In this document: positions 1 through 64,000 of the stretch, one piece after another
Position numbering within the stretch: position 1 is the stretch's first letter
Layout of the letters: each line of letters starts with the position of its first letter
DNA from: Peribacillus asahii
GTDB taxonomy: Bacteria; Bacillota; Bacilli; Bacillales; DSM-1321
Reading direction: 5' to 3'
DNA length: 64,000 nucleotides
NCBI RefSeq assembly: GCF_004006295.1
Contig: NZ_CP026095.1
Location: forward strand, 2,342,001-2,406,000
Notes under the pieces: generated by a model
Databases searched by the model: none
What the model was told of the DNA's origin: nothing
Seen by the model: only the letters and a program-made list of their open reading frames with translations
Made by a program: the position numbers and the translations under genes

Positions 1-2
1 CC

Positions 3-443
3 AATCCAACTTTGGATGAGAACACAATTGCCTATTACAATGAAGCAATAAAAACTTCAGTAAGGCGTCTTCAGCCTGTAACTAGTTATTTTCATAAAGA
101 TCCCCGACCCGATAAGTTTGGAGGAACTGCACTTACAGGAGTGCAAGCCTATATGGGGAATAGAATCCCCGCTTTAACAGGAAGTGTTGTATTTACCGAT
201 CTTGCCCGGAAGGAAGAATCGCAATCTCCTGTCAAAGGGGTTTTAGCTTATACTAGAATAAGAACAGATTGTAAATTAAATGATTTTAGTGTTATTGAAA
301 CCGATTATAATTTTGGATCTCAATCAGCTTATTATGTTAGTTTGGGAACGAATCTGAATCAAACCAAATTATATTTAGGGGTTTATGGTTCTATGAAAGT
401 GACTGATTTTAACCAAGGCACTGTTTTTGAAATTGTTCCATGA
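3..443 (+). CDS. C-terminal part of a PQQ-dependent (glucose/sorbosone-type) sugar dehydrogenase
   Basis: The reading frame is open to the left edge, so this is the 3' end of a gene that begins outside the window; the TTG at 12 is not a credible start. The visible residues run through a stretch with ALTGVQAYMGNRIPAL and VVFTDLAR and end with GTVFEIVP. That pattern fits the last blades of six-bladed soluble aldose/sorbosone dehydrogenases, where a G-x-x-Y-R-G-x-x-I-P-x-L motif precedes a final strand ending R-I-V-P. Such enzymes oxidise sugars with PQQ outside the membrane. The catalytic residues lie upstream and cannot be seen. Family assignment is moderate; the truncation by the window edge is certain. 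Confidence 0.55.
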   Translation, partial: NPTLDENTIAYYNEAIKTSVRRLQPVTSYFHKDPRPDKFGGTALTGVQAYMGNRIPALTGSVVFTDLARKEESQSPVKGVLAYTRIRTDCKLNDFSVIETDYNFGSQSAYYVSLGTNLNQTKLYLGVYGSMKVTDFNQGTVFEIVP

Positions 444-463
444 TTCATAGCTTTGAACTACTC

Positions 464-497
464 CCCACTTCATTTTCTAACGGAAATTTGAAGTGGG
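464..497. terminator. Hairpin after the sugar dehydrogenase
   Basis: CCCACTTC pairs with GAAGTGGG around an 18-base loop, 20 bases after the stop codon. There is no long T run on the plus strand, so it may be a weak terminator or simply a hairpin between convergent genes. Confidence 0.35.
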
Positions 498-599
498 AAA
501 TTCCTGCGAACACCATCTTCAGTTTTCATCTAAACAACAAATGAATCAAAATAAATTAAAAACCGGAAGTGTTCTTATTATATTCCTATTTTGATTCAT

Positions 600-1559
600 T
601 TACGATTCAAAAAGACTTAGAAACTCTCCATATCCCTTTTCCTGCAATTTATTTTTAGGAACAAACCGAAGTGCTGCAGAATTTATGCAATAGCGTGCCC
701 TATCAGGACCAGGACCATCATCAAAAACATGACCAAGATGGGCATCCGATGCTTTTGCCCGAACTTCAATCCTCCTCATTCCATGAGAGGTATCAAATTT
801 CTCCTCAAGCTCTGAACGTCGCAATGGCTTTGTAAAACTCGGCCATCCACAGCCTGCATCATATTTATCAATCGAACTAAACAATGGCTCGCCTGAGATA
901 ATATCAACATAGATTCCTTCTTCTGTATGATTCCAATACTCATTCTGAAAAGGCGGCTCGGTTGCATTCTTTCTTGTTACCTCATATTGAATCGGAGTAA
1001 GTTCTTTCCGTAATTCCTCATCGCTTTTTCGCTTTTTCCAATTCTCACGAATAAACTTGACGCGTCCAGAGCCTTCTTTATATAGATTATAGTGAAAAGG
1101 GTTCCTTTTATAGTAATGCTGGTGTTTTTCTTCTGCCTTATAAAAAGGCCCAGCCGGTAGAATCGCCGTAACAATTGGTTTCTTAAATCTCCCGCTCTCT
1201 GCAAGCTTGGCCTTAGAGGTCTCTGCTAGTATCCTTTGTTCTTCACTATGAAAAAAAATGGCTGTCCGGTACGATAATCCACGATCGTTAAACTGTCCTG
1301 CAGCATCTGTCGGATCAATTTGCTGCCAGAAAAGGTCCAATAGCTTTTGATAGGACATAACAGCGGAATCAAATGAAATTTGAACAGCTTCATAGTGTCC
1401 TGTTGTATCTGTGCACACTTCCTCATAGGTTGGATTTGCTTTATGGCCGCCTGTGTATCCAGAAATTACTCCTTTAACTCCTGGCAGTTCATCAAATGGT
1501 GATACCATACACCAAAAACAGCCTCCAGCAAAAGTCGCCAGCTCCAATGATTGAGACAT
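600..1559 (-). CDS. msrAB: Fused peptide-methionine sulfoxide reductase MsrA/MsrB
   Basis: A bifunctional repair enzyme that reduces both S- and R-methionine sulfoxide in oxidised proteins, presumably with thioredoxin. Residues 1-170 form MsrA, with the GGCFWC signature near residue 12 (catalytic Cys14). Residues about 175-315 form MsrB, with [10 protein letters not shown] and the catalytic [11 protein letters not shown] near the end. The CxxC zinc pairs found in many MsrB proteins are absent, as in the Bacillus/PilB fused form. The length of 319 residues fits the A-B fusion. ATG 1559 follows AAGGAGATGG at good spacing. It is a single-gene unit; the next gene upstream is a MarR-type regulator on the same strand. 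Confidence is high. Confidence 0.93.
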
Positions 1560-1685
1560 AATACCATCTCCTTTCCGTCTATGTTACTTCAAGTATATAT
1601 ATTTCTCAAATTTTTAACTAATATGTAAAGTCCTTTCTTCTTAAACTAACGCACCCTAGAGTTTAACTACAATTTAACTCTCCTA

Positions 1686-2132
1686 TCATTCAATAGATTC
1701 TTGTAAATTTTTAAGCGCTTCTAACAAATCTTTATATTTTTCCTTACCCATATCATTTTCAGCTTTTTCTTGTATTTGTAACCAAATAGGCGTTGCTTCT
1801 TCTAATTTAATAAGACCTATATCGGTTATCGAAATAGATTTTGTTCTTGAATCATTTTTATCTTTCGTAATGTTAACATAGCCACTTTGCTTTAGGATAT
1901 TTACATTACGAGTAATAGTAGTTTGGTCAAGTAACATAATCTCTCCTAGCTTGCTAATTGAAATTTCTTTATGATGGGCAATGTTTACTAACATATAGTA
2001 TTGGGTGACTTTTAAGCCAGTAGGCTGCATTTGCTTTTCATATATTTGAGTAACAATTCTTGCTGCTTTTCTAAGGTTCGCACAGGCACAAAATTGTATA
2101 ATATAATCCATCTCATTATGTTTGTTATTCAT
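1686..2132 (-). CDS. MarR-family transcriptional regulator
   Basis: A 148-residue winged-helix regulator. The N-terminal dimerisation helix carries CACANLRKAAR; a helix-turn-helix follows around residues 45-75 (ISISKLGEIMLLDQTTITRN), and the wing contains DKNDSRTKSISITD. I place the start at ATG 2132 because AAAGGAG lies 10 bases upstream; the longer frame to 2180 has no ribosome site. The paired N-terminal cysteines could make it redox- or electrophile-responsive, but that is inference. It points away from a thioesterase stub and nitronate monooxygenase about 440 bases off, which are plausible targets. Family is certain, ligand unknown. Confidence 0.85.
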   Translation of the reverse strand: MNNKHNEMDYIIQFCACANLRKAARIVTQIYEKQMQPTGLKVTQYYMLVNIAHHKEISISKLGEIMLLDQTTITRNVNILKQSGYVNITKDKNDSRTKSISITDIGLIKLEEATPIWLQIQEKAENDMGKEKYKDLLEALKNLQESIE

Positions 2133-2180
2133 AAAGCAGACTCTCCTTTCGAACCCATTCAAACTTAATAAATCCTTCAC

Positions 2181-2571
2181 TATATTTTTATTAAGGTGGC
2201 ATTCAATATTTAATTGGTAATTATTTCTTGACAGATAATATGTTTATCAATACCATTATATATGTATATACATATAAATGATTAAAGAAAGATATTCTAT
2301 GCAGGATAATGATAATTAGTCCAAATCGTTTCCTTGAATATATTTAATACTATTCCCTATTAAAAGAATTTTTTACCCTGAAGTTACAGAATATTGAAAA
2401 ATATCTGAGGATTGTGGGTGAGGTTTCATGAATATATAGGAATGCTTGGTTTTGCAAGATAAGATGTATCTTGGATTAATTTTTTCAAATATTTTAGAAC
2501 GAATACTCTAAGTATATATTATTTTTGTTAAGTCACATCTCAAATCTATAAAAATTTGGAGGTTGGGTTTA
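2181..2571. other. Intergenic region upstream of the nitronate monooxygenase unit
   Basis: An AT-rich divergent region between the MarR-type gene and the thioesterase stub. It probably holds the promoters of both units, but I could not assign an operator or a convincing -35/-10 pair. No coding remnant was recognised before 2572. Confidence 0.4.
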
Positions 2572-2688
2572 TTGAACCATTTAGAAGATTTAAAGAAGAT
2601 GATGACTGGAGAAAGACCTGCAGCACCTATAGCTCAATTACTTGGGTTTACTAAAATTCTGAGTACATGTTCTTTACAAATAAGATAA
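2572..2688 (+). pseudogene. 5' stub of a PaaI/hotdog-fold thioesterase gene
   Basis: A strong GGAGG at 2559-2563 precedes a TTG start and 38 codons, then a stop. Residues 13-25 read GERPAAPIAQLLG, which matches the N-terminus of PaaI-family acyl-CoA thioesterases (charged helix, then P-P-x-A-x-L-L-G-F). The hotdog domain that should follow, with its catalytic Asp/Asn, is missing, so the gene has lost most of its length. It sits directly upstream of nitronate monooxygenase in the same direction, suggesting the two were once an operon. The expression signals survive while the body is gone, which points to an internal deletion. Confidence 0.55.
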
Positions 2689-2730
2689 GGCACAAATTAC
2701 ATGCCTATAAATTGAATGGAGGAACAACAA

Positions 2731-3705
2731 ATGTCAAGAATTCCGTCAATACTTCAGAATTTGCGTATCCCTGTAATCGGCGCACCATTATTTATTATTA
2801 GTAATCCTAAGCTAGTGATAGAGCAATGTAAGGCAGGAATAGTTGGATCAATGCCTGCACTGAATGCTAGACCCGCATCCTTACTTGATGAATGGTTGGC
2901 AGAAATCACAGAGGAGCTCGCAGCTTATAACGCAAAAAATCCAGATCGCCCAGCTGCACCATTTGCTATTAATCAAATTGTTCACAAGTCAAATGAACGG
3001 TTAGAGCACGACATGGAATTGTGTGTGAAGTACAAAGTTCCCATTATAATTTCTTCTTTAGGTGCCCGCAAAGAGATATTTGACACAGCACATAGTTACG
3101 GAGGAATTGTTCTGCACGACATAATCAATAACACTTTCGCGCACAAGGCAATTGACAAAGGTGCAGATGGTTTAATTGCCGTTGCGGCAGGAGCTGGCGG
3201 TCATGCTGGTGTGAAGAGTCCGTTTGCTTTGATTCAAGAAATCCGACAGTGGTTCGACGGTCCGCTTGCTTTGTCCGGATCGATTGCTACGGGAAGTGCA
3301 ATCCTGGCTGCCCAAGCGATGGGGGCTGATTTTGCATATATCGGCTCACCGTTCATTGCAACACATGAAGCCCGTGCTGCTGAAGCGTATAAGCAGGCAA
3401 TCGTTGACAGTACGTCTGATGATATTGTTTATAGCAGTCTTTTCACTGGTGTTCATGGAAATTATCTGAAACCATCAATCCGAGCAGCAGGATTGGATCC
3501 TGACAACCTTCCTGAAAGTAATCCATCTAAGATGAATTTTGGAGAAAAGGCCGTGAAGCCGTGGAAGGATATTTGGGGAAGTGGTCAAGGTATCGGTGTT
3601 ATTAAAGAGGTTACTAGTGCAGCTGAATTTGTAGACAAACTTTATAAGGAATATATTGAAGCAAGAGACAGTCTAATCCGCCGTAGTATAGTTAGAACGA
3701 TCTGA
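2731..3705 (+). CDS. Nitronate monooxygenase (2-nitropropane dioxygenase family)
   Basis: An FMN-dependent TIM-barrel enzyme that oxidises toxic propionate-3-nitronate and other alkyl nitronates. The first strand motif IPVIGAPLF, the FMN-phosphate region DGLIAVAAGAGGHAG around residue 148, and LSGSIATGSAILAAQAMGADFAYIG are all class signatures. The start is ATG 2731, with GGAGG six bases before it; the alternative ATG at 2716 lies upstream of that ribosome site. The length of 324 residues is normal. The nearest upstream regulator is MarR-type. The real substrate is unknown, as for most members of the family. An inverted repeat with a T run follows the gene. Confidence 0.9.
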   Translation: MSRIPSILQNLRIPVIGAPLFIISNPKLVIEQCKAGIVGSMPALNARPASLLDEWLAEITEELAAYNAKNPDRPAAPFAINQIVHKSNERLEHDMELCVKYKVPIIISSLGARKEIFDTAHSYGGIVLHDIINNTFAHKAIDKGADGLIAVAAGAGGHAGVKSPFALIQEIRQWFDGPLALSGSIATGSAILAAQAMGADFAYIGSPFIATHEARAAEAYKQAIVDSTSDDIVYSSLFTGVHGNYLKPSIRAAGLDPDNLPESNPSKMNFGEKAVKPWKDIWGSGQGIGVIKEVTSAAEFVDKLYKEYIEARDSLIRRSIVRTI

Positions 3706-3754
3706 GTCTGAAAACATTGTCCCATTCTAACATTTTATAGCCTTAATCATGATT

Positions 3755-3789
3755 AGCCGCACAGTGGTTTTACTTGTGTGGCTTTTTTT
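3755..3789 (+). terminator. Rho-independent terminator of nitronate monooxygenase
   Basis: AGCCGCACA pairs with TGTGTGGCT (one G-U pair) and is followed by seven Ts, 50 bases past the stop codon. Confidence 0.75.
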
Positions 3790-3808
3790 CTAAATAATAG
3801 CTATAAAT

Positions 3809-3946
3809 TCATCTTCCAAATCGAACACTCCTTCCTCCACTAAAATGTTGAATATCAAATATTTTAGATAATCCTGTTCCTGTCATTGCAACTTCCTTTT
3901 TCTCTGCATCTTTGCTTCCGCATTTTATACAACCTTTTTCAGACAT
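3809..3946 (-). pseudogene. Truncated zinc-ribbon protein gene
   Basis: ATG 3946 follows GGAGAGGAG at good spacing. The 45 codons read C-I-K-C-G-S near residue 6 and then TGTGLSKIFDIQH, the hallmark of small single-domain zinc-ribbon nucleic-acid-binding proteins of Firmicutes. In those proteins the sequence continues to a second CxxCG knuckle about 15 residues later. Here, right after FDIQH, it switches to an unrelated SGGRSVRFGR and stops, so the second zinc-binding pair is lost and the fold cannot form. The change point near 3840 looks like a deletion junction. It points away from nitronate monooxygenase and toward the shared terminator. Confidence 0.55.
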
Positions 3947-4259
3947 ACTTGTTCTCCTCTCCAACAAACCGATTTATTTGTACTTTAATATGGAGGAAAC
4001 TTGAAAAAGTTTCAGTGAATAATTTTAAACATTGTCCCTCTTCAACTAACCTGCTCAGTAGCTCAATATTTGCTTCAATTTTAGTAGTACGATTAACACT
4101 AATAAATATGGAAAAAATCTTTTTCTCACCTACCTCTTTACCTTTCAAAAAGTGAGCATTTCCCTTTTTGAAGGAACATCTGTTTGTGGAGGAAAGTTAG
4201 CTGTTATGATGATGTATTGGTAATAATAAGTAAGTTAGTTACCGTTCGTTGCCTATTAA

Positions 4260-4288
4260 AAAAGCAAGGCCCGATTGGCCCTGCTTTT
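4260..4288 (-). terminator. Terminator of the cupredoxin gene
   Basis: AAAAGCAAGGCC pairs with GGCCCTGCTTTT across a five-base loop, giving a GC-rich stem with a T tract on the minus strand. It overlaps the last base of the cupredoxin stop codon, so the stem begins immediately after the gene. Confidence 0.75.
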
Positions 4289-4653
4289 TATTTGACTATT
4301 ACTTTTCCAACCATTCCTTCCTGTAAATGGTACCGACATATCAGATCATATGTACCGGTCTTGTTCGGTTTCACGGTAATGGTGTTTTCTTTTCCAGGCT
4401 GGACTTCGGCGTCAATTCCGAGCTTTTCCACTGTGAAGGTGTGCTTTTTCGTACCTTTGTTTTTCAATATCAACGTTGTCGTTCTTCCATTCGTAATAGT
4501 GATGACTTTCGGATTAAAGTAATCATCGTTCAACTCGACCTCAATCGGCTGTGCTACGACGCCGGACTCGGCAAATACACTGAGTGAGCCTGGAGTTGTC
4601 ACAATCATCGCAAGCAAAACGACCAAGCCAGTTAACCACTTTTTCACAGACAT
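4288..4653 (-). CDS. Secreted cupredoxin-domain (type I copper) protein
   Basis: A 121-residue exported blue-copper-like protein. Residues 1-30 are a signal peptide (KK, hydrophobic core, cleavage near SVFAES). The rest is a single cupredoxin fold with the full type I ligand set: His71 (KKHTF), Cys106, His109 (ICRYH) and Met114 (GMVG). It probably binds copper outside the membrane for electron transfer or metal handling. ATG 4653 is preferred because GGAGG lies eight bases before it; the TTG six bases earlier is too close. It stands alone with its own terminator. The partner is unknown. Confidence 0.8.
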   Translation of the reverse strand: MSVKKWLTGLVVLLAMIVTTPGSLSVFAESGVVAQPIEVELNDDYFNPKVITITNGRTTTLILKNKGTKKHTFTVEKLGIDAEVQPGKENTITVKPNKTGTYDLICRYHLQEGMVGKVIVK

Positions 4654-5255
4654 TCGCAATCCCTCCTTTCCTAAGACTATCTTTTTCCAATTTGTAAAAT
4701 ATTATCACGTAAATCTATGTGTTTTATTGAAAAGGTGTTATTCAACAATCTGACCCGATTGTTGAATAACATGACTGACGTTTTTGAAACAGCTTTATTA
4801 TGTTTTAAACGACTTTATTATAAATTAAACAACTTTATTATCTCTGTACACCGTCTTGTGAATTGGCTTATAAAAAAGGAATTGATTGCTCAAGATCAAG
4901 AGGAAAATGTCGTTTTCAACTGGAGAGAAAAAGGCGGCTTAAACAAATTTTCTTTTTCCATATCGATCATATATCTTTTTTTGAATAATAGTATCAGTAT
5001 GTCCAAGATTTAGAGATTACTTGCAAGTGTCCTGAAGTTTTTGCACCAGAACCAAGATAAGTAAAGGCTGTTCCTTTTTAGGGACAGCCTGATTCATTGA
5101 TATCCTACTTACACTTTCCTCCTTATCGATGCGGATATGAAATACAGATACAAGCCTTGTCGAAGCAACAACGGAACAATCACGACATTCCTTTGATTCA
5201 GCATAAAATCCGGTAACATGGTAAAAATACAAAAAAATAACGAAGGAGAAAAATA
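4654..5255. other. Intergenic region between cupredoxin and poxB
   Basis: About 600 bases. It holds the perfect palindrome at 4737-4770 and a second hairpin, AGGCTGTTCC with GGGACAGCCT, at 5065-5090. Reading frames here (for example 4717-5013) lack ribosome sites and family features. No gene is supported. Confidence 0.5.
4737..4770. repeat. Palindromic repeat element
   Basis: GTTATTCAACAATC is followed after six bases (TGACCC) by its exact reverse complement, GATTGTTGAATAAC. A similar palindrome built on the same TTCAAnAATC / GATTnTTGAA arms occurs at 27393-27424, and half-sites with GCGCCCGATTGT occur at 15144 and 61912. It is not followed by a T run, so I treat it as a dispersed repeat rather than a terminator. 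Confidence 0.6.
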
Positions 5256-6983
5256 ATGAAAAGAACTATTGCGGATTCACTCGTTGAAGCACTGTTAAAT
5301 GCAGGTGTGAAAAGGATTTATGGTATTATAGGAGACTCACTGAACGCCGTTCTCGATTCCGTCCGGCGTTCAAAGAAAATTGAATGGATTCATGTCCGCC
5401 ATGAAGAGGTTGCAGCATTCGCGGCCGGTGCCGATGCTGATATTACCGGAAGTATTGCTGTGTGTGCCGGAAGCAGTGGCCCTGGCAATATGCACCTCAT
5501 CAATGGCTTGTACGACTGTCACCGCAACCGGGTCCCTGTGCTTGCGATTGCAGCACACATTCCAAGCTACGAAATCGGCACCAATTTTTTTCAGGAAACA
5601 CGCCCCGATCATCTATTTAAGGACTGCAGCTATTACTGCGAGGTAGTGACGACCCCTCACCAAATGCCCCGCTCCGTAGTTGTCGCCATGCAGAATGCAG
5701 TTGCGCGTAAAGGTGTGTCCGTTCTTGTTCTGCCCGGGGATGTCGCTGGTTTAGAAGCAGACAAGACCCCTATACCTCAACATGTCCTTCATGTGACACA
5801 GCCGGTAATACATCCTTCGGAAACAGAGTTAAAGCAGCTGGCGGAATACTTGAACCACGGCAAGCGCATCACGCTGCTGTGCGGGGCCGGCTGTGCTGGC
5901 GCTCACACGCAACTCATGCAGCTTTGTGAAAAACTGCAATCACCTATGGTTATTGCTTTGCGAGGTAAAGAACACCTGGAGTATGATAATCCGTACTCTG
6001 TCGGACTGACAGGACTTATCGGTTATGCATCAGGCTATCAGGCGGTTAAGGAATGCGATGTACTGCTGATGCTTGGTACCGATTTTCCATACAGACAATT
6101 CTATCCAAAAGATGCCACAATTTTGCAGGTCGATATTGAGCCGGGACATCTCGGCCGCCGAACCGACCTCACCTACGGGCTGTGCGGTGATGTGAAGGCA
6201 ACCATTGAAGCACTGCTGCCTTATCTGACAGAGCCACATGATGGAAGCCACCTGAAGAGATTAACAGACCACTATCGCAAAGTCCGTGATGATTTGGACG
6301 AACTTGCCATCGGAAAACCAGGCCACAAACCGATCCATCCTCAATATCTCACGAAAGCCGTCAGTGATCTGGCGAGTAAGAATGCGGTATTTACATGCGA
6401 TGTCGGAACCCCAACACTTTGGGCCGCCCGTTATCTGCAAATGAACGGACAAAGGCGGTTATTAGGTTCTTTTAATCACGGAACGATGGCAAACGCCCTG
6501 CCACAGGCTATTGGAGCACAGATTGCCCAGCCAGACCGCCAGGTGATTTCTCTTTCTGGAGATGGAGGTCTTGCCATGCTAATGGGCGATCTTCTCACCC
6601 TGCGGCAGTATAAATTACCCGTAAAGGTGGTCGTATTCAACAACGGTGCGCTCAGTTTCGTTGAGCTTGAAATGAAAGCAGCCGGCTTCCTGGAAACAGG
6701 CACCGCCCTTGATAACCCCAACTTTGCAACGATGGCGCAAGCGATAGGCATTGAAGGAATTCGCGTGGAGGACCCTGCAGAACTGGAGGAAGCGATTCAG
6801 CGTGCCCTTCAATATGACGGACCTGTGCTACTTGATGTTGTCGTGAACCGTCAGGAATTGGCTCTACCACCAAAAATCACATTTGAACAGGCGCATGGAT
6901 TTAGCCTTTGGATGATGAAAGCCGTCCTGAACAGGCACGGCAACGAGCTCATTGACCTTGCCAAAACGAATCTTTTCCGCTAA
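5256..6983 (+). CDS. poxB: Thiamine-pyrophosphate-dependent pyruvate oxidase/dehydrogenase (PoxB type)
   Basis: A 575-residue ThDP enzyme. The N-terminal PYR domain contains GIIGDSLNAVLD and the catalytic-Glu motif WIHVRHEEVAAFAAGA (Glu near residue 50). The central FAD-binding-type domain spans about 190-330, and the C-terminal PP domain has the Mg/ThDP motif GDGGLAMLMGDLLTL. Its N-terminal 160 residues resemble E. coli PoxB closely (CAGSSGPGNMHLINGL, CHRNRVPVLAIAAHIP), so the likely reaction is decarboxylation of pyruvate to acetate with electrons passed to quinone. The PoxB membrane-anchoring C-terminus is less clear here. AGGAG precedes ATG 5256. It stands alone, followed by a transporter stub. 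Confidence 0.87.
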   Translation: MKRTIADSLVEALLNAGVKRIYGIIGDSLNAVLDSVRRSKKIEWIHVRHEEVAAFAAGADADITGSIAVCAGSSGPGNMHLINGLYDCHRNRVPVLAIAAHIPSYEIGTNFFQETRPDHLFKDCSYYCEVVTTPHQMPRSVVVAMQNAVARKGVSVLVLPGDVAGLEADKTPIPQHVLHVTQPVIHPSETELKQLAEYLNHGKRITLLCGAGCAGAHTQLMQLCEKLQSPMVIALRGKEHLEYDNPYSVGLTGLIGYASGYQAVKECDVLLMLGTDFPYRQFYPKDATILQVDIEPGHLGRRTDLTYGLCGDVKATIEALLPYLTEPHDGSHLKRLTDHYRKVRDDLDELAIGKPGHKPIHPQYLTKAVSDLASKNAVFTCDVGTPTLWAARYLQMNGQRRLLGSFNHGTMANALPQAIGAQIAQPDRQVISLSGDGGLAMLMGDLLTLRQYKLPVKVVVFNNGALSFVELEMKAAGFLETGTALDNPNFATMAQAIGIEGIRVEDPAELEEAIQRALQYDGPVLLDVVVNRQELALPPKITFEQAHGFSLWMMKAVLNRHGNELIDLAKTNLFR

Positions 6984-7024
6984 TAAGCCCAAATTATACG
7001 ATATTATAAAAGGAAAGGAAAACC

Positions 7025-7114
7025 ATGATGAAAAACAAAGCTCCCAACCGATGGTTTATTGTCCTGGGTACGATTATTGTGCAAATGGGACTCGGTACGA
7101 TTTATACAAAATAA
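7025..7114 (+). pseudogene. N-terminal stub of an OFA-type major facilitator transporter
   Basis: After AAAGGAAAGG, two ATGs open a 29-codon frame containing NRWFIVLGTIIVQMGLGTIYT, which is split here as NRWFIVLGTI plus IVQMGLGTIYT. This is the first transmembrane helix of oxalate/formate-antiporter-family MFS proteins, where IYT is followed by W-S-x-F. Here a Lys and a stop replace the rest, so about 95 percent of the gene is gone. It lies 41 bases after poxB in the same direction and was probably its operon partner, perhaps for a carboxylate. Confidence 0.6.
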
Positions 7115-7143
7115 AGGGGCTTTAGTTTAATAAGGAATACCAG

Positions 7144-7171
7144 AAGGACCTTAGAGGACAGGGTCCTTTTT
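7144..7171 (+). terminator. Terminator after the poxB unit
   Basis: AAGGACC and GGGTCCTT form a stem around a ten-base loop, followed by a short T run. It probably ended the former poxB-transporter transcript. Confidence 0.6.
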
Positions 7172-7547
7172 GTTTGCTCAAAAATCAATACTATCTTTTA
7201 ACAGATCCTTTCTTTAAGCAATAAGATGAAGTTCACAAAAGTACAACTTTTACACAAAATCATTATCAGTATTCCTAGGCAGCTGAGGGGAAAAAGGCTA
7301 TGGAACAATTAACTTTGCGCTAACGTTTTATGTCATTTGTCGAAGCCGTTCAGGATTTAAACGCTGACCGTTATCGAACTATTGACCGACAAAAGAGGAA
7401 CATCTAAAAAAAGCAGACGTTTCGCTATCCCTCACAATACGAATTAAATGAAAAATGGGCGCTTATCCTTGTTCTGGTATGCTCCCCTTATAGTAGACAC
7501 GTTTTAAAAAGCGCATTAATCTGTCTATTATTAAGGGGGTATTTTTT

Positions 7548-7838
7548 ATGGAGAAAAAAGCAGAGACTTATGATATATCATTCAAGAAAAAAGCAGTGGA
7601 TTTATTTCATCAAAAGAAGAATTATGCAGCCGTTTCCAGAGAATTAAACACTCATCGAAAAAACATACAACGATGGGTTAAACAGTTTAGTGAAGATGGG
7701 ATGGTTGGTCTTAGAGAAAAACGTGGCAGAAAAAGTGGGTCTAGTAGAGTCTCTTCATCTACCTTTGAAAATACCCAACAGAAAATAAAGCGATTAGAAG
7801 CTGAGAATGAACTATTAAAAAAGCTTTTAAAGATGTGA
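7548..7838 (+). CDS. IS3-family transposase OrfA (copy 1)
   Basis: A 96-residue DNA-binding subunit. Helix-turn-helix residues 10-45 (KKAVDLFHQKKNYAAVSREL) bind the inverted repeats, and the C-terminus is a leucine-zipper-like coiled coil (RLEAENELLKKLLKM). AAGGGGG precedes ATG 7548. Near the 3' end, the heptamer A-AAA-AAG at 7817-7823 is positioned for -1 ribosomal slippage into orfB, whose frame is open across it; the fused OrfAB is the usual active transposase in this family. It overlaps orfB by four bases. Identical to the copy at 13113-13403. Confidence 0.93.
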   Translation: MEKKAETYDISFKKKAVDLFHQKKNYAAVSRELNTHRKNIQRWVKQFSEDGMVGLREKRGRKSGSSRVSSSTFENTQQKIKRLEAENELLKKLLKM

Positions 7839-8725
7839 AAGGAGGAATGAATCTAAAACCTAGTATTCTATTTCCAATCATTAATGATTTATCTAAACAA
7901 GCTCACTCTATACAGCTACTTTGTCATCTAGCTAAAGTATCAAGAAGTGGATACTACAAGTGGATAAAGCGTAAAGCATTACCTTCGGAAAAGCAGATAG
8001 AGGATGAGAAGCTAAAGCAGAAAATAATAGAATGTCATCAGAAATATAAGGGCATCTATGGCTATAGAAGAATACAAATTTGGTTAAAGAGGACCTATGA
8101 TATTCATATTAATCACAAAAAAGTTCAACGGTTACTAAGTGAGCTAGGTATTAAAGCAATTATCAGGAAGAAACGAATTTATTACGGTAAGAAAGAACCT
8201 TATCTTATCTCGAATAATTATTTAAATAGATCCTTTTACGCTTCTCGCCCTAATGAAAAGTGGGTAACGGATATTACGTACCTCATTTTCAATGGACAGA
8301 AACTATACTTGTCTGCCATCAAAGACCTATATAATAACGAAGTTGTTGCGTACCAAATTAGTAGACGTAATGATTATAAACTAGTCTTGGATACTCTTAA
8401 AAAAGCCATAAAAGGAAGGAATGTAAAGGGACTCCTTCTCCATAGTGATCAAGGATACCAATACACTTCCCATAACTATAATCAGCTACTCACAAGAAAT
8501 AAAATGAAAGCTAGTATGTCTAGAAAGGGCAACTGTTGGGATAACGCTAGTATGGAAAATTTCTTTAGTCATTTAAAAACAGAATGTTTTAACCTGCATA
8601 CTTTTAAAACTTCACAAGAGGTTAGAACGGCTATTAAAGACTACATTCACTTTTATAACCACGAAAGGTTTCAAACCAAGCTAAACAACCTGACTCCTAT
8701 CGAATATAGAAGTCAGGCTTCTTAA
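7835..8725 (+). CDS. IS3-family transposase OrfB, DDE integrase (copy 1)
   Basis: A 296-residue catalytic subunit with an N-terminal HTH_21-type region and an rve integrase core. The DDE triad is visible: Asp in NEKWVTDITYL, Asp in LLHSDQGYQYTS, and Glu in NCWDNASMENFFSHLK, with the K/R seven residues later (K-T-E). It can start at GTG 7835 inside the orfA stop region (GTGA overlap), but expression as a -1 OrfAB fusion from the A6G site is more usual. The protein is intact and identical to the second copy, so at least one copy moved recently. Confidence 0.94.
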   Translation: MKGGMNLKPSILFPIINDLSKQAHSIQLLCHLAKVSRSGYYKWIKRKALPSEKQIEDEKLKQKIIECHQKYKGIYGYRRIQIWLKRTYDIHINHKKVQRLLSELGIKAIIRKKRIYYGKKEPYLISNNYLNRSFYASRPNEKWVTDITYLIFNGQKLYLSAIKDLYNNEVVAYQISRRNDYKLVLDTLKKAIKGRNVKGLLLHSDQGYQYTSHNYNQLLTRNKMKASMSRKGNCWDNASMENFFSHLKTECFNLHTFKTSQEVRTAIKDYIHFYNHERFQTKLNNLTPIEYRSQAS

Positions 8726-8846
8726 CTGCGCTTATTTTTTTATGTCTACTTGACAGGGGTCAGATCAGTTCAAGGATAGCGCCCTTTTCTTGAATAAGCC
8801 AGAAGCTTGCATATTGGAAAAAGTGAGTTATTAATAAGCTGCTAAT

Positions 8847-9491
8847 CTAGTTAGGCTGCTTGCTAAAGTCTCTCTGAGCTCCCCTATAGCTTCCAATAAG
8901 ATTTTGATATCCAGGAAGTTGGCTAGAAAGTAAAGCGCCAAAGCCTTCAACATCATTGCGCCAATCACGTTGTAACTCGCACGCAATGCTAAACCAGTTC
9001 AGAAGCTGCACCCCACCATGAGCCATACGCATTAATGCCGCATCCGCTACTTGTTTGCTAAATGTTCCAGAAGCATCAGTAGCAACAAATACTTCATAAC
9101 CAGCGTTCACAGCGGAAAGGGCAGGAAATGCAACGCAAACATCTGTCACTACACCAGCAATGATAAGTTGTTTTTTTCCAGTTTCTTCGATTGCTTTGAC
9201 AAAATCTTCATTATCCCATGCGTTAATTTGTCCAGGACGAGCTATTTTTGGCGCGTCAGGAAAAAGTTCTACCAATTCTTGCATGAGTGGTCCGTTAGGC
9301 CCGTTTTCAAAGCTTGTTGTTAAAATAACTGGTAAATCAAAAAACTTTGCGGTTTTAGCAAGCGCCATAACATTGTTCTTGAATTCATCAACACCATAGT
9401 CACGCACAAGGCCGGAAATAAGGCCGGTTTGATGATCCACTAAAAGAACGGCAGCATCATCTTTGTTAAGACGAGAATAGAAATCAGACAT
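8847..9491 (-). CDS. Isochorismatase-family cysteine hydrolase (YcaC-like)
   Basis: A 214-residue alpha/beta hydrolase of the isochorismatase superfamily. The catalytic Asp lies in VLLVDHQTGL (near residue 19), the Cys in GVVTDVCVAFPAL (near residue 118), with the preceding cis-peptide Val-Thr. The C-terminal extension RDWRNDVEGFGALL resembles E. coli YcaC, an octameric hydrolase of unknown substrate, more than nicotinamidase. GGAGG precedes ATG 9491. It lies between the two IS copies and shares direction with an FMN reductase about 180 bases upstream. Fold is secure; substrate unknown. Confidence 0.88.
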   Translation of the reverse strand: MSDFYSRLNKDDAAVLLVDHQTGLISGLVRDYGVDEFKNNVMALAKTAKFFDLPVILTTSFENGPNGPLMQELVELFPDAPKIARPGQINAWDNEDFVKAIEETGKKQLIIAGVVTDVCVAFPALSAVNAGYEVFVATDASGTFSKQVADAALMRMAHGGVQLLNWFSIACELQRDWRNDVEGFGALLSSQLPGYQNLIGSYRGAQRDFSKQPN

Positions 9492-9672
9492 TTTGATGTC
9501 CTCCTTTAATTAAAGTTATCGAAGAAGATTCATAGATTGAAAAATGTATGTTAAACTCCTACGTTTGTTCCAATGTAACTGAACTGATTACTAGTATTCG
9601 TTTTTATAAACTCATTATGTGTCAGTAGTATTTATAAAAAATAAATGATTAATGAAGCTTGGACTTCTTCAA

Positions 9673-10230
9673 TTAATCTAGAGCTGGAGTGTGATCAATC
9701 CAATGAATAAATTGGTGTAAATATTGCTGAAGATAACGTTTTGTTTGTTCGTCTGTAAGGACTTTCTGTTCAGAATCAATCTTTTTATGTACTTGGGAAA
9801 TCAACACTTTTTGAAATGGAAGAACATGAACCTGCATGGCCTCTAGTATTTGTCTGATTTGCAATTGAGCAAAGGCAGTACCTAATCCCCCAGGAGTTGC
9901 ACCAATTAGACCAACCGGTTTTCTGCTAAGAACAGCGGATTCCCGAGGTCTTGATGCCCAGTCCAATGCATTCTTTAATACGCCTGGAATTCCAGAATTG
10001 TACTCTGGACTTAAAATAATGATACCGTCAACGTCCTGGATAGCGGATTTAAATAATGTCACTGTTTCTGGAACACTTATTTCTAAGTCTTCGTTGAACA
10101 AAGGCAGTTCATTAATTTCAATCCAGCGAAATTGATGGGAATCATCCAGTTCTGTTAATGATTGAGCAATGATTCGATTATAAGAGTTTTTACGTAAACT
10201 ACCACAAATAAGGCCGATGGTTTTGGTCAT
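9673..10230 (-). CDS. NAD(P)H-dependent FMN reductase (flavodoxin-like)
   Basis: A 185-residue flavodoxin-fold reductase of the NADPH-dependent FMN reductase family (chromate/azo/quinone reductases such as YieF). Residues 8-16 (CGSLRKNSYN) bind the FMN phosphate; LSPEYNSGIPGVLKNALDW near residue 75 is the family signature, and GATPGGLGTAFAQLQIR follows near 110. It likely detoxifies quinones or xenobiotics. GAGGAGG precedes ATG 10230. It lies upstream of, and on the same strand as, the isochorismatase-like hydrolase. The physiological acceptor cannot be told from sequence. Confidence 0.9.
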   Translation of the reverse strand: MTKTIGLICGSLRKNSYNRIIAQSLTELDDSHQFRWIEINELPLFNEDLEISVPETVTLFKSAIQDVDGIIILSPEYNSGIPGVLKNALDWASRPRESAVLSRKPVGLIGATPGGLGTAFAQLQIRQILEAMQVHVLPFQKVLISQVHKKIDSEQKVLTDEQTKRYLQQYLHQFIHWIDHTPALD

Positions 10231-10623
10231 CCAATTCCTCCTCGTTTGAAATCACTTTCATTTTACCATAATATCCCAAAATATAAGAAGCGACGTTATA
10301 CCTAATTACAAATTTTTTATTTAATGAAGTGTTTATTTCAAAAAAGTTAGAATAGTTTTAGGGATTTAAGGATATCTCTTTTGTTTTCTTTTTATTCGGC
10401 TTGTGTTTGATAAATTGCTTAACATAATAGCAGGGTTAAAAAAGTACTACATCTAATAAATGATGAATTCTAAAAGAATGAAACGAAATGCTTTTAATTA
10501 TTTAACCAAAACCACCATGTTCCAAAGATATGGCAAATGGTTTATGTCATGTTTATTTTTTCTTCCATTTTTTGTATATTTATAACATACTATAAACTAT
10601 AAAGAATTGGAGGGAGTGGAGAA
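10231..10623. other. Divergent intergenic region upstream of ltrA
   Basis: About 390 AT-rich bases separating the FMN reductase and ltrA, which diverge. Both promoters should be here. TATAAACTATAAAG lies shortly before the ltrA ribosome site. I found no coding remnant or clear operator. Confidence 0.4.
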
Positions 10624-11766
10624 ATGGAAGAAAAGAAAGTGACGTGGTTAGAGCTCTTTTATGATTTGTTATTTGTGGCGGCGGTTGCGGCTGCGACTCA
10701 TGTTTTACTTCATGTTGAAGATGGACATATCCATGCAGAGTATTTAGTAAAGTTTGTATTAATTTTTATTCCTATTTGGTGGGCTTGGGTAGGGCAAACC
10801 ATATTTATTAACCGATTTGGAAAAGATTTATTTCATCAACGTATCTTTTTGATCTTGCAAATGTTTTTTGTACTAATTATGACATCAAGTTTATCAGTTG
10901 ATTTTGATCCTTATTATCTTTCTTTTTTAATTGGGTATATTGGCTTAAGAGCAGTAACTGCGATCCAATATCTTATTGTCCAGCGTATAGAAACGGGAGT
11001 TCGAAAACAAGCAGCCCTCTTTTTAGGAAGGTATTTTTGGATTGGAATCGTTATTTCATTATTCTCCGTCTTTTTTGATTCTTGGGTTCGATATGCTGTG
11101 TTGTATACGGGCATCCTTATTGATATTATTATCCCGGTGCTTGGACGAAAGTGCTTAGAAAAGGTTCCAACAAATACGGCTCACCTATTAGAGCGATTTG
11201 GTTTATTTTCCATTATTCTCTTTGGGGAAGCGCTGATTAGCACTCTTGCGATCATTCAGCCTACACAAGGAAATTGGGATTCAATAGGCTTTGCGATCAT
11301 TTCATTTATCCTGATTATATCGATGTGGTGGCAATATTTCGATAACATGGAGAAGAAACTCGACAAGTCTGTACAGACTTCCGGCCAAATCATTATTTAC
11401 GGTCATCTGTTTATATTAATGTCTTTGAGCATGATCGCAGCATCTATCAGACTATTGTTTTTACATGAGGTCCATTACTCATTTATCTTATTTTTTGTTT
11501 TTGGATCTGTATTGCTCTATTTCCTGTCAACTACCTTTGTTTTCCATCAATATAGACATGTGCACCACCGATTGAAAATTTATCATTTAGGGTTATTTTT
11601 AGGAATTTTAGCCGTCTTTTTTATTATTAATTTGATTATTATAGTACCAAATATTTTGATAATAGCTGAATTAACCGTGTTTTTTATTATCTTTACTAAA
11701 TTAACAATTTCTAATAAAAAGCAATCGTCGACAAATGAGATTCATCCGAGAATAAAAAATGTTTAA
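10624..11766 (+). CDS. ltrA: Low temperature requirement protein A (LtrA) family membrane protein
   Basis: A 380-residue polytopic membrane protein. The LtrA signature is at the very N-terminus: KKVTWLELFYDLLFVAAVA, with the family's E-L-F-Y-D motif. It is followed by about ten hydrophobic segments, and GLFSIILFGEALI in the middle is the second conserved block. LtrA was named from a cold-sensitive Listeria mutant; its molecular function is not established. GGAGG precedes ATG 10624. It stands alone between the two IS copies, with a hairpin after the stop. Confidence 0.9.
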   Translation: MEEKKVTWLELFYDLLFVAAVAAATHVLLHVEDGHIHAEYLVKFVLIFIPIWWAWVGQTIFINRFGKDLFHQRIFLILQMFFVLIMTSSLSVDFDPYYLSFLIGYIGLRAVTAIQYLIVQRIETGVRKQAALFLGRYFWIGIVISLFSVFFDSWVRYAVLYTGILIDIIIPVLGRKCLEKVPTNTAHLLERFGLFSIILFGEALISTLAIIQPTQGNWDSIGFAIISFILIISMWWQYFDNMEKKLDKSVQTSGQIIIYGHLFILMSLSMIAASIRLLFLHEVHYSFILFFVFGSVLLYFLSTTFVFHQYRHVHHRLKIYHLGLFLGILAVFFIINLIIIVPNILIIAELTVFFIIFTKLTISNKKQSSTNEIHPRIKNV

Positions 11767-11788
11767 TGTTTAATAGGGGTTAATACAT

Positions 11789-11829
11789 AAAAAAAGACCG
11801 TCAATCCTTCTTGGATTAACCCATCTTTA
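11789..11829. terminator. Terminator after ltrA
   Basis: An imperfect hairpin (AAAGACCGTCAATCC with GGATTAACCCATCTTT) with A and T tracts on both sides; likely bidirectional. Confidence 0.45.
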
Positions 11830-12183
11830 GTTAAAATGGATTATGTCGCAATTAATCAAGAGACCCTCCTGCTACTTAAACCAAACACGTCTCCCCTTTT
11901 TCATCAAATCCGTGCTTAAAATCAAATGCAAAGGAGGGGGTCCATACTAAATATAATAGTTGTATCTCTTGAAAGCCTCCTCCCACTTCAGTTTTTTTAT
12001 TTTATCACTTTAATGCTATAAACCACTAAAATATACTATAATAATCACTTCTTGTTCAACTGCCCGTTACTTTAAGTACATAATTTCACAATCTCCTTTA
12101 AGCTTTAACATAAAGATCTAATTTTCTTTAAAGGAGTTGCTCCACAATATGGCCCTTAAATGAAAAATGAGCGCTTACCATTC
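11830..12183. other. Gene-free stretch left of IS copy 2
   Basis: About 350 AT-rich bases with no supported gene. The last 40 bases (CAATATGGCCC through GAGCGCTTACC) are the left half of a palindromic repeat interrupted by the IS. Confidence 0.45.
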
Positions 12184-12225
12184 TGATCTGCCCCCTGTCA
12201 AGTAGACATAAAAAAATAAGCGCAG

Positions 12226-13116
12226 TTAAGAAGCCTGACTTCTATATTCGATAGGAGTCAGGTTGTTTAGCTTGGTTTGAAACCTTTCGTGGTTATAAAA
12301 GTGAATGTAGTCTTTAATAGCCGTTCTAACCTCTTGTGAAGTTTTAAAAGTATGCAGGTTAAAACATTCTGTTTTTAAATGACTAAAGAAATTTTCCATA
12401 CTAGCGTTATCCCAACAGTTGCCCTTTCTAGACATACTAGCTTTCATTTTATTTCTTGTGAGTAGCTGATTATAGTTATGGGAAGTGTATTGGTATCCTT
12501 GATCACTATGGAGAAGGAGTCCCTTTACATTCCTTCCTTTTATGGCTTTTTTAAGAGTATCCAAGACTAGTTTATAATCATTACGTCTACTAATTTGGTA
12601 CGCAACAACTTCGTTATTATATAGGTCTTTGATGGCAGACAAGTATAGTTTCTGTCCATTGAAAATGAGGTACGTAATATCCGTTACCCACTTTTCATTA
12701 GGGCGAGAAGCGTAAAAGGATCTATTTAAATAATTATTCGAGATAAGATAAGGTTCTTTCTTACCGTAATAAATTCGTTTCTTCCTGATAATTGCTTTAA
12801 TACCTAGCTCACTTAGTAACCGTTGAACTTTTTTGTGATTAATATGAATATCATAGGTCCTCTTTAACCAAATTTGTATTCTTCTATAGCCATAGATGCC
12901 CTTATATTTCTGATGACATTCTATTATTTTCTGCTTTAGCTTCTCATCCTCTATCTGCTTTTCCGAAGGTAATGCTTTACGCTTTATCCACTTGTAGTAT
13001 CCACTTCTTGATACTTTAGCTAGATGACAAAGTAGCTGTATAGAGTGAGCTTGTTTAGATAAATCATTAATGATTGGAAATAGAATACTAGGTTTTAGAT
13101 TCATTCCTCCTTTCAC
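12226..13116 (-). CDS. IS3-family transposase OrfB, DDE integrase (copy 2)
   Basis: A 296-residue catalytic transposase, residue-for-residue the same as the copy at 7835-8725. The Asp of WVTDITYL, the Asp of LHSDQGYQ and the Glu of NASMENFF are all kept. It overlaps orfA by four bases and is reachable by -1 slippage on the A6G heptamer at the end of orfA. No lesion is visible, so this copy should also be active. Confidence 0.94.
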   Translation of the reverse strand: MKGGMNLKPSILFPIINDLSKQAHSIQLLCHLAKVSRSGYYKWIKRKALPSEKQIEDEKLKQKIIECHQKYKGIYGYRRIQIWLKRTYDIHINHKKVQRLLSELGIKAIIRKKRIYYGKKEPYLISNNYLNRSFYASRPNEKWVTDITYLIFNGQKLYLSAIKDLYNNEVVAYQISRRNDYKLVLDTLKKAIKGRNVKGLLLHSDQGYQYTSHNYNQLLTRNKMKASMSRKGNCWDNASMENFFSHLKTECFNLHTFKTSQEVRTAIKDYIHFYNHERFQTKLNNLTPIEYRSQAS

Positions 13117-13403
13117 ATCTTTAAAAGCTTTTTTAATAGTTCATTCTCAGCTTCTAATCGCTTTATTTTCTGTTGGGTATTTTCAAAGGTAGATGAAGAG
13201 ACTCTACTAGACCCACTTTTTCTGCCACGTTTTTCTCTAAGACCAACCATCCCATCTTCACTAAACTGTTTAACCCATCGTTGTATGTTTTTTCGATGAG
13301 TGTTTAATTCTCTGGAAACGGCTGCATAATTCTTCTTTTGATGAAATAAATCCACTGCTTTTTTCTTGAATGATATATCATAAGTCTCTGCTTTTTTCTC
13401 CAT
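13113..13403 (-). CDS. IS3-family transposase OrfA (copy 2)
   Basis: A 96-residue helix-turn-helix plus coiled-coil subunit, identical to the copy at 7548-7838 and with the same AAGGGGG ribosome site and A-AAA-AAG slippage heptamer before its stop. It forms the N-terminal half of the predicted OrfAB fusion. Confidence 0.93.
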   Translation of the reverse strand: MEKKAETYDISFKKKAVDLFHQKKNYAAVSRELNTHRKNIQRWVKQFSEDGMVGLREKRGRKSGSSRVSSSTFENTQQKIKRLEAENELLKKLLKM

Positions 13404-13624
13404 AAAAAATACCCCCTTAATAATAGACAGATTAATGCGCTTTTTAAAACGTGTCTACTATAAGGGGAGCATACCAATTCAAGGATAGCGCCCTTTTCTG
13501 GAATAACCTATTCAATTTCCTAATGAAACGTCCCTTTATAGAGGGACTTGTTTTTTGTTTACTTCGCAATATATGTCAAATTTGAAATTCGCATTTCTTA
13601 TTAAAGAATTGAGCCTTTTTGCGG

Positions 13625-13654
13625 AATAATAAAAGCAACCCAGATCCGGTTGCT
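13625..13654 (-). terminator. Terminator of the GH18 hydrolase gene
   Basis: AGCAACC pairs with GGTTGCT across seven bases, followed on the minus strand by TTTTATTATT. It starts immediately after the stop of the severed C-terminal reading frame (13655), about 150 bases beyond the premature stop. This shows where the gene originally ended. Confidence 0.75.
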
Positions 13655-13804
13655 CTATATAACAATAAAATGATTATTTAAATAAACCCAATTCTGCGGT
13701 GCTGGCAGGTTCAATTGCCAGTACGTTACACCTAACAATTGATATTGATTGACTACATTGTATTTTTCCTGATAACTCCTAATATCTTCAAACCAAATGA
13801 TGCG
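13655..13804 (-). pseudogene. Severed C-terminal 49 codons of the GH18 hydrolase
   Basis: In the same frame as the upstream gene and separated from it only by the TAA at 13805-13807, 49 sense codons follow. They read IIWFEDIRSYQEKYNVV, then GVTYWQLNLPAPQNW. This is the standard end of YaaH/SleL-type GH18 hydrolases (V-W-F-E-D ... G-x-S-Y-W-x-L-x-x-P-x-P-Q-N-W), including the last barrel strand with its substrate-lining Trp. The frame ends at 13655 just before a terminator. So one nonsense mutation, not a deletion, cut the protein. Confidence 0.8.
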
Positions 13805-14920
13805 TTATTCCTTTTCCTTCCAATATCGATACCATGGTGAGGCAGCTACCTGATTAAATTCAATCACTGTGTTAGCAGAAATTGCCTGGTTTTGTGCACC
13901 ATTAACTGATAAAGCCGTGGTCGTATTATCGATTACTCTCCAATCATATCCATACAAAGGAAAAGCAATTTGTACCTTACGAGAATCAATCAAACTTGTT
14001 GCATACCGGACAATCTGATCCATCCACCACAACGGGGCTACCGGATCGGGCGGACCGCCTGGATATCCATAATCAATTGTCATAACAGCTACCACGTCTG
14101 CAATCGCTCCAATTGACTGATAGTCATAGGCTCCTACGATCCGATTCGTTGGAAGGTCTTCTGTTTTTGCATGTACATTAACATGTAGAATGCGCGGACC
14201 AAGAGCAGTTTTTAATTCGTTCAAAAATGTATTAAACTCTCTCCTTCGTGCAGGAGGAATAAATTCAATATCCAGTGAAACTCCGTCATATTCTTTTTCA
14301 TTAACAAACCGTAATAAACTATCAATTAAATTTCTCCGATAAACGGGATTAGCAAACACGTTCCCGGCTAATTCAGCATCAAAACCCTCGGATGTAAAAT
14401 TACGAATCATTAAAAGAGTTGTAACACCCAGCTTGTTGCTTTCCCTAACGACCTCTGTATCATCTAATAACACATAGGCATAGCCTTGTGTGGTGAACGA
14501 ATAAGATACAACTGCTATATACGTAAGCGAATTAGATAAAGTCCGAAGAATTGGTAAAGTGGATTGTGGTGAGTATGGAATAATGAATCCTAGCGTTTCT
14601 ATTTGGGGTTTCAATGGTGTTGGAATCAGGAGCCTTTGGCCAATATATAATTGACTCGGATCTATCCTTGGATTTGCTTGTAATATAGCTTCTATCGCGG
14701 TATTAAAACGATTAGCCAGCTGCAAAAACGTATCTCCTGCTTTGACCAAATAAGGCCTTATCTGAACAATAGCTTCGTCCGGAATGTAAAGCGCTAGACC
14801 AGGTATGATGGCATTCGCAGAAGGCAAACCATTCACTTCAACAATAGTAGAAACCGGAACCTGATATTGATTTGCAATTTGCCATAAGGATTCCCCCTTT
14901 TGGACAACATGAACGGTCAT
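13805..14920 (-). CDS. LysM-GH18 spore peptidoglycan hydrolase (YaaH/SleL-like), prematurely stopped
   Basis: Two LysM repeats (residues 2-48, VVQKGESLWQIANQY; and 52-98, VKAGDTFLQLANRF) are followed by a GH18 barrel. The catalytic motif is DGVSLDIEF (E of D-x-x-D-x-E near residue 214). Homologues are N-acetylglucosaminidases that trim spore cortex fragments during germination. ATG 14920 is chosen because AAGGGGTG lies just before it; the GTG at 14929 is part of that ribosome site. The frame stops at TAA 13805, but the missing last barrel strand follows in the same frame to 13655. The expected intact length is about 421 residues; at 371 the barrel is not closed, so activity is doubtful. Confidence 0.85.
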   Translation of the reverse strand: MTVHVVQKGESLWQIANQYQVPVSTIVEVNGLPSANAIIPGLALYIPDEAIVQIRPYLVKAGDTFLQLANRFNTAIEAILQANPRIDPSQLYIGQRLLIPTPLKPQIETLGFIIPYSPQSTLPILRTLSNSLTYIAVVSYSFTTQGYAYVLLDDTEVVRESNKLGVTTLLMIRNFTSEGFDAELAGNVFANPVYRRNLIDSLLRFVNEKEYDGVSLDIEFIPPARRREFNTFLNELKTALGPRILHVNVHAKTEDLPTNRIVGAYDYQSIGAIADVVAVMTIDYGYPGGPPDPVAPLWWMDQIVRYATSLIDSRKVQIAFPLYGYDWRVIDNTTTALSVNGAQNQAISANTVIEFNQVAASPWYRYWKEKE

Positions 14921-14929
14921 TCGTTTCAC

Positions 14930-15350
14930 CCCTTGTTCCTAGTATATGGTCTTGAATTCATTAAATAGTACCTAAAAACTTGGGATTCCTATAGAAAATA
15001 CAAAGGAATGTTTGTTTAAAAGAAAAAAGAGAGGAGAAATATGGCAGACCTAGGTATTCGCTCCTGATATATTTATTCAAAACCTATATTTCAACAATTC
15101 ACATCGTTATTTGAATAAAAAAACGATCCTTCATATTGAAGAATCGCGCCCGATTGTTGAAGATCAAAGGCTGTTGCAGTTAGCTCGTATTTATTTAACT
15201 CTAGCCCCCGTTAATGGAATAACATTTTTATCTTGCGGAGAAACGTTTCCTGCTTCCCAATAAACTTTACTTAATCTATACACTGAGTTTACTAGACTTT
15301 AATATTCAGACGATATGATTGGTTTAGCAACGAATGAGGAGGCAGTATAA
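14930..15350. other. Intergenic region between the GH18 hydrolase and the HAD phosphatase
   Basis: About 420 bases between divergent genes. It contains a near-perfect hairpin at 15124-15146 (CGATCCTTCA, TAT, TGAAGAATCG), directly followed by a GCGCCCGATTGTTGAAGATC element. No gene is supported. Confidence 0.5.
15144..15220. repeat. Dispersed repeat, GCGCCCGATTGT type (copy A)
   Basis: Begins with GCGCCCGATTGTTGAAGATC and includes AGCCCCCGTTA about 60 bases later. The same two blocks in the same order and similar spacing recur at 61912-61965 (GCGCCCGATTGTGGAAGATC ... AGCCCCCGTTA). This is more than chance for intergenic DNA. Its origin is not known to me. Confidence 0.5.
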
Positions 15351-16148
15351 ATGAATGTGCGTGCAATATTTATTGATATGGATGGTACACTACTAAAAGC
15401 CTCAAACTACATTTCCCGCCGAAATATGGAAGCCATTTATAGGCTCATTAATCAGGGAGTCAAGGTTTTTCTAGCCACTGGTCGACATTATGAAGTAACC
15501 GCTCCCTACCATAAAGAAATTGGATTACGGACTCCGATGATCTGTCTGAATGGTGCCGCTATTCACGCTGCAGAGACAGGAAGAGTTATGCAAATGAGAA
15601 CCGTCCGATTGAACGAAGAACGATTTCACCATCTGACCGCTGAAAGTCCTTATAATGTTATTATCCATACAGCAAATGGGCTTTATTGCAAGGAAACAAA
15701 TGAAGAAATCGATTATTGGACAAAAGTTGGGCAAATTCCGCCACGGTATATTGGAGATTTAAGACAGGCAAATTATCAAGATGTTCTTAAATATAGTGTT
15801 CGAACAGGTGCACCAAGTCCTGAATTAACCGATTTGTTTAAAAAGGAAGCAGAAGTCATCGATTGGAATGACGGGTTTGAGATAGTTGCTCCTAATGTTT
15901 CTAAATGGTCTGCTATAAAAAGCTTACTTACCGAATTTGGAATTAGTCCAAATGAAGTCGTAGCCATTGGAGACGGACCTAATGATATAGAGATGCTTCG
16001 TCATGTCGGTATTGGTGTGGCAATGGGAAATGCTAGCGAAAAGGTTAAAGCATCCGCTGATATTGTTACAGGACACCACGAAAATGATGGATTAGCTGAG
16101 TTTATAGAACGTTATCTTCTTAAAACATATAAATCATATGCGATTTAG
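15351..16148 (+). CDS. Cof-type HAD-superfamily phosphatase
   Basis: A 265-residue haloacid-dehalogenase hydrolase of the Cof/IIB subclass (YxeH/YcsE-like sugar-phosphate or FMN phosphatases). Motif I is DMDGTLL near residue 9 (nucleophile and acid/base Asp). Motif II is FLATGRH, motif III Lys is within NVSKWSAIKSLL, and motif IV is GDGPNDIEMLRHVGIGVAMGN. The C2B cap lies between motifs II and III. GAGGAGG precedes ATG 15351. It is monocistronic, with a terminator after it. Substrate unknown, as is usual in this promiscuous family. Confidence 0.9.
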   Translation: MNVRAIFIDMDGTLLKASNYISRRNMEAIYRLINQGVKVFLATGRHYEVTAPYHKEIGLRTPMICLNGAAIHAAETGRVMQMRTVRLNEERFHHLTAESPYNVIIHTANGLYCKETNEEIDYWTKVGQIPPRYIGDLRQANYQDVLKYSVRTGAPSPELTDLFKKEAEVIDWNDGFEIVAPNVSKWSAIKSLLTEFGISPNEVVAIGDGPNDIEMLRHVGIGVAMGNASEKVKASADIVTGHHENDGLAEFIERYLLKTYKSYAI

Positions 16149-16179
16149 AATTTTTTTATAATGACTTTTTGTAATAAAA

Positions 16180-16212
16180 AAATGACAGGTGTGATTCATA
16201 CCTGTCATTTCA
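16180..16212. terminator. Terminator after the HAD phosphatase
   Basis: AAATGACAGGT pairs perfectly with ACCTGTCATTT (11 bp). It has an A tract on the left, so it can terminate both the HAD gene and leftward transcription. A second, weaker hairpin (GAAGCTTC...GAAGCTTTT) follows at about 16228-16255. Confidence 0.65.
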
Positions 16213-16614
16213 GTTTGTCGACAAACTGAAGCTTCTATATTAAAGAAGCTTTTCCTTCTTCATATTCATCTTTTCATAATTCTACCTGTTCAAAAAAGTC
16301 CACTGCATAGGAGTTTTCTTTAACTAGCGATCTGTTCACACATCGGTTCAAATTCACTTTATATTGCAATGCCCTGAAAAATGCTACTGTAGCTTTGAAA
16401 TAAAGTTTAATCAAAAGCACCTCACAAACCGGCATTTTGCGATAAATAAAAAGAATCCATTTTGAAAAAAGATTGATCAAAATGGATTCTTATCTAGTAG
16501 ATTTAAATCTTGTTGATAAATTTTGAAAAAAGTAGTCTTTTAGATGAAGTCACATAATTAAAACAAAATAAATAAAAAAACAACGACATCACTATCGCTG
16601 CTTTTTTGTACATA
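16213..16614. other. Gene-free stretch between convergent HAD and map genes
   Basis: About 400 bases containing several hairpins, including the strong one at 16451-16491. A reading frame at 16274-16480 has no ribosome site or recognisable feature, and its 5' end lies inside the hairpin. No gene is supported. Confidence 0.5.
16451..16491. repeat. Hairpin repeat AAGAATCCATTTTGA (copy 1)
   Basis: AAGAATCCATTTTGA and TCAAAATGGATTCTT form a perfect 15-bp stem around AAAAAGATTGA. Nearly the same hairpin, including the preceding AAATAA, is at 60171-60211, and a diverged one is near 58998-59033 (CCGTTTTGAAAAAAGATTAATC). It resembles a terminator but recurs far from its gene, so I list it as a dispersed repeat. 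Confidence 0.6.
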
Positions 16615-17361
16615 TTATTGCTCTGTTAAAATAACCGGACCTTCTTTCGTAATAACAAGTGTATGTTCATATTGAGCCGATAATTTACCATCAGCCGTTC
16701 TTGCTGTCCATCCATCTGAATCCATCTTCATATGCCATGTTCCAGCGTTTAGCATTGGCTCGATTGTGATAACCATTCCTTCTTTTAAACGTGTGCCTTT
16801 TCCTGGTTTACCGTAATGCAGCACCATTGGCTCTTCATGCATCGTTTTTCCGATACCGTGTCCAGTGAAATCACGTACAACAGAGAATCCTTCCGCTTCA
16901 GCAAAAGATTGAATTGCATGCCCAATATCGCCTAAACGATTACCTACCGTTGCAGCTGCAATTCCACGGTACATAGACTCTTTTGTTACATCTAATAATC
17001 GTTGTGTTTCTGGAGCAACTTCGCCAACTGCATAAGACCATGCTGAATCCGCCAAACCACCATTTAAGTTGACAACCATATCAATCGTTACGATATCACC
17101 TTCTTTTAACGGAGTTTTAGAAGGAAAACCGTGACAAATGACATCATTTACCGATGCACAAGTCGCATATTTATACCCTTGATATCCTTTTTGTTCCGGT
17201 GTTGCCCCGTGTTCTGCTAGAAATTTCTCAACAAACTCTTCGATTTCCCAAGTTGTAATTCCTGGTTTAATCATTTTAGCAATTTCTCTATGTGTCGCTG
17301 CAAGCAATTTACCCGCTTCCGCCATCAATTGAATTTCACGTTCGCTTTTTAATGTAATCAT
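16615..17361 (-). CDS. map: Type I methionine aminopeptidase
   Basis: Removes the initiator methionine from nascent proteins. This 248-residue protein has all five metal ligands of the pita-bread fold: Asp in VTIDMVVNLNG, Asp in GLADSAW, His in GHGIGKTMHEEP, Glu in ITIEPML, and Glu in QYEHTLVIT. The N-terminus (MITLKSEREIQLMAEAGK) and the length match the stand-alone second methionine aminopeptidase of Bacillus (MapB/YflG) rather than the ribosomal-operon copy. AGAGGA precedes ATG 17361. It is a single gene with no obvious operon partner. Confidence 0.93.
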   Translation of the reverse strand: MITLKSEREIQLMAEAGKLLAATHREIAKMIKPGITTWEIEEFVEKFLAEHGATPEQKGYQGYKYATCASVNDVICHGFPSKTPLKEGDIVTIDMVVNLNGGLADSAWSYAVGEVAPETQRLLDVTKESMYRGIAAATVGNRLGDIGHAIQSFAEAEGFSVVRDFTGHGIGKTMHEEPMVLHYGKPGKGTRLKEGMVITIEPMLNAGTWHMKMDSDGWTARTADGKLSAQYEHTLVITKEGPVILTEQ

Positions 17362-17435
17362 TTAAAATCCTCTTTCGTCTAAAATCTTTAAATACAAATC
17401 CTCTATTATCATATGCTTTTTTGTAGGTGAAAATC

Positions 17436-17465
17436 AATACAAAAACCCGGTAAAATCACCGGGTT
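17436..17465 (-). terminator. Terminator of the amidohydrolase gene
   Basis: AACCCGGT pairs with ACCGGGTT across a six-base loop. On the minus strand a T run follows. It lies about 110 bases past the amidohydrolase stop codon and before map. Confidence 0.7.
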
Positions 17466-17576
17466 AAGTATGTAAAAGTTTATTTTGAATTTTTTATGGA
17501 TTGGAGACTTGAATGTTCAGATAATCTTTTTCTGATGAATATTGATAAAACTCCCTCTGTTCATGACAGCCGATAA

Positions 17577-19163
17577 CTATACTTTAGCTCTGTCAAATAC
17601 TGTACGACCTGCAACGACTGTTTTCACAGCTTTTGCAGTTAGCATATCTTCTGACGTTCCATCAAATAAATCACGATCAAAAATAGAAAAATCTGCAACA
17701 TAACCTGGTTTAATATACCCGCGCTCATGTTCTTTACAAATAGCTTTTGCACTGCCAATTGTATAGAGTTGGACAGCTTGGAAACGAGACAACTTTTCTT
17801 CTGGTATGTAACCCTCATGGTCTGCATATGGTTTTTTTCGTTCTACAGCTGCATAAATAGAAGTAAGCGGATTAATATCTTCTATTGGTGCATCTGTCCC
17901 AGCTGCACACATCAAGCCACGATTAATTAGTTTTTTCCATGGATACGCCCAGTCTAGTCGGTCTTCACCGAGTCGATTGATAGCCCATGGGAAATCAGAT
18001 GGTACAAATGCAGGTTGAATATCTAAAACAACCGGTAGTTTTTCCATTCTTTCTACTAAATCTTCACGTAAAACACAGCAATGAATTAAGCGGTCTCTTT
18101 TACCGCTCGTTAATGGATATTTTTCAAGTACATTGAGTGCTTGTTCTACTCCCGCGTCACCAATCATATGTACGGCAACAGGTTCATCATACTTGCGTGC
18201 TAGTTTAACTAATTCTTCTAATTCTTCATCGGTTTGAATGAATAATCCTTGATTATCTGGTTGATCAGAATAAGGCTTAGATAATGCTGCCGTAGAACCG
18301 CCTAACGCACCATCAGCAAAGATTTTCATAGCACCTGGTTCAATAAAGGGTTCATCAAATTTCGCATTCGCTTCCATCATTTCTTCAAATACTGCATTAT
18401 GGCGTAGCAATGTTACTCTGAAATGATGTTTTTCTCCCACTACTCGATGATAAGCCGTTAACGGATTAGTAAATTTTCCGAAATAGTGCATGTCCTCAGT
18501 GTGGCCTCCAGTTAAACCATATGAAAGCATATCATCAATGGCAAGATTAAGAGAATCAGTTAAAGACTCGATATACGCCTCACCTTCTTTTGGTATAGCG
18601 TCAGTTACAGCATTCATTGCTAAGTCGTATAAAAGACCATTTAATCTTCCCTCAGCATTTCGTCCAATTTCACCGCCTGCTGGGGATTCGCTATTTTCAA
18701 AGATGCCGCCTGCTTCAAGTGCTGCTGTATTCCCCAAAATCATATGATGGCAAATTCTTGTTAAAAGAATGGGTTCTTTACGAATCGCATCCAGCTCCTC
18801 TTTTGTGGGAATTCGTTGATCAGCAAAATTATTTTCATTCCATCCTTCGCCAAATAACCATTGATCAGAGGGTGTAGTCTTAGCTGCTTCTTTTACCATT
18901 TCTAGCATTTCTTCGGCTGAAGCGGCCTTTGTTAAATCTAATCGGATTAACTTTTCACCTTGAAATATCATATGAAGATGGCTATCAACAAAACCCGGAT
19001 ACATGACAGCACCTTGTAGATCGACTTTCTCATCTGCCTGTACACTTAGCTCATGAAGTGTCCCTACTGCGATAATTTTGTCATCTTCAACAAGGACCGC
19101 CTCTACAGTTTCATTTTCTTTCTCCATTGTATAAATTTTTCCGCCATACCAAAGTTGTTTCAT
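17577..19163 (-). CDS. Amidohydrolase of the YtcJ-like family
   Basis: A 528-residue metal-dependent hydrolase of the amidohydrolase-3 group. The N-terminal beta-sandwich (YGGKIYTMEKENETVEAVLV) is followed by the metal motif PGFVDSHLHM near residue 65. A barrel Lys/Glu region, HMIGDAGVEQALNVLE, and the last metal Asp in CAAGTDAPIEDINPL come next. The C-terminus returns to the sandwich with GYVADFSIFD. Homologues are often annotated as exoenzyme-regulatory or N-acyl amino acid hydrolases, but no substrate is settled. ATG 19163 is chosen because AAAGGAACC lies upstream; the frame to 19214 has no ribosome site. Monocistronic. Confidence 0.9.
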   Translation of the reverse strand: MKQLWYGGKIYTMEKENETVEAVLVEDDKIIAVGTLHELSVQADEKVDLQGAVMYPGFVDSHLHMIFQGEKLIRLDLTKAASAEEMLEMVKEAAKTTPSDQWLFGEGWNENNFADQRIPTKEELDAIRKEPILLTRICHHMILGNTAALEAGGIFENSESPAGGEIGRNAEGRLNGLLYDLAMNAVTDAIPKEGEAYIESLTDSLNLAIDDMLSYGLTGGHTEDMHYFGKFTNPLTAYHRVVGEKHHFRVTLLRHNAVFEEMMEANAKFDEPFIEPGAMKIFADGALGGSTAALSKPYSDQPDNQGLFIQTDEELEELVKLARKYDEPVAVHMIGDAGVEQALNVLEKYPLTSGKRDRLIHCCVLREDLVERMEKLPVVLDIQPAFVPSDFPWAINRLGEDRLDWAYPWKKLINRGLMCAAGTDAPIEDINPLTSIYAAVERKKPYADHEGYIPEEKLSRFQAVQLYTIGSAKAICKEHERGYIKPGYVADFSIFDRDLFDGTSEDMLTAKAVKTVVAGRTVFDRAKV

Positions 19164-19533
19164 AAAAAAGGTTCCTTTCTCTGTGAGCTGGTATATAATT
19201 CTATCCATTATCAAAAGGCATCAAAATATTTTTTGATACCTTTTGAATTCAAACTATTTAATTTTAAAATGTTCAAATTCTTATATTTATTATTATACTA
19301 CTACCTTTCTTTTAATAAACTCCAACAATCTTTGCTATATAAAAAAAGGGAACACCTGCTAAATCAGGAAGTTCCCTTTTTATGTTTTTTCAACTGACAG
19401 CTGTTACATTACCTATAGAAGTTGCATTGAATGAATAGTGGCTACCAGCCTACAACCAAAAATTTCGTATTCGCAGTATTAAAAAGACAAAAGTATAATA
19501 AAACTCCAGAATTAATAATAGCTTCTAGACAAC
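19164..19533. other. Intergenic region between amidohydrolase and cwlJ
   Basis: About 370 bases with the amidohydrolase promoter region and one strong hairpin at 19344-19384. I checked for a T-box leader and saw no GGGTGGnACCnCG motif. No gene is supported. Confidence 0.45.
19344..19384. terminator. Bidirectional terminator downstream of cwlJ
   Basis: AAAAGGGAAC pairs with GTTCCCTTTT, with an inner CCTG/CAGG stem and a T tract on both strands. It lies about 150 bases past the cwlJ stop. Confidence 0.65.
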
Positions 19534-19974
19534 CTAACCGTTATAAACACTAGCACATGTTCCAGGTTTTGGTTCATAAAAACAATGGTCTTTAAATTGA
19601 CCAGTATGAGGTTGATCATACCATGTTGGAGGGCATGGAGCATATGGATTAAAATACCAAAGAGCATATTTAGCCGGATGCTGTCTCCAGTGCTTCAAAT
19701 TCTGTTCTGCTAATCTTCTTTCAATACCTCTCGCTCTTTGATAAAATACATTCCCTTTTTGAACAGCTTCAAAAGAATAATTTCCTCCTTGTACTTGATA
19801 AATGACTTGTGGAATTGTTCTTAAACCTTTAAAGTCTAAACAATTAGCTACAAGACGATTCACAATTACATTTCCAACATATAACATTCCTTGTGGTCCT
19901 TCACCTTCGGCTTCTGCTCTCATCATCCTTGCCATTAAGTCAACGTCTGAACTTCGGTAGCTTGCTCTTGCCAT
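19534..19974 (-). CDS. cwlJ: Spore cortex-lytic cell wall hydrolase CwlJ
   Basis: A 146-residue SleB/CwlJ-type (hydrolase_2) enzyme that degrades cortex peptidoglycan during germination. RAEAEGEGPQGMLYVGNVIVNR contains the catalytic Glu of the lytic-transglycosylase-like fold and is given here in two parts, RAEAEGEGPQGM and LYVGNVIVNR. Further blocks are DFKGLRTIPQVIYQ, FYQRARGIERRLA, and the CwlJ C-terminus HCFYEPKPGTCASVYNG. No signal peptide is present, as in CwlJ, which is deposited on the spore coat. ATG 19974 follows TGAGGTGA; the longer frame to 20034 lacks a ribosome site. The usual neighbour gerQ is not next to it. Confidence 0.92.
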   Translation of the reverse strand: MARASYRSSDVDLMARMMRAEAEGEGPQGMLYVGNVIVNRLVANCLDFKGLRTIPQVIYQVQGGNYSFEAVQKGNVFYQRARGIERRLAEQNLKHWRQHPAKYALWYFNPYAPCPPTWYDQPHTGQFKDHCFYEPKPGTCASVYNG

Positions 19975-20154
19975 TTTTTTCACCTCAAAAATATAGTATG
20001 AAAAAAAGCCTACATTGATGTCATTGTTTATCAAATAAGAATGCTTAGTTTTTAAAGCTTACAGTTTTTAAGTAAGATGAAAACGATGGCCTTCTTTTTT
20101 ATATTATTGAATCCAAATCATTACATAGAACTTTGAAATCTAAGGTGGTGTTTT

Positions 20155-20718
20155 TTACTGCGAAGGATGACGGAAACATTCCAAAGTATGGTCATTCACC
20201 ATGCCCACTGCTTGCATATAGGAATAACAAATGGTACTTCCTACAAATTTAAATCCATCTCTTTTTAACTGTTTGCTCATTTTATCACTTATTTCGTTTG
20301 AAGTAGGTACATCTTTTGCTGTCTCCCAATTGTTTATAATCGGCTTATTATCTACAAAACTCCATATATAACTAGAAAATGAACCATATTCTTGTTGAAT
20401 TTTTAAGAATGCCTTTGCATTCGTTACAACGCTATAAATTTTCATTTTATTGCGAATAATCCCCTGATTTTCTATTAATAATTGTAATTTTTCGTCTGTA
20501 TACTGAACAATTTTCTCCGCTTCAAATTGATCAAAGGCACTTCGATAATTTTCCCTTTTTTGCAAAACTGTCCACCAACTGAGTCCAGCTTGTGCTCCTT
20601 CTAAGCATAGCATTTCAAATAATATCTTATCATCATAGACAGGTACTCCCCATTCTTTATCATGATATTCCATATATAAAGGCTCTTTAGTTTTTACCCA
20701 CATACATCGTTTCATCAT
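20155..20718 (-). CDS. tag: DNA-3-methyladenine glycosylase I
   Basis: Excises 3-methyladenine from alkylated DNA. This 187-residue protein shows the Tag zinc-binding and catalytic features: the N-terminal RCMWV Cys (residue 5), YHDKEWGVPVYDD, FEMLCLEGAQAGLSWWTVLQKRENYR with the substrate-pocket Glu and Trp pair, FVGSTICYSYMQAVGMVNDH, and the terminal CFRH that completes the zinc site. The second residue of the typical start (M-x-R-C-x-W) supports beginning at ATG 20718 (or 20715) behind AAGGACGG; the frame to 20757 adds a charged extension not seen in the family. It stands alone. Confidence 0.9.
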   Translation of the reverse strand: MMKRCMWVKTKEPLYMEYHDKEWGVPVYDDKILFEMLCLEGAQAGLSWWTVLQKRENYRSAFDQFEAEKIVQYTDEKLQLLIENQGIIRNKMKIYSVVTNAKAFLKIQQEYGSFSSYIWSFVDNKPIINNWETAKDVPTSNEISDKMSKQLKRDGFKFVGSTICYSYMQAVGMVNDHTLECFRHPSQ

Positions 20719-20930
20719 TTGCAGCACCGTCCTTTTTCTATCTTTTTCCCTTTTCATTTCGCCTTGAATTTATGAACCTGAACCTGTCTTTTATCAACCT
20801 TTATTTAAATTCTACACAATGTTAAAAATTCTAATAATATCTATTTAAAATTGACAATAATAACATCGTATATTATTCCAATATAGCTATATGATAAAAC
20901 TTATAAAATTCAAAGGAGATGCAGATAGTT

Positions 20931-21731
20931 ATGAAGAAGGTAGCATTTATTTTACTTACCCTCCTTATTACAATAGCTCTTGGTGCTTGCGGTAGTAATA
21001 AGCCCAATTCTGAAAATGCTGAAAGTAAGAGTCTTTACGAAGAAATTAAAGAGAAAGGTGAGATTACAATTGGGACAGAAGGGACATATGCTCCTTTTAC
21101 CTTCCATGATGAGTCTGAAAAATTAACAGGCTTTGATATTGAACTTGCTGAAGAAGTATTTAAAAGACTAGACATTAAGCCAGTTTTTGTTGAAACAAAG
21201 TGGGATGGTATGATTGCTGGTCTTGATGCTAAACGATATGATATGGTAGCCAATGAGGTAGCAATTCGTGATGATCGTTTAGAAAAATATGATATGTCAG
21301 ACCCTTATATTGTTTCAAGAGCTGTTCTTATTGTTCATGAGGACAATAATGACATTAAAACACTCGATGATTTAAATGGTAAAAAAGTAGGGCAATCGTT
21401 AGAGAGTAATTATCGAAAAATTGCTGAAGATCATGGCGCAACGAATACAGTTGTTGAAGGCTTTAATCAAGCCGTTGATCTTATAACTTCAAAACGGATT
21501 GATGCTACTATCAATGATAGCCTTTCTTATCTTGATTTGAAAAAACAACGTCCAGAATTACCAATTAAAGTAGTTTTTAAAGAAGCAGATGCGTCAAGCA
21601 ATGGTTTTCTTTTCAGAAAAGGATCTACAGAGCTTGTTAAGGCAGTAAATGGAGCTCTTACTGAAATGAAAGAAGACGGCACGTACTTAGAAATATCGAA
21701 AAAATGGTTTAATGAGGACGTATCCAAGTAA
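20931..21731 (+). CDS. Polar amino-acid ABC transporter, substrate-binding lipoprotein
   Basis: A 266-residue solute-binding protein (SBP_bac_3). Residues 1-20 are a lipoprotein signal with the lipobox LGAC, so Cys becomes lipidated and the protein sits on the outer face of the membrane. The ligand domain starts GEITIGTEGTYAPFTFHD, with GFDIELAEEVFKRL and the conserved W-D-G-M-I-A-G-L segment. The profile is closest to cystine/polar amino-acid binders (TcyA-like). ATG 20931 is chosen: the upstream ATG at 20919 is inside the AAAGGAGATG ribosome site. A TTGACA lies at 20851. First gene of a three-gene importer operon. Confidence 0.9.
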   Translation: MKKVAFILLTLLITIALGACGSNKPNSENAESKSLYEEIKEKGEITIGTEGTYAPFTFHDESEKLTGFDIELAEEVFKRLDIKPVFVETKWDGMIAGLDAKRYDMVANEVAIRDDRLEKYDMSDPYIVSRAVLIVHEDNNDIKTLDDLNGKKVGQSLESNYRKIAEDHGATNTVVEGFNQAVDLITSKRIDATINDSLSYLDLKKQRPELPIKVVFKEADASSNGFLFRKGSTELVKAVNGALTEMKEDGTYLEISKKWFNEDVSK

Positions 21732-21739
21732 AGGAATGG

Positions 21740-22432
21740 ATGAATATGTTTTCAAATCAAGAACGCATAGATCGGATTATAGGAATTCTCATTGACTCCT
21801 TTTTTCCTATATTAAAAGCTGGAATTCAGTTTACAATTCCCTTAACAATCATCACCTTTGTTTTAGGACTTATACTTGCCCTCTTAATCGCACTTGCACG
21901 ATTATCAAATGTTAAGGCATTGATTGTACTTGCTAAATTTTATGTTTGGATATTCCGAGGAACTCCACTATTAGTTCAGATTTTTATATTGTTTTATGGT
22001 TTACCTAGTTTTGGGGTTACACTAGATCCTTTTCCAGCAGCTGTCATAGCCTTTACATTAAATAAAGGAGCTTACAGTTCAGAAATTATTAGAGCAGCTA
22101 TTCTTTCCATTCCAAAAGGACAGTGGGAAGCGGCTTTTTCTATAGGGATGACGAAATCCCAGGCTATGAGACGAATCATCATTCCTCAATCTATTCGAGT
22201 TACGTTACCGCCATTAGGAAACTCCTTTATCAGTCTGGTAAAGGACACCTCCTTAGCAGCGACTATTACGGTTACTGAACTATTTCAAAAGGGGCAACAA
22301 ATTGCATCAGTAACATATGAGCCTCTTTGGATTTATATTGAGGTTGCCTTTATTTATCTTATTTTCAGTACAGTACTTTCTTATTTCCAAGAAAAGTTAG
22401 AGCTTAGATATGATAAAGGTATAGCGAAGTGA
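21740..22432 (+). CDS. Polar amino-acid ABC transporter, permease
   Basis: A 230-residue inner-membrane permease of the His/Glu/Gln/Arg (HEAAT) type. About five hydrophobic helices are seen, with [21 protein letters not shown] after the second and the EAA coupling motif in [24 protein letters not shown] that docks on the ATPase. It likely forms a homodimer. It starts eight bases after the binding protein and ends 13 before the ATPase, so all three genes are co-transcribed. ATG 21740 or 21746 are both possible behind AAAGGAATGG. Confidence 0.92.
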
Positions 22433-22445
22433 TGGAGGTGAAAAT

Positions 22446-23192
22446 ATGATTCGAATCAGTAATCTACATAAATGGTTTGATCAGCTTGAAGTGTTAAAAG
22501 GAATCGACTTATTGATCCCAAGGGGAGAAACGGCTGTTATTATCGGTCCTTCAGGTTCAGGGAAGACCACTTTACTTCGATGCTTAAACCTATTAGAAAT
22601 TCCAACTCAAGGAACCATTGAACTTGGAAATAAATCAATTCATTTTGATAAAAGCACAAAATTGACCTCTACAGAAATTGTCTCCTTTCGAAAAAGGACA
22701 GGTATGGTTTTCCAAAGTTACAATCTATTTCCGCACCTGACTGCACTTGAAAATATAATAGAAGGTCAGATTATTGTTCTAAAAAAAACAAAAGCTGAAG
22801 CGGAAAAAAAGGCAAGGGCCCTTCTCGAAAAGGTTGGTTTATGGGATAGGGCTGACATGTATCCTCATCAATTATCTGGAGGCCAACAACAACGTGTTGG
22901 TATCGCTCGAGCCATGGCAATGGAACCTGAAGTTTTGCTGTTTGATGAACCTACTTCTGCGTTAGATCCAGAGCTTGTCGGAGAAGTATTAAAGGTTATT
23001 AAGGGTTTAGCTAAAGAGAATATGACACAGGTAATCGTTACGCACGAAATGAATTTCGCTCGAGAGGTAGCAGACCAAGTTATATTCATGGATCAAGGGG
23101 TTGTTGTAGAGAAAGGGACTCCTAGTGAAATCTTTCAAAACCCAAAAAACCAACGTACTCTACAGTTTTTGAATAAAGTAGCTGAAAGATAA
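22446..23192 (+). CDS. Polar amino-acid ABC transporter, ATP-binding protein
   Basis: A 248-residue ATPase. Walker A is GPSGSGKTT, the Q-loop is [17 protein letters not shown], the signature LSGGQQQR, Walker [16 protein letters not shown], and the H-loop VTHEM. It belongs to the GlnQ/TcyC-like clade that energises three-component polar amino-acid importers. GGAGGTGA precedes ATG 22446. It closes the operon, and a strong terminator follows about 70 bases later. Confidence 0.94.
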
Positions 23193-23261
23193 TACACTTC
23201 CCCGCAATATTTTAATTACCATCCACTTATATGCTAGTCACTTCTAGTAAAATAATTATTT

Positions 23262-23298
23262 ATAGACTGATCGGTTTTTACCGTTCAGTCTATTTTTT
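23262..23298 (+). terminator. Terminator of the amino-acid ABC operon
   Basis: ATAGACTGATCGGT pairs with ACCGTTCAGTCTAT (one mismatch) and is followed by a T run. Confidence 0.8.
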
Positions 23299-23309
23299 AT
23301 CAATATATC

Positions 23310-23612
23310 ACAGGAATCTTTGTGCAGACAAAGCTTCAATTCCAAGCTATTTTAGATCAGGTGTTTCCTGAGTATCGAGGTGTTTTTTGTGATTTGTATT
23401 CGATGGTTTCTTTGCATATGCTTCGTGAATATCCATCATCAGTATCTTACGGGAGATGAAGACAAGTTAACTAAAATAATCAAAAGGTTGTGTAAAAGCC
23501 GTTCTTTAAAGTGGGCAAGTAAAAAGTTCAAGAATTAAAAGCTGCGGCAACTAGGAACCCATTCGAAAGAACTGTGTATCAAAGCCATATTTTAATCCTT
23601 AGTATGTACATT
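23310..23612 (+). pseudogene. Decayed IS110-family transposase fragment
   Basis: Three frames together spell a middle segment of an IS110 transposase. The pieces are KLQFQAILDQVFPEYRGVF, then DEDKLTKIIKRLCKSRSLKW, then KAAATRNPFERTVYQSH. They align piece by piece with the intact transposase at the right edge of this window (KLQFHSILDQVFPEYKGVF; RNPFKSTFYQSH) but are clearly diverged. A stop and at least two frameshifts separate the pieces, and both ends of the gene are missing. It is an old remnant of a relative of, not a copy of, the right-edge element. Confidence 0.8.
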
Positions 23613-23930
23613 GGTTCTAGCAGTATAGAGGTTAGAGAAACGAATCACCTTATCCAAACAGCTACTTATTACACTAATGACAAAAAACAAATTGCAGGAT
23701 TACTCAAAAAAAGTTCTATTCACGTCCCAATTGAAACTCCATCTAATAACTTATAATCGGGTAATGCGATTGATTGGCCAGCAGTATTCATGGTTCCAGT
23801 CAAAAAATTCTATACATAAATTGATTATGATATAATTCAAATTGGAAGGATATAACAACTTCCAAAGATATAATCATACAGCTTTCCTGAATCATCAACA
23901 ATATAAATTTGATAGAGAGAAGGTTGAGTC

Positions 23931-24911
23931 ATGGAGTATGTGAAGCTTGGGAATACAGGGATGGACGTTTCGCGGATTGCGCTTGGGTGTATGAGTTACG
24001 GCGATCCCAAAAGCGGTGTTCATACGTGGACACTGAATGAAGAACAAAGCCGGCCATTTATTAAGAAGGCTCTTGAGCTGGGGATTAATTTTTTTGATAC
24101 GGCTAATATTTATCAAGGCGGAACGAGTGAAGAGATTGTAGGCAGAGCATTAAAGGAATATGCAAATCGCGATGAAATCGTCATTGCTACTAAGGTCCAT
24201 GGGACAATGCATAAGGGGCCCAATGGTTCCGGGTTATCACGCAAAGCGATTATGACAGAAATTGATCACAGTCTTCGTCGTCTAGGAACGGATTATGTGG
24301 ATCTTTATCAAATACATCGCTGGGACTATAACACACCAATTGAAGAAACGATGGAAGCCCTTCACGATGTTGTCAAAGCAGGCAAAGCTCGTTATATTGG
24401 AGCCTCCTCCATGTATACATGGCAATTCCAAAAAGCTCTTTACACAGCAGAGCGCCATGGCTGGACACGGTTTGTGAGTATGCAAAATCACTTGAATTTG
24501 TTATACAGGGAAGAAGAACGAGAAATGCTTCCTTTTTGCCGCGAAGAGAAAATTGGCGTAATTCCGTGGAGTCCTTTGGCGCGCGGACGACTGACGAGAG
24601 ATTGGGAAGAGACAAGCACACGTTCAGAACGCGATGAATTTGGCAAAACGCTTTATACAGCGACAGTGGAAGCTGACCGAAAAGTCGTGGAAGCCGTTAA
24701 AGAAATTGCTGAAAGACGGGAAGTTCCACGGGCTCAAATTGCTTTAGCATGGATTTTGCAAAAACAGCCGGTAACTGCCCCTATTATCGGAGCAACTAAA
24801 CTCCATCATTTAACAGATGCTGTCGCTGCTTTGGAGATTAAATTAACGCCTGAAGAGATTCAAAAACTTGAGGAACCATATATCCCTCATCCAGTAGCGG
24901 GCTTTAAATAA
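23931..24911 (+). CDS. Aldo/keto reductase (YajO-like)
   Basis: A 326-residue NADPH-dependent barrel reductase. The catalytic tetrad is seen as Asp (FFDTANIYQGG), Tyr in the same motif, Lys (VIATKVHG) and His (LYQIHRWDYNTP). NADP-binding segments are WSPLARGRLTR and APIIGATKLHHL. Blocks such as HRWDYNTPIEETMEAL, GKARYIGASSMYTWQF and EEEREMLPFCREE make it a close relative of E. coli YajO. The physiological substrate is not established. ATG 23931 follows GAAGGTTGAG. It is monocistronic, with a terminator at 25043. Confidence 0.92.
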   Translation: MEYVKLGNTGMDVSRIALGCMSYGDPKSGVHTWTLNEEQSRPFIKKALELGINFFDTANIYQGGTSEEIVGRALKEYANRDEIVIATKVHGTMHKGPNGSGLSRKAIMTEIDHSLRRLGTDYVDLYQIHRWDYNTPIEETMEALHDVVKAGKARYIGASSMYTWQFQKALYTAERHGWTRFVSMQNHLNLLYREEEREMLPFCREEKIGVIPWSPLARGRLTRDWEETSTRSERDEFGKTLYTATVEADRKVVEAVKEIAERREVPRAQIALAWILQKQPVTAPIIGATKLHHLTDAVAALEIKLTPEEIQKLEEPYIPHPVAGFK

Positions 24912-25042
24912 TAAAACAAAACCATCATTCTTTTGGAGTAATCTATTTTCCAAGCATTCAGCTCGAAAAGATATGAAAGAAACCGTTCCCCTGCTTCTTC
25001 TATTCTACCTATCTATTTTTAATTGTTTTACTTTTAAATGTA

Positions 25043-25085
25043 AAAAACGACCGGCTACATAATCGTAACCGATCGTTTTTCTTTT
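25043..25085. terminator. Bidirectional terminator after the aldo/keto reductase
   Basis: AAAAACGACCGGCTAC pairs with GTAACCGATCGTTTTT (two mismatches) around ATAATC, with A and T tracts on both sides. Confidence 0.75.
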
Positions 25086-25103
25086 TTACTATTATATAGA
25101 TGC

Positions 25104-25280
25104 TTATGTATTTTCAAGTGAATAATTTTTCATATTACTTTTTGTTCCTATTATAAATGAGTCAATAGGTTCTTCTGGCTTAACACCAATAATCACGCCA
25201 ATTCCTACATCCTCAAGTATTTTAACGCCATTCCCCAAAACAACAGGATTGGGGGTGTCTGACCTTTCATTGCCTGCGCA
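25104..25280 (-). pseudogene. C-terminal remnant of an unidentified protein
   Basis: An open frame of 58 codons without a start codon or ribosome site, bounded upstream by a stop. It reads NPVVLGNGVKILEDVGIGV and later KPEEPIDSFIIGTKSN before its stop. The regular protein-like composition suggests the real end of a gene that lost its 5' part. The opening resembles the V-L-G-x-G-x-x-L-F end of RibD/DHFR-type reductases, but the rest does not, so I do not name it. It lies just downstream of the GTP cyclohydrolase II homologue on the same strand. Confidence 0.3.
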
Positions 25281-25305
25281 TTATGTAAGGGTATAGAATT
25301 CATGA

Positions 25306-26061
25306 CTAGTCATTGCAACAGGTATCCTCATCTCTCATGTGACCGGACCGATTTATTTTTGTTTCAAGGTATTTTTCATTATACTCTGATACATCACCCC
25401 ATAACGATTCTCTTCCTGATACAGGTAAGCCAGAGTTTTTTAGAGCGTCTAATTTTTTAGGGTTGTTGGTTAGAAGAGTAACAGGTTTGCTTCTTAATGC
25501 TTTTAAAACTTGTATAGCATCACTATAATTTCTTGAATCATCGACAAAACCAAGCGCTTGATTGGCATCCACTGTGTCATAACCATTTTCCTGAAGGATA
25601 TAAGCCATAGCTTTACTGAACAAGCCAATGCCTCTTCCTTCATGATTGGCTAAATAAAATAATGCACCAGTGCCATGTTCAACAATCATTTTCATCGATT
25701 GTTTTAATTGAAACCCACAATCACACCGCTTGCTTCCAAATATATCTCCTGTATGACAAATCGAATGCATACGAATAATCGCATCATCGCCGTATTGAAA
25801 GTCGCCATAGGCAAGGATACTCGATTGTTGTAATTCGGCTAAATTGACAGAGGATAACTTGTTAATAATTCTTTCAAAATTCTCTGTTACTTCATCACAA
25901 TTCAGCCAGCAATACCATTTAAATTCAACAGTTTCTCCGTACAAATTAACGGGTAGTTTGATTGGTCCGACTAAATAAATAGCCCCCTTTTCCGTTTTTA
26001 TTAGTTGAATTTTATCTTCTAAAATAGAAAGAACTTTCAAATCCAATTTAGTCTCTGCCAT
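25306..26061 (-). CDS. GTP cyclohydrolase II homologue (RibA-like) with an N-terminal extension
   Basis: The core from about residue 90 is GTP cyclohydrolase II. The zinc site Cys-x10-Cys-x-Cys is in HSICHTGDIFGSKRCDCGFQL; NHEGRGIGL replaces the usual R-Q-E-G-R-x-I-G-L; DTVDANQALGF and LLTNNPKKLDAL follow, and the C-terminus has YLETKINRSGHM. The family opens GTP to the riboflavin precursor and releases formate. Two deviations stand out: S-I-C-H instead of S-E-C-L, and His for Gln before EGRGIGL. The extra N-terminal 90 residues and the location outside a rib operon suggest a specialised role. ATG 26061 follows AAGGAGTG; the frame to 26133 lacks a ribosome site. Core family secure, function open. 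Confidence 0.8.
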   Translation of the reverse strand: MAETKLDLKVLSILEDKIQLIKTEKGAIYLVGPIKLPVNLYGETVEFKWYCWLNCDEVTENFERIINKLSSVNLAELQQSSILAYGDFQYGDDAIIRMHSICHTGDIFGSKRCDCGFQLKQSMKMIVEHGTGALFYLANHEGRGIGLFSKAMAYILQENGYDTVDANQALGFVDDSRNYSDAIQVLKALRSKPVTLLTNNPKKLDALKNSGLPVSGRESLWGDVSEYNEKYLETKINRSGHMRDEDTCCND

Positions 26062-26173
26062 AAAATCACTCCTTTTATTTTTGTTTGTTTCAATTTTGCA
26101 CTCTTGGATTGACGAGAGAATATGTTCTGTCACTTCTTTTACCGTGGCAGATCTATATTTCCCTCAACTTCTA

Positions 26174-26377
26174 CTACACCTCTTCTGTTGCTTCCGGCGT
26201 AGTCTCCCCATTAACAGTTTCTTGGATTGCTTCTTGCTGTTCCGCATTCGTATTCTCGATAACTGTTTCTTCACTTGTAATCTGTTTAGTTTCTTGTGTT
26301 TGGTTTACTTTCGTTTCCTCCTGTGTGTTATCACTAAGGTTATCAAAAGTCTTAATTAAATGGCTTTTCTTTGTCAT
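26174..26377 (-). CDS. Small acidic Glu/Thr-rich peptide upstream of the GCH II homologue
   Basis: ATG 26377 follows AAGGAG at about ten bases. The 67-residue product begins MTKKSHLIKTFDNLSDN and is then a low-complexity run of Glu, Thr, Gln and Asn to ATEEV. It has no signal peptide, cysteine or membrane segment. It lies about 110 bases before the GTP cyclohydrolase II homologue in the same direction, so it is probably co-transcribed. Beyond its stop, a different frame stays open and reads VVEVEGNIDLPR, which would extend the peptide smoothly if two bases were removed near 26170-26176. I do not recognise the family; a leader-type precursor is one possibility, a linker remnant another. Confidence 0.45.
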   Translation of the reverse strand: MTKKSHLIKTFDNLSDNTQEETKVNQTQETKQITSEETVIENTNAEQQEAIQETVNGETTPEATEEV

Positions 26378-26593
26378 ATTCAAACATCTCCTTCACTAAA
26401 TTAGAAAAGCACTCACAATTGGAGTATTGTAATTAGTTCAGACAACCGGCTTGCCTTCATAAGAAGTGTTTTTGGAAAAGAATTAACTTTTCCATTTTGG
26501 GTCCACTTTAAGACTCACCAAATACCAAGATTTGAATAGGTGTAGTTTTTCCTTTCCTATCGTTTCTAATCCACAAGCCTAGATAATAAAAAA

Positions 26594-26633
26594 AGTTGTG
26601 TCCGATTGAATTAATATTTAATCGGACACAACT
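26594..26633 (-). terminator. Strong hairpin with minus-strand T run
   Basis: AGTTGTGTCCGATT pairs perfectly with AATCGGACACAACT (14 bp); TTTTTTTATT follows on the minus strand. Confidence 0.7.
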
Positions 26634-26691
26634 CCTTTTATAATAACTTTATTACCATACCTGAAATAACTTAATTATTCTTAAACAACAA

Positions 26692-26719
26692 AAAAAGCTG
26701 ATCATAAAATCAGCTTTTT
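26692..26719 (-). terminator. Terminator of the NlpC/P60 gene
   Basis: AAAAAGCTGA pairs with TCAGCTTTTT, starting six bases past the NlpC/P60 stop codon. Confidence 0.75.
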
Positions 26720-26724
26720 CACTA

Positions 26725-27093
26725 CTACATTCTTTTAGCTCCTAAATATCTTTCTTTCCAATAACTATTATTCATAGAGGTAATACTCACACCTTTTGAT
26801 GAAGAACTATGAATAAATTGATCATTTCCTATGTATATACCTGCATGTGAAGCACCCGGTTTATAAGTTTCAAAGAAAACTACATCGCCAACTTTTGGAG
26901 TCGAAACCTTTGTTCCCTTTTTATAAATCTCCGCAACGGTTCTTGGGAGAGTAGTGTTTGAGCTTTCTTTAAATACATAGGTTAGAAATCCACTACAATC
27001 AAATCCTTTCGGTGTGCTCCCTCCCCAGACATACGGCACATTTACATATTTTTTAGCCTCTTTCACCAGCTCAGCCGAAGAACTTCCTCCCAC
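26725..27093 (-). CDS. NlpC/P60 peptidase domain, 5'-truncated
   Basis: The 122 residues are one NlpC/P60 domain, the D,L-endopeptidase module of cell-wall hydrolases. The catalytic Cys is in PKGFDCSGFLTYVF, the first His in GASHAGIYIG, and the polar third residue in QFIHSSS; all are intact. What precedes the domain is only GGSSSAELV, a typical Ser/Gly linker. The GTG at 27093 has no ribosome site, and stops lie right upstream. The signal peptide and binding repeats (LysM or SH3) expected for an exported hydrolase are absent. I read this as the surviving end of a larger gene that cannot be secreted. Confidence 0.7.
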   Translation of the reverse strand: MGGSSSAELVKEAKKYVNVPYVWGGSTPKGFDCSGFLTYVFKESSNTTLPRTVAEIYKKGTKVSTPKVGDVVFFETYKPGASHAGIYIGNDQFIHSSSSKGVSITSMNNSYWKERYLGAKRM

Positions 27094-27392
27094 GCTTATT
27101 TAATTCATATAACAAATAGATTACAAAAAATGCACAAAAAGTGCGCAGAATAGACACTATTCGATAATTAAGATAACAAATTCAGCAATTTTGCTATTCA
27201 TTTGTTTTATCCTAAACTGAATTTCTTTTTGTACCATAAGGGAGATTCACGTTAAGAGGATTCGTTATACATCATGTATGTAGTATAAAATTAAAAGGTT
27301 ACTCATTTAGTCATACAAACAAATAGATCAGCACTAATCATCGTTGAAGTTTAATATTGTTTTGTAAAAAATTTGATTATGTTCTACTTGTT

Positions 27393-27424
27393 TTGTTCAA
27401 TAATCGCTCCTGATTATTGAACAA
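27393..27424. repeat. Palindromic repeat element
   Basis: TTGTTCAATAATC, six bases (GCTCCT), then the exact reverse complement GATTATTGAACAA. Arms and spacer length match the palindrome at 4737-4770 (TTCAACAATC / GATTGTTGAA), so both belong to one dispersed family. Confidence 0.6.
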
Positions 27425-27425
27425 G

Positions 27426-27458
27426 AAAAAACCCTACATTTACTACAGTAGGATTTTT
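27426..27458. terminator. Terminator-like hairpin
   Basis: AAAAACCCTAC pairs with GTAGGATTTTT around ten bases and could act in either direction; it lies about 150 bases past the end of the flavin monooxygenase gene. Confidence 0.5.
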
Positions 27459-27604
27459 GATTAAATTTTTATAAATTCCCCCTCTTTATCTAAAAACTGC
27501 ATATAAGCAGTTCATCTTTCTTATAAATGGTTTAACTTTGTTTTATTGAAAATTATTGAAAAATTATCAGTTGTTTATTTGGATAAAAAATCCAATTTTC
27601 AATT

Positions 27605-28648
27605 TCAACTTTTATCTAGGATATATTTAATCAAATATTCTGCGTCTACTCCGACCCCTTGAAGAAGTGCAGAACCTCTACTATATTGCCACGGCAATCC
27701 TAAAAAATATAATCCATCTATTGATGTAATACCTCTTTGGTGAATTGGCTGACTCTTTTCGTCCAAAACGTCAGCTATATCAATCCATCTATAATCAGAT
27801 ACAAAACCTGTTGACCATATCACATTATTAACGTGTACTTCACTATTGTCTTCAAAAATAATATTGTCATTTTGTATTGATATAGTTCGTGGCTTTAATA
27901 TTACTTTTCCACTCTTTATTAGGGATTTAAGTTCAAATCCAAAAATTGGGTCAGGGTTATTTTTTATGTACTGACCTACTTTAGTATTCACACTTGCTGT
28001 ATATATTCCCAGTTTATCAAACCACCAGAAAATGCTTTTATTCATTACACTTTGTGGTAAAAACTTCATTTTATGATTAACTGATAAATGAGTTTCTCTT
28101 TGTTTTGATAATTCAACTGCAATTTGTGCTCCTGAATTTCCTCCCCCCACTACTAATACAGGTCCATCTCTTAGTTGCTTTGAATTTTTATATTGAGACG
28201 AATGAAGCTGCAAAACATTATTAGACAGTGTTTTCGCAAACTCTGGAATAAATGAGTTCTGAAAGGGCCCGGCTGCTATAACTACATTTTCAGCTAGTAT
28301 TTCTCCTTTATCAGTTAAGATTCGAAAGCTATCCTCATCTTTATATAAACCTTGAACTATAGTTCTTAGCTTTACAGGAAGGCTAAACGCTTCAGCGTAA
28401 AAAGATAAATACTTGGCTATTTCATCTTTTGTGGGGTAAACACTCTGATTGCCTTCTAAAGCTAGTCCGGGTAATGAACTATAAGAACGTGGGGTAAATA
28501 ACTTAAGAGAATCATATCTATTTTTCCAAACTGCCCCTATCTCTTCTCCTTTATCAAGAATTAAAAAAGATAAATCCGTTTGTTGTAAGTAATATCCCAT
28601 TGAAAGTCCAGCTTGCCCTGCACCGATAATGATTACATTATACTTCAT
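27605..28648 (-). CDS. Flavin-containing monooxygenase-like NAD(P)/FAD oxidoreductase (CzcO-like)
   Basis: A 347-residue flavoprotein. The FAD-binding GxGxxG is near residue 9 (IIIGAGQAGLSMGYYL). A second dinucleotide fold for NADPH is in VLVVGGGNSGAQIAVELS near residue 165, and VIWSTGFVSDYRWI carries the late A-T-G-like FMO motif. The family is often named CzcO because it sits near cation efflux genes, and here it lies just downstream of copC-copD. It may oxidise small amines or thiols; the substrate is unknown. ATG 28648 is preferred: the ATG 15 bases upstream lies in the GGAAGTGA ribosome site. Confidence 0.85.
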   Translation of the reverse strand: MKYNVIIIGAGQAGLSMGYYLQQTDLSFLILDKGEEIGAVWKNRYDSLKLFTPRSYSSLPGLALEGNQSVYPTKDEIAKYLSFYAEAFSLPVKLRTIVQGLYKDEDSFRILTDKGEILAENVVIAAGPFQNSFIPEFAKTLSNNVLQLHSSQYKNSKQLRDGPVLVVGGGNSGAQIAVELSKQRETHLSVNHKMKFLPQSVMNKSIFWWFDKLGIYTASVNTKVGQYIKNNPDPIFGFELKSLIKSGKVILKPRTISIQNDNIIFEDNSEVHVNNVIWSTGFVSDYRWIDIADVLDEKSQPIHQRGITSIDGLYFLGLPWQYSRGSALLQGVGVDAEYLIKYILDKS

Positions 28649-28749
28649 TAGTATCACTTCCATTATTTATTGAATTATTAACTTCGATATGTTAAATAAT
28701 AAAAGCTAATATATTAATTAATGAGAAAACAATAATATGATTTTGCATT

Positions 28750-29847
28750 TTATTGAATGCTTACCATTAATGATAAATAAAAAGCTACCACACATAATAC
28801 ACTCATTGAGAAACCTAATAGAATAGATGCTTTCTTTATATATGACAATATGGTTAATCCCAAGAATGATAAGGCTAATATTAATAGCATTACACTGTTT
28901 AATTCAAGACCTAGAACAATCACGAAATCGCGTGTTATATTCCCTTGGTAAAATAGGTCAAACAATTTAGATACTCCTGATGATGCTAGGGTTGTTTTAA
29001 TATCATGTGGTGGTTCTTGTTGCCCCAATATAGCCGTTGTAGAAAAGATAAGAAAAACTACTAAACTTTCAGCTTTCGTCCAGCGTATTGGATTGAAATT
29101 CTCATGATTTTTTAGTTTTCTTCTAATCAAAACACTATTGATGAAAGCATATGTCATTAAAGGTATAAGGAACAGATGCTTAATTAAAAGTGCTTGCCCA
29201 TAAGGAAGCATCCAAGAATTTGTATAATCTTTATAATTGATTACCACAGTCATTAAGAATAGTCCTGTGATCACAGTTATTAAGAAACACATCATTGCTA
29301 CAGGCGTAAACCACCTTAAGAAATTCAGCCAATTTGAATAATTTCTTGAAAACCAACTAACTACAATTAAGATCCCTACCCAAATAGTAACAGCAAGAAA
29401 GTGAATAGTATGTATAAGGAATCCATTCCATTTCTCTATAGAACTAGCGTGGCTGGACCACCCTAATGCCAGAATTAACATAAACGTAATGACCATTCCA
29501 AAATATGCATATAGTGACCTCTTTCGGTAATCAAACCAAACAATATAAATAAACAATGCATTTGAAACAAGATAAGTGAAAATCCACGCTTTTCCCACTT
29601 CAAAGGTGAAAAGTACTGATTTAAATGTTTGTGAAAATCCAATATCTTGGTAAAGATATAAAATGATTTGTAAAACGGGTATAAATGAGAATATTGCAAT
29701 CCCGGCTGTTGCAGCCATTAAAACACCTTTAGGTACGTTAAAATCGGGTCTATATGAACTTGGTACAATTTGCAGAAGAAAACTACCTATAAGCAGAGAG
29801 AAACAAATATATAGTAATGGTTCGCTGATGATTCCTATAAACACCAT
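28750..29847 (-). CDS. copD: CopD-family copper transport membrane protein
   Basis: A 365-residue polytopic membrane protein with about nine hydrophobic helices. A CopD domain spans roughly residues 140-270: TIWVGILIVVSWFSRN and the H-x-x-A-x-x-x-W-x-G arrangement in HTIHFLAVTIWVG. His residues in the helices are likely copper ligands. In Bacillus, YcnJ fuses CopC and CopD; here they are separate, adjacent genes on one strand, CopC first, with three bases between them. It likely moves copper across the membrane with CopC as the extracellular chaperone. GAGGAGG precedes ATG 29847. Confidence 0.85.
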   Translation of the reverse strand: MVFIGIISEPLLYICFSLLIGSFLLQIVPSSYRPDFNVPKGVLMAATAGIAIFSFIPVLQIILYLYQDIGFSQTFKSVLFTFEVGKAWIFTYLVSNALFIYIVWFDYRKRSLYAYFGMVITFMLILALGWSSHASSIEKWNGFLIHTIHFLAVTIWVGILIVVSWFSRNYSNWLNFLRWFTPVAMMCFLITVITGLFLMTVVINYKDYTNSWMLPYGQALLIKHLFLIPLMTYAFINSVLIRRKLKNHENFNPIRWTKAESLVVFLIFSTTAILGQQEPPHDIKTTLASSGVSKLFDLFYQGNITRDFVIVLGLELNSVMLLILALSFLGLTILSYIKKASILLGFSMSVLCVVAFYLSLMVSIQ

Positions 29848-29850
29848 TTA

Positions 29851-30414
29851 TTATTTCTTCCTCCTCATTAGCCAAAAGACACTTCCAGCAACTATTACAA
29901 ATAAAATGCCTATAATTGAGGGAATTAAATATGAAGGTACATTGCTTTGTTTAATATCCTGTTTTGGCTGTTCAGTGGAGCTTTCTTGATTATCTTCTCC
30001 TTGTTTTGGTTCCTTTTTTTCAGTTTCAGCCATATTTTCATTGGAATCCTCCTTCATAGGTACGTCTACAGTAAAAGAAAAAGCTCCTTCTATTGGGTGT
30101 CCATCTGCACCGATAATAGACCAGTCAACTTTATAATTCCCATTCTCTAAAGGTTGCAGGAAAGTAGCCCACATTTCATCCTCCTCTATTACAAAGTTTC
30201 CGAGTGCAATAGATTGCCCATTTAAATTTGAAACACTAATCGTACTTGTCTGTTCAACTTTTGTTCCAAACATTAACGTTAACTCCTGTAAGGGTTCTGT
30301 TATTACTTCACCATCTTTAGGGGTTGATTCTTCTAGGGAAGTGTGTGCGAATGCTTGATTTGAAAATAAAACGAACACGAATAATAAAAACAATAATGAG
30401 ACTTTTTTTATCAT
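29851..30414 (-). CDS. copC: CopC-domain extracellular copper-binding protein with membrane anchor
   Basis: A 187-residue protein. A signal peptide ends at NQAFA, leaving His24 as the mature N-terminus, the classical Cu(II) ligand of CopC (H-x-S-L-x-x-S-x-P). The beta-sandwich continues to DGHPIEGAFSFTV with the second conserved His. An acidic linker of Glu, Gln and Lys follows (about 125-160), then one membrane helix (IPSIIGILFVIVAGSVFWLM) and RRKK, so the domain is tethered outside the cell. AAGGAGG precedes ATG 30414. It shares a divergent promoter region and two operators with the ArsR-type gene, so it is probably induced by metal. Confidence 0.9.
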   Translation of the reverse strand: MIKKVSLLFLLFVFVLFSNQAFAHTSLEESTPKDGEVITEPLQELTLMFGTKVEQTSTISVSNLNGQSIALGNFVIEEDEMWATFLQPLENGNYKVDWSIIGADGHPIEGAFSFTVDVPMKEDSNENMAETEKKEPKQGEDNQESSTEQPKQDIKQSNVPSYLIPSIIGILFVIVAGSVFWLMRRKK

Positions 30415-30450
30415 TTCAATCCTCCTTTTACATAGTCAAATTACGATAGT

Positions 30451-30479
30451 TTGACACACATATTAGACATTGCTAATAT
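30451..30479 (+). promoter_or_regulatory. SigA-type promoter of the ArsR-cadA unit
   Basis: TTGACA at 30451-30456, 17 bases, then TAATAT at 30474-30479. The -10 box lies inside the first operator, so repressor binding would block polymerase. The ribosome site and ATG 30529 are about 40 bases further on. Confidence 0.75.
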
Positions 30480-30480
30480 G
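30459..30480. promoter_or_regulatory. ArsR-family operator 1
   Basis: A 22-bp dyad, CATATTAG-ACATTG-CTAATATG, with perfect 8-bp arms. It overlaps the -10 box and spacer of the rightward promoter. Confidence 0.8.
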
Positions 30481-30492
30481 ATAATAACAAAA

Positions 30493-30514
30493 CATATTAG
30501 CAGTGTCTAATATG
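30493..30514. promoter_or_regulatory. ArsR-family operator 2
   Basis: A second 22-bp dyad, CATATTAG-CAGTGT-CTAATATG, with arms identical to operator 1 and its centre 34 bases away. It lies just before the ribosome site of the regulator gene and at a distance able to repress the leftward copC transcript too. Confidence 0.8.
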
Positions 30515-30528
30515 TGAGGAGGAAATAT

Positions 30529-30849
30529 ATGCAAACTATTGACATCGATATGAAAGTGAAATTAATTCATGGATTTTCTAATAAAACAAGGCTTCAAATT
30601 CTTGAATGTATAAAAGACGAAGAAAAAACGGTATCTCAGATTGTAGAAGAGATTAATGGAAATCAATCGAATATTTCACAACATCTTGCATGTTTAAGAG
30701 GCTGTGGAATTATTGTTGGAAGAAATGAAGGAAAATATTGTTTTTACAGTTTACGTAACCAACATATAAGGGATTTATTAACAATGTTCGATGTAGTTCT
30801 TGAAGATGTTCAAAATGATGTTGCATGTTGCGATCGTCATGTAGATTAG
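30529..30849 (+). CDS. ArsR/SmtB-family metal-responsive repressor (CadC/CmtR-like)
   Basis: A 106-residue winged-helix repressor. The recognition region reads TVSQIVEEINGNQSNISQHLACLRGCGI, given here as TVSQIVEEINGNQ and SNISQHLACLRGCGI, and the wing reads GRNEGKYCFYSL. Likely metal ligands are Cys in LACLRGCG (CmtR-like) and the C-terminal CCDRH. ATG 30529 follows GAGGAGG; the GTG at 30514 is within the operator. Two identical 22-bp dyads upstream are its probable sites. It precedes a Cys-rich reading frame and cadA and diverges from copC, so it should derepress both on Cd, Pb or Zn. Confidence 0.9.
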   Translation: MQTIDIDMKVKLIHGFSNKTRLQILECIKDEEKTVSQIVEEINGNQSNISQHLACLRGCGIIVGRNEGKYCFYSLRNQHIRDLLTMFDVVLEDVQNDVACCDRHVD

Positions 30850-30860
30850 GAGTGTTTAAA

Positions 30861-31091
30861 ATGGCTGGAAAATGTTGTGGCTCAAATAACATGCCTGAAA
30901 ATAAAAGGGAAAGTTGTTGCAGCTCTTCTGATAAATTAGATGTAAAACAAGAAAATTCAAGTTGTTGTAACAGTAACAAAGATTCAGTAAATAGCTTTAA
31001 TTCAATACCTATTATTATTCAAGAAAAAACTAATTGCTGTAGCAGTAATTCATCGAAGGAAACAGTTAATGAACTAGAAAAGAAAAGGTAA
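30861..31091 (+). CDS. Cys-pair-rich metal-binding leader, frameshifted from CadA
   Basis: A 76-codon frame behind AGGAGTG with repeated cysteine pairs (KCCGSN, SCCSSS, SCCNSN, NCCSSN) in a Ser/Asn/Lys-rich background. The frame stops at TAA 31089, but the -1 frame continues at once with the same pattern (VSCCSTP, NNCCSSK, TSCCSSNEEQ) and runs without a break into the CadA ATPase. So the ancestral protein was one CadA with seven N-terminal CC repeats, and the shift occurred in the A-rich stretch 31078-31088. Free-standing, this piece could act as a small metallothionein-like buffer. Start is firm; functional state uncertain. Confidence 0.65.
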   Translation: MAGKCCGSNNMPENKRESCCSSSDKLDVKQENSSCCNSNKDSVNSFNSIPIIIQEKTNCCSSNSSKETVNELEKKR

Positions 31092-31183
31092 GCTGTTGTA
31101 GCACTCCCCTTCCTAGTGAAAATAAGCATGGAACCAATAATTGTTGTAGTAGTAAAACAACCCTTAAAGAAAATAAAAACCCA

Positions 31184-33559
31184 GTGAAAACAAGCTGTTG
31201 TAGTAGTAATGAAGAACAAACAGTAGATACCATCTCGAATCCTCTTCCGTCTAGAGAGAAGATGTCATACAGAGTTCATGGAATGGATTGTGCCGCTTGT
31301 GCAATTACCATTGAAAAAGGTTTAAGTAAACTAAAAGATATAAATGAGGTAAAGGTTAATTTCAGTACAGCGAAAATGCAGGTGGCTGCAAGTAATGCTG
31401 ATGCTTTTATTCCGATTGAGTGTGAAATTAAAAAACTTGGATATTCTACAGATCCATTAAATCAAAAAGGGAATATAAAAACCTTCGATATTGAAGGAAT
31501 GGACTGTGGTAGTTGTGCTAAGAGCATAGAAAATCACTTAAATACCATTCCATCCGTTAAAAGTGTCAGCGTTAATTTTTCTACCGGAAAAATGAAAATT
31601 GAACATTTGGCTAGTGTCGAAGATATTATTTCTGAGGTTTCTAAAATTGGTTATAAAGCCTCATTATCATCTAATAAGCAATCGATACAGACTCACAAAA
31701 ATAAAAACGAGAATGGCTTAATCATCTTGTCTGGTGTACTAATAGCTCTTGGTTTTATCGGTTCATTTAATGGAATTTCTCCATGGATGTCATCGGTACT
31801 ATACGCAATTGCAATGGTGATAAGTGGTTATAAGCCTATAAAGAGTGCATTCTATGCGATAAAAAGTCGTTCACTGGATATGAATGTTCTGATGTCTGCT
31901 GCAGCTATTGGAGCTGCACTTATAGGGGAATGGCTTGAAGGTGCTACCGTTGTTTGGTTATTCGCAATCGGTAACTTACTACAAACCAAATCGATTGAAC
32001 GCACAAGAAATTCGATTCGTAATCTTATGAATCTAGCTCCTGCTGAAGCTTGGGTAAGTGTTGGTTCAGAAGTCATAAAAAAACCGGTTGAAAATATAGT
32101 AGTTGGTGACATTATCATTGTTAAACCGGGTGATAAAATTCCATTAGATGGTGAAATTATTCACGGGGAATCCAGTGTCAATCAGGCTCCTATTACAGGA
32201 GAGTCCATTCCTGTAGATAAGGAAATAGGTAATACAGTATACGCAGGAACAATAAATGAACATGGTTCCCTTGAGATTCGGGTCACTAAGTTAGTTGAAG
32301 ATACGACCATATCAAAAATTATTCATTTGGTCGAAGAGGCCCAAGAACAAAAAGCGCCAACTGAAGCATTTGTAGATAAATTCGCAAGTATTTATACACC
32401 TATTGTATTTCTTTTAGCATTGGCAATTATGGTGCTACCTCCACTATTTGGATTTGGTACTTGGGGAGAATGGTTTTATAAAGGGCTGGAACTACTAGTT
32501 GTAGCTTGTCCTTGTGCTTTAGTCATTTCTACTCCTGTTGCCATCGTATCAGCTATTGGGAATGCTGCGAAGAATGGAGTCTTAATTAAAGGTGGAACGT
32601 TTTTAGAAAAAGCAGGTGCCATCACGGCCATTGCATTTGATAAAACTGGTACTTTGACTGAAGGAAAACCTAAAGTATCGGAAATCAAAACGTTAAACGG
32701 ATCAGAAGCGGAATTACTTTCAATAGCATTAACTCTAGAAGATTATTCAACACATCCTATAGCACAAGCGATTGTTGGATATGCCAATGAAAAAGGAATA
32801 CGACCTAAAAATGGAGAGTTATTTAAAAGTATCGTAGGAAAAGGTGTTCAAGCGACCATTCAAGAAGATATTTTTTACGCTGGGAATCTAACATTATTCG
32901 AAGAACTTAATGTTTCTTTAGAGGATGTAAAAAAACATGTTCAAGAGATACAAAGCAAAGGGAAAACAGTAGTGATCGTTGGGACACAAAATCAAATTAT
33001 TGGGATTATTGCCGTTTCTGATACAATCCGTAAAACTTCAGCGTCAGCTTTAAATGCATTAAAACAAAGTGGAGTTAACCAAACTGTCATGTTGACTGGG
33101 GACAATGAAGGAACCGCAAAAATGATTGCTTCGGAAGCGAATGTGAATCGCTATTTCGCAGAATTATTGCCAGAGGATAAAGTAGATGCTATTAAGAAAT
33201 TACAAAATGAAGGACATCAGGTAGCGATGGTTGGAGACGGTATTAATGATGCTCCTGCACTTGCAACAGCAGATTTAGGTATTGCAATGGGAGGTGCCGG
33301 AACTGACACTGCAATGGAAACAGCCGATATTGTGTTAATGGCGGATAATCTTGACAAACTTCCTTATACAATGAAGTTAAGTAGAAAAGCCTTAACGATT
33401 ATTAAACAAAATATTTGGTTCTCCATCATTATTAAAGTCATCGCACTAGTCTTAATCTTCCTTGGTTGGCTTACACTTTGGATGGCTGTATTAAGTGATA
33501 CTGGCGCTGCCTTAATTGTTATTTTAAATGCAATAAGATTGTTAAAATTTAAAGAATAG
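31184..33559 (+). CDS. cadA: Cd/Zn/Pb-translocating P1B-type ATPase
   Basis: A heavy-metal exporter. From the first GTG in the open frame (31184): a last Cys pair (TSCCSSN), two HMA domains (GMDCAAC with Cys36 and Cys39; GMDCGSC near residue 108), and membrane helices. The transport motif is VACPCALVIST (Cys442, Cys444); the phosphorylated Asp486 is in FDKTGTLTEG. The P1B His-Pro is in YSTHPIAQAI, and MVGDGINDAPALATADLG is the hinge. The two HMA domains and the CPC motif fit CadA-type divalent-metal export. The true start is uncertain: no ribosome site precedes 31184, and the frame is open leftward into the Cys-rich leader in another frame. Part of the ArsR-controlled unit. Confidence 0.93.
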   Translation: MKTSCCSSNEEQTVDTISNPLPSREKMSYRVHGMDCAACAITIEKGLSKLKDINEVKVNFSTAKMQVAASNADAFIPIECEIKKLGYSTDPLNQKGNIKTFDIEGMDCGSCAKSIENHLNTIPSVKSVSVNFSTGKMKIEHLASVEDIISEVSKIGYKASLSSNKQSIQTHKNKNENGLIILSGVLIALGFIGSFNGISPWMSSVLYAIAMVISGYKPIKSAFYAIKSRSLDMNVLMSAAAIGAALIGEWLEGATVVWLFAIGNLLQTKSIERTRNSIRNLMNLAPAEAWVSVGSEVIKKPVENIVVGDIIIVKPGDKIPLDGEIIHGESSVNQAPITGESIPVDKEIGNTVYAGTINEHGSLEIRVTKLVEDTTISKIIHLVEEAQEQKAPTEAFVDKFASIYTPIVFLLALAIMVLPPLFGFGTWGEWFYKGLELLVVACPCALVISTPVAIVSAIGNAAKNGVLIKGGTFLEKAGAITAIAFDKTGTLTEGKPKVSEIKTLNGSEAELLSIALTLEDYSTHPIAQAIVGYANEKGIRPKNGELFKSIVGKGVQATIQEDIFYAGNLTLFEELNVSLEDVKKHVQEIQSKGKTVVIVGTQNQIIGIIAVSDTIRKTSASALNALKQSGVNQTVMLTGDNEGTAKMIASEANVNRYFAELLPEDKVDAIKKLQNEGHQVAMVGDGINDAPALATADLGIAMGGAGTDTAMETADIVLMADNLDKLPYTMKLSRKALTIIKQNIWFSIIIKVIALVLIFLGWLTLWMAVLSDTGAALIVILNAIRLLKFKE

Positions 33560-33565
33560 ATATTA

Positions 33566-33600
33566 ATGAGATGTTTCTGAAAAGAGACATCTCATTTTTT
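33566..33600 (+). terminator. Terminator of cadA
   Basis: ATGAGATGTTTC pairs with GAGACATCTCAT and is followed by six Ts, directly after the cadA stop. Confidence 0.85.
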
Positions 33601-33698
33601 ACAAAAAGGAATTTTTATTGTACTAACCTGCCTTCGTTCAATAAGTCTTATTCCATTTAAAAATCCCTAGGATACCACTCAGTCCTAACAGCACTAGC
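33601..33698 (-). other. Membrane-protein tail remnant past the tatC stub
   Basis: Beyond the tatC stub on the minus strand an open stretch reads LVLLGLSGILGIFKWNKTY and stops. It looks like the last helix of another membrane protein, so the tatC stub may be joined to a foreign 3' end. I cannot name it. Confidence 0.3.
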
Positions 33699-33821
33699 TT
33701 AAATCATAAATCTTTGACTAGCAATGATAATATAAATGCTAGGCATTAAAGACAGCAGAAAGACGACTAAAGTAATGATAATTCGTTTACGTAATTCCTC
33801 AAAGTGCGGAGCTACTCGCAT
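33699..33821 (-). pseudogene. 5' stub of tatC
   Basis: ATG 33821 follows GGAG and opens 40 codons beginning MRVAPHFEELRKRIIITLVV, then a first hydrophobic helix and a stop. H-F/L-E-E-L-R-K-R followed by a helix is the diagnostic N-terminus of TatC, the receptor of the twin-arginine translocase, which normally has about 245 residues and six helices. Only the first is left. It follows tatA by 69 bases in the same direction, so a complete tatA-tatC pair once existed here. The local TatA now depends on a TatC encoded elsewhere. Confidence 0.75.
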
Positions 33822-33890
33822 ATGATAATTACTCCAGAAAAAAGAAGATGTAAGACAAAGCCTACACCTTCTTTTAATCTAATTGGCTAG

Positions 33891-34076
33891 TTAATCCTTG
33901 TTTTTAGATGGTTCTGTATTTGCGTCATCTACCACAAGATCTCTAGTAGACTTTTTAAATTCTCTTAATGTTGAGCCAAATGCTCTTCCGATTTCCGGTA
34001 ACTTAGAAGGACCAAAAATTATAAGAACGATTATTAAAGTTAGTATCAATCCTGGTATTCCAATATTTTGAAGCAT
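33891..34076 (-). CDS. tatA: Twin-arginine translocase subunit TatA
   Basis: A 61-residue TatA/E-type protein. One N-terminal membrane helix ([15 protein letters not shown]) leads into the invariant [14 protein letters not shown] hinge and amphipathic helix, then a charged tail. TatA oligomers form the size-adjusting pore for folded Tat substrates. TAGGAGGGGG precedes ATG 34076. It lies downstream of a ZIP transporter and a Tat-signal multicopper oxidase on the same strand, the usual pairing of a dedicated TatA with its client. The neighbouring tatC is only a stub. Confidence 0.93.
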
Positions 34077-34214
34077 AATTCCCCCTCCTAATCATTAAAT
34101 CTTGTAATTCCATTTATACGCTTATCATCATTTCAAAATAACTTCAGCAAAAAAGTTGTTTAGATTAATATTCTTACCAAGTTTTTAAACGTCTACCATC
34201 ATTTAATGCCATCC

Positions 34215-35384
34215 TTAAAACTTAACAAAAAATGCAGTAAAGTACATGATTAACATTCCAATGGCGAATCCAGAAAGATTTAACCATGAGACAGATGGCT
34301 CCTTATGTGTTCGATGATCTTCAATAAGCATTTTTGTAATGACATAAATTACTTGTAAAATGGCCCCTGCTCCAATTCCTAAGAATAAAGCACCCCATAT
34401 TGGCGAGAAAATGAAACCGCCAAACCAAGTACCAAGAATGGCAGGTGCACCAGCAATTGTTCCGAGAATTAAAAAGTCCTTTATACTTGGCTTGGTTTTT
34501 AAAAGGGGAGCAGCTATCCCAATCCCTTCTGTAATATTGTGCAGGGTAAAGCCAATGATTAAAAATGTTCCTAATGCAGCTTCACCGAGAGCAAAAGAAG
34601 ATCCAATCGCCAATCCTTCTCCGAAATTATGAAGCCCAATTCCTGTAGCCATTAGAAGTGCTAATTTAAAAGCTGAAAAGCCTTTAGACTCCTGTCTTTT
34701 ATGCTGATACTGATCAAATCCGATTAATAGTAAAAAGGTTAGAGCAGCTCCGATTATGACCACCATATTCCCTTGGAACACAGAAGGAGCTTCCATACCA
34801 ATCTCAAATCCGTCAGCAAGCGTTCCAACAAACAGGAATAATAAGAGTCCGACAGTAAGTGCAAGGATAGCATTAATCCATTTTCGCCTAAAATGCTTCA
34901 TAAATGGATACCACAATAATCCTAGAGTAATAGGGACAATTCCGACATAAAAACCGATAAAGCCATAGTTTAAAAAGTTGCTCCAGCTAGCTTCAGGAGT
35001 CAAAGTTGCCGCTACAATTTCCCCTTCTGTTACAATGCCATTTTCAGTGATAATTTTAATAGCATGAGGATCCCCCTCAACCCATGGATAGGGAATAGTT
35101 AGTTTCCCATCTTCAAACCGTTTAAGCGTAGAATCAGGTGAAACGCTGAAATTCCAAACAGAATCATTTACAATTACTTGTGAAATGGTAAGTGTTTCTG
35201 GACCGGTGTTACTTACTGAAAGTTCAAAACCTCCATTCGTTACTTTAATCCTTTCAATATTTAATACTTCAATAGGTGCAGCAGGATCTTTTTCTATTCC
35301 TGCTCCATTTATTAATACCCATGCTAATACCCCCACAAGTAAAACTAAAGGAACTAATCCTGAGATTATCCATTTTGTTTTCAT
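34215..35384 (-). CDS. ZIP-family metal transporter with an extracytoplasmic N-terminal domain
   Basis: A 389-residue protein. Residues 1-25 form a signal anchor; about 35-130 look like a small beta-rich extracytoplasmic domain (VTNGGFELSVSNTGPETLTI); then about eight helices form a ZIP transporter. The paired metal motifs are HNFGEGLAIG (helix 4) and HNITEGIGIAAP (helix 5). ZIP proteins bring Zn, Fe or other divalent ions into the cytosol. The beta domain ahead of the ZIP fold is unusual for ZupT-like members and could bind metal or the neighbouring oxidase. GGAGG precedes ATG 35384, 15 bases after the multicopper oxidase stop; same operon. Confidence 0.88.
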   Translation of the reverse strand: MKTKWIISGLVPLVLLVGVLAWVLINGAGIEKDPAAPIEVLNIERIKVTNGGFELSVSNTGPETLTISQVIVNDSVWNFSVSPDSTLKRFEDGKLTIPYPWVEGDPHAIKIITENGIVTEGEIVAATLTPEASWSNFLNYGFIGFYVGIVPITLGLLWYPFMKHFRRKWINAILALTVGLLLFLFVGTLADGFEIGMEAPSVFQGNMVVIIGAALTFLLLIGFDQYQHKRQESKGFSAFKLALLMATGIGLHNFGEGLAIGSSFALGEAALGTFLIIGFTLHNITEGIGIAAPLLKTKPSIKDFLILGTIAGAPAILGTWFGGFIFSPIWGALFLGIGAGAILQVIYVITKMLIEDHRTHKEPSVSWLNLSGFAIGMLIMYFTAFFVKF

Positions 35385-35399
35385 TTTTACATCCCTCCT

Positions 35400-36413
35400 T
35401 TACTCTACTTCAAAAAATCCCATCCACCCCAATTCAGCAAATTCACTGACATGGGCATGAAACATATATTTTCCCTTATAAGGAAAACTCACTTCAATAA
35501 TACCGCGTTCTCCTTGACACTGCATGATCGTATCAGTGAATTGAGAAGGGTTATCATTCCTTCCTGTCGGATAATACGTAAAATAGTTAGCGTGAAGATG
35601 GAAGGAATTAATTAAATCAAATTCTGTTAAGTTACTAAGATAAATACGAACTAATTGGTCTTTTTTTACTTTAATCGGATGATTCATGAATGCGAAGGCA
35701 TACCCATTAACCGTATAAAAATCGTTTTCGCCATCTAAATCCAAGTCAAACCCATTCATCACCATATTTAACTCTAACGCCGGTTCCCTTGGTGTTTTTG
35801 GATCAATAATAAAGTTCCCATACAATCCCTTATGAATATGGCGAGCAAGTGGTAATACATGACAATGATAGATCTGCATTCCGTATGGCTTAGCTTCAAA
35901 TTCATAAGTAAATGTTTGCCCTGGGGAAATCGGTGCAATTCCATCCATTTCTGGAGGGTGTATACCATGAAAGTGAATAGAGTGAGGGTGACTGCCTCCA
36001 TTTGTGAAATGAAAACGTAGTAAGTCCCCTTCCGTACAACGAAAAGTAGGGCCTGGTATCGTCCCGTTGTAAGTCCACCCCGGAAATTTTATCCCATTTG
36101 CAATTTCAATTTCTTTATCTATAGCCACAATTTCATATTCACGAAGCGTTTTTCCATTTGATAATATACTTACTTTTCCGTAATCAAATGTGGTTAGTAA
36201 CTGTTCAGCCATGTTATAACCTGAGTTTTTTGTAATATCTCCCACCATTTGACTATGATTCATATTACTGTGTTTTTGGCTATGCGATTGTGCTTTAACC
36301 AAAGAGGTCGAAGTCGCTAAATTATTTAAAAAATAACTCCCCGCTATACCTAAAGCACCAGCAGATCCCAACTTTAAAACGTCACGTCTAGAAATTTTAC
36401 TTTGGTCAGTCAT
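35400..36413 (-). CDS. Tat-exported multicopper oxidase
   Basis: A 337-residue copper protein. The Tat signal is KISRRDVLKLGSAG (Arg9, Arg10) followed by a hydrophobic stretch. Copper sites are HFHGIHPPEMDG, IYHCHVLPLARHIHKG, HLHANYF and FHAHVSEFAELGWMG, the arrangement of two-domain, nitrite-reductase-like oxidases. A His/Met-rich segment just after the signal (HSQKHSNMNHSQM) may gather copper. The likely role is extracellular oxidation of Cu(I), Fe(II) or Mn(II). AGGGGTGATT precedes ATG 36413. First gene of the oxidase-ZIP-tatA unit, facing the cadA unit. Substrate not known. Confidence 0.9.
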   Translation of the reverse strand: MTDQSKISRRDVLKLGSAGALGIAGSYFLNNLATSTSLVKAQSHSQKHSNMNHSQMVGDITKNSGYNMAEQLLTTFDYGKVSILSNGKTLREYEIVAIDKEIEIANGIKFPGWTYNGTIPGPTFRCTEGDLLRFHFTNGGSHPHSIHFHGIHPPEMDGIAPISPGQTFTYEFEAKPYGMQIYHCHVLPLARHIHKGLYGNFIIDPKTPREPALELNMVMNGFDLDLDGENDFYTVNGYAFAFMNHPIKVKKDQLVRIYLSNLTEFDLINSFHLHANYFTYYPTGRNDNPSQFTDTIMQCQGERGIIEVSFPYKGKYMFHAHVSEFAELGWMGFFEVE

Positions 36414-36605
36414 GTTTAATCACCCCTAAAAAGTTTCCTTTATGCAAAAATATGATATTTGACTAAAGTTTATGTATTAGGACAAACTTTTTCAATATTT
36501 ATTTTTCTTTTTCTTAATTTTTTGTATTTTCCTTGAGATTACAAAGTGTAAAATAATACTGGAATTAATTCTAAAGGAACGCTGTAAGACGCTTATTTAA
36601 ATATC

Positions 36606-36642
36606 AAAAAGCTCTAAGGAAATGATCCTAAGAGCTTTTTTT
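36606..36642. terminator. Terminator hairpin
   Basis: AAAAAGCTCTAAGG pairs with CCTAAGAGCTTTTT (one mismatch) with T and A tracts. No gene ends close by, so it may belong to a lost gene. Confidence 0.65.
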
Positions 36643-36909
36643 CTACACGCATCTATAGTCATCAAGTTGATTTAACATACCTTACAGATTATCTGTTACA
36701 TTTACGAATTTTTATTGTTATCTTTTTAAATTAAGACTCTGTATTGTATAATATTGTTGATTTTTAGTTCATTTATGTGAAAGCGTGGTCACACACACCT
36801 TTCAGCTCTACTTAAAGGTTGCTCTGGCTCCATAAAAAGCTTGAAGCTAGAGAGAAAATAAGGCAAAAATCGTATTATCAACAATATTGTTTAACAAAGT
36901 TCTATATTA

Positions 36910-36956
36910 AAAATAGTAGCACAAACTATTAACTTGGTTTGGGCTACTATTTTTTT
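36910..36956. terminator. Terminator hairpin
   Basis: AAATAGTAGCACAAAC pairs with GTTTGGGCTACTATTT (one mismatch) and is followed by a T run; about 60 bases downstream of the coding remnant on the minus strand. Confidence 0.65.
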
Positions 36957-37015
36957 ACGATATATAATAGAATCATTGTCCTCATATTTCAATTAGTATA
37001 ACATCTACATAATAT

Positions 37016-37141
37016 CTAATCTCTGGCAACTAAATGATTAAAATCTCCTTCTTGTAAATATCTAGGTAATATTGGATGGTCTAACTCTAACAACAGTTCT
37101 CCAATCAAAACCTGGCCGCCTTTCGATTGATTATATATCTG
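37016..37141 (-). pseudogene. C-terminal remnant of an unidentified protein
   Basis: A startless open frame of about 40 codons ending SKGGQVLIGELLLELDHPI and LPRYLQEGDFNHLVARD. Its composition is clearly protein-like, and it ends about 60 bases before a good terminator hairpin on the same strand, so it seems to be the true end of a gene whose front is gone. Family not recognised. Confidence 0.35.
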
Positions 37142-37624
37142 TTAAATAATAAACTTCTCAATATTGAATGTTTGGTGATTCTGTTTACAGAACTAGTGAC
37201 ATAACAAACAATTGGTTCTTTTAATTGATGACCAACCTGATAATATAGAGAATGTGCAAAGCAAATTACTTTACAAATTCCATTCATCACAACTCACTCA
37301 GCTTCTAAACTTTCTTTTATTTACTTTTTGGCTCCTAAACTCGGAGCTTGTTTGGAAAGTCCTTTTGCTGTTTTTATATGGAATGTGGTAATATGCCCTA
37401 TTTTCCTATCAATTCCTATAAAAATTCAGTTAGTTTAATGATTCATTTATTTACTTTTGATTCAATTTTTTGAGTTTACTAAAAGCTTTTTTTATAATCA
37501 ATACGTAATTAACTTTCACATGTGTAGACAGTTAAGAACAAGCCTATACTGTGACACAGTCTGCCGAACAGCAGAAAAATCCTCCTACTCTATTCTTTCT
37601 TTTCAATATTGAAGTAAATCTAAC

Positions 37625-38854
37625 TTAATTAAAAGTGACCAGCAGTTCTTTTAGTGATCTAAAACCAATTAGTTTTCTCCATTGTAGGTCAGATGTAGCT
37701 AATTGAAGATGCTCCATTTGTTGCAGGAGTGTTTGAATAGCTATTTGTGCTTCAAGACGTGCTAATGATGATCCTAAACAAAAGTGAATTCCATATCCAA
37801 ATGCAAGATGAGGATTCAAGTTTCTAGTGATATCGAGCACATTGGGTTCAACGAATTTTTTCGGATCACGATTCGCTGCTCCTAACATTATGTATACTTG
37901 CTCGCCTTTTTTAATGGTGACTCCATTCATTTCAATATCTTCTAATGCAATACGAGCGGTCATCTGTGTTGGGCTTTCATAGCGTAAAAATTCCTCAACT
38001 GCTGTTTTAATCAGTAATGGATTTTCCTTTAACATCCTTAATTGCTCTGGGTGATTCAATAAGGTTAGAATCGAATTGCTAATGAGGTTTACTGTTGTCT
38101 CATGTCCAGCAATAACAAGTAAAATACATGTTGCGAGTAATTCTTCATCTGTTAACCTGTCACCATGTTGTTCCTCCCTTATTAACATGCTAATAAGATC
38201 ATCTTGAGGGGCTTGCTTCCGTTTTTTGATTAGCTTTTTAAAATAAACGATTAACAGCATCGTTGTATCGTTTCCATTTACTAATGTCGCTTTTGTCCGA
38301 GTAAAATCAATTGTTTCGATTAAGCTAACAGCCCATTCCCTGAATTGATTGCGCTCTTCTGATGGTACCCCTAATATTTTAGCTATAATGAGACTAGCTA
38401 AAGGAAATGCAAAATCTGTAACAACATCCATTTGCCTCTTATTTTGCACCTTATTCAGTAAGTCATTAACTGTTTCTTCTATATAAGGACGATAATCTTC
38501 CACAACACTTGGACTAAATACTTTACTAACCAACATGCGTAAACGTTTATGATCATGTTGATTCTTAAAAAGCATCATATCGTTCTGCATATTTTTAAGA
38601 TGTTCATATTTTTTCGATGTCTGAGGCAGCGGGGTGCGACTTTTAAAATTTATATGGTCTTTAAGAATCGTTACAGCCTCTTCATAGCCAGTTATATACC
38701 AACCCGGATATTTAAATGAATTCCCCCTATAAATAGGGTTATTAGAACGTAAATTATCATAAATGGGGTAAGGATTTCTTAGAAACTCAGGAGAAGAAAG
38801 TGAAAATGGTGTTATGTTCGGAACTTCTAGCTTTTGTTTTATATCGTTTGTCAT
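37625..38854 (-). CDS. Cytochrome P450
   Basis: A 409-residue soluble bacterial P450 (CYP107/109-like by general look). The I-helix oxygen-activating motif is AGHETTVNLI near residue 245, the K-helix E-x-x-R is in EEFLRYESP near 285, and the heme loop is FGYGIHFCLG with the Cys thiolate near residue 355. It would need an external ferredoxin and reductase; none is adjacent. Bacillus members hydroxylate fatty acids, steroids or secondary metabolites, but the substrate cannot be read here. GGAGG precedes ATG 38854. Monocistronic. Confidence 0.93.
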   Translation of the reverse strand: MTNDIKQKLEVPNITPFSLSSPEFLRNPYPIYDNLRSNNPIYRGNSFKYPGWYITGYEEAVTILKDHINFKSRTPLPQTSKKYEHLKNMQNDMMLFKNQHDHKRLRMLVSKVFSPSVVEDYRPYIEETVNDLLNKVQNKRQMDVVTDFAFPLASLIIAKILGVPSEERNQFREWAVSLIETIDFTRTKATLVNGNDTTMLLIVYFKKLIKKRKQAPQDDLISMLIREEQHGDRLTDEELLATCILLVIAGHETTVNLISNSILTLLNHPEQLRMLKENPLLIKTAVEEFLRYESPTQMTARIALEDIEMNGVTIKKGEQVYIMLGAANRDPKKFVEPNVLDITRNLNPHLAFGYGIHFCLGSSLARLEAQIAIQTLLQQMEHLQLATSDLQWRKLIGFRSLKELLVTFN

Positions 38855-38960
38855 ATTATGTTATGCCTCCAATATAATCACCTTATTTTTAGCGACGCAT
38901 CTATATTTGAGTAAAGATGTCTCTTTTAAAAAGGTTATTTCTGTAAGATTTTATCATTTT

Positions 38961-39345
38961 AGGCGAGAAGACTCCTACTTCAAGGAATGTGAAGGGCGAT
39001 AGCCCAATAAGTAGGTGGGAGATGAATCGCCTTTCCGCAGAAGGGAGCACTCGTTCCCATAGTATGATATTCCTGTACGGATTGTTCTTTGAAAACTGAA
39101 GATAGGAAGTTGGGACAGGAAAAGCGTCTGTCATGTAAAATCTTCAACGTTCTTTCACCCCTCACTCACCGAAGTAGCGAAAACCAAGCAGAGTAGGGAG
39201 TGTAGTGAGTCCAACGTACAAGATATTAAGCTATAACCGTAAGATTACAGGGGTAGCCTACTCAATAACTAGTGGATACACTGGTATTCGTAGGAATCCT
39301 CCACTTCAAGCGTTAGCTAAGTTGGGGGAGTTCAAATGACTATAC
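38961..39345 (+). ncRNA. Structured IS605/TnpB-type right-end region (candidate orphan omega RNA)
   Basis: Unlike the AT-rich flanks, this is GC-richer and highly structured. An outer stem AGGCGA (38961) / TCGCCT (39027) encloses CTCCTACTT paired with AAGTAGG...GGGAG and an inner GGGC-GATA-GCCC. Further right come a TAACCGTAAGATTACAGGGG hairpin, CTAGTGGATACACTGG, and a terminal GAATCCTCCACTTCAAGC / GCTAAGTTGGGGGAGTTC stem. From memory, that order and the final stem resemble the 3' end of TnpB-only IS605 elements of Bacillus, where the right end encodes the guide scaffold. No tnpA or tnpB frame is present. It could be a non-autonomous derivative. Structure is seen; identity is inference. Confidence 0.45.
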
Positions 39346-39587
39346 AAGCCAACTCCACCATTTTGAGAAAATGGTTCCTATGAGGATTAGATTACCGATT
39401 GCTATTACTCTTCCTCCTCTAAGCTAGCTTTCATTCTAATACTATAATACTTTTCCTGTTGCATACTTATGATCATGTAACCATATGCTACCTAAATGTA
39501 AACTAATTAAAATAAAATGTTTACAATAAAAATAATAGAATTATTAATTAATTCTGTCAACACATTTTAAATGTTTCTTATTTTTAT

Positions 39588-39624
39588 AAGGAAAAAGAGC
39601 CAAATCCATCTAGTGAATTTGACT
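39588..39624 (-). terminator. Terminator of the siderophore operon
   Basis: GAGCCAAAT pairs with ATTTGACTC (one mismatch) and is followed on the minus strand by TTTTTCC, about 125 bases beyond the end of rhbF. Confidence 0.65.
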
Positions 39625-39748
39625 CCTCATAATTATTTTGTATAGTCTTTTAGCACTTCTTATCAAACTCTTATTCAAGCGTTCACTGTGATAATAGAGT
39701 TTTTATATTATATTTTTCACAAATTTGAAAACATTTATAATGATAGGA

Positions 39749-41551
39749 TTATTTTATCAATTCACAAACCTCATGTAATGCATTTCTTACTGTTCCATAT
39801 TCACTTGCATGCGGACGATCTCCGTCATCTGCGTATCCATAATCAAACATACGATTTCGGTTTAATGTTAATTTTGTTACTCTAGGACGCAATAAATCAA
39901 ATAGTTTAAATCGGTCGTGCAGCTGTGGATGTTGTAATTGATAATGCAAAATTTCATTACGGACCATACTCCAAAACTCTTGTTCCGTAACCTGTTCATG
40001 TTCTTCTAAAATCGGTGCCAAATAACGGAAATGACAAATAAATAAACCGGTTAAAATAAACTGCGTTAACCCTTCTGGTTCCTCGCTCCTTAATACATTT
40101 TTTAGCTCTTGAGATAATGATCGTAACTCATCAAACGGTTGATTGCTAATATTCACATCATCTACAAAGTCTTTCATAATAATTCGAACAGGTTTAAAAT
40201 TGTTTAATACAAGCACAGTATTTTGACCATGCGGTGAGAATACTGTTCCATATTGATATAAATAATGCAATAGCGGAGGCAATATAGCATTCATTAATGC
40301 AGAAATCCACTCTCTGGGTGTCAAGCCGGATTTTTGGATATATGTTGATACAAGCGCCTTCCCGGAATAATCGAGATGCAACAAAGCAGCTAATGTAAGG
40401 GCTTGTTCTCCTTCTTCTAACTCTTCGTAGACACTTTCTCTCCATACCACGCCAAGCATTTCTAAATATTGATAAGGGGCATTTTGAATATTGGTAAACG
40501 TAGGGTGATTTACGTTTAACGTTGCCACTTCACCGAGTAGTCCTATCTTACACGTATCTCTTAAAAAGGTATCTTGATCTCGAATGCCTTTAATGTATTC
40601 CGTTACCTGAGGGGCTATAACACATCGTTCACTAGGCAACCCTCGATAAACAAGTGTATTTAATATACTCATCGGAAGCTTTACATGAAATTTTTCTCGA
40701 TGAGTCGTATTTACAAATGTTCGAATAGACTGCTGTGGTAAATAGCTATCTTCACCTTCTCCAAGCGGAACGATAAAGTCATTCGCAATATACTCCGCAA
40801 AGAGAGGAACGATGACATTTAACCATTGCCATTCATGAACAGGTAAATAATAATAATCACTACATGTTAGTTGGCGTTCTTTCAATTTATCAGCGAATGA
40901 TTTCAGTGCGGCTTCGCTCAGTTCTTGATTTATCATTTTTTCAAATGACAACGCGGCTACTGAATGAAATGAACACACTTGTTTAGCAACAGCAATCCAT
41001 GAGAGCTGAATAGGATTTTTTTGTTCTGGAGCAAATCTCACATAATCATCAAATCCAAAACCAATTCTTCCTTTATTATATGTAATCCACGGATGCCCCG
41101 TCATTTCCCCTTCCAATTCAGCGTAATCCATTGTAGAAAGCTCATCTGCCGATTTTTGATTTTGCAAATATAAATCAGCAACTAACGTATGAAAATATTC
41201 TTTCGCTAAATGTCCTGCTGTAGAGCTTGTCATTCCTTCTTCTTCGGACAATCCGATTAGTAACTGCAGCGCTTTAGAGACTGTGATTTCTTGGTTTTCA
41301 AACGTTACTTTTATCGTATTCGCTATAACATGATAACTATCAAATAGCCTTTCTTTTGCTTCATACGTATAAGTTACTCCTTTCTTATCTTTCCATTGAT
41401 ACAAGGTAGCCTGTGATAATTTTTGTATTTCCGTTGGTTCAATAATATGTTCATACATAAACTCTTGCAGCATTTTTGCAAGCAGTTGTTGATTCACTTT
41501 TTCCCACGATTGTTTCGTAAACTTGGATATATCCGTTTCTACAATTTTCAT
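39749..41551 (-). CDS. rhbF: NIS siderophore synthetase, IucC/RhbF-like
   Basis: A 600-residue IucA/IucC-family ligase that couples citrate or a citryl intermediate to an amine or hydroxamate, with ATP. The ATP/citrate motifs HPWITYNKGRIGFGFDDY (near residue 150), LPVHEWQW and SIRTF are present, as is the ferric-reductase-like C-terminal FhuF-type region. It is the last gene, as rhbF is in rhizobactin clusters, and would add the second hydroxamate arm to citrate. ATG 41551 overlaps the stop of the MFS gene (ATGA) and follows AAAGGAG. It is intact. Confidence 0.9.
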   Translation of the reverse strand: MKIVETDISKFTKQSWEKVNQQLLAKMLQEFMYEHIIEPTEIQKLSQATLYQWKDKKGVTYTYEAKERLFDSYHVIANTIKVTFENQEITVSKALQLLIGLSEEEGMTSSTAGHLAKEYFHTLVADLYLQNQKSADELSTMDYAELEGEMTGHPWITYNKGRIGFGFDDYVRFAPEQKNPIQLSWIAVAKQVCSFHSVAALSFEKMINQELSEAALKSFADKLKERQLTCSDYYYLPVHEWQWLNVIVPLFAEYIANDFIVPLGEGEDSYLPQQSIRTFVNTTHREKFHVKLPMSILNTLVYRGLPSERCVIAPQVTEYIKGIRDQDTFLRDTCKIGLLGEVATLNVNHPTFTNIQNAPYQYLEMLGVVWRESVYEELEEGEQALTLAALLHLDYSGKALVSTYIQKSGLTPREWISALMNAILPPLLHYLYQYGTVFSPHGQNTVLVLNNFKPVRIIMKDFVDDVNISNQPFDELRSLSQELKNVLRSEEPEGLTQFILTGLFICHFRYLAPILEEHEQVTEQEFWSMVRNEILHYQLQHPQLHDRFKLFDLLRPRVTKLTLNRNRMFDYGYADDGDRPHASEYGTVRNALHEVCELIK

Positions 41552-42711
41552 CCTTCATTCTCCTTTACCTTTTTATAAAGCACTACTGGTTTGTTATGAA
41601 TTGTTATGGCAATGATTGCTGCTACTAATAAAACGGCACCGCATAGCAAAGGGACGTACAAACTTACCTTACTCACCGTTAACGCCAACAAAGGAGCAAA
41701 GAGCAGTGCCACATTTTGTACAGCGATTAACCAGCTATAATAATAAGTAGCCGCTTCATGGAATTGTCGAAATAAATAAATATCTAATACAACCATACTG
41801 AGGTAAAAACAGCCCCCGTATATAATTCGACTTATAATAAATATCCCTAGACTATCAATAGATGCTTGTATAGTTAACGAAAACACACTAAGAATCGTTA
41901 CTATATACAATAGCATTGTGTCTTGACCTCTAAAGACACGGATTGGTACACAAAACTTCAATATAATAGCCATCATACTTGGCATAACATAGAGTAAAGC
42001 ATTCATTTGATTACCTACTTCGTATCTATCCTCCACAAACAAGGTGAAGTAAGGGCGAATCACATTATGGCCAAGATGAAAGAAAAAGATAGCTATCATA
42101 TAAAAGTAAATGGGCTGCTTTTTAACTTTCATATGTATTGGTTGATCTTTCTTTACCGCATCGGGTGACAACAGTTTTGTCGCTAGTAAAATGACCATCA
42201 GACCAAGATCCATACAAGCGAATATCAGATATACTTTAAGGGGCATTTCCCATGTAATGATGAAGCTTCCTAATAAACTCGAAACAATGATAGCTGTGTG
42301 CATGACGAGCATATAAATCGTTGTTTTTTTCGCTTTCTCCTCTTGTTGTTCCATACTTTCAACTAAATAGGGATACAATAGATATAAACTGCTTTGAAAT
42401 ACAAGCAATAAAAGCGATGTTATTAAAAAGCTTAAAAATGTTGTACTTTCACTCAGAATGACTTTAAAAACAGCTGTCATAAAAAGAGAGCATATTACAA
42501 CTTGTCGCATGGACCACTTCTTTAATATAGCTCCCCAGAAAGGTGTCATAATGATGACAACAAGTCGACAGCAAATGATAAAAATAGAAGTCATTTCTAC
42601 TCCTTGTACGCCAAATGCCTCTGAAAAATACTGCGGATAAAATGGAGATAATAACACCTCAGACAGCATCGTTAGAAACAAGCATACAAAGACAAATTGA
42701 TTGCGAGTCAT
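41548..42711 (-). CDS. MFS transporter of the siderophore cluster (probable exporter)
   Basis: A 387-residue protein with about twelve membrane helices and a typical facilitator layout; the conserved loop after helix 2 is seen as WGAILKKWSMRQ. It is wedged between rhbE and rhbF, overlapping rhbF by four bases, so it is surely co-expressed with siderophore synthesis. The probable role is export of the finished siderophore; uptake would need a binding protein and FhuBC-type ABC genes, which are not here. The start is ATG 42711 or GTG 42714, close behind rhbE, with a weak ribosome site. Confidence 0.87.
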   Translation of the reverse strand: MTRNQFVFVCLFLTMLSEVLLSPFYPQYFSEAFGVQGVEMTSIFIICCRLVVIIMTPFWGAILKKWSMRQVVICSLFMTAVFKVILSESTTFLSFLITSLLLLVFQSSLYLLYPYLVESMEQQEEKAKKTTIYMLVMHTAIIVSSLLGSFIITWEMPLKVYLIFACMDLGLMVILLATKLLSPDAVKKDQPIHMKVKKQPIYFYMIAIFFFHLGHNVIRPYFTLFVEDRYEVGNQMNALLYVMPSMMAIILKFCVPIRVFRGQDTMLLYIVTILSVFSLTIQASIDSLGIFIISRIIYGGCFYLSMVVLDIYLFRQFHEAATYYYSWLIAVQNVALLFAPLLALTVSKVSLYVPLLCGAVLLVAAIIAITIHNKPVVLYKKVKENEG

Positions 42712-42717
42712 CACTTA

Positions 42718-44007
42718 TTAAAATCCGAACTGCTGAAAGATATTTCTTCTATACAGTTTATACACTTCTTTTCCAGCAATTTGATTAATAATCGCTGCAT
42801 TTCGATAAGCACCAAGCCCTAAGTCAGGTGCTCCTACTCCATGTGTATGAAGTTCACCATTTTGAATAAATAATGAAGCTCCATCAACTGTTGTTTTAAC
42901 TTTATATTGTTCATCTATTTCTAGCTGTCCTTGGTCATCAAACTTTACATACTGTTTCATTCCTTCTAAAAAGGAAGGTAATGAGCTTTGATAACCAGTT
43001 GCTAAAATCACTACATCACTTACCGTTTGCTGGTATACCCCTTGTTCATATTGATACAAGGTTAATCGTTGGCTGTCTTCTTGTTGTTCAATATTCGATA
43101 ATTCGGTTAACGCTTGAATTTTGATTGGTGTTTTCTCTCCACCAATTGTTCGTTCGTACAATAATTCATAAATATCGCTAATGGTGTTGACACTAATCCC
43201 TTTATAAAGCAGCGCTTGGTTTTGTAGTACTTGTTGCTTCTTTTTAGGTTCTAAATGATAAAAGTAGCGTGTATAATCCGGCGAAAAATGTTCTAAGCCA
43301 AGTTTTGAATATTCCATTGGATAAAACCCTTTAGAACGCGTGTACCAACTCAACTCATACTTTTGATCATCCTGCTGTTGTAATAAATCGTATACAATTT
43401 CAGCTGCACTTTGACCTGAGCCGACAACGGTAATACTTTTTGCTTTCAATGTTTGTTCGCGTTTCATTTTATAGTGAGCGGAATGATATAATTGATCACT
43501 ATACATCGACTGAAAGTCTTTTGGGAAAATTGGTTTCGTTCCAATCCCCATTACGATGTGACGACTGTAGTATGTTTTAACGCTTTCTTCATGTTGAACC
43601 GTTACTTCATAATAAGTATCTTCTTCTGTATGAAGCGTAATGTTTGTAACTTCACTGCTAAACTTCAAACCTCTTAAACGATTTGCGACCCATTGACAAT
43701 AGTGATTATATTCATTACGCGGAATTTGAAATTTTTCAAAAAAGTAAAACTGGTACAACCGTTTATTTTCATGCAAATAATTTAAAAAGCTATAGGGACT
43801 TGTTGGATCTACCATTGTTACCATATCAGCCATAAATGGAACTTGTAAGGTCGTTCCTTCAAGGAGCATACCAGGATGCCAATTGAATTGTGGCTTTTGT
43901 TCAAAACACATATATGTACATTCCGTTTTTTCAAGCAGTGCTGCTAATCCTAAATTAAATGGACCTACCCCTACGCCAATAATGTCTAAAATGTTCCGTT
44001 GTTCCAT
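42718..44007 (-). CDS. rhbE: Flavin N-monooxygenase of siderophore synthesis (IucD/SidA/RhbE family)
   Basis: A 429-residue class B flavin monooxygenase that hydroxylates the terminal amine of a diamine. The FAD motif is GVGVGPFNLGLAALLE near residue 8; FNWHPGMLLEG is the family's second block; the NADPH fold is VVGSGQSAAEIVYDLL; and ILATGYQSSLP lies late. In the rhb pathway the substrate would be 1,3-diaminopropane or its acetyl derivative. ATG 44007 follows AAGGTGG; the GTG at 44016 lies in that site. It overlaps the end of rhbD by 22 bases. Confidence 0.9.
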   Translation of the reverse strand: MEQRNILDIIGVGVGPFNLGLAALLEKTECTYMCFEQKPQFNWHPGMLLEGTTLQVPFMADMVTMVDPTSPYSFLNYLHENKRLYQFYFFEKFQIPRNEYNHYCQWVANRLRGLKFSSEVTNITLHTEEDTYYEVTVQHEESVKTYYSRHIVMGIGTKPIFPKDFQSMYSDQLYHSAHYKMKREQTLKAKSITVVGSGQSAAEIVYDLLQQQDDQKYELSWYTRSKGFYPMEYSKLGLEHFSPDYTRYFYHLEPKKKQQVLQNQALLYKGISVNTISDIYELLYERTIGGEKTPIKIQALTELSNIEQQEDSQRLTLYQYEQGVYQQTVSDVVILATGYQSSLPSFLEGMKQYVKFDDQGQLEIDEQYKVKTTVDGASLFIQNGELHTHGVGAPDLGLGAYRNAAIINQIAGKEVYKLYRRNIFQQFGF

Positions 44008-44468
44008 TGACTCCACCTTCTTTCAAATACTTCTCTTTCACAGCTAAGCAGTAATCCCGTCTTATCTGGTAATTTCACTTCCTTGATAGGCTGAAAACCG
44101 CATTTTTTAAATACTGCTATCATTTTTTCATTACGGATATCCGGTTCCGCTACAACTTTTTTCGTCTCAACCATTTCAAATTTTCTCTTTAAAATACTTA
44201 AAAGCAATGGATAAATATATCCCTTTCCTAAGTAGGCAGGTTCTCCAATTAATAAGTGAATACCTTGATCACCTGGATCGTTTGAATAGTATTCGCTAAT
44301 GATATCCCCTTCCACGGTATACGATTCCCAATAACTCATCGGCACTCCATTGATTTCACCTATTAGTAATTGTTGATGAGCATCCGTTAAAAATGTTTGT
44401 AAATGCCGCATATAAGCATCTCTATCGATATTTAAATTCCAATAAGGAATGACATGCGGCTCATTCAT
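43986..44468 (-). CDS. rhbD: Siderophore GNAT acetyltransferase (RhbD/IucB-like), 5' end frameshifted
   Basis: The 160 residues are most of an AlcB/IucB-type acetyltransferase: NEPHVIPYWNLNI, VPMSYWESYTVEGDIISEYY and GIHLLIGEPAYLGKGY. It would acetylate the hydroxylamine to make the hydroxamate. The frame stays open upstream of ATG 44468 and reads TFRPVSLKEDFDHLHRWMNE, the conserved family N-terminus, back to a stop at about 44556. An ATG at 44578, two bases after rhbC, opens MGLQTNYPFTIYDSR in the other frame. One extra base near 44531-44536 would join them into a normal protein of about 197 residues. From 44468 alone it lacks its first strand and helix. Confidence 0.8.
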   Translation of the reverse strand: MNEPHVIPYWNLNIDRDAYMRHLQTFLTDAHQQLLIGEINGVPMSYWESYTVEGDIISEYYSNDPGDQGIHLLIGEPAYLGKGYIYPLLLSILKRKFEMVETKKVVAEPDIRNEKMIAVFKKCGFQPIKEVKLPDKTGLLLSCEREVFERRWSQWNNGTF

Positions 44469-44580
44469 CCATCTATGTAAATGGTCAAAATCCTCTTTTA
44501 AAGAAACCGGACGAAATGTAAGCTCTTTCTTTACCGAGAGTCGTAAATTGTAAACGGGTAATTAGTTTGTAATCCCATTT

Positions 44581-46332
44581 TCATTGGTTCACACCCACTG
44601 CTTTATATAATGGATTATCTATGTTTACATAAACGGATTGAGTTTCTAGAGCTCCTACTAATTCATCCATATCATGAACACGTGTTAAGAAATTAGCTTT
44701 GCAAGGAAGCTCCTTATGTTCAAGCAGTGAAGTGACGAGCTGCGTATGATCTTGTAATAGATATGGTTTAAGTTCTTCTCGTAAAAGGGTCAATAGCTTC
44801 CTTTCATCGATAAGATTACTTACTCCAAATGCATTAATGAGCCCAAATATATGATTAAAAAATACATAATAACGGAAACGCTCCTCAGCAACCCCATCTT
44901 CACATACGGTATCACTTTCTCGATTCAATGTTGGCAGCAACTCACGCAACGCTGCTTCTTTTGATTTCATAAAATAGTAGCCTTGATTATCCCGATAATA
45001 AAATATTGACGGATAGCCATCTTGATCTAAGTGAATAATCGAGTTTTGTTGATGTGCTTCTAAAGCAATTCCTTTCTGTGTATATAACCACAGCATTGGT
45101 TTTAACGTGATATCGATGTAACGTTTAAACCAAATCTCACTCGCTTGTTCAGTAGTAAGATTGTTATTATTACAAATGTTCCGAATAATGTTCGTGAGTT
45201 GTGATACTTCATTAAATACATGGTCTTGACATAAGCTGGCTAGAAGAGTCGTATTGTATCCTTCTTCTTTAAACGGATTGTCACGAATCATCACTTCAAA
45301 TCCAAGTTCCTCATCGCCTAACATGACAAAAGCTGGGTCTTTAATAAATTGAAAAGCAGGATATTGAGCGTGTAATTCACTTTCCAAACTTGCTTGTAGT
45401 AATCTTGCTACCTCCACACCACGATTCAGTTCCTTCACTTTATTTACACGTAAAGAATTTGTGATTTTTACAGGAATCGAGAATTTATACATAACATCAG
45501 CATCAGGACTATATACTGTACGCACAGACGATGTTGGATAAAAGAGCCCACCCTGCGGACCTAAATAAGTAAGCTGCTCTTTATGTATCCAATTAGTCAC
45601 TTCTTTTTTCCCTAGTAAAAAGCGTGCTTGAAGTGGATGCATCGGTATGAGCGTATATTCATCATCTTGACAATATTTCAAGGCAAACTCCTTTGATATT
45701 GTTTTATCTTGTATTAATTGCTTTTTTATTATATTTGTAGCTGACTGACTATAAGCCGATTGTTCTTTAACAATTGAACGATGCGCTCTAAAATAATGAA
45801 GCTGAAAATTCCCTTTTAATTCTGGAGCAAATATAAATTCTTCTTCAGGTAAAATACCTTGACGACTTTTTGGTGTTGGATGAAGCTGATGACCAATTAA
45901 TAAAGATTGCTCTGACTGTAAAAATGTTTTATCCCATTTGTAGCATTCTTCTAATTCATGTTTCCTTTTTTCAATAAATAGATTCATATTTTCATAACTT
46001 AAAAGAACACGTACGATGAAATCATTAACCTGTAATAAATCATCCGTTACTTCTTTCATTAACAGTGAGAGAAGTGTAATCATATCAAGCTCCTTCATTT
46101 CTTGATGATGGATTTGATAACATAACTCTCGCTTAAATAAGTGCCGACCTGTTACGGAGCGGTATTTTACAGGCAAATAAAGAGTTACTGGTTGTTTCTT
46201 TAATTCAATGACTAATACTTCTTCATTAGATATGCCGTTTACGGATCGCCATATCCCCTGTCCTGTTTCTCGAATATAGCAATTGATTAGGTTTTGCATC
46301 GTAATAAAACTAGCTGATAGTTGCGTGTTCAC
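44581..46332 (-). CDS. rhbC: NIS siderophore synthetase, IucA/RhbC-like
   Basis: A 583-residue IucA/IucC-family synthetase. Motifs are GHQLHPTPKSRQGI (near residue 150), MHPLQARFLLGKKEV, SSVRTVYSPDADVMYKFSIP and EAHQQNSIIHLDQDG with the catalytic/ATP residues. It would make the first citrate-amine bond; RhbF makes the second. GTG 46332 is chosen because AAAGGAGG lies nine bases before it; the TTG start 24 bases upstream would be inside that site. It overlaps rhbB by 23 bases, indicating translational coupling. Intact. Confidence 0.9.
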   Translation of the reverse strand: MNTQLSASFITMQNLINCYIRETGQGIWRSVNGISNEEVLVIELKKQPVTLYLPVKYRSVTGRHLFKRELCYQIHHQEMKELDMITLLSLLMKEVTDDLLQVNDFIVRVLLSYENMNLFIEKRKHELEECYKWDKTFLQSEQSLLIGHQLHPTPKSRQGILPEEEFIFAPELKGNFQLHYFRAHRSIVKEQSAYSQSATNIIKKQLIQDKTISKEFALKYCQDDEYTLIPMHPLQARFLLGKKEVTNWIHKEQLTYLGPQGGLFYPTSSVRTVYSPDADVMYKFSIPVKITNSLRVNKVKELNRGVEVARLLQASLESELHAQYPAFQFIKDPAFVMLGDEELGFEVMIRDNPFKEEGYNTTLLASLCQDHVFNEVSQLTNIIRNICNNNNLTTEQASEIWFKRYIDITLKPMLWLYTQKGIALEAHQQNSIIHLDQDGYPSIFYYRDNQGYYFMKSKEAALRELLPTLNRESDTVCEDGVAEERFRYYVFFNHIFGLINAFGVSNLIDERKLLTLLREELKPYLLQDHTQLVTSLLEHKELPCKANFLTRVHDMDELVGALETQSVYVNIDNPLYKAVGVNQ

Positions 46333-47830
46333 GTAATCGTTCCTCCTTTTTTTCAAGGTCTTTTCCTAGACTAATCACTTCATCTAATCGTTTAACCGTT
46401 TCATCAAATGTAATTAACGGATTTAACATGGTCAGTTTCAAGTAGACTTGCCCGTGATTCTTTGTTTTCGCCATAATCAATCGGCCCTGGTCATAGAAAA
46501 GCTGTTGAATGGACTGATTGATAGTATTTTCAAATAATCGCTGTTTTTGCTTATCTTTGTAACGAATGTTTGGTTGATAACGAAATACTATCGCATTCAT
46601 TTCAGGGGTATTCAACAATTCGATATCTTTTCTCTCTTGTAAATAATCAGCTGTCTGTCTCGCCGTTCTAATTGTGTAATCAATCATGTCACCAAACTCT
46701 TGTTTACCGACTGCTTGAAATGTCAACCATATTTTAAGAGCATCAAACCGTTTCGTCGTCTGAATACTACGGTCAACTAAATGAAGCTGTGAATCTTCTT
46801 CTGGATTTAAATAATCGGCATGCAGTTGGATGTGCTCAAACATAGAGGCATTTTTCACAAAAAATGCGCCACAGCTAACTGGCTGATAAAACCATTTATG
46901 AAAGTCTAACGTAATAGAATCTGCTTTATGTAAATAAGAAACTAGATGACTATATTCGTGCGAGAATAGTAAAGCGCCTCCGTACGCCGCATCTGCATGC
47001 AGCCATATATTTTCTCTTTCGGTTAATTTACTTAGTTCATGAAGTGGATCAATACTTCCAAAATCAGTTGTTCCTATCGTCGCCACAACTGCGAATGGGA
47101 TATCCCCTTGCTTTTTTACTCTTTCGATTTCTTCATATAAATGCTCAGGACACATTTCAAAGCGTTCATTCGTTTTTATTGTTACGACAGATTGCATACC
47201 AAGACCTAATTGAGCAGCTGATTGCTGTACGGTAAAGTGGGCTTTTTCCGAACAAAAAATTCGAAATTTCTGCGCCTCCGCTGGTAATCCCTGCTTACTC
47301 ACATTGATGGAAAAATGCTTAGCGCAATATTCATTACGAGCTAACAGCAAGGCCATATAGTTGGATTGCGTACCGCCGCTCGTGAACACTCCAGAAGCAG
47401 TTTTAGGATAATTAATCTTTTTAATCATTTCCTGAATAACACCGTCTTCTATATAAGTAGCTACCGGACTTTGATCCCATGAGTCCATCGATTGATTGAG
47501 AGCCGTAATAATTACTTCGGCAGCAAGAGCTGGAATCATAGGTGGACAGTGCAAATGAGCCATCGCACCAGAATGAGAAATATGTAACGAATACTTCATG
47601 ACCAGATGCTGTATAGACTCGAAAATAGCATTTGGTAGCTTCCCTTCATTTTCAAGCTTTACAAATTCTGCAGTTTTCTTTTGGATATCCTCCATCTCAA
47701 TATATTCATATGGTTTTTCAAGGCTTTGATAGTGGGTACCCACTAGTTTTACTACTTCTGACATATATTGATAATAGTTATTAATACTATTTACAGACGA
47801 TGATAAAAACCACTGATCGAATGATGTCAC
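46310..47830 (-). CDS. rhbB: L-2,4-diaminobutyrate decarboxylase (PLP)
   Basis: A 506-residue group II PLP decarboxylase. ASGVFTSGGTQSNYMALL lies near residue 140, the cofactor-stacking HADAAYGGALLF near 280, and the Schiff-base Lys is in SITLDFHKWFYQPVSCG near 320. In the rhb pathway it converts L-2,4-diaminobutyrate to 1,3-diaminopropane, the backbone amine of schizokinen/rhizobactin. The start is GTG 47830 behind GGGTGA, three bases after rhbA stops. Intact and tightly coupled to rhbA and rhbC. Confidence 0.92.
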   Translation of the reverse strand: MTSFDQWFLSSSVNSINNYYQYMSEVVKLVGTHYQSLEKPYEYIEMEDIQKKTAEFVKLENEGKLPNAIFESIQHLVMKYSLHISHSGAMAHLHCPPMIPALAAEVIITALNQSMDSWDQSPVATYIEDGVIQEMIKKINYPKTASGVFTSGGTQSNYMALLLARNEYCAKHFSINVSKQGLPAEAQKFRIFCSEKAHFTVQQSAAQLGLGMQSVVTIKTNERFEMCPEHLYEEIERVKKQGDIPFAVVATIGTTDFGSIDPLHELSKLTERENIWLHADAAYGGALLFSHEYSHLVSYLHKADSITLDFHKWFYQPVSCGAFFVKNASMFEHIQLHADYLNPEEDSQLHLVDRSIQTTKRFDALKIWLTFQAVGKQEFGDMIDYTIRTARQTADYLQERKDIELLNTPEMNAIVFRYQPNIRYKDKQKQRLFENTINQSIQQLFYDQGRLIMAKTKNHGQVYLKLTMLNPLITFDETVKRLDEVISLGKDLEKKEERLREHATIS

Positions 47831-47833
47831 GAT

Positions 47834-49195
47834 TTATTTCACCCATTTCCTTTCAGCTGCTTTTATCGCATCTTCAAAACGAACAAGCACTTCATCTATT
47901 TGTTCTTTTGTCATAATTAACGGCGGTAGTAATCGAATAACGGCCCCGTGTCTTCCACCTACTTCTAAAATGACACCGCGATCAAAACATTCTTTTTGAA
48001 TAGCTTTTGCAAGTTCTCCATCTCCTGGATAACTTCCGATTGAATTAGGTGCTTGGGTCTTATCCACTATTTCCACACCAATCATTAAACCTCGACCACG
48101 TACATCACCAATCGATTTTACTTGTTGCTGAAGTTTTTTTAGCTGTGTTTGCATATACTGCCCTAGTTGATGAGCATGTTCAGGTAAATGATGCTCCTTA
48201 ATATATTGTAAAGTGGCTCGACCGGTTGCCATTGCTAATTGATTGCCTCGAAACGTTCCAATATGTGCACCAGATTCCCATTTATCTAATTTTTTATCGT
48301 AAATAACAACGGATAAAGGTAAGCTTCCTCCAATTGCTTTTGATAAAACGAGCACATCAGGTTCAATATCAGCATGTTCAAATGCAAACATCTTTCCTGT
48401 ACGGCCAATGCCTGTTTGTACTTCATCAATAATAAGCGGGATGTTTCTTTCTCTTGTAATACGTCTCAATTGTTTTAACCATTCAATAGGTGCTGGTACG
48501 GAGCCACCTTCTCCTTGAACGACTTCTACGATAATTCCCGCTGGTGTGACAATTCCACTTTCAGGATCATCTAATGTGTTTTCAATATATGTACTAATAA
48601 ATTCATGTCCATTCTTCCCAATTCCAAATGGGCAGCGATATTCATATGGATATGGTAAGAAATGTGTATCAGGCAATAGGGCATGAATATGCTTTTTGGG
48701 ACTCGTAGTTCCACTAATACTTAACGTTCCGTGAGTTGATCCATGATATCCGCCTTGAAAAGATAGAATGGAACGATTCCCTGTTGCTGTTTTGACAAGC
48801 TTAAGAGCTGCTTCGATTGCATCTCCACCAGTAGGTCCACAAAATTGAATTTTCGCTTTACGAGCAAATGACTCTGGTAGACTAGCAAATACTTCATCAA
48901 CAAATGCTTCTTTAACAGGTGTTGTTAAATCTAGAGTATGTAATGGTATTAAGTTATTAAGTACCTCTTGAATCGCCTCATGAACAACATCATGGTTATG
49001 ACCAAGAGCTAATGTACCTGCTCCGGCTAAACAATCAAAATATTCTTTGCCATCCATATCCGTAATCATGACACCTTTTGCTTTTTGGATTGCTAATGGC
49101 AGTCGTCGTGGATAAGACCTAGCATTGGACTCTCGAATCTCTTGCGTAGAAAGCAAAGTTTCGTTGGACACTAAAGGTTTAATTAGAGTAGACAT
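47834..49195 (-). CDS. rhbA: Diaminobutyrate--2-oxoglutarate aminotransferase (PLP)
   Basis: A 453-residue class III aminotransferase. FDCLAGAGTLALGHNHD lies near residue 55; the substrate/PLP block FCGPTGGDAIEAALKL near 120; IIDEVQTGIGRTGKMFAFEH near 245; and the PLP Lys in VLSKAIGGSLPLSVV near 285. It makes L-2,4-diaminobutyrate from aspartate semialdehyde and glutamate, the committed precursor step. ATG 49195 follows AGGAGG. First gene of the siderophore operon, with two Fur-box-like sites just upstream, so it is probably repressed by iron. Confidence 0.93.
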   Translation of the reverse strand: MSTLIKPLVSNETLLSTQEIRESNARSYPRRLPLAIQKAKGVMITDMDGKEYFDCLAGAGTLALGHNHDVVHEAIQEVLNNLIPLHTLDLTTPVKEAFVDEVFASLPESFARKAKIQFCGPTGGDAIEAALKLVKTATGNRSILSFQGGYHGSTHGTLSISGTTSPKKHIHALLPDTHFLPYPYEYRCPFGIGKNGHEFISTYIENTLDDPESGIVTPAGIIVEVVQGEGGSVPAPIEWLKQLRRITRERNIPLIIDEVQTGIGRTGKMFAFEHADIEPDVLVLSKAIGGSLPLSVVIYDKKLDKWESGAHIGTFRGNQLAMATGRATLQYIKEHHLPEHAHQLGQYMQTQLKKLQQQVKSIGDVRGRGLMIGVEIVDKTQAPNSIGSYPGDGELAKAIQKECFDRGVILEVGGRHGAVIRLLPPLIMTKEQIDEVLVRFEDAIKAAERKWVK

Positions 49196-49223
49196 ATCAT
49201 ATCCTCCTAATATTTTTTTAATT

Positions 49224-49242
49224 GATATTGATTATCACTCGC
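49224..49242. promoter_or_regulatory. Fur box 1 of the siderophore operon
   Basis: GATATTGATTATCACTCGC resembles the 19-bp consensus GATAATGATTATCATTATC, keeping the TGATTATCA core. It lies about 30 bases before rhbA. Confidence 0.7.
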
Positions 49243-49257
49243 ATATAAACAATAAAT

Positions 49258-49276
49258 GAAAATGATTATCGATGTC
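49258..49276. promoter_or_regulatory. Fur box 2 of the siderophore operon
   Basis: GAAAATGATTATCGATGTC keeps the AATGATTATC core of the Fur consensus. With box 1 it brackets the likely promoter, so Fur-Fe(II) should silence the whole operon. Confidence 0.75.
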
Positions 49277-49671
49277 AATGTAATTTTAAGAAAATAAGAA
49301 ATTATTCCTATTTTCAGCACCTTGTAGAAATTTATAAAATATCTTCCTTTTCCTTCTTCCAAATACACGCTTAATCTACATAATGCTCTTTTTTAGATGT
49401 TGGCTTGAAAATTTATACGGAAAGATGAGTAACGTTTTAGCATTCAAATGGTATGCTTTAATTGTGTGGAGGGGTAACTATTTATTTGAAGTAAATATTT
49501 TTTCAGAAAAATAATTTTCGGAAAAAGTAACCAAGATTTCCTTATAAAGAATCTTTCCTTTATTTATTGATATTGGAGGAGAAACGTAACAAATGATACT
49601 TGCTATCTTAGCTTATAACTAATACAATCCAGGTGAATTTATTCTGCTAATCAAATAAATATCTATATAAT
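49277..49671. other. Gene-free stretch upstream of the siderophore operon
   Basis: About 395 AT-rich bases. A nine-codon frame at 49592-49621 behind GGAGGAG (MILAILAYN) is the only thing with a ribosome site; it may be a stub. Nothing else is supported. Confidence 0.4.
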
Positions 49672-49708
49672 AAAACAAACCGGTCTGAATATAACCGGTT
49701 TGTTTTAT
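49672..49708 (-). terminator. Terminator of the small gene at 49714
   Basis: AAAACAAACCGGT pairs with ACCGGTTTGTTTT (perfect 13 bp), starting six bases past the stop codon, with T-rich sequence on the minus strand. Confidence 0.8.
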
Positions 49709-49713
49709 TTAAA

Positions 49714-49848
49714 CTACACACCATCTGTTTTATCGCTCTGATCTTTGTTTCTTTTGTTTCCTTTACTGTTGTCTCCGCTGACAGAAGCCTGGCCATGTAA
49801 TTGTGGTGAATTTTGATTACGGCTGCCTTTATTAAATTTTTTTGTCAT
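49714..49848 (-). CDS. Small hydrophilic protein (possibly a minor spore protein)
   Basis: ATG 49848 behind AAAGGAGATG opens 44 codons. The product is rich in Asn, Lys, Gln, Ser and Gly (NKGSRNQNSPQLHGQ, then KGNKRNKDQSDK) with no hydrophobic core, signal or cysteine. Such disordered 40-50-residue proteins with strong ribosome sites and their own terminator are typical of minor small acid-soluble spore proteins in Bacillus (SspP-like N-S-P-x-x-H spacing), but I cannot match it to a named family. Coding is likely; role is inferred. Confidence 0.55.
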   Translation of the reverse strand: MTKKFNKGSRNQNSPQLHGQASVSGDNSKGNKRNKDQSDKTDGV

Positions 49849-50394
49849 ATCCCACATCTCCTTTCTTACTTCACATACAGTTTGTCCCTTTTTGCTAAAC
49901 TTATGTTTTCCTCTAAAAAATAGCTACGATTATTATCAAATATTCGCAATGTTTGTACTCATTATGAATATTCGTATAATAAAAATTAACATTTACACCC
50001 AGATTGTTTAAAAAAGAAAAAACAACAAAACAAGAAAGTGAATTTATATCCACCCTCTTGTTTTGTTGTTTTATTCCATTTCTTCTCTCGATCAATTTAT
50101 ACATTTTCAGTTTCTTAATAAAAATAATTTCTCTAAAACTCTTATCAGAATAAATATTTGTTCTAAATCATCTAAAATAATACTTTTACTTGTATAATAT
50201 TAACATCGTTCACTTATAAAAACGTAAGTCACTTCATTTTCGGTGAAAATACTATCTTGATTTAAAATGAGCGGCATGGTAGGCTTTATTACTTCTCGAA
50301 ATATGCCTTAGTATGTGGCTTTTTGATTTCATTATACCTCTTCAACCCACACAAGATTTATTAATTACAAAATTAAAATTAGCTCAAAATTCAA
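49849..50394. other. Gene-free stretch with a strong hairpin
   Basis: About 545 bases. The only clear element is the hairpin at 50019-50072. The frame covering 49913-50104 on the minus strand reads through that hairpin and is not supported. Confidence 0.45.
50019..50072. terminator. Long terminator-like hairpin
   Basis: AAAACAACAAAACAAGA pairs with TCTTGTTTTGTTGTTTT (17 bp, perfect) around about 20 bases. A- and T-tracts make it symmetrical. It lies far from any gene end. Confidence 0.55.
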
Positions 50395-50628
50395 TTATCG
50401 AATACTTAATTTACTTGTTTCAAAACTAAAGGGTCTGGCTTGTACAAAAAATGATTCTGGCTTTTGTGCCCCGCGTTTGTCCAACTCAAAAAAAAGCTTT
50501 TTGTATTCAACAATACATAATTCCCCATCGATATAACTTTTTTGAATATAATCTAGCAATTCATTGACATCTAATGGGTTTTTATCCTTTGCCAATTTAA
50601 ACTGATGTATTAAATCTTCTACTAACAT
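50395..50628 (-). CDS. YppF-like small protein
   Basis: A 77-residue soluble protein behind GGGTGATT. Its middle, NPLDVNELLDYIQKSYIDGEL, then YKKLFFELDKRGAQKP, matches the pattern of Bacillus YppF-like proteins (N-E-L-L-D-x-x-x-x-x-Y-I-x-G-x-I, then a second helix ending G-A). Function is unknown in the family. I start at ATG 50628; the extra residues to 50646 lie upstream of the ribosome site. The usual ypp neighbours are not next to it. Confidence 0.55.
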   Translation of the reverse strand: MLVEDLIHQFKLAKDKNPLDVNELLDYIQKSYIDGELCIVEYKKLFFELDKRGAQKPESFFVQARPFSFETSKLSIR

Positions 50629-50762
50629 AGTAATCACCCATTCCACTTGTATTTTTTCAAAATAATGTATGACCTTACAAATATTGTATCATGTGAATTA
50701 CTCTTCACTTATTTTTTTGAAAATTCAAACTTACGACATGTTTTTACAATATTTTTTAATCA

Positions 50763-51149
50763 TTACCGAAGAGGTTTTTTCTCTAATATACTCTTAAAAT
50801 TCTTTCTGTAGCAAAAAAGCAGATAACTATGAGCGATGACGAGGATTACTGCTAAAAGAAGTAACGAACGATCTAAAAACAAGTGAAGCAAGAAAATGTT
50901 GGCTACAATCGGAGATAGTATTGCAAGGGCTAATGGAACGAAGACATTTATCAAAAGGAAAACTCCACATATAATTTCTAAAGATTTTTCAACAATCAAT
51001 AGATATTCAAATTCAAATAATGCCATTGCTTCAGGACTAGTTGCTATAAAGGGTTCGAGTCCAAAAATTACAAAATAACCATTTAAACCTGCAGTTAAGA
51101 AAATGATCGCTAAAAAAAATCTTGTTATATGAACGAATAATTTAGTCAA
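50763..51149 (-). CDS. DoxX-like membrane protein
   Basis: A 128-residue membrane protein with four hydrophobic helices. IFLTAGLNGYF in the first, the central VEKSLEIICGVFLLINVFVPLAL, given here as VEKSLEIICGVFLL and INVFVPLAL, and ANIFLLHLFLD match the DoxX/YphA-type pattern of small quinone-linked or unknown-function membrane proteins. TTG 51149 is preferred because GGAGG is seven bases before it; the GTG at 51158 lies inside the site. No operon partner. Confidence 0.65.
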   Translation of the reverse strand: MTKLFVHITRFFLAIIFLTAGLNGYFVIFGLEPFIATSPEAMALFEFEYLLIVEKSLEIICGVFLLINVFVPLALAILSPIVANIFLLHLFLDRSLLLLAVILVIAHSYLLFCYRKNFKSILEKKPLR

Positions 51150-51229
51150 TTTGCACACCTCCTATTAGAATCTATTCAACGTATATTAATCATAGTCTGA
51201 AAATGAAAATAGGAAATGTCATTCATCAT

Positions 51230-51505
51230 TTAAATGCAGATTTTAAAAATCAAACTTGCACCGATACCTGCTGCTAAAAAGAAAATAGTTGCTGTACCGC
51301 ACCCCCGACGTTCAGCCAAGTCTTCAGCATATTCTTTTGCACAATGTCTGCATAAAGCGTATCCCTTCTTTATCGCCTCTTCTTCTTTAATTTTTCTTGC
51401 CGGGGTTTTCCCCTTTAGAATTCGCGAAGTAGTGGGACAGTCATCGTCGAAGTAGTGATAAAATTTACCTGTTCTAGTAATATAGACCTCATCACCTTTA
51501 TGCAT
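51230..51505 (-). CDS. Small protein with a Cys/His metal-site-like domain and a C-terminal helix
   Basis: A 91-residue protein behind GGATGGTGA. Residues 1-60 have an H-Y-F-D-D-D-C-P-T-T-S core and ALCRHCAKEYAEDLA, giving one Cys, then a CxxC pair flanked by His, a likely zinc site similar to the phage-type H-x-x-x-C...C-x-x-C repeat. Residues 70-88 (ATIFFLAAGIGASLIFKI) form a membrane helix, so the zinc domain faces the cytosol if the helix is a tail anchor. No family name is recognised. Confidence 0.5.
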   Translation of the reverse strand: MHKGDEVYITRTGKFYHYFDDDCPTTSRILKGKTPARKIKEEEAIKKGYALCRHCAKEYAEDLAERRGCGTATIFFLAAGIGASLIFKICI

Positions 51506-51689
51506 TGTATATCACCATCCTTCATTTTAGTATTAGATCACATCATTTAAGAAGCTCTGGATATCTTCCAATCCAACTTCTCAAGTACATTATGTTATAA
51601 GAATAATCAATAAAGGTCTTGATATACTTAACAAAAAGAACCAAAATGAGTTTTAGCATTTTGGAAATACTAGTGTAAGGAGGTGTCAT

Positions 51690-51821
51690 ATGAGTAAAAA
51701 AAATCGTGGTGCAAAAGCATTTAGTGGAGTAAATCCTCAAGGATATTCAACAGGAACAGAGCGGGAAAGACAACCAAAGTCCCAACTTGAGAATGCCGCT
51801 AAGAAAAATAATACAAAATAA
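51690..51821 (+). CDS. Small basic hydrophilic protein
   Basis: A textbook ribosome site, TAAGGAGGTG, precedes ATG 51690 and 43 codons. The product is Lys/Asn/Gln/Gly-rich (KKNRGAKAFSGVNPQGY, then TERERQPKSQLENAAKK), with no membrane or Cys features. A perfect terminator starts 22 bases after the stop. Everything suggests a real, independently expressed small gene, maybe a minor spore protein, but I do not recognise the family. Confidence 0.6.
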   Translation: MSKKNRGAKAFSGVNPQGYSTGTERERQPKSQLENAAKKNNTK

Positions 51822-51842
51822 CAAATATGTCTTAGATAAGGA

Positions 51843-51877
51843 TTGTGGGACTTACACATACTATGCAAGTCCCACAA
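51843..51877 (+). terminator. Terminator of the small gene at 51690
   Basis: TTGTGGGACTT pairs perfectly with AAGTCCCACAA around 13 bases. Confidence 0.7.
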
Positions 51878-51992
51878 CCCTAAACTAATTCTTTTAAAAT
51901 AGTGTTTTTCTTATCCAAAACCGCTTTATTTATTATCGCGGATGTCATAAAGAGCATTTTCCATTAGCTCTAGTGCTGAAATAAGACTTTTG

Positions 51993-52265
51993 TTATGTTG
52001 GATATACAGTTTTATGGTCAGCCAATATCACCAATTTTTTATTGTTATGTTGAAAGTTTATTTGTGCTTCAGAGGAGTAAAACCAAGTCTTTTCATTTTC
52101 CTTTACTTCAAAGATATTTATCTCATCTTGAAAATCTAAAACTTTCGAAGCCGTTTCTTCATCAACAGATACGGATATTAGCCAACAATCGTCTTGTTGT
52201 TCAATATTGTATATATTAGTTTGGCACAGCAATCTACTACCAATTGAGTGACGAATCATCAACAT
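51993..52265 (-). CDS. Small protein translationally coupled to pirin
   Basis: A 90-residue soluble protein whose ATG overlaps the stop of the pirin gene (TAATG). It looks beta-rich (NIYNIEQQDDCWLISVSVDE; VKENEKTWFYSSEAQINF). I do not recognise a family. The coupling argues that it is real and works with, or downstream of, the pirin. No signal peptide or membrane segment. Confidence 0.55.
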   Translation of the reverse strand: MLMIRHSIGSRLLCQTNIYNIEQQDDCWLISVSVDEETASKVLDFQDEINIFEVKENEKTWFYSSEAQINFQHNNKKLVILADHKTVYPT

Positions 52266-52978
52266 TAAAATTCACCCACAGGTAAATCGATTAATAAAAA
52301 GAAACTATCTTGATTTCCCTGAATAGTTATTTCATGAATGTTAGTTATTCGAGCAGCGTCTCTAGACTTTAAAATAAAATCATTGTTTATTGAAATTTCT
52401 CCCTCAATATTAAAAACGTAAATCTTCCTACCTGATTCCTGTTCAAAGTTCAAAGTATTCTTCCCATCTAATCTTGACAAATAAAGTGTTAAATCTTGAT
52501 GGATTCCAGCTACCTGCTCAGACGCTATATGAGAAATGACTGGTATTAGCTGATTATGTAACTTTTTAATATCATATGAAATGTCTTCGTATGACGGTTT
52601 AAGCTTTTTTTCATTCGGTGAAAACCATAATTGTAAAAATTGTACCTCTTCCTTATTTGAAGCGTTAAATTCAGAATGAAGCACTCCAGTTCCAGCAGTT
52701 ATCCGCTGAATACTACCATAGCTAATGGTTCCAGAGTTTCCCAAGTTATCTTCATGCTTAAGTTCTCCCTTTAAGATAATAGAAACTATTTCAGCTTCAC
52801 GATGTGGATGAATTCCAAAACCATGTCCTGGCTGGACAGTATCATCGTTAAAAACCCGTAATGGACCAAATCGTATATTTGTTGGATCATAATATTCTCC
52901 AAAAGAAAAACTTAGTGAACTTTCCAACCAATCATTTTTTACTGTGTAGCGTGTATCTGCAGGAAAAAGTTGAATCAA
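52265..52978 (-). CDS. Pirin-family (bicupin) protein
   Basis: A 237-residue pirin of the YhhW type. The N-terminal cupin carries the metal motif GFGIHPHREAEIVSIILKGELKHEDNLGN, given in parts as GFGIHPHREAEI and LKGELKHEDNLGN. Then TAGTGVLHSEFN completes the His/His/His/Glu site. The C-terminal cupin is shorter and metal-free. YhhW-like pirins can show quercetinase activity; the role in vivo is unclear. The ATG follows GGAGTGAAGG. Transcribed with the small gene at 51993. Confidence 0.87.
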   Translation of the reverse strand: MIQLFPADTRYTVKNDWLESSLSFSFGEYYDPTNIRFGPLRVFNDDTVQPGHGFGIHPHREAEIVSIILKGELKHEDNLGNSGTISYGSIQRITAGTGVLHSEFNASNKEEVQFLQLWFSPNEKKLKPSYEDISYDIKKLHNQLIPVISHIASEQVAGIHQDLTLYLSRLDGKNTLNFEQESGRKIYVFNIEGEISINNDFILKSRDAARITNIHEITIQGNQDSFFLLIDLPVGEF

Positions 52979-53243
52979 ATTCCTTCACTCCCTAAATAAG
53001 ATCTCGATTTAATTTATTAATCAATATATCTAGAATTAAGATATTTTTAGTTGATATTAATATAATTTATACAATTGAATTTCCAAATAATTTGGATAAG
53101 AAACCCATATCAAACACCACCTATTATTTCTATCTTTAAATTGTTTCATTCACCATTAGGCAGCTTTTGTTAACTCATTTGAACTCTTTTTAAATATCAA
53201 TACAAACCTAAATATTCAGTTTTGATTGGAAGTCTTATTCCAT

Positions 53244-53288
53244 TATGGCCCTAAAATGCAATTGAGCGCCAATTCAAGAATGGCGCCC
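53244..53288. repeat. Palindromic repeat of the IS-target family, unoccupied
   Basis: TTATGGCCCTAAAATG, then GAGCGCCAATTC and AAGAATGGCGCCC. It matches the reconstructed empty sites of the two IS copies (ATGGCCCTTAAATG, GAGCGCTTACC, loop ATTC, AAGGATAGCGCCC) and still has ATTC near its loop. It is the intact third member. Confidence 0.7.
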
Positions 53289-53289
53289 T

Positions 53290-53319
53290 TTAATAGAAGA
53301 ACTTATCATCTTCTATTAA
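53290..53319 (-). terminator. Hairpin downstream of the SDR gene
   Basis: TTAATAGAAGA pairs with TCTTCTATTAA around eight bases, about 55 bases past the SDR stop on the minus strand. Confidence 0.5.
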
Positions 53320-53374
53320 CCACTATTGCTGAAAAAAGATCAATTTTTCGATTGGTTTTATTTTACTGACTTTC

Positions 53375-54007
53375 TTATTGTGCCGTATATCCACCATCAA
53401 CTGTTAATGTATTGCCTGTCATAAAGGATGAATCATCCGAAGCCATGAATAATACAGCTTTTGCCATTTCCTCTGCTTTGCCCAGACGTTGCATTGGTGT
53501 GATAGACGCAAGTTCCTTTTTACTTTCTTCAGGAATAATTGGCGTATCAATAAAGCCTGGTGCTAAAGAGTTCACACGAATATTTTTAGTTGCATATTCT
53601 AACGCAAGTGAGCGTGTTAAGTTGAGAACCCCACCTTTTGCTGCATTGTATGCTGCCGACCCAGGTGAACCTACCCAACCATACATAGAAGCTGTATTGA
53701 CGATAGTGCCACCACCTGATTTCAGCATTTCACGAATGGCTTCACGAGCTACTAAAAATACACCATCCAAGTCTACATTGACTGTGTTGCGCCATTCATC
53801 ATAGGAAAGCTCCTCTGTTGGTGTAACACGCCCAATCCCTGCATTATTAAATACGATATCTACTTTTCCAAAAGCGTCCACTGCCTCTTTGAAAATATTT
53901 TGTACCTCTTCTTCAAATGTAATGTTTGCTTTTACAAAAAGTGCTTCTGCATTTTGTGCCTTTAATTCTGCTTCAAATGCTTTACCTTTTTCTTCGTTTA
54001 GGTCCAC
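53375..54007 (-). CDS. Short-chain dehydrogenase/reductase, N-terminus lost to a frameshift
   Basis: The 210 residues hold most of a classical SDR: the NNAG block (VDIVFNNAGIG), the catalytic Ser in TIVNTASMYGWVGSPGSAA, Tyr-x-x-x-Lys in YNAAKGGVLNLTRSL, and NTLTVDGGYTAQ at the end. The GTG at 54007 is not a real start. Upstream, ATG 54111 behind GAGAGGA opens MSKLHNKVAVITGG, then shifts frame in a run of six Gs (54070-54075). With seven Gs it would read ITGGASGIGAATAKLFVEE and continue into this frame, giving a normal protein of about 245 residues. Without that NAD-binding motif the product is inactive. Confidence 0.85.
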   Translation of the reverse strand: MDLNEEKGKAFEAELKAQNAEALFVKANITFEEEVQNIFKEAVDAFGKVDIVFNNAGIGRVTPTEELSYDEWRNTVNVDLDGVFLVAREAIREMLKSGGGTIVNTASMYGWVGSPGSAAYNAAKGGVLNLTRSLALEYATKNIRVNSLAPGFIDTPIIPEESKKELASITPMQRLGKAEEMAKAVLFMASDDSSFMTGNTLTVDGGYTAQ

Positions 54008-54111
54008 AAGTACTACTTTTGCGCCCTCTTCAACAAATAATTTTGCAGTTGCAGCACCAATGCCTGATGCCCCCCTGTAATGACTGCCACTTTATTATGC
54101 AATTTACTCAT

Positions 54112-54434
54112 ATCAATATATCCTCTCTATTAAAAAATTTATCAAAGAAAATGCTTTCTCTATACCTTTCCCTTCTTAATAAAGTTAAACACCTATTTTA
54201 TTACATTTTCACATTCAACTATTCTGCATTCGATAGTTTTAGTACAATCCTTCTAATCTCGTCTTTATAATTATGAAATCATACAATCATCAACAAAAAA
54301 TTGAGAACCTGTTGAATAGCTAAGGTTATTATTCATAAAAAACGGCGCAACTTATATCCAGGAAAAAATTACAAATAATAATAATCCCCATGTTCCCCAT
54401 CCTATAAAGGAAAAATATATTTGGAGGTAATTTC
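54112..54434. other. Divergent intergenic region between SDR and the CBS protein
   Basis: About 320 AT-rich bases that should contain both promoters. No remnant, repeat or operator was recognised. Confidence 0.4.
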
Positions 54435-54869
54435 ATGGCACAATTAAGAGATATCATGACATCAAATATTGTTACAGTTAACGAAACACAGACCGTACAG
54501 GAAGCTGCAGCATTAATGAGCGAATATAATATCGGAGCTATCCCTGTAGTAAATAACAGCAGACAACTAGTTGGAATTGTAACCGATCGTGATATTACCC
54601 TTCGTACGACAGCACAAGGAGAAAATGCACAAACACCAGTATCTCAAGTCATGACTGCACAGCAAATCGTACAAGGTACACCTGATATGGATGTTCATCA
54701 AGCTGCAAATTTGATGGCACAGCAGCAAATTCGCCGATTGCCGGTAATCGAAAATGGACAAATAGTAGGAATGGTTGCTTTAGGTGATTTAGCAGTACAA
54801 AATCAATATGCAAACGAGGCAGAACAGGCATTACAAAGTATTTCAACTCCTTCCGCACCTCAACAATAG
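54435..54869 (+). CDS. Two-CBS-domain protein (YhcV-like)
   Basis: A 144-residue stand-alone Bateman module. CBS1 (residues 5-60) has IMTSNIVTVNETQTVQEAA and GIVTDRDITLR; CBS2 (70-130) has MDVHQAANLMAQQQIRRLPV and GMVALGDLAV. Such modules bind adenine nucleotides and sense energy state; Bacillus YhcV-like proteins are general-stress associated. GGAGGT precedes ATG 54435. It is monocistronic with a strong terminator. The partner is unknown. Confidence 0.92.
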   Translation: MAQLRDIMTSNIVTVNETQTVQEAAALMSEYNIGAIPVVNNSRQLVGIVTDRDITLRTTAQGENAQTPVSQVMTAQQIVQGTPDMDVHQAANLMAQQQIRRLPVIENGQIVGMVALGDLAVQNQYANEAEQALQSISTPSAPQQ

Positions 54870-54900
54870 TAAGGGGCTACTTTTATTGCCATAAAATAAT

Positions 54901-54942
54901 TATTAGCACAGACCCAGGCCTTGGTCTGTGCTAATATTTTTT
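54901..54942 (+). terminator. Terminator of the CBS protein gene
   Basis: ATTAGCACAGACC pairs with GGTCTGTGCTAAT and is followed by a T run. Confidence 0.85.
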
Positions 54943-54970
54943 ATAATAGAAATGAACTAATTCCGGTTAA

Positions 54971-55250
54971 TTATGAAAAATTACATCTCGTTCGGAAAAT
55001 CTGTAACTCAACAGTTCTTTCCATAAAAGGTACACCTGTTTCTACATGTTCTCCCCCATTTAAATGATCATTTCTTGTTTCAATCTCTTCTGCTTGTACA
55101 GAATCAACTCTATCTAAAATATCAATTACTCCTACCGCAAACGTTGTGACAGCTACCACTTTCCCTATATTTTTTAGACCACGGAGAATTTGATCTCTAT
55201 CTTTATTTTTTAGACCGCTTACAGTAATACCTGCACTTTTTATCGTGTAT
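54971..55250 (-). pseudogene. Remnant of a polymorphic-toxin C-terminal region
   Basis: One open frame without a start reads ITVSGLKNKDRDQILRGL, then VAVTTFAVGVIDILDRVD, then HLNGGEHVETGVPFMERTVEL before a short unrelated end. The H-x-x-T-G-V-P-F followed by T-V-E-L is a recurrent pretoxin-to-toxin boundary in LXG/RHS polymorphic toxins (H-P-V-T-G-V-P-F). The N-terminal delivery part and the end of the toxin domain are missing. It has no ribosome site. Identification rests on that motif alone. An immunity-like gene lies 7 kb to the right (62195). Confidence 0.4.
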
Positions 55251-55632
55251 GTAATCCCATTATATTACTATTAATTTTTAAAAGTTAAAAATGCTTTTAA
55301 ATGAGGGGTTATCTAATCGGATAATCACGTAATCATATAAAAACACTGTTGCTTGATAGGCATGTAGTACGATTCCCAACATAACGAAAAATGAAAATAA
55401 GAGGGTAACTTCAAAAGATCGTTACAAACCGACCTTTTGAAGTTACCCTCTTTCGATATCACTTTTTTTCATATGCGAGGAAGCATGTAAATAATTCGAA
55501 TTTATTTCTAAAGGAAAATGAATTCAAAGTACAACGAAACGAAAAAGATTGATTCTAAAACCGTTAATCGTCATACATTTATTATTCTTTGCACGCAATA
55601 ACTTAAATAGCTTAGACGACAGGCACGATAAA
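55251..55632. other. Gene-free stretch upstream of the toxin remnant
   Basis: About 380 bases. Its only clear element is the long hairpin at 55399-55452. Confidence 0.45.
55399..55452. terminator. Strong long hairpin terminator
   Basis: AAGAGGGTAACTTCAAAAG pairs perfectly with CTTTTGAAGTTACCCTCTT (19 bp) around 16 bases. It lies about 180 bases past the DUF1456 gene on the minus strand and may terminate it. Confidence 0.7.
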
Positions 55633-56148
55633 TTATGCTCTATATGTGAAAGCTAAACCTTTTAAGAATTTACGGGTGAAATTATCACCGCATTCTTTAT
55701 AATTTCGATGTCCTGCTTTTCGTAAAATCGCTCCTAATTCTCCTTTTGATACAATGATACCGCCATCATCAAGGATATCCAGTATATCTTCCGTTGTTAA
55801 TTGCAGGGCTACTTTCAATTTTTTAAGCAGCATATTATTCATATGATCCTTGTTCCTTTCAGTAGGTTCAGGGCTTTTAGGTTGTCCTGGTTTTGAATCT
55901 TGTTTACCTCTTTTAAAAGTAATAAGGCCATTTAAAAATGATTCTAACATCTTATTATTGCATTTGATCTGATCTTCAGTTTTCTCTCCATCAACTTCAT
56001 CATCGTACTCATCTTTTGATTTTGTAAGGATCTTTAGTACTTCGTCTTTTGTAACTTCTATACCGCCAAGTTTAAATATCTCTACCATATCTTTATTTTT
56101 TATATCTAGAGCATATCTTAGCCTAATTAATATATCGTTGTTATCCAT
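55633..56148 (-). CDS. DUF1456 family protein (YehS-like)
   Basis: A 171-residue soluble protein built from two copies of the DUF1456 helical repeat. Residues 1-75 contain NDILIRLRYALDIKNKDMVEIFKLGG, given in parts as NDILIRLRYALDI and MVEIFKLGG. Residues 105-171 repeat it as LLKKLKVALQLTTEDIL and ILDDGGIIVSKGEL, ending in FTRKFLKGLAFTYR. A charged linker lies between. The E. coli homologue YehS has no settled function. GGAGGT precedes ATG 56148. Monocistronic. Confidence 0.92.
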   Translation of the reverse strand: MDNNDILIRLRYALDIKNKDMVEIFKLGGIEVTKDEVLKILTKSKDEYDDEVDGEKTEDQIKCNNKMLESFLNGLITFKRGKQDSKPGQPKSPEPTERNKDHMNNMLLKKLKVALQLTTEDILDILDDGGIIVSKGELGAILRKAGHRNYKECGDNFTRKFLKGLAFTYRA

Positions 56149-56291
56149 TTATAAACCTCCAAATAATATTTCCATATGTATAGTCATCATTATTATTGTC
56201 CTTTTAAGAACCAATACTAATCATCATAACCTAAATAAACGTATTATTGTAACAGTATCGGAACTAAATATAAAGATTTTATAAAAAAACT

Positions 56292-56745
56292 GATTTGGGT
56301 GCAAATATGACTTGTTAGAAACAGAGGATCTCAATATCCTTTTTATCTATGAATAATAATGCTGTTCCGAATAATTTATGTATGAATTTAATCTCGCTTT
56401 GGACAGACTTCACTCCCTTGTTGTTATTCTTTTTTCAGTATATGCATCGGCTTCACAGATAGTCTGTTTGACTGTTCGAGACCTTTTTAATCCTAGCATA
56501 GAACGATGTGATCTTGCTCCACTATATTATTGAGATATCTGACTTACCTTATTTACGTGCCTGATAGCATACTTTTTTTCTTTTCTTTTAACTCCTGAAT
56601 CTATATGCAATAGACTGGGTTCTTATCTACTGTTATAACACGGGGGTTACAAATATGAGGAGCAGCCAAAACTTTCTTGAAAAATCTCTTGGCTGCTTGT
56701 TTAGCGCTTGATTCACTTGTTGTCTTGGTATTTACACCAGAACCC
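56292..56745 (-). mobile_element. Internally deleted IS6-family element
   Basis: Bounded by inverted ends GATTTGGGTGCAAATA (left) and GGTTCTGGTGTAAATA (right, minus strand), the IS6/IS240-type ends. Inside, broken minus-strand frames spell pieces of an IS6 transposase: QAAKRFFKKVLAAPHI, RVITVDKNPVYCI, YLNNIVEQDH and IHKLFG. The N-terminal helix-turn-helix and first catalytic Asp region are deleted, and several stops interrupt the rest. It is a dead remnant that keeps both ends, so a transposase acting from elsewhere could still mobilise it in principle. Confidence 0.75.
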
Positions 56746-56764
56746 TCTCAAGCGTTTTGTGCTT

Positions 56765-58066
56765 TTATTTTCTTAATTCAAACCAAAATTTACTCCCTTT
56801 ACCAACAGCACTTTCTATGCCGAATTCAGCTTGGTGCATTTCAAGTATGCTTTTGACGATTGAAAGGCCTAATCCGTTGCTTATGATTGAACGCTTATGA
56901 GTTTTCGCCTTATAGTATCTATCCCAAATCAGGTTGAGCTCCTCACTTGGAATACCTTTTCCAGTATCGATTACTTCGAAGCGGACTCTACTTCCTAGAT
57001 CGATTAAATTCACTTTAATTTCCTTATCTTCTCCAATATAGTTGATTGCATTGCCCATTAAGTTGTAGATTACTCGTTCCATACGCTGTTCGTCTACTAA
57101 TACATACAAATCATAATCAATATTAGCCTTTATTTCGAATCCTTCAAACTTTGACAATGCTCCAAAGCGAAGCAAAATTTTCTTTAACGTTTCACTCAAG
57201 TTGACATTGTTAATTTGTAGCGCTTCATTATTCGATTGAAGTATAGATAATTCTAAAATATTGTTAACAAGCGATGCTAAGCGATTACTTTCTTCAATAA
57301 TAACCTGAAGATGTGCTTCACGCTTTTCTTTTTTCTCACCTGAGATATCACGTATCATTTCGGCATAGGCTTTAATCATCGTTAGAGGTGTACGTAAATC
57401 ATGAGATATATTTGCAATCAGTTCTCTTCTAAGTTTTTCTACTTTAGAAAGTTCATTCGTTGTGTAATTCAGTGTTGCTGCAAGTTGATCTAATTCTGCG
57501 TAATGACCGTTTTCAAACTGCACGTGATAATCACCTTTAGCGAGGCGCTCAGCACTATTTGTAATTTTTATTATCGGTTTGGCTACTTTCTTGGCAATAA
57601 AAAATGAAACGACAAGCCCTAAAAGTAAGGCAGTAATCGTCACATATACGAGCTGAGTTTTTAAAATATTTGTCGTTAAGTTTATTGGACCAATTGATGT
57701 GCTGATATATAGGAGTGTGTCATTATCAAGCTTAGATCCGTAGACAAGTGTTGGCCCTTTGAATTCTTCCACCTTATACGATATATAATCTTCTGTACTA
57801 GCATTTAATTTTTGTAGAAATTCATTAAAGTTTTCTGGTAAAGGTCTATTTCTTTTCGGTTGTTCGATTGCTTCTTCTGGTAAGTCCTTTGGCGGTTTTC
57901 CAGAATCATGTTCATCTGAGACATATTTGATATTACCTTCCGTGTCCGTAATAAACACCAGAACAGAGTTTTTAAAGGTAAGCCGATCAATGGCGCTTTC
58001 AAAATCACTCTGACCATATTTGCTTTCTATTTCGCTCGCAACCTTCATAACACCTTTTATTTTCAT
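56765..58066 (-). CDS. Sensor histidine kinase lacking its N-terminus
   Basis: From ATG 58066 the product has part of an extracytoplasmic sensor (VFITDTEGNIKYVSDE), one membrane helix (YVTITALLLGLVVSFFIA), a HAMP domain, HisKA with ANISHDLRTPLTMIKAYAEM (His near residue 225), and HATPase_c with NAINYIG, DTGKGIP and SNGLGLSIVKSI. The first helix and the start of the sensor, which every such two-helix kinase needs, are missing. The ATG overlaps the stop of the upstream VTC gene (ATGA), and the residues before it are VTC coding sequence in another frame. No response regulator is adjacent. Domain calls are firm; it is probably non-functional or cytosolically misplaced. Confidence 0.85.
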   Translation of the reverse strand: MKIKGVMKVASEIESKYGQSDFESAIDRLTFKNSVLVFITDTEGNIKYVSDEHDSGKPPKDLPEEAIEQPKRNRPLPENFNEFLQKLNASTEDYISYKVEEFKGPTLVYGSKLDNDTLLYISTSIGPINLTTNILKTQLVYVTITALLLGLVVSFFIAKKVAKPIIKITNSAERLAKGDYHVQFENGHYAELDQLAATLNYTTNELSKVEKLRRELIANISHDLRTPLTMIKAYAEMIRDISGEKKEKREAHLQVIIEESNRLASLVNNILELSILQSNNEALQINNVNLSETLKKILLRFGALSKFEGFEIKANIDYDLYVLVDEQRMERVIYNLMGNAINYIGEDKEIKVNLIDLGSRVRFEVIDTGKGIPSEELNLIWDRYYKAKTHKRSIISNGLGLSIVKSILEMHQAEFGIESAVGKGSKFWFELRK

Positions 58067-58737
58067 ACCTTCGTAAAAGGATACACTTTGTATTCTGAAA
58101 GAATACGAACGAGCCAAAGTGGCATACTATTTCCCGTTTTGATTTCCATTAGAACTTTTTCTTCTTCTAAAAGTAATTGTCCGTGATCTCCTGCTTCGAG
58201 CATAAGTTCAGATCGTCGACTCCGAATATTGAAATCAAAAGACATCCGTAGGTCTCGGTTTCCCTTACCGAAGTATGCCATTCGATCATAAGCAAGATAA
58301 ACTGCTGGTTTCAGTTGATATTGTGTAAGGAAACTCTCAATTTCTCCAAGAACCTGTTGATTCATATATGGCTGGTATGTAGGTGCTATACCTGATTGTA
58401 AAAAAACGTATGCTTCCTTTAATTTCATGGAACTTCTTCGTTTATTAACAATTCCGTTTACCTTTTTCTTGATTTCGATATATACTTTTGAATCTAAACT
58501 TGGAGTACCGTATCCTCTCATGCGCAACTTTTCTTTAAAAACGGGTTTTGAAATCGAATGACGAATCAAATCGTTATCTGCTGTATCGTAGTAGAGGTTT
58601 GCTATTGTGTAATAGGCGTTATCTTTGTTGTAAGCATCCAACTCCATATAATCAGCAAGTCTCATTTGAATTTTTGAAAAAATGTCAACATCGATCATAT
58701 ACTTTTTTTCATGTCGATTAAAAACTTCAATTGCCAT
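58063..58737 (-). CDS. VTC-domain protein, C-terminus truncated
   Basis: A 224-residue triphosphate-tunnel (VTC/CYTH-like) protein. RHEKKYMIDVDIF, NLYYDTADNDLIR, KEKLRMRGYG, KVYIEIKKKVNG and LMEIKTGNSMPLWLVRILSEYKVYP are the polyphosphate-binding strands with paired basic residues. Relatives continue T-S-F-S-K-Y-G-x-x-Y; here the gene changes after VYPFTK and stops, right where kinase sequence begins. The ATG follows AGGAGGAACTA. In related genomes a VTC gene is followed by CotH and DUF4956 genes, then a kinase. I infer that a deletion removed the intervening part. Confidence 0.85.
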   Translation of the reverse strand: MAIEVFNRHEKKYMIDVDIFSKIQMRLADYMELDAYNKDNAYYTIANLYYDTADNDLIRHSISKPVFKEKLRMRGYGTPSLDSKVYIEIKKKVNGIVNKRRSSMKLKEAYVFLQSGIAPTYQPYMNQQVLGEIESFLTQYQLKPAVYLAYDRMAYFGKGNRDLRMSFDFNIRSRRSELMLEAGDHGQLLLEEEKVLMEIKTGNSMPLWLVRILSEYKVYPFTKV

Positions 58738-59145
58738 CGTTAGTTCCTCCTAGTTATCAAAACGTTATGTTGCTTTAAATGTTCGAATCATTTCTTCTCT
58801 GCCTGTTTCATCAATAGCAAATTGAAATTCTAAAAAATAGGACATTTCGGTCTGCTGAGTTATTTGATAATTGTATTGTAAAAGGCTTAAGTGATAGGTA
58901 TGTGATAGAAAAGTTTATGTTATGTGAGATATAGGATTAAAATAAAGTTTGAATAAAAAGTTGCATTCAACCCTTACTTAACAGCAACTACAAAAACTCC
59001 GTTTTGAAAAAAGATTAATCAAAACAGGCTCTTATTTAATGTGGTGAATTAACTTCTTTATAAAAAAGATTAATCATTTTTGAAATCTTTGTTGGGATAG
59101 TACCAGCTTCAAAAATGGTACAATAAGGAAAAAGGGGGTATAAAA
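58738..59145. other. Divergent intergenic region
   Basis: About 405 bases. Contains a diverged member of the AAGAATCC-type hairpin repeat near 58998-59033 (CCGTTTTGA...TCAAAACAGG). No gene is supported. Confidence 0.45.
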
Positions 59146-59256
59146 ATGAACATGGATAAATCATTCAAACCCGTGTATCTGCCGATGGCAGTAGAAGTTA
59201 GAAGTTATTTGGTTACTTGGTCAATCAAATATAACGAGGTAATTATTTATGGATAG
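59146..59256 (+). CDS. Short ORF overlapping the start of the unknown membrane protein gene
   Basis: ATG 59146 behind AAGGGGGT opens 36 codons (SFKPVYLPMAVEVRSYLV, then KYNEVIIYG). Its end overlaps the start of the next gene by eight bases, so it may couple translation, or be a stub left from a longer gene. The ribosome site is good; function is unknown. Confidence 0.4.
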   Translation: MNMDKSFKPVYLPMAVEVRSYLVTWSIKYNEVIIYG

Positions 59257-60091
59257 ATTATTAGAAATTTTAAACCCAGGGTGGGTAGGAGCGACTATTG
59301 GTATTTTTGGGGTTATTTTTACCGTTTTAATTTCAATTTTATTATATAAGTTGTCTAAAATTAAATCACAATTAGTTTACCAAGATCATTCCATACAATT
59401 AATAGGAACAGATAGTAGAATTTCAGATGAACTAGAAATAACCTATAAAGGTAAGAAAATTCCTAGAGTTATAATGACCAATATTGCTATTTGGAACTCT
59501 GGAAACCAAACTATTCATGGATTTAATATCGTAGAAGATGATGTATTAAGGTTAGAATTAGATAAAGAGGAGGAATTTATAAGTATAGATTTTCTTAAAG
59601 AGACAAGACGTATTAATAAATTTAACGCTTATATAGATCCCGGACAGAGAAATAAAATAATATTGAATTTTGATTATTTAGATCCTAATGATGGTGTATT
59701 ACTACAAATATTACACACTGATCAAGTATGGGATTCTAAAATAAAAGGTTCAATTAAAGGTATGCCAAAAGGCGTTTTATCAAAAGGACTTTTAAAAGAA
59801 GCATATAAAATTCATGAATCTAAAAAAGGTTTAATCACACCTTACATTGTACTCTATATGGATGTTATTATTATTTTAGCCCTTTTAGGTGCTATAATTC
59901 ATTTTTATAAAGGATATACGAACCAAGGCAATAGCTTAATATTTACTATTTTGGTTGAGACTACTTTTCTAATATTTCTTTTTAAGAGTTCTTTCGATTT
60001 ATTTAATGTTAAAAAAAACGCACCTCCTCTAAGACTGTTTGATAAAAGAGTTAAAAAAGATAAAGAGAATAAATATGATATAAACTCATAA
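59249..60091 (+). CDS. Unknown protein with three membrane helices
   Basis: A 280-residue protein. One N-terminal helix (residues about 12-32, VGATIGIFGVIFTVLISILLY), a roughly 160-residue hydrophilic, beta-rich middle (GTDSRISDELEITYKGKKIP; IVEDDVLRLELDKEEE), and two C-terminal helices (about 205-225 and 233-250), then a basic tail. GAGGTAATT precedes ATG 59249. No family is recognised; the middle resembles proteins that compare strain in transmembrane sensors, but that is only an impression. AT-rich codons and neighbouring remnants suggest an accessory origin. Confidence 0.55.
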   Translation: MDRLLEILNPGWVGATIGIFGVIFTVLISILLYKLSKIKSQLVYQDHSIQLIGTDSRISDELEITYKGKKIPRVIMTNIAIWNSGNQTIHGFNIVEDDVLRLELDKEEEFISIDFLKETRRINKFNAYIDPGQRNKIILNFDYLDPNDGVLLQILHTDQVWDSKIKGSIKGMPKGVLSKGLLKEAYKIHESKKGLITPYIVLYMDVIIILALLGAIIHFYKGYTNQGNSLIFTILVETTFLIFLFKSSFDLFNVKKNAPPLRLFDKRVKKDKENKYDINS

Positions 60092-60465
60092 ATCTAGGGG
60101 GTTCTTGTTGGTTTATAAATTAAAGTTTGATCAAAAATATCGTGTAAACCCGTATTCTACGGTAAATAAAAAGAATCCATTTTGACAAAGATTGATCAAA
60201 AATGGATTCTTTTCTTTTTGAATGAACATTCCGTTTTATAAAAAAGTTTGATTAAAACTCACTTAGAATTCTTTAATCGAAAAGGAATGAAACGGTGCAA
60301 CTTTATTTCAAATCTACAATTTCATCAAAAGTAAATAAAGTATGGTCTATTGAGCACTCTGTTTTTTAGGATTTTTTATGTTATTTATATTACTCTATTC
60401 ATTTTTAACACCTTGGTGGTAGAATATGGGTGGTAAGGAATATACATCTAAAAGAGGATAGTATT
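60092..60465. other. Intergenic region with a dispersed hairpin repeat
   Basis: About 375 bases holding the hairpin at 60171-60211, plus the promoter region of the secreted propeller gene. No gene is supported. Confidence 0.45.
60171..60211. repeat. Hairpin repeat AAGAATCCATTTTGA (copy 2)
   Basis: AAGAATCCATTTTGA pairs with TCAAAAATGGATTCTT (one bulge). The arms, the inner AAAGATTGATCAAAA and the preceding AAATAA are shared with copy 1 at 16451-16491. Confidence 0.6.
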
Positions 60466-61659
60466 ATGAAAATTCATCAAAGGCTATTTTTAGTGATTGT
60501 ATTGGTATTCTCTCTAATTGGAACATTAATAATCCCTATTTCAACAAAAGCTGCCACAAAAATTACTCTATCGGCATCGATGAACATATCTTGGAAAAGT
60601 TCAAATGAAAGGGCAGTATCATATATTGATTTAGCTGGAAATGGATATAAGGGGCTTAAAGCTCCAAAAGAATACAAATTAATTGATTCCAAGGGGAAAG
60701 TGCAATATAGATACAAATCTTTAAAAGGTATCTCAGCATCTGCTCTTTATAAGGATGGAACAGCTTATTTAGTGGATGGTTCTGAAAATATTATAGCATT
60801 GAACAAATCTGGTAAGGTCAAGTGGAAAAAGAGATTTAGTAAATATACAGGTCTAGCGGTGGATGTAGCACCAGACGGGGATTTGTATATAACCAGGTTC
60901 TTTGATAAAAAATGGTATATTATAGGGTTAGATTCTAAGAATGGCAAACAGATTTGGATATCCCGTCACCAAGGCGGAGTTGCCCTGGGTTCAAATGATA
61001 CTGTATTGATTCCCAAAGGAGATAATTGGAACAAATTCTCTTATTATAAAAATGGAAAAATACAATGGACAGGTACAACACCAAGTAAAAACCACAAGAT
61101 CCAAAATAATTATATTTCTTTAAAAGGAAATGTAGTTGTAGTCTCTTCAAAAGATATGTTGAATTATCATATACAGGTATATAATTCAAAAGGAAAAGAA
61201 TTACTGGTTAGAAAGATATCTCATGACAGTGAACAATTCCAACAAGTCTTATTTAATGAAAAAGGCAATTTATTAATTGCCGTAATTGATGCAAAGACAG
61301 GAAAGCTTAAACTTGAATGGTATGACACAGTAGGAAAGATTATTAAAAAGATTAGTATCTCAATGCCGAAACGATCTAATGCTAAATATGCTATATCATA
61401 CACTGATTTTATTACACATATTGATAATGCCAATAATATTTTTATACGTTTGACTTCTGATTATATTTATAAATATAACATTTCAGGAAAGCTAGTTGCT
61501 AAAACTAAAATCACAAATAGCTTAAGCGTATCACCACTATGGCAAGATGAGGATCAAAGCCGTTTTGGTTTACTATATTCAAGAAGTGATCTTAAACTTA
61601 AACCCGATGGAGTTTATGACACTGTTGGAATTTACTACACTTTATATAGTTATAAGTAA
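60466..61659 (+). CDS. Secreted beta-propeller protein of PQQ-repeat type
   Basis: A 397-residue exported protein. The signal peptide is MKIHQRLFLVIVLVFSLIG and ends near TKAAT. Then come repeated blades of the form G-x-(I/V)-x-A-L-x-x-x-G-K-x-x-W: NIIALNKSGKVKWKKRF, YIIGLDSKNGKQIWISRH, FSYYKNGKIQWTG, QVYNSKGKELLV, EWYDTVGKIIKK. This fits a PQQ-like or BamB-like propeller, a binding scaffold rather than an enzyme with visible catalytic residues. ATG 60466 follows AGAGGA; the GTG/ATG at 60430 lacks a site. Partner unknown. Confidence 0.7.
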   Translation: MKIHQRLFLVIVLVFSLIGTLIIPISTKAATKITLSASMNISWKSSNERAVSYIDLAGNGYKGLKAPKEYKLIDSKGKVQYRYKSLKGISASALYKDGTAYLVDGSENIIALNKSGKVKWKKRFSKYTGLAVDVAPDGDLYITRFFDKKWYIIGLDSKNGKQIWISRHQGGVALGSNDTVLIPKGDNWNKFSYYKNGKIQWTGTTPSKNHKIQNNYISLKGNVVVVSSKDMLNYHIQVYNSKGKELLVRKISHDSEQFQQVLFNEKGNLLIAVIDAKTGKLKLEWYDTVGKIIKKISISMPKRSNAKYAISYTDFITHIDNANNIFIRLTSDYIYKYNISGKLVAKTKITNSLSVSPLWQDEDQSRFGLLYSRSDLKLKPDGVYDTVGIYYTLYSYK

Positions 61660-61690
61660 AATTTGAATGCTAAGCAAATTTCAATTTATA

Positions 61691-61728
61691 AAAAGTCGAT
61701 CTCTTACGAACAAGAAATCGACTTTTTT
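61691..61728 (+). terminator. Terminator of the secreted propeller gene
   Basis: AAAAGTCGAT pairs with ATCGACTTTT and is followed by a T run, about 30 bases past the stop codon. Confidence 0.8.
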
Positions 61729-61785
61729 ATTGGTCTGCTGTAAAAAGATAATAAAGTTATTTAATTTTAAAAGCTCAAACAAGCA

Positions 61786-61815
61786 TAACCCCGTTCTAAA
61801 TTTAGGACGGGGTTA
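61786..61815. terminator. Second terminator-like hairpin
   Basis: TAACCCCGTTCTA pairs with TAGGACGGGGTTA (one mismatch) around four bases. Confidence 0.5.
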
Positions 61816-61911
61816 AAAATATAGTTGTGTAATTTTTGATGTAAGATACTTCACTATACTAAAAAATATAACAATAAAGTCGTTTAAAAATCTAAGTTTT
61901 ATTCAACTATA

Positions 61912-61965
61912 GCGCCCGATTGTGGAAGATCATTAATGTTGTATTATTAAAGAAAAGCCCCCGTT
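61912..61965. repeat. Dispersed repeat, GCGCCCGATTGT type (copy B)
   Basis: GCGCCCGATTGTGGAAGATC followed about 35 bases later by AGCCCCCGTTA, the same two blocks as at 15144-15220. Confidence 0.5.
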
Positions 61966-62194
61966 AGCCATCCATGAAGCGCAAAAATCAGCGCTTCACC
62001 ACAGAGAATGAAAAAATACTAAGATGTCTATAATGGTTCTTAATCCAGTCAACCAATCTATAGATCAATGAATTGCAGCTCTCTTTTTTTACGAACTAGA
62101 AGGGCCTTCTTTGGTGTTGTCTTTTTTTGTAATAAGAGAAGTTTATTTTCATGGTAGTTCAACAAGGAATTATAATGACCTTATACAAAAATTC

Positions 62195-62593
62195 CTAAAT
62201 CCCGTAATACTTTTTATAAAAATTTAGGACTTCTTCTACATTAAAATCCTCAAAATCTTCTTTACATTTCCGTAAATAGCTTAATTCTTTCTTTGCCTCT
62301 AAAGTATCAATTTTTTTGAGATAACCCAGTGTCTTTTCCAATCCTGCACCACATAATAGTTGAACATCAATATAACAATGTGTATCAAAGTCCTTTTCCT
62401 TTGCTCTCCAAATTAACAGAGTATCGTCAACACATCCTAAAGCAAATAATTGAATACATAGTGTTTTTAAGTATTCATTGTCTTCCGATGATTTATTCTC
62501 TATTTCTTCTTTTAATAAATTTCTGATTCTATCCACAAAATCTATCTTAGGTACTAAACCAAAGTTTTTTAAAAGTTCTTCAGTTTTATCCAT
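62195..62593 (-). CDS. Conserved immunity-like cytosolic protein
   Basis: A 132-residue all-helical soluble protein. The block DDTLLIWRAKEKDFDTHCYIDVQLLCGAGLEKTLGYL (given here as DDTLLIWRAKEKDFDTH and DVQLLCGAGLEKTLGYL) recalls a conserved group of hypothetical proteins found across bacteria, often near polymorphic toxins. I have no name for it. A GGGGGAA site precedes ATG 62593. It stands alone beside an IS110 element, which fits an orphan immunity gene. Family memory is moderate; function is inference. Confidence 0.5.
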   Translation of the reverse strand: MDKTEELLKNFGLVPKIDFVDRIRNLLKEEIENKSSEDNEYLKTLCIQLFALGCVDDTLLIWRAKEKDFDTHCYIDVQLLCGAGLEKTLGYLKKIDTLEAKKELSYLRKCKEDFEDFNVEEVLNFYKKYYGI

Positions 62594-62745
62594 AAATCAA
62601 AGTTCCCCCTGTTTTCCATTTAAAGAACTATATTCTCCTAAATTCATTGTACTTCTTCTTTCACTAAACCAGCTAATAGGATGTCAACATTTTTCAATAA
62701 AAATTCTATAAACAAAGTGATATACTAAAAATGTTCATGCCAAAT

Positions 62746-62776
62746 AACCTTCCTCATTTACATTGGAAGGTTTTTC
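62746..62776. terminator. Terminator near the IS110 left edge
   Basis: AACCTTCC pairs with GGAAGGTT around 11 bases, followed by a T run on the plus strand. Confidence 0.5.
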
Positions 62777-62798
62777 ATGCGTTACCCGATTGTATTTC

Positions 62799-64000
62799 TT
62801 AAACCAAATCCAGGAAATCTTCCCTGCGTTTTAGTAAGGCATAAATCCAATGAATAAGCTTATTTACACATGCAATCATTGCGACTTTAAAAGGTTTTCC
62901 TTCTTCTCGCTTGCGGTCATAGAACTCTTTTAGCTTTTTATTGCGAGAGGATCTAATCCCACAGAGAACAGCCATATATAAGGCATGACGCAATCTGCTT
63001 GAACCTCTCTTGGTGATCCGATTGATTGTCGCTGTAAATTTCCCCGACGAATGTACACTTGGATCAATCCCAGAGAAAGCAACCAGCTTTTTAGGGTGAT
63101 TAAACCGTTCGATCTCTCCAATTTCGGAAATAATCGTTGCCGCGATTTTTTCTCCAATACCGGGGATCGACTGGATAATCTTATATTCTTCTATTTCTCC
63201 TGCCAAGGCATCTATTTGATCATCTAACTTTGCTAGGTGCTCTTGGTATTGGAGAAGCAGTTGAATATACATTTCAAGACTGATCAAATGACTTTGATAA
63301 AATGTGCTCTTAAACGGGTTACGCTGAGCTGCTTCATAAAGTTTTTTTGCCCTTTCTTGTGCCCAGCGTTCCGAACGACTCATACATAAACTCGCAATCT
63401 TATCTGTCACCTTAGATTCTCCAGCCTGTATCACAGATTCTGACGTACTAAATTCCAGAAGTGTGTTTAGAGAAACTTTTGAATACAAATCTCCAAATAC
63501 CCCTTTATATTCAGGAAACACTTGATCTAAAATCGAATGAAACTGTAACTTAGCTTGAACATACAAACCCGTTAGGGTTTCATGTTGTCTTGTGAGATTA
63601 CGGAGGTTTAAAAGCTGGATTCCCCTTTTCTTATAAGGCTCAAGCTCTTCCTTGTAATACAGTTCACACAAACGAAAAGCATCTATTTCATCTGTTTTTA
63701 CCTTTCGCAAACTTGACTTTTTTGCCTGATAAGACAGTAAAGGATTGACCATAATGTATAAGTAATTTTGTTCCTCTAAAAACTGAATGACAGGAGTGTG
63801 ATAATGTCCCGTCGATTCTAATATGACACTTGGTTTCATATCAGCCTCATTTTCCACCACTTTCAAAAAATGAAGTAAAGTATTTAGTCCCTCAGTCGTG
63901 TGGGGTACGCTAAAACTTTTTCCGTACGGCTTTCCCTTATCTAAAAATGCTTGAATCTGACTTTCCCCTTTTGAAACATCCAGGCCGATTACTGGATTCA
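62799..64000 (-). CDS. IS110-family transposase (start codon cut by the window edge)
   Basis: An IS110/IS1111-type RuvC-like DEDD transposase. The frame runs open to the right edge and begins NPVIGLDVSKGESQI, so the ATG lies across position 64001; an internal TTG at 63866 is not the real start. DEDD residues are visible in GLDVSK, VILESTGHYH and VKTDEIDAFRL. The C-terminal transposase_20 domain has IIQSIPGIGEKIAATI, FSGIDPSVHSSGKF and ITKRGSSRLRHALY with the catalytic Ser. The full length is about 400 residues and undamaged. IS110 elements encode a bridge RNA in a flanking non-coding end, which may lie outside the window. Confidence 0.93.
   Translation of the reverse strand, partial: NPVIGLDVSKGESQIQAFLDKGKPYGKSFSVPHTTEGLNTLLHFLKVVENEADMKPSVILESTGHYHTPVIQFLEEQNYLYIMVNPLLSYQAKKSSLRKVKTDEIDAFRLCELYYKEELEPYKKRGIQLLNLRNLTRQHETLTGLYVQAKLQFHSILDQVFPEYKGVFGDLYSKVSLNTLLEFSTSESVIQAGESKVTDKIASLCMSRSERWAQERAKKLYEAAQRNPFKSTFYQSHLISLEMYIQLLLQYQEHLAKLDDQIDALAGEIEEYKIIQSIPGIGEKIAATIISEIGEIERFNHPKKLVAFSGIDPSVHSSGKFTATINRITKRGSSRLRHALYMAVLCGIRSSRNKKLKEFYDRKREEGKPFKVAMIACVNKLIHWIYALLKRREDFLDLV

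Follow-up and report, generated by a model that had tools for sequence, protein, structure and literature searches.

Insertion of IS3-family elements at the symmetry axis of hairpin-capable DNA in Peribacillus asahii and other Bacilli

Introduction

How DDE transposases choose their targets is clearest in cases governed by a fixed sequence or by a partner protein. In the IS3 family, as in IS911 and IS2, the OrfAB transposase makes a circle, the abutted ends of which attack both target strands a few bases apart. Two insertion sequences (ISs), IS1397 and ISKpn1, reportedly have a long OrfA. According to one account, the transposases of these two set target specificity, and five of five copies of ISPsy8 in Pseudomonas syringae lie in REPs, with a 3-bp repeat (PMC1525189).

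The present study concerns a stretch of 64,000 nucleotides from Peribacillus asahii (NZ_CP026095.1, positions 2,342,001 to 2,406,000 of the forward strand), here called the window, to which all coordinates below refer. The target sites of two IS copies in the window were compared with those of the other copies in the genome and of relatives in other Bacilli.

Results

The two IS copies in the window are 1293 bp each and differ by one base. Copy 1 (7475–8767, forward strand, ends TGGTATGCTCCCC...GGGGTCAGATCA) encodes OrfA (7548–7838, forward strand), a helix–turn–helix (HTH) protein of 96 aa with HTH_28 and HTH_Tnp_1 matches, and OrfB (7835–8725, forward strand) of 296 aa, which its rve domains and an NF033516 score of 323.4 bits (cut-off 160) identify as an IS3-family DDE transposase. 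OrfB lies in the −1 frame and overlaps OrfA, and an A6G run near the overlap (7817–7823, forward strand) is a candidate −1 frameshift site for a putative OrfAB fusion. Copy 2 (12184–13476) has the opposite orientation, with OrfB at 12226–13116 and OrfA at 13113–13403, both on the reverse strand. The inverted ends TG...CA and the short target duplication, within the 3–5 bp characteristic of the IS3 family, agree with this assignment. As the preliminary description had claimed, each copy has its own four-base duplication, GTTC at 7471–7474 and 8768–8771 for copy 1 and ATTC at 12180–12183 and 13477–13480 for copy 2, and each is flanked by hairpin arms. On the forward strand, copy 1 lies between left arm GGGCGCTTATCCTT with GTTC (7457–7474) and the second GTTC with right arm AAGGATAGCGCCC (8768–8784), and copy 2 between left arm GAGCGCTTACC with ATTC (12169–12183) and the second ATTC with right arm AAGGATAGCGCCC (13477–13493), so that each is centred in a GCGC-clamped palindrome.

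The palindrome at the insertion sites of the 15 full copies in the genome is beyond chance. When it was checked whether other copies sit in non-palindromic DNA, the idea of a palindromic target held, in that excision of 14 of the 15 restores a GCGC-clamped palindrome; the 15th (L007) is flanked by two mismatched repeat halves. The duplication is 4 bp long in 11 copies and 3 bp in one, and three copies (L007, L010 and L013) lack an exact one. The near flanks of L002 and L014 are identical (first 30 bases per side), leaving 14 distinct sites. A full-length covariance model of the repeat recognised 12 of the 15 sites; it missed both L002 and L014, which by eye share the right half of the repeat, and L005, a GCGC palindrome without the outer parts of the repeat, is an unsure member of the family. 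Across 4.9 Mb, where 150 of 3645 first-look candidates were scored, the model gave only 38 rows at E ≤ 1. Of these, 14 touch the 12 recognised copies, one touches an IS remnant and 23 touch no IS. In the window, the empty member formerly placed at 53244–53288 proved real, the model finding it at 53238–53301 (forward strand, 63.7 bits), and a weaker empty member lies at 15090–15164 (forward strand, 32.9 bits, E 0.0027). The IS occurs in both orientations relative to the repeat. By eye, the repeat presumably differs from the REPs of enterobacteria and pseudomonads.

Relatives were sought in partial draws of 43 genomes of the family, 397 of the order and 398 of the class, with at most six candidates per genome scored in the order and class draws. 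Sites below 240 bits or outside 1240–1450 bp were left out, 23 loci with OrfB matches above 200 bits were dropped as having no recognisable ends, a generic search for element ends supplied or substituted four sites (L056, L171, L168 and L176), and 94 distinct sites were kept. A first hairpin criterion of at least six crossing pairs was too lax, 68–72% of swapped flanks passing it; it was replaced by the duplex energy between the two flanks, with swapped flanks and displaced positions as controls.

Insertion at the axis is the common pattern across a broad set of these relatives (45–88% OrfB identity). Their sites are hairpins unrelated in sequence, most of which resemble terminators, and the IS interrupts the loop. 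In 80 relatives, own flanks paired at −15.8 kcal/mol versus −8.5 kcal/mol for re-paired flanks (z −22). Compared with displaced centres, own flanks reached −16.9 versus −6.2 kcal/mol at the 63 duplication-bearing sites of relatives and −17.7 versus −4.6 kcal/mol at the 11 such sites in the window's genome, and at least 95% of displaced positions were beaten by 49 and 10 of them, respectively. The remaining 14 of the 63 did not beat 95% of displaced positions (22-nt arms), several of them being off-axis or unpaired (L205, L212, L218, L208 and L234), and among sites of relatives without a duplication only 7 of 17 exceeded that level. The centre of the duplication coincides with the dyad axis: the Watson–Crick fraction peaked at an axis shift of 0, at 0.51 in 62 sites of relatives and 0.57 in 11 own sites, and was about 0.2–0.25 four nucleotides away. 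Swapping flanks between sites in the window's genome gave equal pairing (z 0.1), because these sites are alike, so that structure and sequence are inseparable there.

One clade of IS3 elements showed the hairpin-axis habit in none of nine sites. IS150 of Escherichia coli, from which the IS150 group takes its name and the InsK protein of which is 43.6% identical to the OrfB of the window, was considered as a further case of the axis rule and rejected for its off-axis insertion. Among 12 loci with nine different flank pairs, picked among 40 listed of 3429 records, 11 were without strong flank pairing. In the OrfB tree, the deep forks of which are weak, the midpoint root placed InsK and the window clade together (84/92) and a group of hairpin users (L198–L238) on the other side, with the negative clade. 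Hairpin users are not a single clade, the habit requiring 19 changes compared with 23.3 in shuffles, and 17 of 500 shuffles had as few changes as observed.

The repeat was present in 28 of 36 genomes of the genus. It often stands downstream of genes in arrays of uniform strand, to which a XerA-like recombinase is linked. Same-strand arrays with a palindromic site after each gene, the arrangement expected of integrons, were found, and both neighbours pointed in the sense of the repeat for 32 of 50 repeats picked from array regions and best hits rather than at random. None of the 36 genomes had an IntI integrase above the TIGR02249 cut-off, and the linked recombinase falls short at 106 bits against a cut-off of 265. 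The outer arms of the repeat resemble RYYYAAC/GTTRRRY, the consensus of the R and L boxes of canonical attC sites, but the spacers are very unequal. An origin of the repeat from RAYTs was rejected, as a motif search with up to two substitutions found no repeat within about 3.3 kb around either of the two Y1 transposases of the genome. Exchange of repeat halves between neighbouring cassettes was not supported, own arms mostly pairing as well as or better than those of neighbours (six copies of one array, by eye). At gathering scores no Rfam family matched in the window, and none of the Rfam matches in three array loci lay on the repeat.

Discussion

What the window IS and its relatives have in common is that they insert on the axis of hairpin DNA, of which the Bacillus repeat is one instance, and this branch of ISs appears to pick its sites by symmetry or shape, not by letters. 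Considering these results, we propose the following scenario. The element, an IS3-family IS, would belong to the IS150 group, and its transposase probably inserts at the two-fold axis of DNA capable of forming a hairpin or cruciform. As the sites show, strand attacks occur 3–4 bp apart in either orientation, centred on the two-fold axis of the palindrome, and each insertion splits a predicted hairpin at its loop. The transposase may recognise an extruded structure or a symmetric DNA shape and no fixed sequence, probably through the HTH/leucine-zipper part of OrfA together with a two-fold symmetric strand-transfer complex. The branch of the window would have gained a preference for one GCGC-clamped repeat. 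A likely benefit may be that, at sites past gene ends, insertion does little harm. L005, L007 and the tree somewhat weaken the case for this explanation.

It is rather unlikely, though deserving of weight, that the transposase reads the conserved duplex sequence of the palindromic repeat, the hairpin being incidental. Own copies use GCGC-clamped sites that mostly fit the repeat model, the clamps stand mostly about 7–8 nt to either side of the duplication, and plain terminator-like hairpins adjoining the window sites, such as 7142–7170 and 13530–13547, contain no insertion. However, stem changes are compensated in L002, L005, L009 and L015, and the stems of relatives pair strongly although, up to 9 nt from the insertion, no position carries more than 0.20 bits.

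It is improbable that targeting is linked to transcription, the transposase being attracted by paused RNA polymerase at terminators, by an R-loop or by the nascent RNA hairpin and not by DNA structure. In relatives, a T tract begins some 12 nt away from the insertion, and 62 of the 63 duplication-bearing sites have a T or A tract versus 33% of displaced positions, which also speaks for the preferred explanation. However, insertions face either way relative to the tract (37 and 26 of the 63), tracts are weaker at the repeat of the window, both tracts being present at 1 of 14 own sites versus 27 of 63 sites of relatives, and the register is set by the axis and not by the T tract.

Very improbable is selection only, by which insertion would be random and intergenic survivors would end up next to terminators. 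Most sites do lie past gene ends, the closest stop codon upstream being at a median distance of 68.5 nt (72 sites measured), with 21 of 94 inside an ORF of at least 100 aa by a crude caller, but the insertion register largely refutes this reading, since selection cannot put the duplication centre on a dyad axis from which the signal falls to background within about 2–3 nt. That the hairpin halves belong to the element as long inverted ends, as their flanking of the copies in the window's genome might suggest, is refuted by empty sites, the homologous places in other Priestia plasmids being uninterrupted terminators without the IS, and is further opposed by flanks that vary between copies and species and by a duplication standing between element and arms at most sites.

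Alongside insertion at the hairpin axis, we tentatively raise the possibility, which we hold to be somewhat short of even, that in Peribacillus-type Bacillaceae the repeat serves a hitherto undescribed cassette system, similar to integrons, as both its recombination site and its terminator, with the window IS a parasite specialised on cassette sites. Small genes would stand in same-strand arrays with the repeat after each, and near-identical cassettes and recombinase units would recur in differing contexts, bounded by related sites. A XerA-like tyrosine recombinase of about 280 aa, distinct from IntI, may serve the system and itself move as a unit, and the specialised IS would come from a lineage using terminators in general. 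Integrons are reported to be extremely rare in the phylum (PMC9024848). Should the repeat prove to be a cassette site, recombination of this kind could be tested in such a phylum.

With one axis rule over many unrelated stems and a branch narrowed to one repeat, recognition of structure can be tested directly against recognition of sequence; the set also points to a natural means of putting insertions harmlessly after genes. A search of the open-licence literature found no paper on terminator targeting by IS3 elements, which is not proof of absence, and the available part of PMC2817692 does not mention Bacillus or terminators.

IS1397 and ISKpn1 resemble the window IS as IS3-family elements that insert into intergenic palindromes (PMC1525189). 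The parallel with them drawn in the preliminary description stands insofar as the window IS, too, lands on the symmetry axis of a palindromic repeat between genes. It is too narrow, however, as relatives use terminator-like hairpins of unrelated sequence, and the repeat, with its frequent position downstream of genes in same-strand arrays, is not simply REP-like. Compared by description, the targets of IS1397 and ISKpn1 are enterobacterial REP/PU sequences and not Bacillus repeats or terminators. ISPsy8, also of the IS3 family, likewise inserts on the axis of symmetry of a predicted hairpin, but differs from the window lineage in that one repeat family in one species is used, terminator targeting not being described in the part available (PMC1525189). 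In E. coli, 10 of the 12 fetched IS150 loci lie beside hok-family genes, mostly at a common structured motif and off the axis. IS1272 and TnSha1 of staphylococci, like the relatives studied here, use hairpins without primary sequence specificity, among them several terminators, in both orientations, but belong to the IS1182 family and are described as inserting by a blunt stem cut with partial deletion and no target duplication (PMC4923244). At the sites of the window IS and its relatives, in contrast to IS1272, the axis passes through the middle of a duplication of 3–4 bp, and no sequence is lost. As IS3 elements were already known to target REPs, and IS1272 to target terminators, axis insertion as found here is a new variant, which could unite REP targeting in Gram-negative bacteria with terminator targeting in Bacilli.

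Results

The two IS copies in the window, each of 1293 bp, lie at 7475–8767 (plus strand) and 12184–13476 (minus strand) and differ by a single base. Each encodes OrfA (96 aa) and, in the −1 frame, OrfB (296 aa), with an A6G run close to the OrfA/OrfB overlap; at 323 bits against a cut-off of 160, OrfB belongs to the IS3-family transposases. The removal of either copy together with one 4-bp duplication (GTTC; ATTC) left a GCGC-clamped palindrome, confirming the preliminary description that both copies had inserted into loops of one palindromic repeat family. Searching the genome that contains the window revealed 15 full IS copies, and the palindrome was restored at 14 of these, in both orientations; the remaining copy, L007, is flanked by two mismatched repeat halves and looks rearranged. 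Duplications were of 4 bp in 11 copies and 3 bp in one, and three copies had no exact duplication. The covariance model of the whole repeat gave at least 38 rows in this genome at E ≤ 1 (150 of 3645 candidates scored), of which 14 touched 12 of the 15 IS copies, one touched an IS remnant, and 23 were IS-free; a small repeat family is therefore occupied in large share. The sites of copies L002, L014, and L005 were not recognised by this model; by eye, L002 and L014 share the right half of the repeat, and L005 could be a GCGC palindrome of a different type. Ordinary terminator-like hairpins close to the window's sites, at 7142–7170 and 13530–13547, were unused by the IS.

Relatives were gathered by OrfB from 43 family, 397 order, and 398 class genomes, plasmids, and 80 loci of a genome collection, with IS ends set by inverted ends (TG-N7-CCC...GGG-N7-CA) and duplications, never by pairing. 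This yielded 94 distinct sites, 14 from the window's genome and 80 from relatives (OrfB identity 45–88%). Among relatives, left and right flanks paired with a mean duplex energy of −15.8 kcal/mol versus −8.5 kcal/mol with permuted partners (z = −22; lowest of 20000 permutations, −9.9), while in the window's genome alone swapped flanks paired equally (z = 0.1), as expected because its sites are alike. Per site, pairing was better than 95% of swaps at 53 and better than 95% of displaced centres at 67 of the 94 sites. With 22-nt arms, pairing outdid that of 95% or more of the displaced positions within the same flanks at 49 of 63 relative and 10 of 11 own duplication-bearing sites (48/63 and 9/11, respectively, with 30-nt arms). 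Pairing was weaker at relative sites without a duplication, 7 of 17 of which passed this threshold; these sites are perhaps rearranged.

When complementary bases were counted symmetrically around the duplication centre, complementarity peaked sharply at shift zero (0.51 for 62 relative sites and 0.57 for 11 own sites) and was approximately 0.2–0.25 four nt from the axis. So sharp a zero-shift peak is beyond what selection keeping harmless sites between genes can produce. The median distance to the nearest upstream stop codon was 68.5 nt over 72 sites, after exclusion of the 21 of 94 sites that a crude caller placed inside an ORF of at least 100 aa.

A tract of at least six T in eight bases on one side, or at least six A in eight on the other, was present at 62 of 63 duplication-bearing relative sites versus 33% of displaced positions, and at 14 of 14 own sites versus 39%. 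The T tract begins approximately 12 nt from the insertion, and no position within 9 nt of the insertion exceeded 0.20 bits. The IS was oriented with the terminator at 37 sites and against it at 26. The joined flanks of two plasmid sites matched intact terminators at the homologous positions of other Priestia plasmids: the match for L057 covered 98% of the query at 83.8% identity with a different loop, and that for L058 covered the left flank and 55 bases past the junction at 90.7%, two bases short at the junction.

In an extra set of 29 loci below 240 bits with confident ends, 16 paired strongly: within their own flanks, no more than 5.5% of displaced positions did as well. Among these 16 are long-OrfA elements of Oceanobacillus, Halobacillus, Niallia, and Klebsiella. 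Strong own-flank pairing was absent from the other 13, nine of which form one short-OrfA clade (Pseudomonadota, Chloroflexota, Synergistota, and one Bacillota) with a hairpin site in none of its nine members. Hairpin use was scattered on the tree, with 19 changes compared with 23.3 after shuffling (a value this low arose in 17 of 500 shuffles), in part because rearranged sites were scored as negatives; the hairpin users L198–L238 and the long-branch L078 were placed on the negative clade's side, and the deep forks are weak. Escherichia coli IS150 was off the rule, with no strong flank pairing at 11 of 12 fetched loci (nine different flank pairs). It adjoined hok-family genes at 10 of the 12 loci (L280–L291) and in most cases lay at a structured motif shared between loci (TATCAACC / CGAGGC), and thus has a strong site preference of its own, off the hairpin axis. 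In Klebsiella aerogenes (L245), an IS150-like element annotated as ISRSO11-type lies within the loop of a terminator, which gives one hint that the insertion habit is not limited to Gram-positives.

Discussion

The repeat itself was found in at least 28 of 36 genus genomes (covariance model, E ≤ 0.001; 137 candidates scored per genome) and in places forms same-strand arrays of small genes (L302 in genome G022; L303 and L325 in genome G009), which by our reading encode GNAT, isochorismatase, DoxX, CPBP, and other proteins, many followed by the repeat. These arrays resemble an integron cassette array, here in Bacillaceae. In a set of 50 repeat copies hand-picked from best hits and from regions with arrays, 40 are preceded by a gene read in the same direction as the repeat, and at 32 the genes on both sides share the repeat's direction; of the four window copies in this set, the one at 53238 has both neighbours so oriented and those at 7428, 12140, and 15090 do not. 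A tyrosine recombinase of 280 aa lies among repeat copies in L325 and, in another genome (L338), approximately 230 bases past a strong copy. It is XerA-like (218.7 bits against a cut-off of 220) and is no IntI (106 bits against 265), and 15 of the 36 genomes in the genus carry matches to it at E ≤ 1e-60, some of them broken. Units of approximately 1 kb carrying it, mostly 93–97% identical, occur in different surroundings (L331–L350) and end at related CGGGGCA/GTTAGTTGAA sites, and the recombinase itself appears to be mobile as a cassette. A shortened copy is present in the window's genome (G000; L326, about 7990–8670). A 745-bp block with a GNAT gene (L302 3235–3979 and L313 4554–5297) is shared at 95.7% identity by two genomes whose surrounding sequences differ, and the identity, judged by eye, stops at ACTTAAACTATCGGGTGC-like sites related to CGGGGCA/GTTAGTTGAA. 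This sequence organisation suggests an integron-like cassette system, in which the recombinase may act on the palindromic repeat. For Firmicutes, IntegronFinder 2.0 is reported to give a single complete integron together with a few attC clusters (PMC9024848). Rfam matches to a group II intron and a c-di-GMP-I riboswitch, at 9521–9597 and 5156–5238 of L303, lie inside or adjoin the cassette-like array.

Insertion into REPs is known for ISPsy8, IS1397, and ISKpn1, and ISPsy8 inserts at the REP symmetry axis (PMC1525189). IS1272/TnSha1 targets hairpins, several of which are terminators, but part of the stem is lost and a duplication is absent (PMC4923244), whereas the IS3 relatives studied here generate duplications. 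For IS1447, which is annotated within the IS150 subgroup and has been put forward as a new one, the available text describes no target preference (PMC6211511). Compared with these systems, we judge the present case to be a variation that is new: insertion of IS3 elements into terminators, centred on the axis and generating duplications, with one branch narrowed to one repeat.
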